In this document: positions 1-64,000 of the stretch, piece after piece
Position numbering within the stretch: position 1 is the first letter of the stretch
Layout: every line of letters begins with the position of its first letter
NCBI GenBank assembly: GCA_911728435.2
Contig: OU452198.1
Span: forward strand, 45,909,017 to 45,973,016
Direction of reading: 5' to 3'
Origin: Apoderus coryli
Lineage: Eukaryota > Arthropoda > Insecta > Coleoptera > Attelabidae
Length of the DNA stretch: 64,000 nt
The notes under the pieces: generated by a model
Databases searched by the model: none
What the model saw: the letters and a program-made list of their open reading frames with translations, nothing else
What the model was told of the DNA's origin: nothing
Translations under genes and position numbers: made by a program

Positions 1-1248
1 TCAGATCCCTGACAACCCTGCGGGCGCCCAATGTAGCCAACTCCAGCTCACTCAGCACGCCGTAGTTTAAGTTAAAATTAACGGGTCGTTCACGGCCGAG
101 TCTAAAATGAACCTACCTCAGAAAATGGTGCTGAACCCTCTCGATACAGACAGTGTGACAAACATAAGATGGAGACCACATCGCAGAGGCGTACTCCAAA
201 TGCGGCCTCACAAGGGATGTGCACATGGCTCTGAATGTACCAATCTGACTGAAATCCCCCGAACAACGTCTGATGAAGCCCAACATCTTAATGGACCGCG
301 ATGTCGCGCGCCTGATGTGGTCGGTGTAGCTCAGTGAAGAATCCAAGTAGACACCCAGATCCTTGACCAAAGCCTTATAATCCAAAGCGTCCCGGTCAAT
401 AAAGTATTCGTGAAAAAGTGGATCTCTAGTACGGTTAAAATTAACGCAAAAGCACTTCGATATATTCAAATCCAACCCATTCGCCTCGCACCAATGCACA
501 AGCCGAATAACATCCTCCTGCAAAAGGTAGCAATCGGATGGGCCTGCAATACGCCTTAACACTTTAGATCATCAGCAAATAACTTGATCTCACTATGAAC
601 GAAACATTGCTATATGTCATTGACAAATAAGTTAAATAATAAGGGACCCAAATGAGACCCCTGAGGAACACCAGATGAAACTAATATGGGCCTGGAATGA
701 AACTCATTGATCCGGACAACCTGAGTTCTACCACATAAGTAGCTCCCCAACCAGTCCAACATAGGCGCAGAGACTCCAACAATCCCAAGCTTCTCAATGA
801 GAAGCCGATGGTTGACACTGTCGAAAGCCTTAGAGAAGTCGGTGTAAATGGCATGAACTTGATATCCGTGCTCCAAAGCCCGGGACAAGTAGTTTGTGAA
901 TTCGAGGAGATTGAGCTCGGTAGATTTACCTGCCTGAAATCCAAATTGATCGGAGATCACTAATGGCCCTAGAGTGGCCGTCAGATAACGAGCGATCAGG
1001 TTCTCGAATAGTTTCGGAATTGAATTCAATATACAGACCGGTCGGTAATTTGTTACTTCATTTCTGTTGCCGGATTTAAAAATAGGGGTAATGAAACTAG
1101 TTTTCCATAATACAGGGAAAGTGCCAGTGGAGACCGAATGAAAATAATAACCAAAAATTAGCGAAACGTCCGTCGCGTCGTAGGGAATATCAACCTTAGT
1201 ATTTTTTTTAATTTCTTCTTCAAATATTGGTTCCTTTATATCCAACAA
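1..1248 (-). mobile_element. Degenerate Jockey-like non-LTR retrotransposon, reverse transcriptase region
   Basis: The minus strand encodes the fingers, palm and thumb of a LINE reverse transcriptase that would copy its own RNA at a target nick. The block at 1248-610 carries the motifs NYRPVCILNSIPKLFE, DFSKAFDSVNH and GVPQGSHLGPLLFNLFVNDI, in RT order. A stop at 610-612 follows directly. The catalytic FADD lies in the same frame just beyond it (about 579-568). A one-base shift then moves the thumb into another frame (562-113, ending near LVRPHLEYASAMWSP), and coding continues degenerately to the window edge. The stop and frameshift show it is dead. The endonuclease half is absent upstream, so this is a 5'-truncated copy. 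Jockey-like assignment is from motif resemblance. Confidence 0.9.
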
Positions 1249-1489
1249 AACACCACCGTCTCGAATATGTTAACAAACACAACCAAGATCAAGCCCTGAG
1301 GAACACCTGCGAACTGCGTTCAGCGTATTTTCATAGTATCGAGGTTATGCGAAAAAAATTCCTTACAAAACAAGAAAAAATCCTAAAACTCATCCGCGGA
1401 CAGTGCTTACAAGAATTTTAACAGGGTAGAAAAAGCTTTTGAAAAACAACCTTGGGTCCACTCTCTCACTTCTGTAAATAATTTGACAA

Positions 1490-2110
1490 TTTTTGAAAAA
1501 ATTGTATTTGTATAAAAGTCAAAATGTGACTAAGTTATTTGTGGGTGTGGGTACCTACAAGTCACACAATTCCGCATGTTCAACTTAACTGTCAAAAGGC
1601 AATGTAAGACGGGTTCCTTGTGCTTCAGAAACAAGTGCGAGTATATACTGATGTATTGACTTTTTTGGGTTCTGTTGTCAAAATCCCAGTAGTATTTTCG
1701 ACCGGATTGTTACCCAGAATAAAACGCGAGTTCATCACTAAAATACTGAGAGAAAGCATGAGACCAACTTACGGAAACATGGATTTGGGAATCAAAGGGA
1801 GTTTTAATGTTTTACTACACAAAAAAAGGGTGTGGAAAATTGACCACAGAAGTAGGTGTTTTACTTCTCCACTATAACACACAGGGCATGTAGGCAAGAA
1901 TATTGCTTTGAAGAAATTAATTATCCACCCTACAACCCAGACCTAGCTCCCAGTGATTGCTTTATGTTTCCCAACCTAAAAGAAAATCTTCGTGGAAAGC
2001 GTGTTCCGCCAATAAAGAGCCGAAGGCGGCGTACATTTTGAACAAAAGGAGAACATATTTTTAGAATCTATATCAAAAACTTATTTTTTCGAGCAAACAA
2101 AAAAATTATT
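1490..2110 (+). pseudogene. Decayed mariner transposase
   Basis: Pieces of a DD34D mariner transposase lie in order across several frames. A WVP...LT-like linker is at about 1550-1600. An ETWIW motif, matching the first-catalytic-site DETW context, is near 1770-1785. A GKLTTEVGVLLLHYNTQ block (mariner GKLS-GVLLLHDNA) spans about 1836-1885, with D changed to Y at the second catalytic position. The third site NYPPYNPDLAPSDCFMFPNLK spans about 1918-1980. The distance from the first to the second site is far too short, so an internal deletion is inferred. Frameshifts and stops make it a pseudogene. Its TIRs were not found. Confidence 0.75.
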
Positions 2111-3394
2111 GAATTTATGGGGTCTACTTTTACATTTAGAGAATGTTCATTTCTCAAAACTATATACTAACTAAATTGGCATAGAAGAATCAAACCAGTA
2201 GTATAGATGTACAAGCAATATGCCATGATAGTCGCAACTAAACGTCGGCGTCGATCCCTCACTCTGAATGCAGTTTATATCTGTTTATTATGAAACCTAT
2301 AAAGCAAGCAATACTTGAGAGTTAGCAAAGCCTAGAAATAAATAGTAGGTTTACCTACTTAACGATTCCTTCGGAAGCATCATATTCTACTTGATTGGCT
2401 GGATTGAATTTTAATAAAAGGATAACAGGAAGAAATAAAAGAACACCAAGCTACGAAACAAAAAATAAATCAACGCCTGTAACATTTGTCCTTTGACCAA
2501 AGGCATAAAAAATGCACAAAACCGAAGATAACTGACAATTTTACCGAAAATAAATATAAACAGATATGGTTGTTCCTTTTCAACAACGTCTCTATCGGCA
2601 TAGCTACTCAATCAAACAAAAATAAATATTCTGTACATTATAGACTAATAACGGTACTCCGTTATTTGACTAATATCTAATACTTACGTATCTCTTCAAA
2701 TTAATGTTTCAAAATAGGTTTCTCAAAAAGCTACGACATAGTGTGGTACCTGTAGTAGTGCATATATCAACATAAAAAAGAAACAGAACCAGCACCATAA
2801 TAAACATATATATATTATCTTAACACCTGATAACTTAATGACTATAGTTGAGTGGTAATTAGTTGTAGTCCGTTGGTTTAATAGTTTTTAAGAAAAGAAA
2901 CAATTATCATTTGGTAGATAAATTTAGATTAATATTATGGTAGTCAGTCAGTCAGTTCTGAAATACTTATACGTATATATAGATATACCTACCTACATAC
3001 AGAAGTATATTAAGTAGCTTGGATTTAAAAACAACATAATAATACTAATCATCATCATTTTCAATTTTCGAGGGAAAGATTTTATTACCTAATTATGAAA
3101 TCAAAATGAAATGATAAAAGCATTATGTAAAATCGAAATCTTTATAAGTTTATAATTATGATTTTATTCTAAAAATAATCGTAATAAAAGTGGATACGTA
3201 ATTCTCAAAATGCTGTGATTTAACATTGGCGATGAACATTGCAATATACTGATTTCTGCTGTGCATTAATTTAATCCTAATGAGTACTGCTCTTTCCACT
3301 TCTTTGGTCACTGTCACTGGACATTGTTGTCACAGTAGTGGTAAAACACACAATTCTATGTTGAGGGACTGAGCATAAATCCCAATTTGTTACT
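2111..3394. other. Non-coding AT-rich stretch
   Basis: Only short chance reading frames and TAGGTA-type simple sequence are visible. No gene or TIR pair was recognised. Confidence 0.5.
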
Positions 3395-3700
3395 ATTTAC
3401 AAGAAAGAAAAAGGTGGATATTAAGAACCCCACTCTCAAAATATTATTAGGAGTGATCCTAGATAGAAGACTTACCTAGGATAGCTACAAACAAAAGCAA
3501 CAACACCATGGGCAAGTCACAAATTGCTGAGAAACACATAGAGGTTAAAGACCACTGGGTGTACCAAACGGTGATAAAGCCTACTGCTCTTTACAGACGA
3601 GGGAGATCTTTCTAACGTAGACACTCTCCTTCTCCTCTAATATCCAGATACTCTAAATCTCTGATCAAAATAATAGCAAATCAAGCTTATTGCCCTGATA
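3395..3700 (+). mobile_element. R1/Jockey-type LINE fragment, RT thumb region
   Basis: The translation contains KILLGVILDRRLT followed by a stop, a degraded segment, then IEVKDHWVYQTVIKP. This matches the LGV-LD-KLTW ... VL-WVYTAVI-P order just after the RT palm in R1-like and related LINEs. The two halves are in different frames and carry stops. Nothing of the palm or endonuclease is visible next to it. It is probably a short relic of the same broad LINE type as the fragment at 12960-13420. Confidence 0.6.
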
Positions 3701-5089
3701 TGAGTTTTCATCTTTTTCGAGAGAGATGGCTAGCTCTTTTCCACTACTAGGGCTGCATTTGAGTTAAGTCTACTTTGTGTTTGCTAACATATTGCCGAAT
3801 TCAGACAAAAAAATAAACACTTTTTACTAATATTTATATTGGTTATGAAACACCATGACACACAAGACCTGGTCTAATTAAAAATAAATATTAAATATGG
3901 ATTAAATGATTTTCTATGTGGAATAACAATAATAATAAAACCAGTTCATGATAAAACACCCCCTTATAAAACGAATATCAGTGCTCATTGGCGTAGAAAA
4001 ATTTAAGAGGAAATATGAGAGAAAGAATTTTACACTAGCAAATCAATGGCGTGGAAATGATCACACAGAGAAAAGTCCACATTGTACATTTTATAATATT
4101 CTATATTTTCCAGAAGATCGAAAAAGAAATATTGTGTATAATATGGGGGAAATCTGTTCTTCTCACATCCTCTTTTATTTTTTCGCATACAGTTATAATG
4201 CGAAGGGTCGGTGTGACGTGGAAATTTTTTCATCAAAAAGTACCTTTCAATTACGGTTCTGTGAATTTTAAGAAAAGAATTTATACTTTTTTATATATCC
4301 GACTTTCTTTTTAACTGAGGGTTGTATTGTAGCATAAAACGCCTAAAAATAAAAGGATTATATAGGATATATTTATGGGTTGCTACCTTCAGTTTATAAC
4401 TTTATAATAAGTATATGCGTAAAAATATGTTTAAATTGTTTTCGAAATAAAAGTTTATTATAGTATACGAGTATTATTACATTTTTTATTCACACCTTTG
4501 GCAAATAAACCGTCAGATTAAACTTTTGCATACGTGCATACACACTTGAATTTTTATTTGCTAATGTTTGCGAACCACAATTTATAGTGTCTAAGAAAAG
4601 CTAAGATTGTAAACTTAATCAAACATTTTAATTTGGTTTTCGCTCCTATATTTTACATAGCATAGGATGTGTGTATTTGACGACTGTAGAAAGATGATCT
4701 TTACCTAATAATATGTTATTATTTGATTATGTTTCGATTATAAAAGCTATTAAGCAGATACCTATAATAATTCCCTGATTATATAAAAGTTGATAATCGC
4801 TCACCGACACTGAATTGGAATGAAAGCAAGCATTATGTTTGATAAAACACTGCGTTCTATATTTGAACTTGAACATCCTTACAAAAATGGTAGGACCAAA
4901 TTTAAAATAGATGAAGACATTTCGAATATAATCAGGCACCAGCTGGATAAAGGGATTTTATTTTACGCATGCAAACCTCTGTATATGAGCTTAAAAATTG
5001 TGGAGAATAATTTTTGCTTAAAAAAATAGACTACCGTAGCTATCAAGAAAAAACTTTTTAGGGCGACTTAAGTACACTAAACATTCATA
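3701..5089. other. Non-coding AT-rich stretch
   Basis: Overlapping reading frames of at most 107 codons near 3950-4310 show no recognisable domain, and both strands are open, which is typical of chance frames. Nothing else was seen. Confidence 0.5.
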
Positions 5090-5459
5090 CGAGGGTGCTT
5101 GGATAAGTCCGTAACTTTTAAAGAAACCCATTTTTTTGCAAAATATCATTGTATTTTTCTACATCATCTCCTTCTCTCCAACTTGTTCCTAATTTTGTAT
5201 TCCTCCTAAATAACAAAATTCCGCAAGGCCCTCAAAGTATGCGGTTGTTTCAATGATGACCTCTTCATTCGACCCGAATCTGCTGCGCACGAAATTAACA
5301 AGGTTAGTTGCTTTCAATAGCTGTCAAAGATACACTAAATGACGCAGCTTGGTCAAAATTTAACACTTAGATAGATGACAATTAACGAGAACAGTGTTGC
5401 CATTAAAGTTACTGCGCGGGAAATTCAAAATGTCACAGACTTATGAAACCATCCGCTCG
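5090..5459 (-). mobile_element. Internally deleted mariner element with TIRs
   Basis: A 370-bp element is flanked by TA (5088-5089 and 5460-5461). The left end CGAGGGTGCTTGGATAAGTC pairs imperfectly with the reverse complement of the right end, CGAGCGGATGGTTTCATAAG. On the minus strand about 5300-5095 encodes a decayed mariner transposase C-terminus: RFGSNEEVIIETTAYFEGL, then GGIQ and LEQVGEKE, matching the usual SNEEVIAETEAYFE...GI-KLE-RW order. The catalytic core is missing, so this is a non-autonomous deletion derivative that kept both ends. The divergent TIRs point to an old insertion. Confidence 0.85.
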
Positions 5460-7579
5460 TACATTGAACCAAAATGAAAAACAATAATAATAAATACAGC
5501 TATTTTTAGTTGGATCACTATAAATTTCGCATATACAACACCATAAAACTCATAAATTCGTCTGAAAAAAAAAAGAGATGAAGAAGAAGAAAAAATACTC
5601 TCCCATATTTCATCTTATATACGCGAAAGCGTGCAATATTACATTTTCGCTTCTTTTTTTTACGACTTTCACGTTTTTCTTTCTATATATAACTATACAC
5701 AATTTCTCCTTTTTCTTTAACAAAAAGGGCGTGAATCGTCCAGATAAGGGAAAAAGACATAAAAGAATTTTTATTTTTTGAAATAAATATACCCTATTAG
5801 ACGTAAAAAGGGAATGAGAAACAGTTTATTTTATACAAATATTAATTTACACAAATATACCGATATACCTATTAGTTTTCGAAAATAAAAAACCTTACCT
5901 TGTTCGGATGAAGTCCGTTGAGCCAAAATTGCCAGCACAGGCAGCGTTCGTAACATAAAACCCATACCGCCCAGACACCTCCGAGTAATTTTGAGATTTG
6001 CTAGTTCGTTGTTTGTTGTCCAGCCTTAATTGGCGGACCGGCCAGTAGGGTGACTACTTCATTCTAAAACAAAATTATAAAATATTTTAAAACATTATTA
6101 AACAAAGTAGTTGCATTAAAATCACAGGCTGGATTATTTTCATATTTTTCGAAGGTGTATTTCTTATATATGTTTGAGCATGAAGAATTATTCACGTAAA
6201 TTTCCTTATCTCTTTTTAAAGTAGATCTTTTCCAAAAAGGACTAGGTATATACATTATAAAATATTTAAATAAGGATTTCTTATATAGGAGAAATTGATA
6301 ACTGTTTTAGAGAACAGTGAGTTTGAGTTCCAGCAGAACTATTCAGATAAATGAAAATAACAAACAAAAATCCATTAATTAAAATTACCTTTTTCGGTAC
6401 TCAAAACATCTCTGTACCGTTTTGATTTATCCCTCGATGACTTGTTTTAATTCCTAGTAATATATTTTAAGCGCAACGTTTATCAATGGATGAAGAAGCA
6501 TAACGTAAAAATTAATCTATTCTAAACAAAATCTAGCACTGCTTGTTGGTAGCTGCAGAAATAATGAGAAATCTCATACCTACCACCCATAAAATCTTAA
6601 ATGAACTGCTTTGTAATCCAGCATAAATTGAAAAATTTCGGCAATTCGTTATTTGATTTTGCATACGTAATGTATCTTCTATAGGTAGATATAGTAATTC
6701 TTATAAATAAGATTATAAGCAGTCGAATCGGTTTTCTTCCATACTTTTATTGCCTTGTTGTGTGAACCAACCCCCTATTCTTATGAGAAGGTATAACGAC
6801 CGGATCATATTTGAGAAAATGAGAATAAAAGAAAAAATGTAATAATAATTAGCCCGTGGCCCTTGTAAATAAAGTCCGTCTAGTGCACTAGAAAATGCTA
6901 GACGTTAGCAGAATGTTGCTTATGCTTCATAACTACATGACAAAAAAGAACCGAAAATGTGTTCTATGTTCACAAAAAAACCTGTATGATCAAACATCAC
7001 AAAGTTCCTTTTCTCTACCGTTTGCCAAACAAGAGATTAAAAAAAGAAAGAAAAATAAAAAAAATAGTCAAAAGGAAAAGAAGAGGACGCAAAACATCTC
7101 TCATGCATTATAATACGGCATAGGTAGAAGTGGATGCCTAAAATTTATAGCTGGCCATACACTAGCTACTTTCTGCTATATTATTGCAAATTTTTTCTAG
7201 ATTCGATGTTCGGGGTGAATTGATAATTTCTTTTCCATATATTTAAAATTATAATACATACATATTATGTATCTAAAAATATAGCCCATTAATAATAATA
7301 TCTATTGTGTAGGTTTGACACAAGTCAAAGTCAACAAACTAATATGAAACGTAAACACAATAACGAACATCAAACAGTAAAATCACTAAAATCATTCATC
7401 AAACGTGTAGAAACATTTTTGTATTAAATACGCTTTTAAGTTTGACTTTTGACTTAAATGGCTTCACCGACTTCAAGTAGTACATTAAAGAATTTTGTTC
7501 TTGTCTTGCGGCATTGATCCTATACTCAAATTTAGCTTAATGTTGGTCTCAAGTCTCGTACGGTATGGCTAAACATGCA
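5460..7579. other. Non-coding AT-rich stretch
   Basis: No convincing gene. Reading frames at 5578 and 6895 are lysine-rich, poly(A)-driven and unlike known proteins. The 7441-7579 part may hold more of the LINE lying to its right, but no motif could be placed. Confidence 0.5.
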
Positions 7580-8010
7580 CCTAACAACATGTTAATGGCA
7601 AGGTTTTCGATTTTTCAGCGTTAACTTGAACAAGTTGCAGTCCACCCTCCAACTCAGATTTTAGAAATTTCACACAACCCTCAGAAAATCCGTACCTGTA
7701 TAATTTTGTCATAAACTTATCGTGAGCATGCCCAGAACATACTCATTGGGATTGACGATGCCGCTGTCGCCAATGATAGCCTGAGTGGTGCATAAATTTT
7801 CCCTAAAGTCAAATTGTCTTTCAATGAACAAGTTATATTTGTTCAATCAGGTACCTTTCTCCTGATGGCTCTCTTAAAAACCTTACTAAGAATAGGAACA
7901 ATCGATATACGCCTATAGTTTCATTTGTCCTCGACTGCGTCCTCTTCCTCTTATAAATGGGAATAACCCAATAGAAGATTTCAGGATAGACATTGAATTA
8001 TTTACTAATT
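7580..8010 (-). mobile_element. Degenerate LINE reverse transcriptase fragment
   Basis: Read on the minus strand, RT landmarks occur in order over several frames: PEIFYWVIPIYK, then ISIVPILSKVFKRAI, an RQF-F-like segment, DKFMTKLYRYGFSEGCVKFL, and a degraded run ending KSKTLPLT just where GVPQGS would follow. These correspond to the fingers and early palm of a Jockey/CR1-like RT. The catalytic aspartate segments cannot be read. At least three frame changes and several stops show it is dead. Confidence 0.75.
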
Positions 8011-9280
8011 TTATGACATTTCTAGTACACCCGCTACATTAGTTTTCATAATATTATGTAATCACAGTTTTTATGGATGCGGCGGCGCTTACCTTATGTG
8101 TTGAATGACTGACAGAAAGGGACATTTTTGAATTCCCATCCAATTACTTGACAAACAATCAAGCAAAGAAATATTCAGCAAAATATTATTTACACGTTCG
8201 GTATAATCTTTAATTCATGCTTGTTTTATTTAAAATTTCTGTAGTATTTAAACAAACAAAAACATGGATAAGAACAAAATATTTGGGGGTAAGGACCTCC
8301 GCATACGTATACCTTTCATAATATATAGACTCGAGTGGGAGTAATGCCTCATTAGTAGACTATATCCTTTTTGTACTTTTTTTTCGTCACCTAGATACTT
8401 AAAACCTCAAGTTTTAATCGATGCACGGCGTCGCATGTAGACTACATACCTAGCGTCGATTTTTTTTTTTTTTTTTTTTGTAAATGCAAGCGCGCCCGCT
8501 TATTTTTTTACCTCTCATTCTCTTTTTTCTTTCATTCTGATGATGGCAGAGGTATACGATTTTTCGTTCTAGTTTTTCTTTTTATATTTTTGGTTTGCCT
8601 CAGCTCTATATAAATATGTGTTACGGTTATAGCATTTTGAAAAATGAACGACCATACAAAGAAAAAATATTTCGAAGGCTTTTTGACGCAAGTATATAAT
8701 ATACGTTTGGCTTAATTGCATTATACCAGGTTATAGTTTTGAAGCTCTATGTGACAGTTCTTAATGAATTATTAATACCTACATAATTAAATTATAAGCA
8801 ACATGTAGCCCTTTTCATCAAACTTTGTAAGTAATTAAAAGTTAACAGCGGCAGATAAATATTATATTGAAAAATTTAGTACAGATATTTTTCTAACATT
8901 AGCCGAAACTTCTATTTTTCATCAGCCACTTTTATCAAATCTTGTGCTACTTCTTGAATAACGACATTGACATAGTATCAGTAACATGACATATGGCTGA
9001 AAGAATCTTCTCATAATTAGTAAAATTTTGTAGGTATTTGAAATTTTAATGTAATTAATGTCAAATTTGCATAAAGTATTATTCGTGTTCCAATATATCC
9101 ACTTAATGTGGAATGAGAGATACGTAATGGTAAAATACATACACCCAAAACACATTTTAATGTAAAATATTATACAATGTATCTACATAATATTATACCT
9201 AATACCTATAGGGTTTTGTAATTAAATCGATTAGTGAAGAATAAAAAATGTCCATGGCAGGTGTTTGTATAATGTAATGT
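8011..9280. other. Non-coding stretch with poly(T) tract
   Basis: No gene seen. It contains a pure T run at about 8461-8479 and otherwise AT-rich unique-looking sequence. Confidence 0.5.
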
Positions 9281-9325
9281 GTAGCAGCAGCAGCAGTAGT
9301 AGTAGTAGTAGTAATAATAGTAGTG
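9281..9325. repeat. (CAG)n-(TAG)n trinucleotide microsatellite
   Basis: GCAGCAGCAGCAG passes into TAGTAGTAGTAG and then a decayed TAATAATAG tail. It is a CAG array drifting to TAG, with no coding frame around it. Confidence 0.9.
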
Positions 9326-9789
9326 AATGCACTGGCTGAAATTTAAGACAAAAGGCGATTATTTTACCAGAGCTTAAAACAGTCTGCCTGCTTGCGCTTG
9401 CTTGCCAAACGTCTCACTATTATATGGAAAAATGTTAGATTCCATTAACTTTTAATAAACAATAATATTTAGTAAACCAATAGCACAATTTTTTTGCGAG
9501 TTATACTTTAATTCAATCATTAGTCCCTTTAATTTACAGAATTTGATCTTAAAACACAAGATTGAAAAGTAAATTTTCCTTAAAATGCAGTCCTGATAAA
9601 AAGTTGTATTTTTTCAGTATAGGTACATAATTTATATCAAAGTATTTACCTAGCAATAGCAGAAAATAAAATACGTCGAATCAGCTGGAAAATTTTGATG
9701 TTTTTACTGGTATACAACGGGGCGTTTTTAATTGCGCTGAATGGTGGGGTTTAGTCGTGACATATTCTATGACTCATCATTAAGCAACT

Positions 9790-10030
9790 CAATCGGGAAG
9801 AAAAGTAAAGACATTGGAGAAATTAAACACGACGCCGTTATAAAGTTCCTGGATCAGCAAGGAAAGTCTGTTCTAACCATTTGGAGATGTCATCGGTTTA
9901 CGAGTAATCTTACACAGAAAAAAACTATAGCGAAGAAAACTCTCGCCTGATGAAGCCTATTGAGGTGACCACTCCAGCACTTGTTGACAAAATTATACTG
10001 GGAGACGCTGCCAACTGCCCAAGAAGTGAT
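9790..10030 (+). pseudogene. Mariner transposase N-terminal fragment
   Basis: The translation gives IKHDAVIKFLDQQGKSVLTI, matching the mariner N-terminal helix-turn-helix (RAVIKF...GKSA-EI). After a frame change comes IEVTTPALVDKIILGD, matching the second HTH (VTTPEIVDKIHDMVLGDRR). The linker between them is degraded and in another frame. The catalytic half is absent downstream. This is the DNA-binding end of a dead mariner. TIRs were not recognised. Confidence 0.65.
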
Positions 10031-12959
10031 TTTCTTGTGTATAAAATTATCTATCTATATATGACTTGAATGTATGAATGATAATTTCAAAACATTAACT
10101 TGTCTGAAGAAGCATTTGTTTTAACATAGTAGTTTGATGTTTTCCAATTTTTAAGATTTAGACAGATTGTATAATAAAACAACTTATTTGAGCTCAACAA
10201 GTTTTGTCATTTGTGCAGAATTTATTAAATAGTTTGTTAGATGTTTGAATGATTTATTGAAGTAATGCCCATACTCCATACATACACATAGGTATTCTAC
10301 CAGACGTCGATTCTGGACGTACTATTTTTCATATTATTTTATCTACATTTCTATAGAACTTTTAATTGTGTAAATTTTACATAATCGAGAACCATGTTTC
10401 TGTGTTCCTTGTATAATTACTACTGCAGTGTGTAATATACAATAATATATATACATACATCTTAATCACTCCCTGTTTTGGTAATTTAAACATTATTAAA
10501 ATAAAAGAATATAAAAACAAAAATGCAATAAAAATGGTGTAAAATTTTATTTTTGTTGTAAAATTTATTTACTTCAGTGTAGTTGAAAAAATATGCCACA
10601 TATAAAAGTGTCATGAAAAAATATATATTCGTGTAAAAGAAACAACTTTTAGTGTCATATATTTTATTTAAAAACTTTATATATTTTTTGACGTACCTAT
10701 AAAGGTATATTTGGTATAATATGGACGAAATACACACCTCTTCACATGACAAACAAGAACGTAAATTTTTCTGAAAAAAGACCTACCTACGTACCTATAT
10801 ACCAAATTCATAACAACATCTTTATTCATTTTTATGTATTATAGGTTATCGAGGTCTTCCTCACTTCAATAAATCATAGTAACTAAGATGGATTTCAAAG
10901 TGAACATATATAAATAGGGACATACGGTATGCATCTTTTGAGTGATGATTTCATAAAGAAATATTTTGATTTTCACGTGTATCGGTAAGACTTTTTATGT
11001 GCAACAGATCGCTCGTTGGTTTATATTATAAATATGAGAGGGCAATCTCCCAAAACCCTAATACAACTGCAAAATGAAAATAACCATCTACAGTTTTTTA
11101 TTTGCCGATAGAAATATTCTGCCTTTTGAGAGGTGTATTGTTTTGAAGACCAGGTCTTCCTTGGCGATATTTTACATGCAACGAACTGATCCGGAAATTT
11201 AAAGTCACCTTTGTTTACCTGTCTGAAGCAACAGAAATTCCTTTGCACGGTTGCCATGAGCTTTCATGCACTTAGAATTCTCTTTGCCTTCTTTGGAATA
11301 ATTCCACCATCAGCTTCCACCCATTGTCGAATGAATGGAAAGACACACTTGCGAATGTCTCGGTCTTAAATAACTACAATTATTGTTAATTTATATCATC
11401 GCACGATAGCTAGTGTAAATTTTAAGTGTGGTTTCTATACATTTTCATTAATTGAAATTTCCAACACAGCTATGTATACCTATATGCTAAAGCTCTATGT
11501 TTTCTTCCTCATTTTTCGTGCGTGCATCATGTAAATTCACGAAACGTATGGAACATAATAAACACACGAAAAAAGTCGCTTTCCTTCTGACCCAGATCGC
11601 ATTAATTAAAATTTCAACCGCATGTATATACTCGCTAGAATAAAAATAATAAAAAAAATACAGAAACTGTAAGTACGGAGTTTTTTGCAAGATTTTGAGC
11701 ATAAAATAATAATAGATGCCGAAAATGGAATTATATTATGATGGAAAATGTACTAAAGAAATATTACACCGAATGTTCATGTCCTCAGTGTATTACAACC
11801 GCGGTTGCATTTCAAAAAACACTGCATTATCAAATGTTAAGCACCTTAGGACTTTTAATTCTAATAATTCTAAGGTACATTACCTATATATACCTACGTA
11901 TATAATTTAGGTAAAGTTCCGTTCACATATACATATTATAATTTTTTGTCCTATGCATAGTTATTATAAAAATCCACTATTATTAGGCATCTTTTATAAA
12001 ACAAAATCCAAAACTCCCAGTTTTTCATTGTTTTGCTACCGGTTGCAAAATCACATAAGACATAGATACCGTATTATGTTAACCAAATTAATTAAATATT
12101 CTATTTAGTTGGGAGCACATTTATACTTACTATTTTCAAATAATACCTCATTCCAAATTTATGTAATGTTTTGAAAATACATAGGTATAATGAAACTGCC
12201 GAAATATACACAGAATTTTGTAAATGAATACGCTGTAGCACTGTTTTGTGTTTTGAAAATAGAAAGGCATCCATATGCATCCAGTTTTATTATGGGGCAC
12301 CAGCAGCCATAATGTGTCATAAAATACATTTTAATTAAGAGGGTGTTAAAAAGACGTCTGCCAGTTGTGCATTTTCTGGATGTAATAATATGTACAGATG
12401 TGCTTTGTACTGAAGTCTAATAGCGCGATTTATATACAAATTTTTAATTATGTATAGACAGACTCCTTCCTTTCGTCGTATAATATGTATTTGTATGACT
12501 TAATTTTAATTAGGGAGTTTATTAGAGGTGAATTACGGGCGCCTTAAATAACATCTACGATATCATATACCTAATTTAAATGCAGGTACCTACACAAATG
12601 TTAAGAGTTTTGTTTAATTTAAATCGCCGATATATTATTCCTCAATAAAGTCGAGAATATTCAAGGTAGTTGAAAGACGTATATTTTAGATATTGTTTAT
12701 ATATATTTTTTATTATAACTGTCTCCTCTTGAAAAATGCACATATATTTTACATTTTATTCCTATGCGTTGCTAATATTATATAGTTATATATTATAAGT
12801 TTACAATAGTACCATTGGCAATTATTACTCTCTCTTTCACTTCCATTATTGACGCCAATCGACCTGACTGGAGAGATTACAGAAATGAGAAGTCAAATTA
12901 TCCTGGATCATAAAATTATTTCGAATAAGCATATATGTTGAAATAATTGTTAACGAAGC
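10031..12959. other. Non-coding AT-rich stretch
   Basis: Short frames only, the longest being 88 codons on the minus strand at 10486-10752, which is tyrosine- and phenylalanine-rich and unrecognised. A minus-strand frame at 11257-11021 is compositionally more protein-like but I could not assign it. Confidence 0.45.
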
Positions 12960-13420
12960 AACAAAACCTATTATGTGTGCAGCCTGCTGGCAAGCAAAGC
13001 TGAATATGCGACACCTACCATGGACTACTGCATAATAATTTGGTGGAGAACGTGCCCAACCACTAGAGCGCTAGAGGCCATCATACACCTCTGCATTTGG
13101 TAATTGAAAGACCAACGAATGAATCAACGTTAGGAGTACCTGGGAAGGGGGCTGCAGAAAGGAGAATAAAAATCATTTACTCTAATGACAAAACCCCAAA
13201 ATGAAATAACTCTGAGAGCAATTTCACCGTAAAGGCAAGTAACGGGATAGAATGGGAAAAATAGAAATCACAAAGAAAATATTACAGACAGCTCCATGGC
13301 GAATAAACGTACTGGAGCAGGAGTATCCGCACCTGGACTATACCAGCGTGTTTTCGGTGGAAATTCACTCAATTAAAAGATGTGTGTAATTTAGCCTTGG
13401 AGTCGGTCTGCTTAATCCGC
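12960..13420 (+). mobile_element. R1-type LINE fragment, RT end and RNase H region
   Basis: Near 13010-13100 the translation reads PTMDYCIIIWW, RTCPTT and ALEAIIHLC, resembling the ITYGSLVWW ... RTTPTAALE-ML-LPPL stretch at the RT/RNase H boundary of R1-like LINEs. Near 13340-13390 a second frame reads VFSVEIHSIKRCV, matching the RNase H motif VFQAEVYAI--C whose glutamate is catalytic. Frames change repeatedly. Assignment is tentative because each motif is short. Confidence 0.5.
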
Positions 13421-16400
13421 AATCACCTGTCAGATATCCCTGCAAGACCATTCCATAACTATCCGCTTAGAAACGCCGAACATGATATTTATCTGCCAAC
13501 TCCCTTCCTTCCTTCAGAAAAGAGATCCATAATGCCCATAGATAAATGTGTATAACTGTAAAAAATGCTATGATAAAGCAAGCCGGTCGCTGGTGATGTA
13601 GATTGATTGTGGTAGGTCAAGATCAATTGAGGCAACCTATTTAGTTAATACGCCTTGATACAATATATCATTGCAATTATTATGATTATTCCTATATTTG
13701 TAACAATCTTGTCTACAAATTATTGTATTAATTTTTTGACAAATATATATATATATATATATATATTGAATTGCGACATTGCAACCTACTCTGATAGTCA
13801 GACAGCCATTCCGCGGCGTTGAGTTGCTACGTCGGAATCTTAAAAATGGTATGAGAATGCGCCTATCCAAACTTCACCAATGGAGAGATGTGGCTTGAAA
13901 CAAGACTCAAGGGCACAAGACATGGAGACAAACTATATATTTAGGTCACAGTGCATTAGACACCTTGAATTTAATATTAACCTCATATACTTCATTTTCA
14001 ATTAGGACAATTTGAATCGATTAATATGTATTGAGTATTGACGCTGAAAACAGTTTCTCCTCACCCTGGAAAAATTTTTGCCGGCGCCCATGTTCATAAG
14101 TTATCATGAATTTTTTGATATTATCTTACCCCCAATTAATGCCTTGTGCGTCATTCATTGGCTTGAAAAGTGCTAAATGATAGGGTATAGATGTATGTCG
14201 GTTTAAGGTACATATTATGCTGTTGCATAAATATTCTACAGATGTTTTCCCAGAGGGTTATGTCTTTAATTCGTCAGTCATTTCTTTTTTTTTAGTCCTG
14301 TATGCCTAGCGAGGATATGTTACCTATTGTACCTATATATGTGTTCTGGAAAGGCTCCGTGTTTTGTTTCGCATTCTCACACCAGATTCCGATTCAAATT
14401 TTTTATTTCACCATCAGGCAATTCAATGTTACATAAAGTATTTTCATGATGTAATTATATTAGCAAAAATTGATCGATTCACTTAATCGCGTAAGCCCAC
14501 AATTTCTTTAATTTTGTAAAATAGCAATATTACTTTGACCTGGTTTGAATAGTGTGCGAATCTAAAATTGATATTTAAATGTTCATTATATTTTGCCATT
14601 CCATCAGATTCGTTACATCTTCCCAAGTAGATTAACATGCCTGTGCTGTGCAATGGCTATTAGATCCTTTGTCAAGAAGGCAGGATCATATCCTCCTCAT
14701 ATAGGTATATGATTGAACTTCCTTGACTTAACAAATTAATAATATATTTTTGGTTTGTCATATTATTTAAATTCTTCTATTTATAATGTATAAAATGAAG
14801 ATTAAACCGCTTAATTTATGCAAATTTATTCCGAATACCTCTTATTGTTAATCTTCCATCTGTAATATGCTTATACTTAGTATATCCATTTAGCATTTAG
14901 ATATATAGAGCATATTATTCCATTACAGTAATTATAAGATTTATTTTTTAGTATCATATTCATTTTAAATTCTTACAGGAATTTTTGTTTTTAATTCATT
15001 TCATTATAACGGATAAACCGTTATACAGCACTTAGGCTACTTATACGAGTATTGTGGAAAATTGTATAAAACAGCACTACCGGAGTCTTATAAAATGTTA
15101 GTGGTAATTAACTTTTTAATGTAATTGAAGTATTAGGATTTAAATTAATAACACACAGCTATTTTAATAGTGTGACCAATGCAATGCAATTTTGTTTAAT
15201 TATCGCTTTTATACCATATTGGGTCTGAATTGGTACCAACACCTGTATTCTGTATTCTAAATTTAGTAATAGGGTTGATATTGAAGATAGGACCGAAAAT
15301 TTGTTCTCACAAAATGCTAAGCAATGACATCTCCTCTATAGCAAGTCTTTTAGAAACTTATCGCCCCATTCACTAGCTTTAAAATCATCGATACTCCTTC
15401 TACAACTCCTTAGTGCTATACAATAAGTTTGTGTGGACATCTTTTCCAATTTCTTGAAGATGTCTGAAGCAGATTAGGAAAAATGTTAATTTCGGGTATA
15501 ACCGGAAGTGCTATAGGGCTCTAGGCACTGGAAATAGTACACTTATGTAGCCCCTCTTCGATCTTGGCGCCTGGCAAAATATCAAAAAGATAGCTTTAGC
15601 AATTCTCGATAACAATCTAAAAAAACACCTTGTATGATTATTTTAAAAATAGATAATTTTTTGCTCAATATATAAACCTCGATTTGTAAAATATAACAAA
15701 CATGAATTGTATCATATTGAAATAAAGAAAAAAATTGATAAATTTGCTAAACGTTGTTTTTTTTTATGAACATTTATTGTCATTATATTCATGTTATTAT
15801 AATCATAAAATTGGGTATTTCCTTCACTTCGTATTCCTACATAGCATTTAAAGATAGCAAAAGAGAATTTCGCCTCAAGCTGCAGAGAATCATAATTAGA
15901 AACGGGTGTGTATATAGTGGATATAGTTAGCGAACGCTTGTTAATTATAACAATTTCGCAAAAGGACCCTTTTTCGAAACGCAATCGTTATCCTTAGGGC
16001 AATTTACTTGAAAAATATCTATGGAATATGGTTTGTATTTAAATGAGATTTCGCTCTGAAATAATATTACTTGTTTCTTTTAGTGATTCTCACTCATACT
16101 AAGTGTCAAAATTTGTGTATATTCTACAACAAAAGATAAATGACGATTTATAAACCATTAAGTGTTGGTCTAGTTATTTTAATTCATCAAACTCACGATA
16201 AGCGGTTATTGTAAATAATATAATCGGTTCCAATGAACAGGTTCTGTTCAAATTAAAAAGCAAGAAACCAACACTGCTCGTAGTTCGTAAGAAATAATAT
16301 GATGCTATAATCATAAATTTGAAGAATTGCTTAAATTTGCCAAATAGGGATTGATTAATCAAAACAAACATAAGACCATGTTATTTATTTATACTGAAAT

Positions 16401-18010
16401 TTTCCATGAATTGCATCCGGTCCGGAATCTGCTCACGCTTCAGTTATTTTTCAACTGCGCAAATAATAACAAAAAGAAAAAAAATCAAAGACTAGAATTA
16501 AATCTGCCGAAACAAAAAGACAAAATAGGTTTATGTCGTCTTATATATGGATAAATGCCTACCCATAAATTTTAGAGGACAAAACAAAATATAAAGCTCT
16601 AAAGAGCTTTTTTATTGTTCCAAATAATATCAAATATATCTTCACTGTGTGTGTGTGTTATGTAGCGGCTTAAAAAGAGATTTTTCGATAATCTGATTAG
16701 TTTGGTATTTATTTTGTTGATTGTTGAAAGAAATAAGTAGGGGATAAAAGAGATTAACGACATTTGAAAAATCATCAGCATTCTGAGATTGATATAATTT
16801 TGACAAGCAAATACAATTACGAAATGTTATTCATATTTAAGCTTCACTCTACCAAAATAAGCAATATATTTTCTGCTGTTAAAATTTATTTATTATTATT
16901 TAGTGAATAAATTGTTAGGCTGAAAAATTAATTTTATAGAACTGTCCACAGATACTTGTCCTACGTAGTTATTTGATCGTATATTAGTTACAAATTGTAA
17001 TAGGTCATGTTTCGTATATCGAATATGCAGTGACGAGACCAACGGATTTGCCATAAAAAATTGCATGAAACTCTAAAATAGTTAAGAAACTATTGACATG
17101 ATGCAGAAGGTTTTAAGGACGAGATAAGGGCAAGACAAATAAAAAAATGGTATACATTATACATCCATCCTTGTTGGGGAATTTTCCTACATAGGTACGT
17201 AAAGTACGAGGAAACAGAAAAATCTGAAGGATATATCTCAGAAACATGTGGCTTCCCAAGTTTAGGCCGGTGAAAATGACTGTCCAATTTTTTGTTTCAC
17301 GTTTGGGGACACAAAAAGAAGTTAGTCGAATATGGAGAATGATTCATTATTTCAACGTTTTTCCCTTTATTATGCGACAATAAAGTTAAGCCATGAGAAG
17401 TTCTTTTTACTTAAGCACAAATATTTTATGAAAGAAATCAGAATTGAAGGAGAGTCTAAACCTTTTCCTATAATAAAATATAAGTAAACGTACGATCCGC
17501 AGTTCTCCTTAGAACATTACAGCAATTGTAATTATTGTCGAACTACATTAATTTATGTAATTTGTTTATTTACTTGCCGTTAGAAAGAGTTGATGTATTT
17601 AATAAATAAAAATAAACTATAAATATGCTGGCTTAAAACGATGGTATGCTCCCATATCTTGGCCTTATACCTACATAATTAATTATCTTGTAAGATTTAT
17701 TTTATGTTCTGGTTTAGTCAAATAAAATAAATAAAAATCAAAATAAAATCCAACATACCTATCAGAAATATACTTTATAATATTATTAAAACAAATCGGT
17801 TCTCCACACGCAACAAGTATAATATCTATCCTAACCCTATGCCTATCCTACACAACATCTTGGTGTATATTTATTGCATGAGTGTAAATTATTATTTTAT
17901 CAACATAAAACTCAACATGCGGGGCATTTTTATTTTTTGAGAGATAAAAATTAATATTTTATATTTGTATGGTATTTATAGGTAATAGTAATAATTAAAA
18001 AAAAACTATA
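13421..18010. other. Long non-coding AT-rich stretch
   Basis: No protein homology recognised. It holds a (TA)n run at about 13742-13767, a GCCGGCGCCCATG patch near 14080 and a GGCGCCTGGC patch near 15570, which are probably worn transposon ends, and only short reading frames. Confidence 0.45.
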
Positions 18011-18080
18011 CAGGGTGTCCCACCGGGAACCAAATCGATCTGTATATTATAGAAACCTATACCAGTGGCGGCCCGTGAGT
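18011..18080. mobile_element. Abutting transposon ends (Tc1/mariner-like and hAT-like)
   Basis: TACAGGGTGTCCCACCGGGA at about 18010 looks like an insect transposon terminus. CAGTGGCGGCCCGTGA at 18062 has the form of a hAT TIR. No partner ends or target duplications were found, so both are probably truncated remnants. A (TTG)n run follows at 18123-18141. Confidence 0.35.
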
Positions 18081-18141
18081 TCTGAGGGTTGTGGGGCAGT
18101 ATACAGCGATTTTCATAAAAAGATTGTTGTTGTTGTTGTTA

Positions 18142-20462
18142 AGAACTAACTTTTATATTTTTGCATTATGAAGGTCGCTGCTACTGTTAAATATCCTTCT
18201 TTTAACATGAACGATGAAATAGTTTTAGTTAGGGTCACAAATATAAAAGTCCCTGAAAGCCCACAGGCGAACGTACCTCTTTCAATTGATTATCATGCAG
18301 GCGGTGATTACCTACAGATAATCATGACGCTGAAAATACAATAATACCGGTGTGTCATATTATTTATACCATACATGTTAAAAAGTTTACATGCATTAAA
18401 TAAAAGTTTCATTGTGTATGGAAAAAATACCAGAGTTTTACACTACATTGTTCTTTATATAGTGTTCGTTCTTCGTAAGTGCCAAAAAATAAGAGATGAT
18501 TATTATTGTATAAGGAAGAATAATAAGAATGGAAGAGTAAGTACCTATATAAAATGCCATAAATAAAATATGAGCATTGTGTTCTTCTTAAATAATGATA
18601 ATATAATAAATAATTTTGGGTCATGAATTTAAATTGAATTTTGTGCATTTGTTTGTGTTTTGTAAGTAACAATACAAAGTGATTTGACCAATCTCAACGA
18701 AATAAATACTTATACTGTTCATACTACTTCCACTCCCATCAATAGCTATGCTAAAGAAATCCTACTACTAAATATCAGCGTGCAAAGTTACAAAACATTT
18801 CATGGCTTCAATTTAGAACCAATTTTTGATGAAAGAGAAAACCTGGATGGTCTGCGTTACCTAATAATGTAAGATTGTCATATTAATAAGGTCAGATATA
18901 GGCATGCCTACAGGCGTTAGTCCAATATTACATAAAAATAAAAATGTCATAAAGGTTAGTTTGCATTGAATAATTTGAAATTACTCGAAAAATATAGGTA
19001 ATCGTGACAGGCGACAGTAAAATGTCTTAACTTAACTTTACTGATGTTGACATAAAACTAAATTCTGTATCTGGAATTATGACACTTTTCAAATTAACAC
19101 CAACACAAATAATCTTAGTTATTTAAAAGGTTTATATACATATTATTCTTTTTCTATTTGTTATGCCTAAACATTTCATACGATAATATAATGTGACAGG
19201 AAAAATGAAATGATTGTTTTAAGTTTAGATACAAATTAGCCCATTAAACCTAACGGGTTTGGATTTAGAATAGAAGTATGATGATCTAGAAATAATCAGT
19301 AAAATACTAATTTTTATTTCCAAGCAAAGCTATTTAATTCCTATTTGCTTATTTAAAATAAGGGTGTAGCACGGGTTCTCAGTCTGGCTACATAGTATAT
19401 TGCTTTCGAGTAAAACATTGTATTTGTCTTATGTGACTCTCACTTGCCTACAATTCTTTTTCATCAACAATCCCCGTTTTCTAAGAAAATGGTAAAATTA
19501 ATCAGAGGGAATACTCCCACATAAACTTTTTATAAGGAATTCAAAATAATTGTTGCTGAATTGTTACACACGGGAATAAAAAGGTTATAAATAAAATGTC
19601 TATGCTGATTTTAAATGTTCTGAACGTTTCGATGTGTCACCGATTCCAGACCTAACGCGTGAGTATATGGTGTTTGGGAAACAAATTCTCAAAATCAACA
19701 GTCTTGTTATGTTAAAAAAAATAAATTAGGTAGGTAAGTACTTCCGAAAGATGATTGATATTTCGCTTGATATATTAACAGTTTTGATCGTAGCTAGAAC
19801 TTATGGTATGTGAAGAATAACTAAAATGATAGTTGATACTCCTAAACGACTTCTTATGACAGTACTTTTAAAATTTTACCAAACGTATTTTTCTAATATA
19901 GATACCTAGTATATAGGTATTAAGTTTCTTTTCCAGTGCAGACTTGCTGGAGTTATAAAAAATACCATTCAGTATATTGTTTTCCCGAAATAGCAGCCCA
20001 GTAGGGAATTATATATTAGGTACCTATAGGTATGTATTAAGTAAGGGTAATTAAAATTTAGAAATTTATTAGGCTGTCTGCATCTCGTGGGTTTAAATAA
20101 TTTTAATGTCTTACGATATTATTCGGTAGGGTATAATATTTAGCTTGTACGTGTATGTGTATAGGTATGTATACAATAATATACAAACATGTTTTAATCG
20201 TTTTGTAAACAAAATGGGGGCGCTTTACATATATAGGCTGCACCGGTAGATAAGTTACATTAATATTTTTGTTGGTTTTACTATATTCTAGGGTGTTTTT
20301 ATGATATGGCGTTTTATTGGAGTTAATAAATAAACATAAATGAGTATTACCCCGGCAAACATAAATAGTATATACCTATATTATAGTGATGCATTAGTTG
20401 GTTCGTACCACCTCGTAGATAGGTGCGGATATATATAGTAATTATTTACAAAATATTGCTGA
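18142..20462. other. Non-coding AT-rich stretch
   Basis: Only short overlapping reading frames on both strands and frequent TAGGTACCTA motifs. Nothing assignable. Confidence 0.45.
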
Positions 20463-21045
20463 ACATGTTCGAAATTATCTGCTTATTTAAGACCAATAAA
20501 GGATCGAATACCTCTAGAGGCATCAGGCGTATATACGGTACCATGCTCATGTGGTAAAGAATACATTGGAGAAACAGGAAGAAAAGTTTCAACACGACTG
20601 AAAGAACATGAAAGATCGGTCAGACTTCGAAATATAACTTCATCAGCACTCGCCGAACATTTTGTCGAAACCGGACATAAAATCTTATTTCAGAATTCTA
20701 AGTTAATGTAAATACACCGTTCTACTATCAAAGAAAAATACGGGAGGCAATAGAAATTTTCAAACAACCAATAAACTTAAACCGTGATACGGGTTTATAT
20801 CTTTCACCCATATGGCACGCAGTCATCAAGAACCCAACCCCACCCCTACCAACACCGACCAACCACGAAGCGACAAGCAAGGCACAGACCGATGGCACCA
20901 CTATATAAGGATATGTGCACAGCAAGAGAATTTAGTTTCAGTTTAACCGCGTTTACGTGAAGTTGCTCTGAAGAAGCTGACAGGATGATCAGCGAAACGT
21001 TAGCTAGTTTAAATTTGACGCAGGATTTATCCAGAAGTATAGTTT
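20463..21045 (+). mobile_element. Penelope-like element, GIY-YIG endonuclease and 3' end
   Basis: Penelope-like retroelements encode an RT followed by a GIY-YIG nuclease. An open frame from about 20463 to a TAA at 20709 reads LRPIKDRIPLEASGVYTV, then PCSCGKEYIGETGRKVSTRL and KEHERSVR. These are the GVY...YIG core, the CSCG zinc-knuckle-like lead-in and the catalytic R-x3-R-x3-EH of this nuclease class. AEHFVETGH follows. After the stop another frame (to 20908) continues with the typical RKIREAIEI...NLNRDTGLYLSPIW tail. The RT domain is not seen upstream. The 3' end, with TTTGACGCAGGATTTATCC near 21015-21035, recurs at 43235-43275. Confidence 0.85.
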
Positions 21046-21498
21046 CAGTAAAATATTGCTATTGACATTAGACTTGACTACTGTCACTATTACATTGGGA
21101 AATTATAGTGATAACCGAGATAGTTCTCCCAAAAAACACAATTAATTAGGTGTTTTTGTTATTTCATTATTCACAAAGCGATCCATCCAAAACCTGCATT
21201 TTCTTATGATACCCCCTACATATTATGTGGTATATCATTGCGCTTAGCAGCAACTCAAAAGTGCCCTAAAAATAGGGGTTGCAATTTGACATAAACATGA
21301 CTTACATGGTGCCGCCGTCATGCGGCAGAATTTGGATCAAACGCGTATGCTAAAAAATTGCCAAACATAAATCAAAACATAAAACCAAAATAATCGCCCG
21401 TTCCGTTACTTTACGGACACCCTCTATAGTGTTCCATTTGAAGTATAAGAAACTTGATTTCAACTCCCGGAATACAAACGGGATAACCGTTTCATAAG
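21046..21498. other. Non-coding spacer
   Basis: No gene seen between the Penelope-like fragment and the mariner element. Confidence 0.5.
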
Positions 21499-21500
21499 TA

Positions 21501-22391
21501 CGAGGCATGTTTTTTAAGTAAGTACCGTTTTGGAATTAAAAAAAGACGTGCAAAGATATCGCAATAATTTTATTTTTACATGAAAGCCTGTACCTTAATC
21601 TACTTTTCTACATAATTTCCGTGAATATTGAGGCACTTGTCATAACGTGGCACCAGTTTTTCAATACCCTCCTCATAAAATTCTGCCGCCTGACTTGTTA
21701 ACCACTGTATCACAAATGTTTTGAACGAAACATCGGTGGCCTACGTCACACCATAATCGAAACAACAATCCATGGAATGGCGACATTCATCATCAGCCAA
21801 AAGAGTGAAGTTTAAGCAAACAATTTCTGCCCGGAAAATCATGTGCACAGTTTTTTAGGAGTATTGCTAGTGGAGTTTCTGCCTCGTAATGAGACAATCA
21901 ATGCAGCGTCTTATTGTGAGATATTGAACAATCTGCGTCGTGCAATCCAGAACAAAAGACGTGGCAAGTTGAGTAAGGGTATCGTTTTGCTGCATGACAA
22001 TGCCCGTCCACATGTGGCTAATCGGACCAAAGATCTCATCAAATCTTTTAAATGGGAAACTCTACATCATCCTCCATACAGCCCTGATCTGGCGCCCAGC
22101 GACTACCATTTGTTCCTGCACTTGAAGACACACCTGGGTGGTCAGCGTCTTCAAGACGATAACGAAGTCAAAACATTTGTGATACAGTGGTTAACAAGTC
22201 AGGCGGCAGAATTTTATGAGGAGGGTATTGAAAAACTGGTGCCACGTTATGACAAGTGCCTCAATATTCACGGAAATTATGTAGAAAAGTAGATTAAGGT
22301 ACAGGCTTTCATGTAAAAATAAAATTATTGCGATATCTTTGCACGTCTTTTTTTAATTCCAAAACGGTACTTACTTAAAAAACATGCCTCG
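21501..22391 (+). mobile_element. Mariner with 3' end duplicated as a 224-bp inverted arm
   Basis: The element is bordered by TA (21499-21500 and 22392-22393). Its left 224 bp (21501-21724) is a nearly perfect reverse complement of its right 224 bp (22168-22391). The right arm is the normal mariner 3' end and includes the transposase C-terminus. The left arm is therefore an inverted copy of that coding end, and has replaced the original 5' end, promoter and DNA-binding domain. The outer end is CGAGGCATGTTTTTTAAGTA. The 443-bp loop holds the middle of the transposase. Such a structure can fold into a long hairpin and can no longer encode a working enzyme. Confidence 0.92.
21725..22292 (+). pseudogene. 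Mariner transposase, catalytic C-terminal two thirds
   Basis: Reading from the arm junction, NETSVAYVTP is the degraded first catalytic site (normally DETW), followed by a stop and SKQQSMEWRHSSS, then ISARKIMCTVF with a stop and frame change near 21855. From 21843 the frame is open to 22292. It contains GKLSKGIVLLHDNARPHVA with the second aspartate and HHPPYSPDLAPSDYHLF with the third. Exactly 34 residues separate the two aspartates, the DD34D spacing of mariner. It ends LNIHGNYVEK, the usual mariner C-terminus. The N-terminal HTH domain and the first catalytic D are gone, so the product is inactive. Confidence 0.9.
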
Positions 22392-22393
22392 TA

Positions 22394-24237
22394 CCTACAG
22401 GTAAGCAATATGTAATGGTTATGGGTTATTTTCCATTTCTCCTTCTGAGTACTATTAGTTCGTAAAATGTTTCAACCCGTTTTACTTTAACGAGTAGTAG
22501 TTTTGCTACTTCCGTTTGGGCAGTTGCATTACACACACTCTTACCAACGGTAATATCACTGACGGATTGAACGCACTTATTATATATAAATAAAAATATT
22601 ATTAAAGCATAAAATAAGTCTATTTAGTGCCACGAGTGTACAAAAAATTTTTTTCGTTATAAAACCCAAGCCTCATATACCATACAGTGGTGCATGGCAT
22701 GCAAGTATTCGCTTGGCACAGATGAAGTCACTGCGCGAATGCGACTTATTTTGAATCCGTCGATATCCTTCCTAGAGAGTACTTGTACCATGGCTACAGG
22801 GTACATCTTGATTCACCCTGTAACTATCACCATAATACCCTTTTTTTTGTTATTCTTTTTGTCTGTTTCGACCTCCCTATTCTACTTCACTACATCATGC
22901 TGGTTGTTGGAAGCTGTGTATTTCCTGTGTCGCTTGCTTGTTTTTTTATATGATTTGTTTTACCGCGCATTGTCCCTATGGACAGACAATATGCAATGCA
23001 TGAGTACAAGACGGTTAATTATGGGTTTAAAAAAAAAGAAGAAAGGGGAAGGCGGTGTAAGTGGCTCTTTTCTTATATTATCGGGGAATAATATATTGCC
23101 TTATACAAGTTTTATATAAGTGGGACTAATTATTACCGTAACGTGTTAATTTGTTTAATAAGGGGCGATCTTTTAAAAGGCCAAAGGCAGTATATACAGT
23201 CTTCTTGAATTTTGTGGGTATACGTGACAACACTTAGCAAAAGTCTTAAAGGCAGCACCTGTACAAAATTGCGGCTTGCTTTTGCCTAAGTTGCAAAGAC
23301 AATTAAATATCTATCTTTTGATGTTAAGGCTTCTGCAAGCCGACCTAAACCGAGTTAATAGTAAACTTAAATATTATGATGAATGGGAGGTAGTTACCTA
23401 CTTCACAGGAAGAGCCACTCCAAATTTGTCATTTCAACTTATATAGGCGTATTTCAAATCAGGAACAGCAATCATGCACAAGTTCGCTGTTACACAGGTG
23501 GTAATCAGATATAATTAAAATATATAATCGTCATGTGTTTTCCCCTACGCCGCCATTTCTATTGCAAAATTGTCTGGCTTTTGTATTGAGCCCCAGTATA
23601 ATATGGTAATTCTATCTCTTACTTATTTCGATATACCTACCTACCTACCTACCTAAGCACAAATAACTAATGGATCTTAAACAAGAAATAGGGTCGCAAA
23701 GTAGTAAGTAATCAACCCAATAATAATGTTCATTGATTTCACTTTACCTGTATTAAGTCTATTATACACAAACTTACTTGTTTTAACCAATTCGAAGAAA
23801 ACAACTTCTATAGTGACATGCTTCCTGTCTATGGACAGATGATAATATATAACTACATTGACAATATAGATGGAGACACATGATAGATCACCAAATTTGC
23901 ACGATTATTAGTAAACACGTATTTGTAGTTGGCTAACTATTACTGTCTTAAATATTTGTTAATGACAATATTGATTAATGAAAAGATGAAAGTTGTTCAT
24001 TGACAAAAAAAAGTATAAACAGTATAAAAATGTTGGTCCTATAGAATCATCAGATAAAGTGTTATTTATTTCTGAAAAAGGATTTCTCACAATTAATGAA
24101 TAAGTGCATAATTAGATATCTCTTAGGTATACATTATGCAGACTGATCAAACAGCCACAAAAAACAATTTAATGGGAAAGTCTCAACTCACAATAAACTA
24201 TTTTACCAGTGATCATAAATATATAATTAGTGAAAAA
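22394..24237. other. Mostly non-coding stretch
   Basis: Apart from the unassigned frame at 22694-23119, nothing was recognised. A (CTAC)n run lies at about 23637-23655. Confidence 0.45.
22694..23119 (+). CDS. Unassigned 141-codon open frame, hydrophobic middle
   Basis: I do not recognise this frame. Residues about 34-95 are strongly hydrophobic and could form two or three membrane segments (ILIHPVTITIIPFFLLFFLS, then a second stretch rich in F, L and Y). A lysine run (KKKKKGEGG) follows. The runs derive partly from T-rich and A-rich DNA, codon use looks random, and no promoter, poly(A) signal or homologous neighbour supports expression. A possible splice donor (GTAAGT) sits inside the frame at about 23057. 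It is most likely a chance frame, kept here because it is the longest unassigned one in the region. Confidence 0.15.
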   Translation: MACKYSLGTDEVTARMRLILNPSISFLESTCTMATGYILIHPVTITIIPFFLLFFLSVSTSLFYFTTSCWLLEAVYFLCRLLVFLYDLFYRALSLWTDNMQCMSTRRLIMGLKKKKKGEGGVSGSFLILSGNNILPYTSFI

Positions 24238-24491
24238 TAATTTCATGGCATAGCGTACAAAATTACTGGTTTTACCTACACAAGGGATTTTGTTTAATTT
24301 AGCAGGGCCTCAGTCTAACACATGTAGATGGACAACCACTGTGGTACTCTGACGAGCTCATAATAAGAGCGAAACAAATTCGTTAGTATCTGTCGGTCTG
24401 GTTCTACTGAATCAGACTGAGGCCCTGGTAAGTTAAACAAAATCCCTTGTGTAGGTAAAATCAGTAATTTTGTCCGCTATGCCATGAAATT
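24238..24491. mobile_element. MITE with ~77-bp terminal inverted repeats
   Basis: The left arm (about 24238-24315, starting TAATTTCATGGCATAGCG and ending GGGCCTCAGTCT) is the imperfect reverse complement of the right arm (about 24412-24491). About 96 bp lie between, with no coding frame. The exact ends and target duplication are uncertain. A diverged half-copy of the arm (TACAAAATTGCTGGTTTTAC) is visible near 31545. Confidence 0.85.
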
Positions 24492-26449
24492 ACTATTCAT
24501 AATATATTGTATTTGCGGACACGAAATCCTTTTTAATTAGGTATATAATTAGTGTTTATTTCTCCAAAAATAATACATTTTTATATTTCATAGATGCATT
24601 TTGATTATTTAGCTTATCATGAATTATAAATACCTAATCTAGAAAAGAATGGCAACACAAATAAAACTATGTAGTCGGAATGTTACAAAACTCCCCCATG
24701 TCTATACAATGTGTAACGTAAGTTAGACATTTTCTAAAAACAACTACCGCATAGTTTCCGAAAATGCTTCAAGTTTCCGGTATTCAAGTATTTATTGCCT
24801 TCATTATAATGAATGTTGTTAAACTAAAAGTTTGTAAAACCTAACAGAGAAAGTTGATTTCGATGTTTAAATTGTGTGCACACTTAATACTTATTTTGTG
24901 TTGTATTTACATTTTTTGAGACTATCAATTTGTTATATAAAATAGAGAAAATATTTTACATCAAAATGCAATCAAATCTGTGGAAATGGTATATTTTTGA
25001 ATCAATAATTTATCCAACTGTGGCGAGTACAGGCTGGTCCAAAGTGGAAATCTCAATTTACATACCTATATAATATGTTGTTCGTATAACGTCCTATTAA
25101 AGTTAATCCCTTGGTATATTTTTGGAGTAAACATCATATCCATAAAAAAACCCTCAAAATATAAATATACACTTGGTAATAAATAGTAACAGCGGAGGCT
25201 AATTAATAATTGCCGCTGCCTCTAAAATATTAGGAATTTATTTTTAATAAGAAAAATTGCTACACATAATTTTGTAAGAATGTTTTATAAAAACGAAAAG
25301 CACATTATTCAGTGTATGTTTATAAATGTTCGTAACCTTTTCTAAAAGTTTTTTCTATTTGTGTCGCGTCAGTTACCATAAGTTGACGTTGTTCATTTAA
25401 AATATGACATCATAAATAATCTGTTGTTTTTTTTTAACTCTCAAACAGTAACTCATTTTGTTCACTCCATGTTCTATATGATATGGCGTTAATGAGCGGT
25501 ACGACATTTATTATACTGTCATTTAAAAATTATAACACGGCGATGTTTACCATAATTTTCCCTGATACAGGATGTCCCGCAATATACTGCAGCAATCCAT
25601 TTTCCAAATACAGTAGCAAATGTAAGTACTATTATAATTGGCTGGATTTTGACTAACATAAATATATGTTCAAAATACGCAGGCGCTTTTGTTTATCTAT
25701 ACTAGAAATAAACGTTTACTTAAATCTGAACAATTCCTAGATTTACCTGCCTACCTATATTATACTGAATAATATGCAAAGTTCAATGCGCTTTACAATA
25801 AAAGCACAGATACAGAAACTTATTGTAAAAAATTTATGCTTATGACAATAATAATAAATTCTTTTGAAATGAAAGACTGACAATACAACTAATAATTTCT
25901 ACACATAACCTAGGTATATGTATAACAAAGAACATAAACGGAAAATGGGAAATATAGCGCTCGTTTGGTTGCAAATTATGTATTTAATTAATGAAATGAC
26001 ATAGATGCGGTAAAGTGTAATTAGTAACGTTAAAAGGAAAGAATAATAATTTTCATCCAGTTAATTGAGAAATAATTTCTGTTGCGTATAATTTTCTATG
26101 TGACGCAACGTTATACATCGTTAAACACCCTTCTATTGCCAGATTGCAGTAGGTATAGTTATATTTATCACCATCGCTGTCTATACGCATATTGTGCAAT
26201 CATACTATACTCACATATCAGCAGACAAGCTATTACAGCAGAGGACATCTCCGCCTTCTATTGTATCGAAAAGTTCTGCTCTGTATCGGCTTTATATATT
26301 ATAGCCAAAGTGAAGATTGGTGACACACGCTAGTCATGATATAAAAATGCTTTAAATATTTAAATCCATATATCTTTGGGTTACCTACTGCCAAAACAAG
26401 CTAACTCCACTTTTTGTTTTTTCTGAGTTAACTGCTCAATTTTACTAGA
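24492..26449. other. Non-coding AT-rich stretch
   Basis: No gene assigned. The 83-codon frame at 26082 is unrecognised. ACAGGATGTCCC near 25567 may be a worn transposon end. Confidence 0.45.
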
Positions 26450-26783
26450 AAATGCTCCAGAAATGTACTGCTAAAACTATACAAGTCCAACAGATCTGGT
26501 AAAAAAACCGATAATTATTGTAGAAGAACTTAAGTATAAGGACTTTTTCGACATTGTCAAAATTAATAATGAAAAATAAAACAAAAAACACTAATAGGGA
26601 AAAAGTCATTTAACTGAAAATAAAATGCTTAAAATATTTAAAATTCAAACCAGGCATTATAAGCAGATGAATATTTTTCGTAAAAATCTGGGTGAGTTTG
26701 AATTAAAACAAGTATTTCCGGTGAAATTAAAAATTTTTTTTTTTCATGAAACTAATAGTCTCCATATATACATATATTACATA
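26450..26783 (+). pseudogene. Relic of the 47.7-kb transposase family, left part
   Basis: About 26525-26560 reads EELKYKDFFDI, similar to EIKFSDFLNL in the intact protein. About 26670-26765 reads IFRKNLGEFELKQVFPVKLK then IFFFHET, which aligns without gaps to VFRNKICDINNEKVNWLKVK then CFRFQKT there: F, R, V, K, K, F and T are identical and hydrophobic positions match. The relic runs up to the left end of the DD41D element at 26784 and resumes beyond it. Similarity is modest, so this part alone would be weak; the second half supports it. Confidence 0.55.
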
Positions 26784-28870
26784 CAGGGTGGTCCAACGAA
26801 AAGTTTGCACCTAGCTTTTCTCTTTTTTTTGTAGTCGAATGCGAAAATGCTCGGACACGTCGATTTTGCTTTTGAGGGGGACACATTTTAAACATATTTT
26901 TCGATCTGCGCCTTTAACCCCCTAGCGGGGGTGAGTAACAACCCTAAAATTTTAAATGGAAAGAGGGGTCTAATGACATATCATTTGAAAGGACACAAAA
27001 TTGTCTTTCTAATGATACCCTATTTGTCGAATTTTACTAAAACAGTTAATACGAAAACGACTTTAAAGACATTAAGCCGATAATTTTGGTATTAATGAGA
27101 AATACAAATAAGTTTTAATTATTGCGAGTGAAAACACCTGCAATCGTTAGTACATTCCAATGTTTGTTAGTTTTAACATTGCTTTGTAAAAAAAGTAAAC
27201 AAGCTGTTAAATTGATTTATTAAAACGTTACATTAACAAATGTTGAAAATGTGACCCATTTGATTCCATACAATAATACAGATTTTGTTCAAATCTATTT
27301 CTAACATTTTGTAGCATATCAGGTGTTATGTTTCTGCACTCTTCTGTAATGCGTTGGCGAAGATCTTCTATGGACTCGGGCTTCGTGGCAAACCATTTAT
27401 TTTTTAAGTGCCCCCAAAGAAAAAAGTCTAAAGGCGATAAATTCGGTGACCTGGCAGGCCATTCAATTGGGCCCCTCCTTCCAATCTACCGTCCAGGGAA
27501 CCGGTCATCTAAGAACTGTCTTACAGGAGCCACATAGTGCGGAGGTGCTCCATCTTGCTGGAAATAAAGCCGATCAGCAGTATGATTTTGGTCATCTTCT
27601 ATTATTTGTGTTATTAAAGGATCAATTGTGTCTTCAAGCATGTTTAGGTACACTTCACCAGTTAAATTTCCAGGAATAAAAAGTGGTCCTATAATATGAT
27701 TTCCTAATATGCCACACCAGACGTTTATTTTTTGAGGATACTGGGTATGAACCTCACGGAATAAATGTGGGTTACTGTCATCCCAGTAACGGCAATTGTG
27801 CCTATTTACAGCTCCATTCAAATAAAATGTGCATTCGTCGGAAAAACAAATGTTAAATAATAATTGCGGATCTTCAATTAAACGCTGGCTCATTGCTTCA
27901 CAAAATTGCAGCCTTCTATCAGGATCATCCTCATTTAGTTCCTGTACTAATTTGATTTTGTACGGATGAAATTTGTACGCTTTTAAAATTCGTATTATGG
28001 ACGAACGGGAGACACCTGAGGCTTCAGCTAGTTGACGGGTACTTTGACTATGATCCATTTCAACATGCCCTAAAACAGCGACTTCCACAGCTTCATTTCT
28101 GATCGGTTTCTGCGGCTGGTGTTTTACATTACAGACAGATCCGGTATCTACAAACTTTTTAACTAACTTGCCAACGTACACATCATTCACATTTTTATCG
28201 GGATGTCTCTCATTAAATAAGCGAGCCGTAAGTCTAGCACTACTATTATTTTGAAAATAAAGTTTAACAATTTCAACTCGTTCTAGAATGGAATAAATCA
28301 TTTTGTACGGTAAAAGTAAAATAACTTGAGAAGCAACCAAACTGAATCAATGAAAAGACTAAAATAAACGGTGTAAATTCTTTTCCTACACGTATCTGCA
28401 GTTTTTATTTCAACAAAAAACGCAAACGATTAGTGAGGAATTTAGTTCTGATAAATAAGATAGTGTTTTTGAAATCCCGTTTTTCTTCAAAGTAAATAAT
28501 TTAGAAATGATTGTAGTTGTTTTCAGTCGTAATAATTAAAACTTATTTGTATTTCTCATTAATACCAAAATTATCGGCTTAATGTCTTTAAAGTCGTTTT
28601 CGTATTAACTGTTTTAGTAAAATTCGACAAATAGGGTATCATTAGAAAGACAATTTTGTGTCCTCTCAAATGATATGTCATTAGACCCCTCTTTCCATTT
28701 AAAATTTTAGGGTTGTTACTCACCCCCGCTAGGGGGTTAAAGGCGCAGATCGAAAAATATGTTTAAAATGTGTCCCCCTCAAAAGCAAAATCGACGTGTC
28801 CGAGCATTTTCGCATTCGACTACAAAAAAAAGAGAAAAGCTAGGTGCAAACTTTTCGTTGGACCACCCTG
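26784..28870 (-). mobile_element. DD41D Tc1/mariner-superfamily transposon with ~350-bp TIRs
   Basis: This is a complete 2087-bp DNA transposon. TA flanks both ends (26782-26783, 28871-28872). The termini read CAGGGTGGTCCAACGAAAAG. The left arm (26784 to about 27136) and right arm (about 28518 to 28870) are near-identical inverted repeats of about 353 bp, unusually long for this superfamily. Between them lies one transposase gene on the minus strand, intact apart from one nonsense codon. The 41-residue spacing between the second and third catalytic aspartates matches the DD41D (Visitor) group as I recall it. The high arm identity suggests fairly recent activity. Confidence 0.93.
27228..28301 (-). 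pseudogene. DD41D transposase, one in-frame stop
   Basis: The enzyme would cut and paste the surrounding element. I start at the internal methionine at 28301 (MIYSILERVEIVKLYF), which begins the first helix-turn-helix; an upstream in-frame ATG at 28340 would add 13 residues. The N-terminal half has the two HTH segments typical of Tc1/mariner (SARLTARLFNERHP and STRQLAEASGVSRSSIIRIL). The DDE core shows FSDECTFYLNG (first D), LYFQQDGAPPHY (second D) and RSPNLSPLDFFLWGHLK (third D), with 41 residues between the last two. The single defect is TAG at 27488-27486, where the context R-F-P-G-R-stop-I-G-R suggests a former tryptophan. The frame is otherwise open to TAA at 27230-27228. A sequencing error would be an alternative explanation. 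Confidence 0.9.
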
Positions 28871-28879
28871 TATATGATA

Positions 28880-29100
28880 TGGAGAGCTGAAAAGCATACT
28901 CGAAACTTCGGTTTATCAGCAATCAGAAAAAACAGAATATGCTGAAGCTGTGCAAATCAGGACTCATCCCGGATGAGTTTCATCCGTCACAAACCTCTAA
29001 GAACGTCGACGATAGTATCCCCGAGCCTGATATTCAGGACAGTAAGTTGAAAACGACTAATTTTGTTCTGCCAAAACCAGACAAGTGTTTTTATTTTGTG
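28880..29100 (+). pseudogene. Relic of the 47.7-kb transposase family, C-terminal part
   Basis: Just past the DD41D element, about 28890-29060 reads KAYSKLRFISNQKKQNMLKL and CKSGLIPDEFH, then IPEPDIQDSK. It aligns with KLYKSMLPISAKKKGDLLKL, CQKGAIPDEYH and ILEPGYSDSK at the very end of the intact protein. LKLC, G, IPDE, H, EP and DSK are conserved. The orientation and order match the left part at 26450-26783, so the DD41D element interrupts an older relative. Confidence 0.78.
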
Positions 29101-30186
29101 TTTAAATTTGACAGTTTTTTCTTTAGTAGTGGTTTTTTGCTTTGATATTCTTCAGTTATTAAACCATTTTTATGATGAACCGATTTTTCATTTTAATTTA
29201 AACTTTCAAACGACGATTTCTCAAAACTTGTTAGCTTGTTTTGGCAATAATTCAACGATATATAGGATTAATTTTCAATAATAATTCAATAAAACTGTTA
29301 AATACATTTGCCTTTCCTGTACATTCTAGACTAGAAACAGGGTCTCATGTATCAAATAAGGAAAATAAAGGAATTTGATTCGTAAGGATTTCAAATAACA
29401 AATACGGCAAGATTTTACAGATAATATATCCATTATTCTTTGTTTATATTGGGTAGAATTATTCTAGGCCAGGTACCTATATTTGTAAAAAAAATCTGCT
29501 ATAAGACATTTTTCTTTTGTATTTTGTCGTCCTCTATAATATTTAAGTATAATACACCCAAGGTGTGAAGAAAGCATTGTATCTATAGAAGAAGATTGTA
29601 TAAAGAATTTTGGGGTGGTTTACAAATTCAAACAGACAAAAAGTTATAACATAGCTCTAACACAAATACAGGTGCGGTGACAGATTAATTTTTTAAAAAT
29701 TTAGACTAACATTATTTTATATTTTAACAGAAACTATAGGTATAGGATCAACTGATTTAGTACAGGAAACTCGTACATCGTGTACCTTTTGAGTGATTTC
29801 ACGAAAACGAACCTGTTTTTTTTGGTATTTTACTTTTAAGCCCACTTTTAAGGAAACATCAATTACAAAAATATCAAAGCTGAAAAAAAAATCAGTTACA
29901 GGACGAAATATTGGACAATGGATAGATTGATGTCCATAATGAGAATATTGAAATTGTTGTTTTTGGATATTCGACAGCATGTGTTAAAATTTAGATTATT
30001 TGAATAGACAATTCATAGAATATTACACAAACATAAATTGTATCCATATTTATGCATTTTCAATGTCCATCATATCAAACAGATTATCAAAATCGATTGT
30101 TAACGTTTAACGTTAGTACATTATGTGTTCAAGATAAGATGGAATCTTGGAAACGGTAGGAGTTACAATGACGGTTTAATTAAAGA
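29101..30186. other. Non-coding stretch
   Basis: No gene assigned. The 87-codon minus-strand frame at 29717-29980 is unrecognised. Confidence 0.45.
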
Positions 30187-30741
30187 AAAGTTGTACACCT
30201 TTCGACTGGTGATTTCAAAATTAAACTTTAGCCGTTTTCGAGAATTTTTGAAAAACAATTTTTTGCGGTTTTTTGACGTTATTTTTACAGATATAGAAGC
30301 ATTTTCTCATTGTTACTTTTTGAGGAGAAAAATATAGCGTTTACAAATTTTCACTACGAAGTTTCTTTCTTGAAAAACCATCATCAATTTTAAATAACAG
30401 CTAAAAACTTGTTTAAACCATTCCATGTGATATACCACCTATTTTTGAATTGAAAATACCTTTAAATTTAACAATAAAAAATCCAGCGTCGTATGTAAAA
30501 AAACCAAGTTCATGATGGTTTTTCAAAACCGAAACGTGGTATAGTGAAAATTTGTAAAAGCTATCTTATTCTCATCAAAAAGTAACAATGAAAAAGTGAT
30601 TTTTTATATCTGTAAAAATAATGTCAGAAATAAATAAAAACTAAAATGACAACAAATCTTTTTCAAAAATTCTCGAAAACGGCCAAAGTTAGTTTAATTT
30701 TGAAAACACCATTTAAAAGATGTAAAATTCTACAACTTTGT
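30187..30741. mobile_element. Foldback/MITE-like element with ~200-bp imperfect inverted repeats
   Basis: The left arm (about 30187-30387) and the reverse complement of the right arm (about 30509-30741) share long blocks such as TTTTCGAGAATTTTTGAAAA, TATTTTTACAGATATA, CATTGTTACTTTTTGA and GAAAAACCATCAT, separated by small indels. A spacer of about 120 bp lies between them. There is no coding frame. Divergence between arms indicates an old insertion. Confidence 0.75.
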
Positions 30742-30809
30742 TATAGTATTATATTATAGTAAATAACAATAATGTAGGTGTATATAAAAGTACCATTTGC
30801 TTAAAAAAA

Positions 30810-30915
30810 ATGTTCATTTTAAAAGGAAAAATATCCTCTTCCATCACGATAATGCACATTGCACTCCGTTAATTCTAATGTCCTATCTAATTCACCAAAC
30901 TTTATGAAGAACCCT
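30810..30915 (+). pseudogene. Short mariner/Tc1-type transposase fragment
   Basis: One frame reads KRKNILFHHDNAHCTPLILM and ends in TGA. This matches the second catalytic site (L-HHDNA-AHT) of mariner-type transposases, including the aspartate. Nothing else of the gene is visible nearby. Confidence 0.5.
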
Positions 30916-33790
30916 TGTATATTATAAGTAAATGGTCGCATACAAAATACAAAACCTGTATTACATACCTACAGAGAGAAAAAGTTAAAAGACCACCCAC
31001 TCATCCAGTTAATGTAGGTAATAATGATTCTTATTTTTGAATATGCCAGAAAGTTATTGCTGTGCGTATTTTTAATAGCGTGAAAATTAAAATTATTTTA
31101 TAAACTATTAGGTATATAGCTGCTACATGGTTTTTGATGTGGTCTGGAGATTTTATTGTTATTTAAATAATATTCCTCTACACACCAAAATTAGATTCTG
31201 CAATAATGTGTAGGTAACATAGGATAAGACATGCCAGTTGCTTAAATGGAACCACATTATAGGAATTTTAGAAAAAAATTGATTACCTATACAATTTTAT
31301 ATCCGCCATGGATTTGGATTATATCTAGTGAACAATAAACATATTAGGTATGCCTGCTACTATTATAATAATTTCCTTTACCCTATGTGAACTATAAGAA
31401 TTATTTAGATTTGAGTTATATTATGAATTAATCATTTGTGTTTAGTTACTAATATTGTGTTATTGGCAACAGTGTTTTCTACTGTCGTCAGAGTTGTTTG
31501 TTTGTATAAATAGGAAAAGAAAAATAATGTTGTCACATACCATACAAAATTGCTGGTTTTACGTTTTACTTATACACACGGGTATGATGATTTAACAATT
31601 TTCATCTCAATTCCCATTAGTTTTTCCAGTACATGTTGTGTATTAAAAGAAGTTAGTATCACAATATTTGCTATTTAAATAAGAATAAAACTAAACTCAT
31701 AAATAAATATCAGACACTTCACTAATCCTGGTAAGAATAGATTAGGGAACATATTTATATACAAAAAGAAAAATAGGTAAAATCTATTACTTGGCACACA
31801 GGAAATAGACAGATATTATAAGTATGTTATATAGTCCCCTATTATTATATGTATATAGGTACATAATTCATTTATAACTATAGAAAAAAAAAATTGCCAC
31901 TATCCTTCTTCTCCATGTATTTTGTAAAGATCTCGGTAAAGATGGTCTACGATAACTTCCTGTTTTCAGTTTCTTTTTCCCAATGTTATATAAATATACC
32001 TAGTCAATGTACCATATAAATAATTTTACCAGCTTAAATTGAATATACGTGGATAGCACTTAAATAAATACATATTATATCAAATTATTGATATCTATCT
32101 AGGTATACTGTATTATTTTCTCAAACTTACAGCACAGATTTAGGGAATGAATGTTCACACATATCATTACATTCCTATGAGCAACAGATGTATGTGACAG
32201 CAATGGACCTTTTCAGGCTTTAGCACTTAATAGCGAATTATTTAATTTAATGGTTAACTTGCGGCCGGGTTTGTTTAATTACACAGTTATAGCGTCAAAT
32301 GGATTGGGCTTTGGCATCTCCTTAAAATTCTGTCGCGTCATAGGTGCGCGTGAAATAGTTCCTTATAATCCTGCCCTTGTAGGTACTATAAGAACTAAAT
32401 ATAAATTATAAACAATATTATAATTGATGAGACTTTTTTAGTAAGCAAGAATTAAATAAACAATTTATGTACACAATAAACATGTCTTGTTTATATTAAA
32501 CAAAAATATATTCAATATTTATTTAATTAGTCCCATATACTTATAAATCACATTAGGTACCTACTCACAGTTAATATATCTTTACTTAATAAAAACTTAC
32601 ATAAACAAACACTTGAGACTTGTGATTTATTCTTTCTTCTTTGCCTCCACGGAAAATAACAAATCATATACATTTTCTCTAAATGAGATTAAATTAATAT
32701 TAATAATGTATATTATAATTATGTGGGTACCTATTCGTTAATGCCCATAGTATAAGTATGGGTAATACAGACAAATTTGTTTTGGTGTTATAAGTGGGTG
32801 AATGCTCATTTTTTCACATTAATTTTAAATTGTTATGACTATAGGTACTCTCGATATATTTTGTAGTTACGTTACGTTGATCAAGGATTTTTTACATTAT
32901 ATAGTTTCATGTTGTGTGTTTTTCTACACCTAAATACGAGCCTGTATTTTTAAGATACCTATTTAGAACTATTATTTTATTTTTTTCAAAACAGAAATAT
33001 ATTGCTATAGGTATTATGAAAATATTTAAGTTGGTCTATAAATTATTGTATATAATATTATATAATCACAGCAAACTTAATAATAATTTTGACCCTTTTC
33101 ATTTGTAAAGGTTATCATCAAAATTAAAGTTTCTTTTGATATACGGCCCATCGTAAATTGAATGAGTTGATAGATATAAAATTTTTATATTCTTATCAAA
33201 TCTAATTTAACGGTTAATAATATTCCTCAAGATAATATTTTTATTTAATTTACAGTTAACATAATTTAGACATTTATTAGTGAAGATATTAAACTTAGGT
33301 ACCTATACGTAAGTAAATTTTCACCATAAACATAAAATCTTATGCTTAATAACTTTAGTTTTACTTTCCCGCACATGGAAAGTATTGTGAAGGCGCTAAA
33401 AAAAATTGATATAAAGACGTATATAACTATTTTGAAGTTCCCTGAGACGATTAAGACCATTTCCAGATGGAAGTCTGCCTGTCTGTGTATATGTGTGTTT
33501 GTATGTATTCTTCCACGATAGCGCCTAAACGATTTCCAATTGAGCCAAATGTTGGTCTATGAGGTTGGGTCAGTCCTAGGATGAAGTCATTAGATTTTGG
33601 TTGAAATCGCTTAAGCCCTGTGATAGGGGCGGACACAACCACTAAATTTTCTTATATCAGTCGATGTCGAGTGATACATCATTTTAAAGCATTTTTTATC
33701 TGCTTTACAGCGATAGGTCACTTTTGATATTTACCTCCACAATTCTCGAGAAAATAGCGTTTACAATTTCTTTCTTATAAGAATATAATG
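30916..33790. other. Long non-coding AT-rich stretch
   Basis: No protein recognised. Near 31545 lies a diverged half-copy of the arm of the 24238-24491 MITE. Everything else is short chance frames. Confidence 0.45.
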
Positions 33791-33990
33791 CGTACTTGAG
33801 TACTGTAACAGATTGATAGAGCGTTCGCTTCGCATGCTTATATAAATATATTATCATTGTACCATATTGTTTATATATTTATGTATGTAGTTAAGTGTCT
33901 GTGATTACTAAAACTTTGTTGAAAAATTAGGATTAGCTTCGCATGCGGAAGGATATGGGTTCGAATCCCAGCTCTGGCAATATTTCGTTT
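33791..33990 (+). other. tRNA-Ala-like sequence (SINE head or tRNA pseudogene) split by a 98-bp insertion
   Basis: GATAGAGCGTTCGCTTCGCATGC resembles the D-stem/anticodon arm of an alanine tRNA (loop TTCGCAT, anticodon CGC); it ends at 33837. The rest, GGAAGGATATGGGTTCGAAT then CCCAGCTCTGGCA, a T-arm and acceptor 3' half, resumes after 33946. The 11-bp GCTTCGCATGC occurs at 33827-33837 and again at 33936-33946, like a target duplication around the 98-bp AT-rich insert. The acceptor 5' strand does not pair well with the 3' strand, so a functional tRNA is unlikely; a tRNA-derived SINE head is more probable. Confidence 0.5.
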
Positions 33991-36317
33991 TTGATTTTTG
34001 AATAATGTAAGTAGTTAGTTTGTTGGAATTAATGAAAATGATACAATCATAATAATTATTAAAATTCTGTTTCGTTTCGCAGGTCATATATTTTTTATTA
34101 TATTAGGTATATCATATCGGGAAAGTTTTGGTGCGACACAAACGAATTTTTAGTAGGATGATTGATTGCGTTTTGTTAGTCCAATAAATATTTAAATTTA
34201 TTTGATGATTGAAATATTTTCCAACTACAATTAACAAAAGGGAGAGAGATACTAATAAATATTTTTCTCAGGTGAAAGCTCTCGTACTCGCATTATAAAT
34301 AAAATTAGAAGTAACTTGAAAATATAGCAATATTTGTTTCTGATATAGGTACATCGAATATAAATATACTTAAGAAAGCATTTACCAGAAAGTTCAAAAA
34401 CCATTTGCCTAACCCTACTACACTAGCCAAACTATGCCTCAGGAATATATGATTTATGGGACTAATTTCGACGATAATTTGCCCAATATGTTCTTATCTA
34501 ATTGTCAGGATCTTTATTTTATTGTTATGCTCACACAGCTCTCCATAACCACAATATAAAAGCCGGAATATAAAATGTAGGTATTATACCTACTAAACTA
34601 TATTATATACAGTACAGACATAGGAGTGTAACTGCGACCATCTACACAAATGAGGGTGACATAAATGAAAGGGTGGGCCTCTTGTGGTTCGAACATTAGG
34701 TATATACCCCATTCACACACATAAATATAGTCGGTATAATATTATTACTCACTGAATGTAATTTGAAATATAAGGGTAATATTTTCCAAAAGTTCATAAA
34801 ATTCCTGTTCCGCACATCAAAAACCAAGTTTCTCAGATACAAACACCTCATAATTTTCACTTTCAATCAATTAGAAACCGGTATTTTGATTGATTGAATA
34901 GTGTTTGTCGTATACCTCTAACTAAATGGTGGAAATGTCTTTTGTACGACGATTTGTATGTATATTTAAGAATTATTATTATTATTAATGAATTCAGCTG
35001 GAAAGTACCTGATTTTCTGATTCTTGCTTCTTAGTCGATTTTAATATGCCATCAACTTGTATAGACGTGGATGTAAATCCAATTATAATAACGCATTAAA
35101 CAAGAGCAAAATAGCAAATTAATAACAGTTTCTCTATTTCTCATAGATGATAATTTGAAACAGAAATGGTTACAGAGGCTATTCCAAGATTTAATTTTAG
35201 CCCGTCAAAGACTACGGTAGTTTATTGTAAACACTTTCTGAGAGCCAAATTATGCGGGAGGATCACTTAATCTGGGCGTTGGCAAAAATATAAAATATCC
35301 CTAGCTAATATTATAAGTAACTATACATTTTTATATGATAAAATATTCTAAACATCGTAATCTAGGTAATAACTATTAGCTATGATTGCCACTAGTCCTA
35401 TGACTTTATCAAAGATTTTTATTGTTAATGTCGCGACGCATCCGTCGCTCGGGCGGTCGGTCGTGTACCATCATCGTACTGTAATAATTCTGTTCTACTC
35501 TCATAGTCCTTTAGTGAAGAGAAAATTAGCGTGTAATTTTAAAACAATAATGTGCAATAAATATGTTTTAGTTATTTACATACCTTCTATATACGCGGAA
35601 TAACGGTGAATTTATTATGTATAAATAGTGGTCTACCAAGTATATGCATATTGCATATAGGTATAGATAATAAAGAAAGTATATACCTACTTACTTACGT
35701 ACCTATACACCGTGTCTTTCTCCTCAATATTCTCAGAGATTGTACCAACTCCCATTTACATACCTACCTAAGTACCTACCTCAGTGATATTTTGATTCTT
35801 TTAGTCTAAAATAATTAAGTATTTTACAATCAAGTTTTATAATGGCAAGGTTCAGTAGCATAGAGAAATGTGTCCCATAAAGGTATGACCCACGTTCATA
35901 ACTTTGCGCCTGAACAGCCTAACCATCTCTATGGGGTATGTATTTGTCAAGTGTTGTCAAAACGCGTGTAATTACACTTATTCGGAGCATTTATAGAACA
36001 GATGGACAAAAAATAGTTGTAGTTATAAGTATACAGCTAGGTTATAAGATTTATGCAAAAGCTATGGTTATAGTATAGGTATGTGATACTAAATAAAGAT
36101 TTTATTCTATTCAACTTTCCAATATCTATAAATAAAAAGATATCCGAAGAGCTATAGAAACTTATAGGTAAATCACTTCTCAGTCACTCAAACACCGAAA
36201 ACAGGGTTGAGTCTCAGTCCTCACTTGCTCAAGTCGTTCTTCTATACATACAAACAGCTATTATACTGACCTCATTTCAAAATCTTGAAAACCCCTAATA
36301 TAAATATACGTTCGCAG
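33991..36317. other. Non-coding AT-rich stretch, possible LINE tail
   Basis: About 34348-34452 reads NINILKKAFTRKFKNHL before a stop, reminiscent of the C-terminus of Jockey/CR1-like LINE proteins, but too short to claim. The frames at 35382 and 35606 are unrecognised. Confidence 0.35.
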
Positions 36318-36510
36318 CATCCGAATATTTAAGTCCAATAAAGGATCGTATCCCCCTCGAAGCATCTGGTATGTACCTATATAAAGTACCATGTTCATGT
36401 GCGGTAAGCGGTAAGGAGTATAAATATTGGAGAAACAGGTAGAAAAGTCTCAAGCCGTTTAAAGGAGTTTGCAAGATCGGTCAGACTTCGGAATATAACC
36501 GAATTGTTGA
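36318..36510 (+). mobile_element. Second, degraded Penelope-like GIY-YIG fragment
   Basis: DRIPLEASGMYLYKVPCSC is followed by an indel-damaged GKEY...GETGRKVSSRLKE and RSVRLRNIT. This is the same family as the 20463-21045 copy: KDRIPLEASG, the GETGRKVS run and RSVRLRNIT are shared. The YIG segment is broken by small insertions. Confidence 0.8.
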
Positions 36511-38623
36511 CGAGTAGTGGGAGGTTACGGTTACGATTCTGAAAGAAAAACTCAATCTCACAGTAGACGTTTCCATATTATGAACCACGGCCGAAATAAG
36601 CTCGCAGCGTTGTTATAGGTATAGGTGTAGATACAGTGTACAGGTATACCTACCTACTACCTATACTATGAATATATTCTCCAAGTTTTATCTTGACGCA
36701 GTATGTGAAGAGAACGGCCCATCGTATTTAACTTAACAAAAATGAATAATTGTTGGCAAAAATTAAGTCGGTAACTACTCTCTTTCTCAATATCATCTCG
36801 AACAATTCATTTAGATTTAGATTCGGGTCCAAATGCAACAACTAGGTTGCATAATAAATAAAATTTTACTGACAAACTTGATTGGGTTATACATTAATAG
36901 ATAGGTAGTACCTATACCTATTGAATCAGTAAGCTAAAAATAATAATAAATAAATAATAATAATAAATCCGGAGATAAATCCTGTCGGCAATCTGTCTGA
37001 CGTACCTACTTATAGTTAAATAAAGAAGAACAGCAATACCTAATAACATTTATAATAATATTGACAAGATAAATATTCGGTTTTTAGAAATCTCTACCTA
37101 TAATATTAAGTAAGTACCTATACCTATGTACCTCATAAATCCACTTTAAATTTATATAATGTAATCTAGTCACACATCTAAACCTGAGCAAATAACTGAG
37201 TAAGTACCTACGAGGGTACCTAGTAACTAAATAGTTACAGCAAAAAACTTAGTTTCTTTTTGAAATGGCTCTTAGGGACATTCATTGATTGTGCACACTG
37301 GCGGGCGGCCTCAAAGAATCAGTTAATATATTATGTCTCTATACCACATTCAACGTTAATTCTGTTACTCATCATCATGAGAAAAGATGATTTAGCGATC
37401 GACACCTATATCGATCGGCATCTCAATCTGACTCTAATCGACACAGAGGAGCGATGATAGAGAAGCGGGAGGGTATTTTGTCTCAACTTTTGAGAGAGTT
37501 GCATTTAGTTAGCTGATAATCCTAGATATACCTAATGAGATATTCTCCTCAGAGACGTGCAAGATAGCGTTTAGTTGTTGAGCTCAGTGTACTTACCTAG
37601 GTTTTCAAGCACACCTTGAGCAACAGCAACAGTTTGTTCAGTATTACACAATGCAGGTGCATTCACAAACTGCCAGTCTGACAAACTTTTTCATCTATTT
37701 AATACAGTTATTTCACCCGATATTAACTATAGGTAGGTATACATACTTTATTGTAGTTAGTAGTATTAAAAACAAAATACATTTTTCTCACATTAATAAT
37801 ACCTAACACATTATTATTTTTGCTATCGGTTTTTTCCATAAAAAATGTGCTAATGCAAAAGATAAACACGACCGATTGAAAATAATCTAACAATGGACAC
37901 ATAAGTACTTTAGCAATTTCCTTTTATTTACCAGGTGTCAGAAAACAATGTTTCACAGACCATTTAGAATAACAAGTAAAAAGTGTTGTGTAAACAAGTT
38001 TTAACAAAATATTTTATAGGTACATATATTACGAAAAATTACTATTTGTTTTTATAATAGAGCAAAAACTAATTTTTTTTATAACCCACATTAGCATAAT
38101 TTAAGATCATATAGGTACACTAAGGTTTCCTTTAATAAAGGCGTTGATCCAAGTTCGATCCAAAGTAAGTGTTCCATAAAATTTGATAACCTGACATGTA
38201 GGTATACGCACCTACCTACCTATCTGTTTTAGTTTTAAATATCTATTATGAATTCTTGAAATAGTCTGCTTTGAATTTCATAGATTGTGACTGGGTTGCT
38301 TTTTCTTAAGCCTGCTTAAGTATAGGCACAGAGTTATTATAAATCTGTGCGGTATATAGGTACATATAGGTATTACCGAGGCTGTTACACTGTGTTACCT
38401 AGATATTTTGAACAGCATTGTTATCTCTATAAATACATCCAAGGAGGTGATTCTGATGACAATGCTATGACAAGTGGTGAGAGCAGACTTCTCCTGTGGG
38501 ATGAGGCACTCCCTAGACTTCCATTACTGCAGCCTGGGATGGGCAATGGGCAGCAAATCATCAGTTTGTTTTCGACAAATCTTACGCCTTACAAACAACT
38601 AACACATATACGTCCATAATGGA
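36511..38623. other. Non-coding AT-rich stretch
   Basis: No gene assigned. The 90-codon frame at 38347-38619 has a protein-like middle (GESRLLLWDEALPRLPLLQP) but no recognised homologue. A TAA-rich low-complexity run lies near 36938-36966. Confidence 0.4.
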
Positions 38624-38726
38624 CGGAAATTCCATAGGTTACTAACTTCAGTTCATGTTCACTGAATCTATTATAATAATAGATTCAGTGAACATGAACT
38701 GAAGTTAGTAACCTATGGAATTTCCG
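38624..38726. repeat. Perfect 103-bp palindrome
   Basis: Two 51-bp arms are exact reverse complements around a single central base at 38675. The left arm starts CGGAAATTCCATAGGTTACT. There is no spacer loop. Confidence 0.97.
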
Positions 38727-39269
38727 AGGGAATTCCTCAACACTTGGGTTTCCCATATTATGAGTAAAACTGCATAGATAGACCACAAAATATGTCATAT
38801 TGATATACTTAACATAAGTGGGTATTAAAAAAACATAATTCTGACCAATAAAATACTTATTCTTATAATAGGTAAGTATAGGCATATTATGTTTTAGTTT
38901 GTTCTTTCCTTTTGTAATTTTTACTTTCCCGACCCAGGAAGGCGGTACCTAGACGCTTGTAAGTCGTACGGGTTGCCTAAAACCAAAAAGGTTATCAAAT
39001 TTTGTCGCTTCGTTGCCGTTCCAGTTGTGTTAATACATAATATCGGCACCATGCGAAGACTGAAAAGCTAGATTAAAGATTTTGAAACGATAAGTCAATA
39101 TCCAAATCTTGAAATATATCCTATACTTAACGAACATTCAAGTGAACAACAACCTCGCCACTTTTTTCAATTGGCTCTTTGAATTATACTGAAAGGTTTT
39201 TTACCTTTGTACATGTTACTCTTTGGTGGGAGGGTATTGAACAAAAATATATTAGACAACAAACGTCAA

Positions 39270-39664
39270 GGACAGAAAGCTAACTAAGTACTTGATCTGA
39301 CCGAAACCACATCCAAAGGGTTCAAAAAAGGTTCTTGAAATTTATATATATGAGGGAACATGGTGTTTATCCGTGTAAAATATCATCTAAAACATTGTAT
39401 CAGCAGTACAACATTCAAACTCTCTGTGATAGGCGCAATATGCAATGTTGATATATTTAAATGATATTATAACTTATGCAAGTAATATGAATTACTATTT
39501 AATAGGTCTAATATGTTTCAAAGTTCCTAAAATACAGTTAAGAATTAATTCTAAGGAACTGTTTCAAATTGATAACTTTAGCGTGTCACCATTGAATGCA
39601 ATGTGTTCGATTGGCAATCAGATTGTAGATGTTACGGGTCTGGGCTTATGCAACACTAGCACAG
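39270..39664 (+). mobile_element. LINE reverse transcriptase C-terminal tail
   Basis: About 39308-39440 reads IQRVQKRFLKFIYMREHGVY then PCKIS..TLYQQYNIQTLCDRR, followed in another frame (39445-39669) by IYLNDIIT, a region ending LFQIDNFSVSPLNAMCSIGN and QIVDV. This is the order seen in Jockey-type LINE C-termini: a VQKRFL-YL-FR block, a SLE-RR segment, then a final small domain. At least one frameshift is present. The catalytic RT is missing, as expected only if the 5' side was lost or deleted. Confidence 0.75.
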
Positions 39665-39850
39665 TTTAATATACAGTTACTTCACTTCGTGTCGGAACGT
39701 TCTATCTCTCTGTCGACAAAGAAATTCGCCGCGCTTATAATTGTAGTATAGGCACAGTTTATACAGTTGGTTCTCATCGTGTCGGTACCTCTCATCTTCA
39801 TGTCTTCAAAGCAATTCGCCGCCCGCATTGTTATGGTAGAGTATCTTATA
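39665..39850. repeat. Two imperfect ~90-bp tandem copies
   Basis: GCACAGTTTAATATACAGTT at about 39658 and GCACAGTTTATACAGTT at about 39752 each begin a unit. Each unit contains TCGTGTCGG, a TCTC-rich stretch, then AAAGAAATTCGCCGC or AAAGCAATTCGCCGC. The spacing is about 90 bp and the copies are diverged. Confidence 0.8.
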
Positions 39851-40169
39851 GTATATATAGATATAGTATAACATAGCAGCGGGCCAGAAATGTAGCTGGC
39901 ATTGCGACGAGTTGATGCCGTTTTTAGCGTCTCCTGACCCTTCTTATCTATAGTTATTATTCTATGGCACTAGTGTTCATGAATCAGGTCTCTATTTCGG
40001 TGAATGTCTGCCAGTTGATCTATAGATCTTTTACAATGTTATTCTAATAGTCTAAGTTATTGTCTGTTTGTATAGTGTTAATTTTATGTTGTTATTTAAT
40101 TTCTAATTTTGTTAAGAGTTACATGTTATTACCAATATGGTGTTTGTAATTTGAATAGATACATAAAAA

Positions 40170-40880
40170 AGATCCAACTGCTATTGATAACAATTAATCA
40201 AAGTAGCAGAATTGTATGTAAATGACCTTCGAAACATGTTTGTGCGTGCATAGGCATTGTAAGAGTGTTATTATTACGTAAATCGAGGGTATGGGCAGTC
40301 TGCCTAAATGCAAGTTTAACCCTAAGATACAGCGGTACAGATGTGAGCAGAATTCGCTTTAAACAAGACACAAACATACTTATATTTAAAAATTTTAGCA
40401 TTTTTCAGCCAACCGAGTGTTCTAATTGAAGTAGACAGGTGATCAAATCTCCTCAAGCCACACACCAAACGACAACATGCAAGTTCTAAATTATTTGCAC
40501 TCTTTCCGATGTCAGAACATCAAGGCAGGGATAATAACATGACAAACCATAACTCGCCCTCGAAATCACCAAAGACTGACACAACAGTTTCTTCATGTCT
40601 GAAGAAAAGAACGTTTTATTCGCGTAGTTATAATAGTTTCAACTGCATCTAACATTGTTGGGTCACATACGAAACATGTCTTTGAAAGCGCAAATTTTCA
40701 TCAAAGAACAGCCCCAGATTCTTTGCCGTCTCAACAAAGGGAATACGAACTTGATTTAAGGATATAGACAAGTTTTCATTTAAATAATTCCTCTTCGTTT
40801 TAGGGCCAAACATCATAGATTTTGACTTAGTTGGATTTAACCTTAAGCCCTGAGAAGCAGCGTACCTACTTGGAGATAAA
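40170..40880 (-). mobile_element. Jockey-like LINE, RT thumb to C-terminus
   Basis: On the minus strand about 40870-40670 reads LRLNPTKSKSMMFGPKTKR, then FVETAKNLGLFFDENLRFQR and HVSYVTQQ, the RT thumb (NP-KSK-M-FG ... LG--FD--L-F--H). It continues with LCQSLVISRASYG, then CGLRRFDHLSTSIRTLGWLK and finally DLRNNNTLTMPMHAQTCFEG near 40290-40200. These follow the usual Jockey-type C-terminal order. Several frameshifts separate the blocks. The palm with FADD would lie beyond 40880 but is not visible, because the 35-bp palindrome at 40890 marks a break. Confidence 0.85.
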
Positions 40881-40889
40881 TTAGTAATG

Positions 40890-40924
40890 AATAATTAGGG
40901 TAATGAGTCATTACCCTAATTATT
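40890..40924. repeat. Perfect 35-bp palindrome
   Basis: AATAATTAGGGTAATGA is followed by one central base (G at 40907) and its exact reverse complement. It sits at the edge of the LINE fragment. Confidence 0.95.
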
Positions 40925-43195
40925 GGAATCAAAATGTTAACAACAATATATAAACAGTACAATCAACTAACATTGTATCAACATGTAAAAGTGTGCGTTC
41001 AATATTATCACGGATACCAGAGATTGTGGCGATTGTCTTCTCTTTATGTCTGTATTAGGTATCGGGATTAGCAATTCAACTATGTACTTAATTCTACTTA
41101 TCTATTTGCAAAGAAAACACCAAGGAAAACATTCACCTATTCGTTCAATCAATGGTGATAAGCTTTTGGATATTTCCGACGATGTTTCTATTCCGTTCAC
41201 CTGTATGCCCAAACAACAACTTGTTTCATATTTTACCCTATACTTACTACTTAGTACAAAACAGCTATAATTTTTACATTATTTAAACATCAGATTAACC
41301 TATGATTTTTTAGAATGTTATTGGAAACTGAAAGACTACCTACCGACCTACCTAATTGTTAAATAGGTAAATATCATGCATGTGAAGCAAAATAAGTACC
41401 TACCAAAGTAAAGAAAAAGAAGATCAGGCATCAGGCTCAACAAGAACAACATTTTGTGCTCTGGTATTTATTTTCTCTCTCTTCTGCTCTTGAGCACACC
41501 TTTTAAGTTTTTTATACACACATACCTATATAGGTATAGTTTTATACATTTGGAAGAAAATACCACCAATGTCAGAGCAGCCATTTTGAAGCAGACAGAA
41601 TTAGTGTCTAAATAAAATTCAAAATATTATAATTACTTATCAATCTTGTTTTTATATGGGTAAGAAGTTACAAATGTCATAATACCAATAAACTAAAAAT
41701 CCCTATACACCTGGTCGTTGTTATTTTGTTTTAGTGTCAAAAAATGTTTAATAACATCGCGCAAAATTCTTACCTGTGTTTCGTAGAAAATACTTAATTA
41801 CATTGTTGATAATATAGCGTTGTATCCAATGAAATAATCCTTTTCAAAAACGACACACTATGTTCTTGTCTAAAACTGTCTGACACAACACGAATTTCAG
41901 AGTTAGGTATGTATTTGAAAGTAATTAAAAGCAAATAAGAAAAAAAACACTAAGTTGTCACTCGGTGTATGAAATAACCAGTTTTCATTATGAAAACAAC
42001 AATTTCTGTATTAAACAAAATGTTGTATGTATTGATAAGTCACTAGACACTAAAATTTAAGTCATAACAGCACTGATTAATTATTTACAAAAATTATAAA
42101 CGTGTTTTTTAAGTATATAAATTCCACCACACTATTATAGGTACAATACGATGTGAAGTTAACACACACTAACACCACCACAGCATCTTTCGACCACTGA
42201 ACTCGGGACTCGAGTCAAACAGTAATCTTTACGAAGAGCCACCCCACCAAAATGCTATCGATTTGTATAATACAGATGTCGGTAAAATGTGAAAGTCTTA
42301 TATGACTGAAATATCTCGCATTTGGTTAACTAAATATTAGTCATAATATGAAATAGATAATAGTTTTTGCATTTCTGATTAGATAAATATCGCATTTTGA
42401 ATGCCATTTTCGTTTTTGTCTTTTATTTTCAGGTAGGTAACTTTAAAGCTGCGCGTACACAGGTTGTGCAATGATCAATAGGGATAAACGTAAAGTTACT
42501 AGATAGGGACTACTATGCAGATGTTAGGCCGTTGCATTGATAACAAAATAATGTTCTTAGACGTTTATCTTGGACCGGCCTATTTACCTGATTTGTACTA
42601 GATCTTGTACACACAGGTACTACAAAATAGTGTCAAACAAAACACTGGCAACGTCTTTGAGGCAGGCGATTTAATTTTTGGAATGAATGATGAGGTAGCT
42701 GCATTGCCAAGTGAAACTGATTTATATATTGTAACTATAGTATTTACAACAAGCAAGAAACGATATGATTTTGATACGAATTTGTATGATAGGGATCAGT
42801 TTAAATGGCTATGATTCAGGTATAGCAGTGCAAAAATACAGATAAAGAAAACAAAGTATAATATAAACACATGAAATTCAAATAATATACAAAAAAAAAA
42901 TAATCATTTATTTTACTTTTATGTAGATGTTACGTTACTTGATAGGACAAACCATCATTGCTATAGTGTAGTAGGGTAAAAGATTCGATGTCCGAAGGTC
43001 CTCTAATTACAAATATCAAAATTTTGTAAAAGTGCACACATTTTCGTACGTGTATGCCTGTGAATCTATTCACCTATAAGTTAAAATCGTATTATTTGGA
43101 TGTTTTTTGATTACCAAAATATGGTTTCTCAAATACTCGGTGCTTATTCTTTTTGGTAATGATCGGCGTACGAGAAGAAGGTATATTTTAAACGG
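40925..43195. other. Non-coding AT-rich stretch
   Basis: Short frames at 41046-41270 and 42605-42814 are unrecognised. No repeats with clear ends were seen. Confidence 0.4.
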
Positions 43196-43224
43196 GTTGA
43201 AAATCATATATCCTAAAAGACATC

Positions 43225-43285
43225 CAAAACATTAACTGGTGTAAATTTGACGCACGATTTATCCAGAAGTAATGTCTATATACCA
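43225..43285 (+). mobile_element. Penelope-like element 3' end remnant
   Basis: TAAATTTGACGCACGATTTA followed by TCCAGAAGTA at about 43242-43272 matches the 3' end of the Penelope-like copy at about 21010-21040 with one mismatch. No coding sequence remains. Confidence 0.65.
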
Positions 43286-43543
43286 AGTATTAGGTATAAA
43301 TATTTGTTATTAAACATTTTTTGTAGATATCTCTTTTCGCTTTGGAAATATTTTATTTCAGTTCGAAGTTCAGGTTAGGTTGAGTTAGCAGCTCCGGTGT
43401 CACATTAGGTGAAATTTTTTGCATTTTTTTTTTCTTTAAATGAAGTTTTACAATGTCGCTTTGGTAATAGGTCGTCATTGGCGACAATTAAATTTAAAAA
43501 TAGGGTAATAAAGATGATAATCTACGAAGATGCACATTTTCGA

Positions 43544-43644
43544 AGTAGGTACCACTCTGCGTATGACGTGTCCTTATTCCGATCCTCCGCTCAGTGAGCG
43601 GAGGATCGGAATAAGGACACGTCATACGCAGAGTGGTACCTACT
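43544..43644. repeat. Perfect 101-bp palindrome
   Basis: Two exact 50-bp reverse-complement arms surround a single central base (G at 43594). The left arm starts AGTAGGTACCACTCTGCGTA. It is richer in GC than its surroundings and has no spacer. Confidence 0.97.
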
Positions 43645-46608
43645 ACTACTAATATCTACTTTTGAACACAAATTGGAATATTTATGAATAATGAATATTA
43701 TACAATAATTATTAAGTAGGTAGGTATAGGATATGAATATGAATGAGAACAGTATTGGAATTCAAATAAAAGAAAAGATATTTCTTTAAATTAATTTCAC
43801 CGCAGAGCATTCGCCACTAAAATTTCATGTTTTTAATTAACGTTTTTCGTTTTTATTTACTTTCATTACTTTTTTGTTTTTTCATTCATTTCCATGCCGC
43901 ATGCTGCAATTTTAGAAAAGTGTAGGTAAGAGGTATATGTACTGGTAGTAGGGAGCATAAATAAAATTATTATATAGGATTAAGGAACTTTACTGGAATA
44001 GACGAATACATTCTAAAGGAAGAATTTGGAATGAAGACGCATACCGTAACAAAAATCAAAAATAATCAGTTCCTTATTATAGGTACCTACATTTTGATTT
44101 TGTAATATTGTAATTATCAATATATCAATTATTGTAATGACATATTACTATGCTATATCGGTGACATGAATTTGAAATTAAAGATTACTAGGTATAGTGT
44201 TTTGATTAAAATTTTAACTGGGTTCAAATAAATTTTTTGAACATTCTAATTTTTGACCAAAGTAGTTAGGTAGGTAGTTGGGTTAGTTTAGCACCAAATT
44301 ATTATTTTTACTTTTGTATTTCTAATTTTTAAATAAAGTAGTTAGGTAGTTGAGGTAGTTTAGAATAATAATATTATTTTTATAATTCAAATAACAAGTA
44401 GTGTATTTTTTAGATTTTAAATCTTTGATGAAAACATTTCGTTACCCGGGCCACGTGATATCATATTTTAGATTATAATGTACAACATACACAATGAACT
44501 CCAATATAAATTATTGAGGCGATATCGATAGTTCCACCTTCAGGAAAGTTTTGAGGTGACAACCGATTTTTTTAGCACTTAATGGCGCGTATACACGAAC
44601 CAATTTCAGTATAACTTTTCACAGGCAATTTTTTTACTGTATAGTACCTAAATGGCGACTAGATGAATGTTCGTAACAGATTGCCTCAGCTGCCAGTTTT
44701 TTAATGTTGTTTGCTCTATAAAAAAAATTTGAGTAATCTCTAAATCAAAAATAGGTACCATGGATAATTGAAACACCAATATTGTGTTCGTTTATTCTGC
44801 TTTGTATATGCGCCTACAGATATTGATGTCCCGTTGATAAGTTTATCCTTGTCTTGTAGACGTTGATAAAGTTCATTAAAAAAGAGTAAAACTATTTTTT
44901 CTTCGTCTCCAATAGTCGGTATAGAAAGTAAAAATTATTTACTCGAAATCGTTACCTATAGCCTTTAAGGCTTGTTCATCAATTTAGAGCAATAATATCT
45001 ATTACCAGTGTGTCGTATATTAATAATTCGATATGTACTGTATATATATAATATACATATCTATATACCTATGTTTTAGGGTAGGTATAGGTGCCTATAT
45101 AAGTTCATAATTCATTTAATAATTTAAATTTTAATTACGGCAATAACGGTAATAATTAAATTTATAGTGTATTTTAACGTGAAATTGCATGGCTTTCCCT
45201 CGACCCTTTATCCCCTGAAACCATCAAACCCTCTCCCAATTTACTTAATATATATTAAATTATCATTTACACAATTTTAATATAATATTCATATAACTTT
45301 GTCAGAACCATACATTTTTCAGTTAAATTAAAAAATATTATAACATCACAACTTGCGGGATTTATAGATTCAATAGGTAGGTAACATAAAAACTGAACAG
45401 CATATAGGAAATCAAAACCTAAGACTACAGAATCTTTGCCACAACCATCAACTAGCGAATACCGAGATATTCCGCAGTTTGGGTCAAATGATAAAGTCGT
45501 GTCGGACGGTCACTAGAAAATTTGATTAGCAAAAAACAACTAGAGAAATAGCAAGATGCATGTAAGTTGGTAACAGAACTTTCTTACCATTTTTGTACCT
45601 AAAATTACGGATATGACTAAAAAAGAGTAGGTATTAACCTTTAATAATAAAAAGCATAATCAAATCCTCGAGAGATATGCTTCTTACAATACGATAGGTA
45701 TATCTAAAATGTTGGATCAGACGTTTTCAATACATTCTTTCCACTAATATCTATGCACCCCTTTTACAATATATTCATCTTAGTCTCCCTTTGTTTAACC
45801 ACCCCTCTCCGCATATTATGTGACTTGCATCCAATCAGTAAATGTTCGACTAATCGCCACTATGGTGATAGAGAATACATTATTGAATGAAATTAAAGAA
45901 ATTGAAATGTCCTAAATACCTACACCTACAGATAATACTAAAATGCTAAGACTCAACATTTCAAAGCATTTATAAAACGCCAGTAAATCCAAAACGGTTT
46001 ATAATAATTTTACTCCAAATATTTGTTTTAATAATGTTGTAAACACTGACTGCGCAGCGGCGCGGTCAGACCATAATTTAGTACATGATTACCATAATGT
46101 GAAATATTAAATAATTAGGCAAGTACTCTATGTTTAAGTGAAATTTAGGACAGAACAAGTACCTAACATAATGTAAACATACCTAATAGAATAATATTTA
46201 TTGACATAGCACATACCTAAACAAAATTATAGAAAACAAAATAAAAAGTGAGGTTAGATGTTAGATACAAATTAAGTGAACCTTAAGCTCTAGAATACCT
46301 CGGCCTAACTTAAGTCCTACTTAGGTGTTATAAGTGGCGGTGCAACATAATAAGTCAACTTAAGTTACACTTACCGCTAAGTGGAGCTTAAGTGTAAGCG
46401 GTGCAAATAGCTGTTAATAGATACTATGCTTAAGTTAAGGGACACTTAGGCAAATATAAGTGACGTGTCAACGCGGTGCAATAAAAAATAGATGCTATAT
46501 TCAACTCTTAGAACAAATCGTCCCTTAAACTGTATGTGGTGCAAACAGGCATTAATTATTTATTGTACTTAATAATAAAAGAACAAAATCGTATATTCAA
46601 CGTGCTTA
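43645..46608. other. Long non-coding AT-rich stretch with GGTGCAA motifs
   Basis: No gene seen. Between 46330 and 46560 the motif GGTGCAA recurs four times (near 46341, 46401, 46476 and 46540), mixed with ACTTAAG-type inverted words. It resembles worn PIF/Harbinger-like MITE ends, but ends and target duplications could not be fixed. Confidence 0.4.
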
Positions 46609-46612
46609 TTAA

Positions 46613-46962
46613 GGAGTTAAAGTTGTACATGAGACGAGACGTATCTATGCTGACGTAACGGAAATTATTTAGGATAAGTCAATTGAAAAATCTAGGACCA
46701 AAAATGAGTTAAAGTTTTATTAGCAACGTAAAACGTAACGCAGTTCTCTTAGGTTATGTTTATATTTGTTTAACTCGTTCGGATACCTCCGGTCATACAG
46801 TCGAGGATTTCCGGTAGAATGTGTTCTCGTCTGAATGACACGCAAGAGACCCTATCGATGCGGGATACGTATCCGCAAACGAGATGAAAAATTCATCTGC
46901 GCATGCCTAGCTGTCAATAGATACGTATACGTTCTTGTCTCATGAACAACTTTAACTCCCTA
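46613..46962. mobile_element. TTAA-flanked MITE, copy 1
   Basis: TTAA occurs at 46609-46612 and 46963-46966. The left end GGAGTTAAAGTTGTACATGA and the reverse complement of the right end TAGGGAGTTAAAGTTGTTCA form TIRs of about 35-40 bp that go on into GAGAC and ACGTATCT. No coding frame. It belongs with the copies at 47105 and 60497 by the (G)GGAGTTAA end and ACGTATAC subterminal words. The TTAA duplication suggests mobilisation by a piggyBac-like or other TTAA-specific transposase. Confidence 0.82.
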
Positions 46963-47104
46963 TTAACTAGGTTAGCAATAGCAAAGATTAATGTCCATTA
47001 ATCTTTGGCATTAGCATGTTAGGTGGAAGTTAGAATATATCTTCTTCGTATATACTCACACTCACTACTCACTAGCAAAAGGAACTGACAACTGTGACAC
47101 TTAA

Positions 47105-47685
47105 TAGGGAGTCAAGGCAAAACCAAAGACGTATGCGTATCTCCATACGTAAACGTGAGATTTTGGTTATGTTTACACTAGATAAGCAGTCATTCAAAAT
47201 AAAGTTAAGGTGCCATCCAATACGTATCGTATATGCGGAAGGTAGAGATAACACTTTACTTGAGAAAAAGACTTTTAGATTTTTCTACTTCCACTTACTA
47301 TGTTGTTAATATTATTGTTTTTTTAATGATTAACCAAATACCTATTTATTTTATTATGTATACCTATAAACAATAAGAGAAAAATGTTTATAATTGTTAC
47401 AAAATGAACTACTACTACTAATAATAAGAAAGTATTTATTGCAAAATAGCTTAGCTTAATTATTAATATAGATTCACAGTTTTTGTTGTTCTATTCTAGA
47501 TATTCGTACAAGTTCATGTAGTTCCGACAACAACCGGTTCAATACGTTTAAGTATACGATACGTGTAGAGGTACATATGTTCACGGCCTTCGTATCGTTA
47601 AACGTATCATAAATTTAAAGAGCGCATGCGTATATGGCAAAAGATACGTTTACGTATACGTCAGTGACTTTGCCTTAACTCCCTA
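47105..47685. mobile_element. TTAA-flanked MITE, copy 2
   Basis: TTAA flanks both ends (47101-47104 and 47686-47689). The left end TAGGGAGTCAAGGCAAA and the reverse complement of the right end TAGGGAGTTAAGGCAAAG are TIRs with subterminal ACGTATACGT-type words. The 581-bp body has no significant coding frame. Its first ~135 bp recur at 60497-60629. Confidence 0.87.
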
Positions 47686-48112
47686 TTAATAGGGATGTGG
47701 ACATGAGGATGGAACTGTTACATTGTGTATATCGTCGGCTTGCTGCGAAAACTCACTAAGTCAAAACTGACACATTGTGAATAAACCAAATTTAAATAAA
47801 TGCACAAGTTTCCCAGAGCTTTGAACGACAAATATGTGTGGACTAATTCTCCAAATTAAAAATATATTATATTAGTAAGTTTCCTTATTGATATTATATT
47901 TAAACAGGTGATGCGGTCACCCTGTTTTAAAAAATAAATTTAAAAGTAGAAAAATGTGACTTAGTGAATTTATAATTCAGTCGCAATTCTAATGTGTGAC
48001 TGACTTAATGAGTTCTGTTATTACAAATTAATTCAATATTTTGATTTTGTAGAACACAATTTTTATTTTAAATATAAAACTTTACAAAACTAAGACAACT
48101 TTTAAATTTTAA

Positions 48113-50684
48113 TTAAATATTTTCCGTTTTCGAGTCAGAATATCCAGGTTCAAGGATAAAATCTTTCACCGTAATACTAGTGGGCAACGATTCATACCAA
48201 CCATGGTACTCATCTGGTATCGCACCTTTTTGGCATAATTTTAGGAGATCTCCTTTCTTTTTAGCAGATATAGGCAGCATACTCTTGTATAACTTGTTTA
48301 ATTTTATGGTACTAAAATTAACTTTTTGGGTAGCTCGTGATTTACCTTCTATATTTATTTTTTTATATTCACTGAAATAATCATACCGATATTCTATAGT
48401 AACAGGTTCAGTTTTTTGAAATCGAAAACACTTTACTTTTAACCAGTTTACTTTCTCATTATTGATGTCGCATATTTTGTTTCTAAATACATGTCTAGAT
48501 AATTCCTTTAAGTTTAGAAAATCGCTAAACTTTATCTCCTTTGTAATGAATGGATCGCCTAATTTATTACGGTTCCGCTTCGATCTTGCTCGTTTAAAAA
48601 TACTTAAACAGTCATGAACAACATAAACTGCCTGGTATTTTTTTTCTTTTTCGATGGCGCTGTGCATTGAATCTACTTCCATGTAGCTGTGACCGCTTTC
48701 TAAAAACTTATGCTCTATAATATCTACAGAAGTAGTTTGAACAATATAAAGAAGTAATGCAGCAATATTTTGGTTTCGGTTTTGTCCCCCACATGTATCT
48801 GAATACAATGTTACGTGTTTTACATCAGACTTTAAGTGCTTAAACCAACTGTACAAACACGTTCCGATTTCTGAGCTACCTCGTTTTCCGTGAAGTTCCG
48901 TCCATGCAAAACAGTAAGCTTTGTGTGGTTGTGGAGATTCATACACCGTTAAATTGTACATATTAATTTTTCGGCTATAATACATGGGCGAAACATCGGA
49001 GCACGGAATCTGCAAAACGGATTGTAAATCAAATGTTACCATAAGAAATGATGAATTATTTTCCGCTTTAGCTTTATCAATTTCTTTTGACTTGGCTGCT
49101 TCATTTTTTCGTATAATATGATCATGGTATTCATCTTCAAAACTGTCTCGATCCTGATTATTAGAGTTTTGATATCGATTACAGGTTGAGCACTGATCTT
49201 TTTTCGGTTTAAAAAAAGAAAAATTATAAGAAGTGCAAAATACTTTTCGATAAACATGTGACGAAACTGCTTTTAAGTTATTCTCTAAGTAATACTCTCG
49301 GTACAGATCATACATCTTCGAAATAGACAGTCTAGGATCTAAGTAGAGCCTCCTAGTAGATTTTCTTCTATAGTGACTTTCCATTGCTGGAAAGCTTTCA
49401 ATGTGTGCCTTAATAATTGCTAAATCAGCCTGAGTTGTTTTGTTATTAGGCGACTTTTTACCTCGTCCATCCTCTCCTTCAAAGACACCCAAATAATTTC
49501 TTTTTTTAAACGCAGTAATTATTGGACCATTGTTAATGTTAAGGGTTTTCATGAAAAACGCCTGACAAACTCGAAGCTTTTGATCACCTTTATAGAAGTG
49601 ATATTGTTTGGCATTTGATGGGATTTTGCTATTTTCCCCTTTCCTTGGCCTTCGACTTTGCGGTGGCTGTACGTCGATATTTTTTAAAATAAAATCCATT
49701 TTGCGTTCATAAGTTTTAAGTCCCCAGTACTCTTTACAAATATCTATTCTCTGATCTTCATTAAACTTTGTTGTACATTTAAATCTACAAGAAATACCAC
49801 ATGAACTATTTTGAGGAGTTTTTGCGGAGTGGATTTTCCCTCTTTTTGTCGAATACTCTTGACATTTACTCATTTTAAGCTTATTAACATTTCGAGACCA
49901 TTTAGTTGGATCACTTTTTCTCCATCTCGTTAAAACTTTCTGGTTTCCGTTATGATCACAGAGCTTTTTGTTTGTCTTTCTTACAATCCGGCGTCGCATG
50001 GAACACAAATCAAGCGAAGAATCATCAGTATCATCTTCTGATGAAGAATATGGCAAATTCAATAAGTTTTTCCCATTATTTTCTGTGTTTTCCATGACAG
50101 CTGCTTCAACAAGAAGTCCACTCTCTTTATCTACAACGTATTCTGTAACTTGACTGTAATTCTCAATACCTGCAAAAAAGTACCTCATCTTTATTTTAAA
50201 TTATTATCTTATCGAAAACCTTACCTAATGAAATTGGTGCTTCATGGTACAAAAAATCCGAATTAAGCTCAAACATGTTTGGCACTGGAATAAAATTGTA
50301 TTTTGAAATACAGATTTAATTTTTACGTAAATTTTACAGACCTAATATTATATCTAAATAACTCAGAATACGAAGCAAGTTGTCTTATGCAACTTTAAAT
50401 ATAGATCTCACCATTACAGTCCGAGGTTGATAAGTCGTCGGAGACAAAAAAGTTTATATTTCGATTTTCTATATTCACTCCACTCGCTGTCTTTATATCT
50501 TGCAATGTACCATTGGCTTGTTCTGGAGTGTTGTCTTAAAAATAAAATCAATCAAATCAAATAATTAATGTGTTATTAAAATAACTATAGAACATAATGC
50601 ATCTGTCTGTAAATGTTACTTACTTTCGGAATTGTTAGCAGTTAGAGCTAACTTTAGCAGCTTGTTTGTACGGTCTGAATACAT
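48113..50684 (-). CDS. Putative DDD-type transposase, 766 aa, four exons
   Basis: Exons are inferred at 50684-50624, 50534-50412, 50284-50225 and 50169-48113; each intron is GT-AG (89, 127 and 55 nt) and every junction keeps frame, totalling 767 codons with the stop. The long unspliced frame from 50188 would start inside intron 3, so its first seven residues are spurious. The N-terminus is acidic and serine-rich. Cysteine pairs (C-x3-C-x3-C near residues 205-213; CSTC near 408-411) may bind zinc. An RNase H-like core is suggested by VTFDLQ (D about 462), LYSDTCGGQNRN (D about 539) and GHSYMEVDSMHSAIE (D about 581, E about 588). The C-terminus contains LLKLCQKGAIPDEYH. A poly(A) signal lies at 48067-48062. 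Similar uncharacterised proteins with SD-CGGQN motifs are, as I recall, widespread in aphids. The surrounding TIRs make a transposase the best reading. Confidence 0.85.
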
Positions 50685-50814
50685 TTTTATGCAAATGATA
50701 AAATAATAATCATAGAATATTTGATATACAATACACGTCGTTTATCAAATGATCGTTACAATTTGCATTAAAAACCTGTAACTTTTAGGTTATATAACGG
50801 AATTTTGGCGTTTA

Positions 50815-50998
50815 AAACTCACTAAGTCACATAAGAAAATAACAAAATTCATTATGTCACTTAGTGAGTTTACGGATTAAATGAGAACGCTTAAAATGAC
50901 TTAATGAGAATTTTATTTACCACTTTTCTGTTACTTAATGAGTTTTAGGGCGTTTATTATTTTGGCTAAAGATGGGTTATTATTAAACTTAGTGAATT
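50815..50998. repeat. Subterminal iterated motif of the transposon (right side)
   Basis: Relatives of TGACTTAGTGAGTT occur at 50815-50829 (inverted), 50857-50870, 50897-50910, 50931-50945 and 50986-50998, besides the copy within the TIR. The left end has copies at 47957-47970 and 48001-48014 plus the one in its TIR. They are probable transposase binding sites; that role is inferred. Confidence 0.8.
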
Positions 50999-51061
50999 GT
51001 ATATAAACCTAAAAACACGGAAATATTGACTTAGTGAGTTTTCGCAGCAAGCCGACGATAT

Positions 51062-51609
51062 CAACATGTTTGTGGTTTGGATTGTCGAAATAAAAAACCA
51101 TTCGTCGTTGGGCTCGTTGTTCTGATTGTTGTTGCCATAGAGTTCAGGTCTATACGTAGCTTAAGAACACATTGGAGCAACCCATAAACAAATGAAAGCA
51201 ATCAAAAATTGAACACTTCCTTGTCATCACTGTCCTCTCGCGTTATATGTGCGACATCTATCAGTTGACGCCTTTAACTAATTATAAAAGCTCAATTTAC
51301 AAATTAGAACTACAGGAACCTGTAACCATATAAATCATACTAAAATTCACTACATCATCTACTAAATTGTAGGTAGCGCTGCTATTAGTCGTAAGTCGCC
51401 CAATTTGTAAACTCGAAGCTACGACTCGATTTTAACGATTATTTCGATATCCAGATTTGTGAAAAGAATACATTGTATTGCCAGCTTTAAGAAAACTGAG
51501 CCCTTTTCTCACTATAATTTTTACTCTCTTCACTAAATCGTACGTTCCATTTAAAACATTAATAATGATAATTTTGACAGTGTTTGTTCATTTTACATAA
51601 AAAATGCAA
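51062..51609. other. Non-coding spacer
   Basis: No gene or repeat recognised between the large transposon and the micro P-like element. Confidence 0.45.
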
Positions 51610-51617
51610 GTGAGCCG

Positions 51618-51643
51618 CACAAAACATACCCTTTTGTTTTGTG
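51618..51643. mobile_element. 26-bp micro-element with 8-bp target duplication (P-like ends)
   Basis: CACAAAACATACCC followed by TTTTGTTTTGTG, i.e. an 18-bp left terminus joined to an 8-bp right terminus, is flanked by perfect GTGAGCCG copies at 51610-51617 and 51644-51651. The first 18 bp equal the right-hand TIR of the THAP element at 55288-56634. It is best read as an extreme internal-deletion derivative of that family. Confidence 0.85.
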
Positions 51644-51651
51644 GTGAGCCG

Positions 51652-54224
51652 AATGACAGAGATTCTGTCACATTAGTCCAAATTGAATTGTACAAGATAA
51701 TAAATAGCATTGTCTTTATAAACATAGTTAAATTTCAGTTTAACCACAAAACATACGGGGGTGTAATATGTTAGGAATTTAGGAACTCCATTATAGCAGC
51801 ATACGTTAATTTTCTTTTATACCGAGCCAATGGGAACGTTCGCCCTTGGGTCGTGTTTCCGTGGGTGGCCGTCGCGGATCGGTGGCGTGCATGTCGCTTT
51901 GTTTTTGCTGTTTGAATATTTTGGCGCCATAAGCTAGTGCTCTGAATAATATAAACTACTGAATCTGTTACTATATAAAAAGCAAAAACAAACTCGTTTA
52001 TAACAGCAATTTTGATTACTACTGCCACGGTCCCCGTCGATATACAATAGAATATCGATAGGGTGTGGACAAAGCTACACTAATAGTGAGGTGGCCAATA
52101 ATATAAGAAGATATATCGGAAGTTGTTTCACTGGAAGTCAGGCACACCACTAATACATCGGGCCAAAGTCCCGCTAGCTATCTTATTGCTCGGAGAGGGT
52201 CGTGAGTAAAATATAATATAGATATGTACTATTGCCGGTAGCGCCACCTAATCTTATGCCCCTTTGGTATATTAGTGGTATCTGAATGAAACCCAAGATT
52301 AGGAAAATAGCCTGTAGGGATAGCAGTGAACAACTATATATTTTCAAAAACAAAATGTAAATATAGATTTATTGTAAATTGTATATATATATAAATATGG
52401 AAAGCTTAGAAGAATATTAATTATAAAATACAAGTGTAAATAAATAAATAGACAATATACATATCACAGGGGAATGGGGGTGTAGCGGGCAACAACCTAA
52501 CCTAATGTGGCCACTCTCCCAAAAGAAGAGTGACGTTAATAACGGTCGATGTTGACTTTAGTAGAAAACAGCTGATAATGAAAATAAAAATGAAGCCGAT
52601 CAGTAGGCACTATTCCCCTTTAAGAGAGGTTTATTCAATTAAATTTAATAAATGGGCAGCCCCAATTATGTTATTCTCATTCAAGAATTCCCTGACTCGT
52701 AGAGAAGGTAGGTACACGTAATACTATGTAGGTAGGTATATGCCTCTAAAATTGACAATTACTTAGGTACTGGACTGAACAAAATAAAAGCTGTACCCGA
52801 CGTTGCGCAACGCTCACAAGTGGTAAGCCACTAACTTAATTAATAAATTTACCTAATTAATAATAAATTGAACATCAACAATAAACTCAACACTTAATAA
52901 TATACACTAAAACACGAATAAAAGCATACTGACTAGATGGTGTAACTTCCTATATAGGTATTCTCGCGAATGAGCAAAGCGATAAGCGAAAATGACTTAG
53001 CTGCGGAGCCTGGATGGGGCGTAGGCTCAATCCCTCCTTGGAGTCACCGTGATAGCAGGTAATGTAACATCCAATATCAATCACTGGGCCATCCACAGGA
53101 CAAACATCCGTTTCCTTTCAGCTATCGGGCTGGTGTGCTTCACATTACATGCAGCAATCAAGCGTTAAGCACAAACCATTATCATGCAGAAGCCAAGCCG
53201 GCAGTTAAGCGTAATGCGTTTATAACGACAAAACTAAGAGGAGTAAAAGAAGGCCTAAAAGCAGAACGGGACATGCATAAATATATACGGCCGTTGAATA
53301 AAAGCTTCCGTTATGTAATAATTAATGGTAGTATTGGGCTTACCTTAGTTATTGGGTGGCCTTGTAAAGTGATGAAATTACACCTGTACCTAATCCAATT
53401 CCAGCGGGTGTTGGACAGATATCGGCAAAACAATTAAATCCAAACGTATGGAGCACCAATAATAAAATAGAAAATACCACGTAGTGCCTCCACAAAATTG
53501 CTACCGCAGACTTAAAAATATTCCAACACCTTTTGCTTTCAAGACAGAACCAAAAATGGCGAAAATTAGGTACCAGGGATCTGGTTTTTACCGCGAAAGC
53601 AGTACCGTAGGGCATTTCAACTACCGGTTTGCAATACAAAGCAATTAGAAGTTGGTAGTACAAATGGACTAGAAAACGTCAATATGTCACACGAATGTGA
53701 GCACAAAATAACAACAATACGAAAGATGTAAACAGTAGCTTTAAAGAAAATCGGGATTTAATGTAATTCACGGTAAGTAGGTATACATAATAAAATATTA
53801 AATACACACTCATAATCGACACATTTGCCAGTCAATGAGTATATATTCCTTCAAATAATAATATTATTGTTGCTTACAGGTATGTATTGGAATGTAAACA
53901 AACCAGTCCCAATTGTTGGTAACTATAATCGCTCTGATTGAATGAGAATACGAAAATAATGAGGCGGAGAATAATTGGATAACCCATAATCAATGACAAA
54001 GACGGAAAAATACCAGGAAATGTAGTGCGTATTTATATTCGCGAGATGATACCATTTAATGTTTTGTGTTAAGCGACAATTATGATTAAACAAATATTAA
54101 GCTGAGGTAGGTGGTATTTTTAGCAACGTAACACTACATATAAAATAATAATTTATAAGTTATAGTTGCGAGTATTCTTTTACCCACAAGCTCCACAGTA
54201 AAAAGTTGCGAATATTATTGCATT
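51652..54224. other. Mostly non-coding, with one lone P-like end
   Basis: CACAAAACATACGGGGGTGT at 51745 is another P-like terminus without a visible partner. A stretch of about 48 bp at 51787-51834 (CATACGTTAATTTTCTTTTA, then TACCGAGCCAATG) recurs inverted at 55190-55237, enclosing the zinc-finger gene. Frames at 53135 and 53349 overlap on opposite strands and are unrecognised. Confidence 0.5.
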
Positions 54225-54720
54225 ATGGAATCGAAAACTAAAAGGTAGGTATATGTATATTAAGCATTAATAGCATTTTCGTGAATAAGAACGTAATATA
54301 ATTTTTGTATTAACGTTTTGTAGGATGGATAATGATAAATTACTTTGCCAGATTTGTAAAATAAGTTTTGCTACCAGTGGCACAAGAAATAAGCACTTGA
54401 GGAATTTCCACGGTGAATTAGTTCAGGACAAGGAGCTAACGAAACACACCATGTGTCCCATCTGTACAAATCAAGAAAAATTTTCCCGTCACGCTAATTT
54501 AATTACACATTTGGACAATATTCATACCGTAAGTATTAAAGAAACAATATTAAATTTTAGGAATTCGGAAGAAATGGCAATCTGGATAGGACAGGAGAAT
54601 AGAGTAGTAGATTATGCATGTCATACGAGAAGGAAACTTGCTAATGGTGATGAGATTATAGTCTACAATTGTAACAGAACTAATTCTAAAGATTTGTATG
54701 CCTATGTGCTAAATAATTGA
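54225..54720 (+). CDS. C2H2 zinc-finger protein, 138 aa, two exons (MULE N-terminus-like)
   Basis: Exon 1 (54225-54244, MESKTK plus a split R) ends at GTAGGT; exon 2 (54324-54720) follows TTTTGTAG. The junction restores frame, giving 138 residues. Without exon 1 the frame could start at 54325. Two zinc fingers are visible: CQICKISFATSGTRNKHLRN with FH, and CPICTNQEKFSRHANLITHL with DNIH. Next comes ILNFRNSEEMAIWIGQEN then YACHTRRKLANGDEIIVYNC NRT. This resembles the F-S-EEF--W--E ... YYCNRSG domain found ahead of the catalytic core in MULE-type transposases of animals. The core itself is missing after residue 138. It could be a truncated transposase or a small domesticated gene. Its frame is clean, which favours recent origin or selection. 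Confidence 0.65.
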
Positions 54721-55279
54721 TAACACAATGCAATTGTTTTATGTTAGGCTATACCAGCTTGTGTAAAAGTCGCAATATGAAAACGGGTGGTAATATACAC
54801 AGTAACAGAACATGCCTGTATTATTTCCAGTCTTTTATTTTTGCTATTCGTTCTTTGATCCCAATATCCCAATTATCGTTGACTTAATTCTAAACATAGT
54901 TCCCGGTTTATACAACATAAGCATAATTATAAATTAGTTTAAACAATATTAATGTACATTAATCTTTGATATGAGTAAGCCTATGTATCTACTTTTGAAT
55001 TTTAGAGAAAGAACAGCTGAATTTCTTAATTCAAAATTTGCACTTACAACTAGGTATATTAGCGTTATAACTCACTCTTGTATCGGTGCCTATGATTATA
55101 ATGCATTCAACTTTTGTGATTATTATGCATATATTTATTATTATGCTGTATAAACCCGGCTTACAACAAGCAAACGCGCGCACGATGATTCTCATTGGCT
55201 CGGTATAAAAGAAAATTAACGTATGATCATTATAGCAACTTATAGCTCTTCTCGGATTTGTCATTACATAGGTAAATAA
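54721..55279. other. Non-coding spacer with inverted partner of 51787
   Basis: The reverse complement of the 51787-51834 sequence lies at 55190-55237. No gene seen. Confidence 0.5.
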
Positions 55280-55654
55280 ATACTTAACACAAAACATACC
55301 CCTTTAGAAGATTAACTTAAATGGCAGAGACTGGAACACTGTTTTTAACTATGCGGCCAGTCACGAGAGGCGCTGCAAACGAAAAGTGAAGAAAACTGTC
55401 TATTCTACTACGCTTAGTTTGACTTCCTATCGCTAGGTGCCGCCAAAAAAATTTTTTTTTTTAAACATCCCCCTATTTTATACCCACAAAACATATGTTA
55501 TAGTCGTATTTTCCACAAAAGGGTGTGGCATAATTTCAAGTCTTAATATGATTTTTTGCGTTAAGAGTTTGAAAAAAGAGTGCGAGTCTTGTTTAAAAGT
55601 TTGTTTAGTTGTAAATTGTGCATAAAAATTGCGTTCAGTGTGTGCTATTTTAAT

Positions 55655-56221
55655 TATTATGGCTCTTTTTGTTCGAGAAGTTCGGCCGGCAAAAAAAAAT
55701 GTTGTGTTCCCAACTGTGAGACTAAGAATGGTAGTTTTTCCGATTTCCGAACCCTAATAAAGAACCAGAAATGCTAATAAAGTGGTTGGCAAATCTAAAC
55801 AACCCCCGTTTATTTAACATTCCCTTTGATAAACTACTTAAAAGTTATCTAGTGTGTGCGAAACATTTTGTTCCGGATGATTTACAGTTTGGGTGTCGAA
55901 GAGACCTTAAATGGAATGCAACACCAATATTACATCTTAATACAGGTAAGAAAACCACGCACCTCTATTAAAAGTGGTACATGTTTTTATGAAATAATTG
56001 AATTTTTAGAGGAGGCACCTGGTCCATAACGAAGAAAATTGGAACCCTCTACTTGTGACATAGACATAAGTACTGGACCTACCACATCAAAGGAATCCGT
56101 CGGTGACCCTAGTATAAGTTACCCCATGGTCATCGATGACATGCCTAGCCCTAGCACATCGAAAGAATATTCCAAGAACGTAACTAGTCCAAGCGGCCTG
56201 TTATTTTATTTATGTTTTTAA
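55655..56221 (+). pseudogene. THAP-domain gene of the P-like element, frameshifted
   Basis: THAP is a C2CH zinc-coordinating DNA-binding domain. KKKCCVPNCETKNGSFSDFR supplies the first cysteine pair. A one-base shift between about 55750 and 55770 leads into EMLIKWLANLNNPRLFN, then SYLVCAKHFVPDDLQFGCRR, whose C-x2-H completes the C2CH set, and LKWNATPILHL, the P-containing THAP end. A GT-AG intron is likely (55946-56009), joining NT to EEAPGP. A TAA at 56027-56029 then interrupts the frame before a serine-rich tail (to 56221). An A-run of nine bases at about 55691-55699 could be a second indel site, because an ATG at 55660 is out of frame. A poly(A) signal lies near 56312. No RNase H-like core follows. 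Confidence 0.82.
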
Positions 56222-56368
56222 ATTATAAACTTTATTGTGTACCTACTATCTACTTTTTGACTAAATTAAAATGTAAACTAATATTGCTTATTGTGCGTTT
56301 CTATTTTAATAATAAATGTTTTATAATAATAATTGTTTTTTTTTTCGATCCCATTAATGTTTTGTCGT

Positions 56369-56482
56369 GTAACATATAATGGTGCAACATTTTTTGTAGT
56401 TTTTCAAAAATATTTTGAACAATATCTCGTTTGAATAATTTTTTGAAAAACTACAATTAATAGTTGCACCATAATATGTTAC
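56369..56482. mobile_element. Small 114-bp MITE inside the P-like element
   Basis: GTAACATATAATGGTGCAAC at the left pairs with GTTGCACCATAATATGTTAC at the right. Inner parts (TTGTAGTTTTTCAAAAA and TTTTTGAAAAACTACAA) also pair, forming a long hairpin. It is nested in the P-like element, between the THAP relic and the right TIR. Confidence 0.85.
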
Positions 56483-56671
56483 TATTTAAATTTATTTGAA
56501 ATATTCCTCACTAATATTATTTTAAATTTCCCGCCAAAACTAATTTATGAGTATGCGACACATCAATAGATGGCGCTTCTTTTACTTCCAATTGTTAACA
56601 TTGCAGTTCGTATTCTAAAAGGGTATGTTTTGTGATACTTAACCTCAAATCTCAACTAGAATAAACAAACA

Positions 56672-58663
56672 ATGGGTGAAGATATTGAACAATTAAAATC
56701 AGAAATAAATAAGCTTAAAACACAGTTAAGTGAAAAACAAACCAAACTAAGCGAACTAATAAAATTAAAACATCATAACGAATTAACAAAAAAGTATGGC
56801 TATGTAAATCAACTATCACGTGATGAATGCGTAAGATACAGTAGGCAAATGTTAATAGCTTCAATTGGTGTAATGGGACAGACGAAGTTACGACAATCCA
56901 AAATTCTTGTCGTCGGTGCAGGTGGACTTGGATGTCCTGCAGCACTCTATTTAACAGCAGCAGGAATTGGTTAATATATTTTTGTCACTAATTTTTAAGG
57001 GTTATTCTTCATAATAAACTAGATTGGCTTAATTTCATATAGGTACCTATCGCACAATCAGACCATTCTAGTATCTAAGAAATCAGCTCGGCTTCAAGTT
57101 ATATTTTTATGCGTATCACCTTATATTTATATTGAATTACCTCCCGAATTTAATAAATAATATTAATGTTTTAGGTCAAATTACACTTGTAGATGACGAT
57201 GCTGTGGAATTATCTAATTTACATCGCCAAATTTTACATTCCGAACAAAATGTAGGAGAAGATAAGGTTAAATCGGCAGGAGACTCGTTAAACATGTAGG
57301 TACAAGGTTATTCCATTATATTTTGACACGCACCTAGAGCCGTTATTATGGATGATAGAGCACAATTTTTTTTGATTTCAATGTTTCTAAAAGATACTAC
57401 CTAAAAATTTTATATTTTCATCCATAATAACGGCTCTAGGTTGGGTGTCAAAATATAATGAATGACCAACATTTATATTGTAATTTTAGAAAAGTTTATT
57501 TTATTGATATTTTTTCAAAATTTGCAGGATTAACAGTAATGTCAAGGTGGTACCTATTAATTTACATGCCAACAGTGAATCTATTTTGAAATTAATAAAA
57601 AGTGATAAATTTGACGTAGTGCTTGACTGTAGCGATAACGTAGCAACTAGGTAGGTAGGTAGGTAGGAGAATTTATAGGTATTATCATTTTCTTTGCAAA
57701 ATATATACTTAGGTAAATATTTTGAAAAGGGCTTTCCAGTTTCCAATATGCATCCAATATATTATCTTGTAGATATCTCCTGAACGACGTGTGTATCCTC
57801 AACAAAATACCCCTGGTATCTGGTAGTGCCCTTCAACTAGAAGGCCAATTGACTGTCTACAATTACAATGAAGGGCCATGCTATAGATGCCTATATCCAG
57901 TCCCTCCACCACCCGAATCAGTAACGAGTTGTGGCGATGGAGGTGTACTGGGCGTTGGTATGTAATGTTACTTGATATTTCCATTAATGTGATTGTTGTG
58001 TTTGGATTGTTTTTCAGTACCCGGTGTTATTGGCGTCTTACAGGCATTGGAAGCAATTAAAATTATTCTTGAAATGGATGGTGTGTTGCATGGTAGATTA
58101 ATGTTGTTTGATGCTGCTAGTTTAAATATGTTTCGAATTGTAAAATTACGAAATAAAGATGTAAATTGTAAAATTTGTAGTGACAATCGAACAATACATG
58201 AATTGATTGATTATGAAGAATTTTGTGGGGCCTCGGCACATGACAAAGTATTATTTTGTGCTTAGTAATGTGCAATGTATAATTTTGTTATTTTCAGGTA
58301 CAAAATATCGATATAATTGATAAATCGACACAAATCAGCGCTGTTGCATTACGACAAATATTTGAGGATCAACTAATCATCGACGTACGTCCCCAAATCG
58401 AGTTTGATATGTGTAAATTACCAAATACCTACAATTTTCCATTTGCATACATGCAAAAAGGTGTAAATTTAGACAAATTAAAAGTCATTTTGCAACGAAA
58501 TAAGCACGATAAACCGGTGTTGGTTTTATGTCGACGTGGCAACGATTCCCAACGTGCGATTAGATATTTAATGGAAAAATATCCCGATGTTCAATTTTAC
58601 AATATCAAAGGTGGATTATATGAGTATGCGAAAAATGTTGATTGTAATTTTCCAGTTTATTAG
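56672..58663 (+). CDS. MOCS3: Adenylyltransferase and sulfurtransferase MOCS3 (Uba4), six exons
   Basis: MOCS3/Uba4 is a cytosolic enzyme that adenylates and then thiocarboxylates URM1 (for tRNA wobble-uridine thiolation) and MOCS2A (for molybdopterin synthesis). Exons inferred: 56672-56969, 57175-57295, 57528-57650, 57773-57957, 58018-58247, 58298-58663. All introns are GT-AG and in frame; 440 residues, near the family length of about 450. Residues 1-40 look coiled-coil. The E1/ThiF domain (about 50-315) has VVGAGGLG (80-87), the LHRQ arginine finger region (115-118), DCSDN (173-177), zinc pairs C217/C220 and C293/C296, and the C234 of TSCGDGG used in thioester/persulfide chemistry. The C-terminal rhodanese (about 325-440) keeps the six-residue loop CRRGND with C397. 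Poly(A) signals follow at 58671 and 58688. Nothing appears broken. Confidence 0.97.
57314..57462. mobile_element. 149-bp MITE in MOCS3 intron 2
   Basis: CATTATATTTTGACAC at 57314 pairs with GTGTCAAAATATAATG ending 57462. Further in, CCTAGAGCCGTTATTATGGA pairs with TCCATAATAACGGCTCTAGG. The unit is a hairpin with a short loop and no coding frame, lying wholly in the intron, so it should be removed by splicing. Confidence 0.88.
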
Positions 58664-58925
58664 ATTTTAAAATAAATTTGAGAACAAATAAATAAATGTA
58701 ATACTAAAATTAATATTATTCTCTCTCTTTCCTGTACACATGCTCTGTCAGACTATTTTGGACAATCAGTTTGAAATGCCCATATACCTACTTCCGGTGA
58801 TTAAACACATCAATGGCGGACCTGGGTTACAAAATACAGAAGGGCCCGACCTTAGACAAGGAAAGAGAGTGGACCCGTAACTGTGCCGGTCGTTGTGTTA
58901 CCACCTAGCACTTATGCCTTAGATT

Positions 58926-59649
58926 CAGAGGCGTAACATACATAACTTATGTGATATATTTTTGAAATTTTATTTAATTTTGTTGATTAATAGTTTTAAT
59001 AAAAAAAGATATGTGCATGTTGATGTATTAATAGTAATAATAACAATTCTTTATTTCAAATAAATCTACCTACATATCCACAATCACACGAGCATACAAA
59101 TAAATGAAACGACGTCAAAAAAGAGAAAAACAAAAAAAAAAATGATACTCCTAACTACATATCAAAATAATCCGCCAATCGATATGGTTCTAGTTCCACT
59201 AGTAATTTCCTAACTTCATTCTTAAATATCTTCAATCTATTTATTTCTTTGATACTGATTGGTAGTTTGTTCACAAATCTAATTATCATATTATTTAATG
59301 CTGATTTTTCGGTTAGAGATAATCTGTGAGTGAGAGGTACTGCAGTAGACACAACACCAATACATACCGTTTTTATTGTCCTTTAAATAGAATGAGTTTT
59401 GTTAATTGATTTCGAGAATGGGATTTAATTTTTGAGACTGTAGTTTTGTTATGAAATATACACGAACATTAAGACATTTAACACAAATAGATTTTATTAA
59501 AAAGTATATTATGTGATTTGCTGGGCTATCTAGTGCATGTTGTTCTAAAGATTGAATTAAAAAGCTAAAGTGACATTATTTTATTCACTTTTAACGCAAA
59601 AATGTGTAAAAAACAAATTTTTTCGAAAAATATAATGTCTACGCCCCTG
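58926..59649. mobile_element. Possible hAT-like element or two hAT-like ends
   Basis: CAGAGGCGTAACAT at 58926 and the reverse complement of the right end, CAGGGGCGTAGACAT, have the CAG-GGCGTA form of hAT termini, and both continue into an ATATTTTT-GAAA stretch. No 8-bp duplication is seen, and a LINE tail lies between, so the two ends may belong to separate insertions. Confidence 0.4.
59155..59460 (-). mobile_element. LINE protein C-terminal tail
   Basis: The minus-strand frame 59352-59155 contains SLTEKSALNNMIIRFVNKLP then ISIKEINRLKIFKNEVRKLL, ending with a stop. This matches the F-NKLP--IK-I-SLKIFK--L-K-L end of many insect LINE polyproteins. Upstream, degraded sequence to about 59460 (SRNQLTKLILF) fits the preceding -RSQ--LY-P- segment. 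No RT motifs remain. Confidence 0.6.
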
Positions 59650-60496
59650 GTAAAGTAAACATCTATAGAGGTTTCTATCAATAAATAATGCTTTATCATG
59701 TTGATTTTAAATGAATTGTTGTATCAAACAGTTTTAATTAGGTAAACTGAAACCTGTTATACTACATACTAAAAGATAATAGCCTAAAGATTACTTATAA
59801 TTATTAAAAACTAATAAAAACTAGAAGCGACTTGATACATCATTCTAAGTTTTACCTATTAAACGAAATTCTGGACTCCTTTTGTTCACTGCGACTTGGG
59901 CATCCAAAAGCCACACAATGTACCATTTTATTAATATACAAAATAAATTTCTATTCCCAATTTTCACAAATAAAATCATCAAAAATGCAAACGTAGTTTT
60001 CTGTTTTTCAGCACCTATAAAATGGCCGCCGCATTAAAAGCGTAACACTTGCCATACATTCAGATATACGAACGTGCGGTATCCCCTCTCTTTCCTAATC
60101 TAAGGGCCCGACATCTAAGATGAAAGATGGCTTCGCCACCTACCGAGTATTGGAAGAACTCGACTATTAGAAAAAATCAACTTCGCTCAGTTCACTTTAC
60201 TCACCTCACAATCCAACCCAAAAATCGAAAAAATTCAGCTTTTTATTAACTCCTCGTAGATATGAGGTGCGACCTCTCGTTACAAAGAATTTTTCATCCT
60301 GAATCCATTAGTGTAACGAAAAGCTTACTGTAACATTGGTACAAAAACCCAGCCACCACAAGAACGCCCTCTATACGGAAGGTATTGTAAGAAACCTATG
60401 GATATATTGTCACTCTCCTACCGGCAAGCACCAGTAAAGATAGAAGACATACTACGCACTCGATCCTAATAATTACCGTACTTATAATATTGTTAA
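59650..60496. other. Non-coding stretch
   Basis: No gene recognised. Degraded repeats such as AAGGGCCCGACAT near 60103 echo GAAGGGCCCGACC near 58840, hinting at a worn inverted or direct repeat pair. Confidence 0.4.
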
Positions 60497-60629
60497 TAGA
60501 GAGTTAAGGCAATACCAAGGACGTATACGTATCCATGCTTAACCGTGGGATTTTGGGTATGTTTACGCTACATAAACACTCATTCAAAATAGAGTTAAGG
60601 TATCATCCAATACGTATCGTACATGCGAT
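60497..60629. mobile_element. TTAA-flanked MITE, copy 3 (left end only)
   Basis: TTAA (60493-60496) precedes TAGAGAGTTAAGGCAATACC and a body matching 47105-47240, including TCATCCAATACGTATCGTAC against GCCATCCAATACGTATCGTA. Similarity stops at about 60629, exactly where a CACTTCACTT array begins. The right end is missing. Confidence 0.8.
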
Positions 60630-60770
60630 CAGCTCAGCTCACTTCACTTCCCCTCACTTCACTGCATTTCACTTCACACTCACTTCACTTCCCCATCACC
60701 TCACTTCGCTACACCTCACTTCAACTTACTTCACTGCATTTCACTTCCCCTCACCTAACCTCTTTCAATT
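60630..60770. repeat. CACTT-rich degenerate array
   Basis: Repeated CTCACTTCACTT and TTCACTTCCCC words. This is the reverse complement of the unit of the large satellite at 62108-63026, so the two arrays face opposite ways about 1.3 kb apart. Confidence 0.8.
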
Positions 60771-60971
60771 ACGAAATCGTCGTTTTCTAGTAAATTTGTG
60801 GTTTCTGTTTGTTATGATTCATCACATATTGTCTGATGTCGATTTTTTGCATTATTCTTGTCACCAGTGGGCTTATAAATTCTATAAACTCTCCTCTTCA
60901 TTGTTCATATTTGCACCTAAATCATAAATTAAAAATGCTGCATACTTATAATAATTAACTACTCTTACTGT

Positions 60972-61402
60972 TAGGGATGCTAAAAAAGTATCGATACTCT
61001 CAAAGTATCGATACTTTTGCTGCAGTATCGAGTATTTTTGGTATCGATACTTTTAGAACGATACGAAGTTGGTATCGATACTTTCGTAGCAGTATCGGTA
61101 TCGAAAATAATTATCGTACATTATACTGCCACCACGATTTCTAAATTATTTTCTTCAGTGTTTTTTTTTTTTTTTTGGTGAACAATACATTCAGAAGGTT
61201 GCCGACCACTGTCCTATGTTATGTAACACAAAATCTAAAATACATTCAACAGTTTTATTGTTAAAAGTGTTGTGTACAGTTTCGATACCGATACCTAAGA
61301 GTATCGATACTTTTTAGACAAGTATCGGTAGGAATCGATACTTGGCAAAAAGTATCGGAATTGGTATCGGTATCGATACTTTTTATTTTTTTAGCATCCC
61401 TA
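60972..61402. mobile_element. hAT-type MITE full of AGTATCGATACT motifs
   Basis: The ends TAGGGATGCTAAAAAA are inverted repeats, and perfect 8-bp copies of CTTACTGT flank the element (60964-60971 and 61403-61410), the duplication length of hAT elements. The 431-bp body has no coding frame but carries many copies of GTATCGATACT or GGTATCGATAC clustered in both subterminal regions, with a quieter middle. Confidence 0.92.
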
Positions 61403-62107
61403 CTTACTGTTATACTAATATTACTTCCAAAATGTTACCTATTCCATTTTTACTTACCTTTTGCTGCGTTGTAACCGTGTTGGGGTTTAATATTCGTATA
61501 CCGTATTATTCCTCATTCTTCTTTAACTTTATTCTTTATTTTGTATCGATCATATAATAGTTATTCGCCGTTTTGTTTGTTGAACAGAACATAAACAACA
61601 CTATTTTATGCGTTCGTTCTATCTCGGTTGACCATCGTCTAGCATCCATACGTCAAATGTCAATGCAGGTTTAGTGGATATATGATGCGTGCAACTCGGT
61701 ATCAATTATTGTTTATAAACGTACGGAAGGAGGGGTATTTAAAATATTATATGAATTTTCCTTGGGAATTTCTTGTTATTTAATACTATAATACTTACCG
61801 TATTATTTCTGATTCTATTCTGTGTTTTTCTTTTAAATTATAATTAGCAATTATAATGTTTATAATACAATAATGACTTGTCTATATCCTGCGGTATTTG
61901 GCACTGACTTTTAATTTGACAATTGAATTGAAGGAAGTTGTTATTGATCGGTTGTTGTAATTTGGTTTCGAACGACATTTTGAAAACGTGAAATTTTAGT
62001 TCGAATTTCGACTGAATGTTGTGATTTTTTGTCCTCAAACGTTGTGAAGCATACAAGATTAGTATGTACCTACATATTTTGATGTAACAGTCTGATTATT
62101 TGGAAAG
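61403..62107. other. Non-coding spacer
   Basis: No gene assigned; only short frames on both strands. Confidence 0.45.
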
Positions 62108-63026
62108 AGAAAGTGAGGTAAAGTGAGATCAAGTGAGATGAAGTGAGATAAAGTGAGATCAAGTAAGATAAAGTGAGTCAAAGTGAGGTAAAGTGAGTCA
62201 AAGTGAGTGGAAGTCAGATGAAGTGAGATAAAGTGAGTCAAACTGAGGTAAAGTGAGTCAAAGTGAGATGAAGTGAGATCAAATAAGATAAAGTGAGATG
62301 AAGTGAATGGAAGTGAGATAAAGTGAGATGAAGTGAGGTAAAGTAAGTCAAAGTGAGATGAAGGGAGTGGAGATGAAGTGAGATTATGGGAGATCAAGTG
62401 AGATAAAGTGAGATCAAGTAAAATGAAGTGAGATAAAGTGAGTCAAACTGAGGTAAAGTGAGATGAAGTGAGTAGAAGTAAAATAAAGTGAGATGAAGTG
62501 AGATAAAGTGAGATCAAGTGAGATAAAGTGAGTCAAACTGAGGTAAAGTGAGTCAAAGTGAGATGAAGTGAGATCAAATAAGATAAAGTGAGTCAAACTG
62601 AGGTAAAGTGAGTCAAAGTGAGGTCAAATAAGATAAAGTGAGTCAAACTGAGGTAAAGTAAGATGAAGTGAGTAGAAGTGAGATAAAGTGAGATGAAGAT
62701 AGATAAAGTGAGAGAAGTGAGTCAAACTGAGGTAAAGTGAGTCAAAGTGAGATGAAGTGAGATCAAATAAGATAAAGTGAGTCAAACTGAGATGAAGTGA
62801 GATAAAGTGAGTCAAAGTGAGATAAAGTGAGATCAAATAAGATAAAAAGTGAGTCAAAGTGAGATCAAGTGAGATAAAGTGAGTTGAAGTGAGTCAAAGT
62901 GAGATGAAGTGAGATCAAATAAGATAAAGTGAGATGAAGTGAGTGGAAGTGAGATAAAGTGAGGTAAAGTGAGTCAAAGTGAGATGAAGGGAGTGGAGAT
63001 GAAGTGAGATAATGGGAGATGAAGTG
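62108..63026. repeat. 10-bp-period satellite (AAGTGAGNNN)n
   Basis: About 92 units of a decamer, AAGTGAG plus a three-base suffix that is mostly ATA, ATC, ATG, TCA or GTA. Blocks of units recur, for example AAGTGAGATCAAATAAGATA and AAGTGAGTCAAACTGAGGTA, giving a higher-order pattern. The open minus-strand frames over it (Ser/Leu/His/Phe repeats) arise from the repeat and are not genes. Confidence 0.95.
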
Positions 63027-63254
63027 TGTAACGAAGTTACTTTTTTTTTTTAATTCTATCCACCCTGTATAGTATCCGTATTGTATTTTCCTTTCAATAT
63101 GTTGACGTAATTCCGTCCACCTTGTATTATACCCCGCCGCTTCGACCGTGCATCGACCGACAGCGACGTGGCTTGTGCTTAGCGTGAACATGATGCGCGC
63201 TGGCCTCGTGGTAGGGAGAGAGAGAAGCCGGCCAGTGGGGACAACACCGTGGTG

Positions 63255-63290
63255 CATAAATACCAGATCGCCACGCAGAAACAGTCAGTC
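63255..63290 (+). promoter_or_regulatory. TATA box plus initiator core promoter
   Basis: CATAAATA at 63255-63262 lies 32 bp before the A of an arthropod-type initiator TCAGTC (63285-63290, start site A63287). Downstream GACGACC and AGCGACC words could be downstream promoter elements. This spacing is the canonical one. Confidence 0.7.
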
Positions 63291-63461
63291 GACGACCGGC
63301 AGCGACCAGCAGCAACAGCAAGGAGCAGTAGAAGTGGTGAAGTGGTGAGAGCAGTACAGAGAGGAGTGAACCGTACCGTACAAGTTGTAAGTATTTGAAA
63401 TTAAATGTATTTCCTACATTGAATCCTTATTGTAATAAAAGTTTCTTCCGTTAGGCTTTTA

Positions 63462-63902
63462 GGTCAGTAGATGTTGCGTATGCGACCGCTGAAAGTTAGG
63501 CAGGTAACCGGTACATTGGTGCGTATGCGCCGGCCGTTTTATTAAGGTTAGGTCAGTAGATGTTGCGTATGCGACCGCTGAAAGTTAGGCAGGTAACCGG
63601 TACATTGGTGCGTATGCGCCGGCCGTTTTATTAAGGTTAGGTCAGTAGATGTTGCGTATGCGACCGCTGAAAGTTAGGCAGGTAACCGGTACATTGGTGC
63701 GTATGCGCCGGCCGTTTTATTAAGGTTAGGTCAGTAGATGTTGCGTATGCGACCGCTGAAAGATAGGCAGGTAACCGGTACATTGGTGCGTATGCGCCGG
63801 CCGTTTTACTAAGGTTAGGTCAGTAGATGTTGCGTATGCGACCGCTGAAAATTAGGCAGGTAACCGGTACATTGGTGCGTATGCGCCGGCCGTTTTATTA
63901 AG
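63462..63902. repeat. Five tandem copies of an 89-bp unit
   Basis: Units begin GGTCAGTAGATGTTGCGTAT at 63462, 63551, 63640, 63729 and 63818, spaced exactly 89 bp. They differ by only one or two bases. Each unit carries TGCGTATGCG twice. The last unit is cut a few bases short. Confidence 0.98.
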
Positions 63903-64000
63903 AATATAGAAGACAGAATTATTTTCTTTAGTTTTAGTTTACCATTAGTTAGTTCTGAATAGATCCGATAGGCTTAACAAACCCTTTATTGTTTCCTATT

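Follow-up and report, generated by a model that had tools for sequence, protein, structure and literature searches.

A probable DNA transposon with a spliced gene for a predicted DUF7869 transposase in Apoderus coryli

The window, which is the whole 64-kb stretch of Apoderus coryli DNA that was analysed, contains an element of 3,325 bp at positions 47733-51057 with TIRs at its ends and ATAT at each flank. The features of the ends are as follows.

47729..47732, no strand: left flank ATAT, putative target-site duplication of ambiguous length
47733..47764, plus strand: left TIR of 32 bp, 32/32 identity with the right TIR
51026..51057, minus strand: right TIR of 32 bp, 32/32 identity with the left TIR
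51058..51061, no strand: right flank ATAT, putative target-site duplication

The perfect 32-bp TIRs and the ATAT at both flanks described in the earlier note were each found when the bases were compared. The termini of the element read CGTCGGC..., and the inverted symmetry extends to 36 bp with the ATAT flanks included. Since ATAT is palindromic, that is, its own reverse complement, the one copy fits a duplication of 4 bp (ATAT), of 2 bp (AT/TA) or none equally. A 31-bp TIR pattern allowing up to three mismatches detected only the two TIRs in the 64-kb window and nothing in 100 shuffles. The ends, the duplication and the copy number are based on a single locus, and neither a second copy of the element nor a second copy of its joined flanks (empty site) was found within the 64-kb window. 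Bacterial and archaeal genome contigs that were scanned contained no confirmed relative; viral contigs contained no confirmed relative with flanking DNA and no match to a 24-bp TIR pattern. A dispersed repeat of ∼109 bp, 85% identical, is present at 47129-47237 and 60521-60627, the first copy lying ∼500 bp to the left of the element. The window also has two fragments like mariner-type transposases, one at 27486-28346 on the minus strand (DUF4817 helix-turn-helix) and one at 21816-22292 on the plus strand (Transposase_1/DDE_3), and a reverse transcriptase (RVT_1, 5.7e-22) at 610-1269 on the minus strand, probably from a non-LTR retrotransposon.

A segment of the TIR, AACTCACTAAGTCA, was found to recur in both orientations near the two ends of the element.

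47750..48014, no strand: left-end AACTCACTAAGTCA-like repeats, three copies (47750-47763 within the TIR, 47957-47970 and 48001-48014)
50816..51040, no strand: right-end AACTCACTAAGTCA-like repeats, four copies with up to two mismatches (51027-51040 within the TIR) and seven with up to three

With up to two mismatches the segment occurred at seven places in the 64 kb, all inside the element (three towards the left end and four towards the right, including the two copies that belong to the TIRs), compared with 0.73 expected. With up to three mismatches it occurred at 15 places in the window compared with 8.2 expected, a count reached by 3 of 100 shuffles; ten of the 15 places were in the ends of the element. 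Repeat arrays at transposon ends are commonly transposase-binding sites in other transposons, an analogy that makes the AACTCACTAAGTCA repeats candidate transposase-binding sites here.

The TIRs enclose a single transposase gene, on the minus strand, with the following parts.

50624..50684, minus strand: exon 1, with the ATG at 50684, encoding MYSDRTNKLLKLALTANNSE plus one base of the codon that follows, with a GT donor after it
50412..50534, minus strand: exon 2, AG/GT borders, open frame
50225..50284, minus strand: exon 3, AG/GT borders, open frame
48113..50169, minus strand: exon 4, the body of the transposase, containing DUF7869 and the predicted RNase H-like core, acceptor TTTTTTGCAG
48115-48113, minus strand: stop codon, end of exon 4
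48062..48067, minus strand: AATAAA, possible polyadenylation signal by sequence match, ∼45 bases past the stop

The three introns, 89, 127 and 55 bp long, all have GT...AG borders, so that the six splice sites are canonical, and their GC content is 20-26% compared with 34% for exon 4. The four exons had been proposed to splice in frame, and the resulting frame of 766 residues is open through all three junctions. Likewise, the 691-residue unspliced reading that had been predicted to start in intron 3 was located, with its ATG at 50188 inside that intron. The identical TIRs and the open frame are in accord with the description of the element as apparently intact. A reading of the locus without splicing would miss the first three exons. 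For the Diabrotica homologue P0002, the alignment with the first 140 residues of the protein began only at residue 81, so that the P0002 model seemingly starts by read-through of the same intron.

Several homologues start with an SRGxxLVxM-like motif, against which the peptide encoded by exon 1 was evaluated in three ways. A profile of 12 N-terminal stretches placed it first (12.2 versus 6.7) among the window's 674 peptides that start with ATG; the stretches were hand-picked and hand-aligned, which makes this result circular to a degree. Among 71 proteins retrieved afterwards, six had the motif at the N-terminus, and when a profile was built from these six only, exon 1 was again first of 674 (16.0 versus 8.9). 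The six were selected because the first profile scored them above 10, and P0185 and P0191 among them are closely like P0037 of the first twelve; thus, the second check is not fully independent. In an unselected test against the N-terminal 25 residues of each of 139 homologues exon 1 ranked 44 of 674. Many predicted homologues begin inside the transposase body, which explains why four of the eight top-ranked peptides in that test came from this body; of the 12 homologues that paired best with exon 1, six carried the motif. The two profile results support exon 1 as part of the gene, the rank of 44 counting against it, and with the family motif on exon 1 a frame joining it to exon 4 is expected.

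For exons 2 and 3 the support consists of the splice signals and the frame. Neither has a convincing homologue match of its own, as would be anticipated if the element were a non-autonomous or recently dead copy in which these exons are unreal or subtly damaged, mobile only with help in trans. That explanation is considered quite unlikely, given the canonical splice sites, the frame open across the junctions and the family motif on exon 1, all of which argue against it.

The only Pfam family to reach its cut-off with the protein was DUF7869 (PF25273; 5.4e-9, 36.3 bits compared with the curated cut-off of 26), and neither a mariner family nor an integrase family was among the Pfam matches. A first protein search returned 298 proteins at E≤1e-3, of which 120 were examined. 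A second search, with a profile of 57 sequences, returned 344 at E≤0.01, again with 120 examined. The named proteins among the matches listed were mainly from insects (Ceutorhynchus, Spodoptera, Bacillus rossius and Diabrotica, the last 62% identical), molluscs (Pinctada, Mytilus, Littorina and Saccostrea) and sea urchins (Diadema and Strongylocentrotus), and the closest among them was P0001 (75% identical). With relatives in many insects and molluscs, the element is a well-preserved example of an ordinary kind rather than new in kind.

An OTU-like cysteine protease domain was observed N-terminal to the transposase in long relatives (P0111, P0118, P0120, P0121, P0130 and others). PF02338 was precomputed for 12 of 139 relatives, and the motif DG[ND]CF was present in 15 of the 139, accompanied by HYDG in eight of these 15 and by HYDA in three. 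The OTU-bearing relatives with an organism name were from molluscs, apart from the single record P0164, which is assigned to a bacterial MAG. P0114, P0164 and P0165 all carry bacterial MAG labels (Candidatus Thiodiazotropha, Sedimenticola); since no relative was confirmed in bacterial or archaeal contigs, these homologues are probably host animal DNA. Three transposase homologues of Frankliniella fusca (P0205, P0207 and P0209) stand in public records under the names of unrelated enzymes, which are probably misannotations or fused gene models.

The earlier note had suggested an RNase H-like nuclease from the motifs FDLQ, YSDTCGGQN and GHSYMEVDSMHSAIE, all of which are present in the protein. 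It had also called for a check of the fold; the predicted fold was not unrelated to RNase H, and the modelled structure resembled known transposases and integrases. No Foldseek match reached E≤0.001 for either predicted model. Transposases shared the top of the Foldseek list with Argonaute, terminase nucleases and some chains whose function is unrelated, and the hAT transposase Hermes was ranked 19 and 21 (E values of 0.06-0.09). The best 50 rows of each VIA-align run included no hAT, piggyBac or Transib structure, an absence that excludes nothing, and a search of solved structures by sequence gave no match at E≤1.

Four acidic residues of the core were strongly conserved in an alignment of 74 sequences. 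In the model D462 (D388 in the 692-residue frame) lies on the first strand and D539 (D465) on the fourth, and both positions are D in 74 of 74 sequences. D581 (D507) lies where the helix following strand five begins and is D in 72, E in one and a gap in one, and E588 (E514), two turns beyond D581, is E in 71, D in one and a gap in two. Among the 139 proteins examined, 101 had all three patterns, and in 97 of these the second and third D were spaced by 41 or 42 residues. The assignment as DDD-type is upheld by the conservation and by the placement of the residues in the predicted fold, according to which D462, D539 and D581 are likely the metal-binding triad. D581 was judged to be the third residue from its helix position in the model; E588, nearly as conserved, could be the third catalytic residue instead, which is less probable. 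The predicted RNase H-like fold has three conserved acidic residues in the strands and helix appropriate for a DDE/D transposase.

The element was compared with known transposon families. Tc1/mariner transposases (Mos1, SETMAR) share the predicted fold at 7-11% identity in structural alignments. Their chains are ∼340 residues, about half the length of the transposase described here, and the mariner triad is DD34D compared with DD41D in the element. Tc1/mariner was rejected by sequence homology, only DUF7869 being above the Pfam cut-off, although the ATAT flank is still compatible with a TA duplication. Retroviral integrases gave at best ∼12% identity in structural alignment and belong to a different kind of element, again with no integrase Pfam match. 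Ginger2 is characterized by a Gypsy-integrase-like transposase; no integrase family was among the Pfam matches, an absence that by itself does not separate the element from Ginger2. Ginger1 has an integrase-like core, a 4-bp duplication of CCGG or CCGT/ACGG, ends of TGTNR and, in some members, an OTU domain at the C-terminus (PMC2836005). The element resembles that description in its possible 4-bp duplication and integrase-like core, and some relatives of its transposase have OTU fusions; their OTU domain is N-terminal, in contrast to the C-terminal position in Ginger1. Ginger1 was rejected on the basis of the CGTCGGC... ends and the ATAT flank, compared with TGTNR and CCGG/CCGT in that account (PMC2836005). 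PiggyBac and Kolobok were likewise rejected, the flank being ATAT and not the TTAA given for both (PMC9587614).

Sola2 transposases are reportedly the subject of Bao et al. in 2009. Judged by published descriptions of Sola, the group Sola2 is the most likely superfamily and probably the correct one. Sola elements have DDD transposases and 4-bp duplications and are mostly 2-9 kb with TIRs of 11-1124 bp (PMC10741241); the 3.3 kb and 32-bp TIRs of the element are within these ranges, and D462, D539 and D581, with E588 as the alternative third residue, agree with a DDD core by conservation and predicted fold. Dictyostelid Sola2 elements have AT-rich 4-bp duplications, ATAT among them, and TIRs of 12-13 bp or of 21 bp imperfect (PMC3627910). 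The ATAT flank is like some of those duplications, with 2 bp or none equally compatible, and the 32-bp TIRs differ in being longer.

A rather doubtful alternative is that the DUF7869 clade is a separate superfamily, not formally described, that shares the AT-rich 4-bp duplication with Sola2 and has the same mechanism. It would be consistent with the Pfam label of the domain as unknown and with searches of the literature, in which no paper mentioning DUF7869 was found and no relevant paper combining the motifs GGQNRN, CGGQN or GQNKN with transposase. A third search, restricted to long proteins with short ones left out, gave 97 matches at E≤0.01 to molluscs, echinoderms and insects and to no named dictyostelid protein; since that search needs shared exact words and most matches are without an organism name, the dictyostelid absence means little. 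The size, DDD core and AT-rich flank weigh against separation, as they agree with the Sola and Sola2 descriptions cited above. It seems unlikely that a eukaryotic superfamily distinct from Sola has as its transposases the DUF7869 proteins found in insects, molluscs and echinoderms. The traits of such a group are proposed with equally low confidence: an SRGxxLV-like N-terminal motif, which a very small first exon may encode; a DD41/42D core; an inner part of the TIR repeated after the TIRs; and a mollusc branch with an N-terminal OTU protease.

Whether Sola2 or another superfamily, the element at 47733-51057, with the ends, repeats, open spliced frame, family, predicted fold and conserved acidic residues found here, is very probably a class II DNA transposon encoding a DDE/D transposase, and probably an autonomous one. 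An intact spliced frame would also be expected of a domesticated host gene that happens to keep transposon ends. This explanation is highly improbable, since the many homologues, and the identical 32-bp TIRs and repeats at each end that suggest a young mobile copy, are contrary to it; the identity of the ends indicates that the element is probably young.

In the proposed mechanism, the minus-strand gene would be spliced to yield the 766-residue transposase with its predicted RNase H-like DDE/D domain. The transposase would bind the TIRs and the AACTCACTAAGTCA repeats and then pair both ends. By cut-and-paste chemistry it would excise the element and join it to an AT-rich target by a staggered cut, producing a short duplication that is most likely ATAT. 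The element may be active at present. Being compact and complete in appearance, with its ends, splicing and end repeats all defined, it is a good basis for an excision assay.

The main value of the results lies in the N-terminal motif on a tiny first exon and in the prediction that DUF7869, a domain filed as of unknown function, is a DDE/D transposase core. By this prediction, the insect and mollusc proteins with DUF7869 matches that are labelled 'uncharacterized', which number in the hundreds, are probably transposon proteins.
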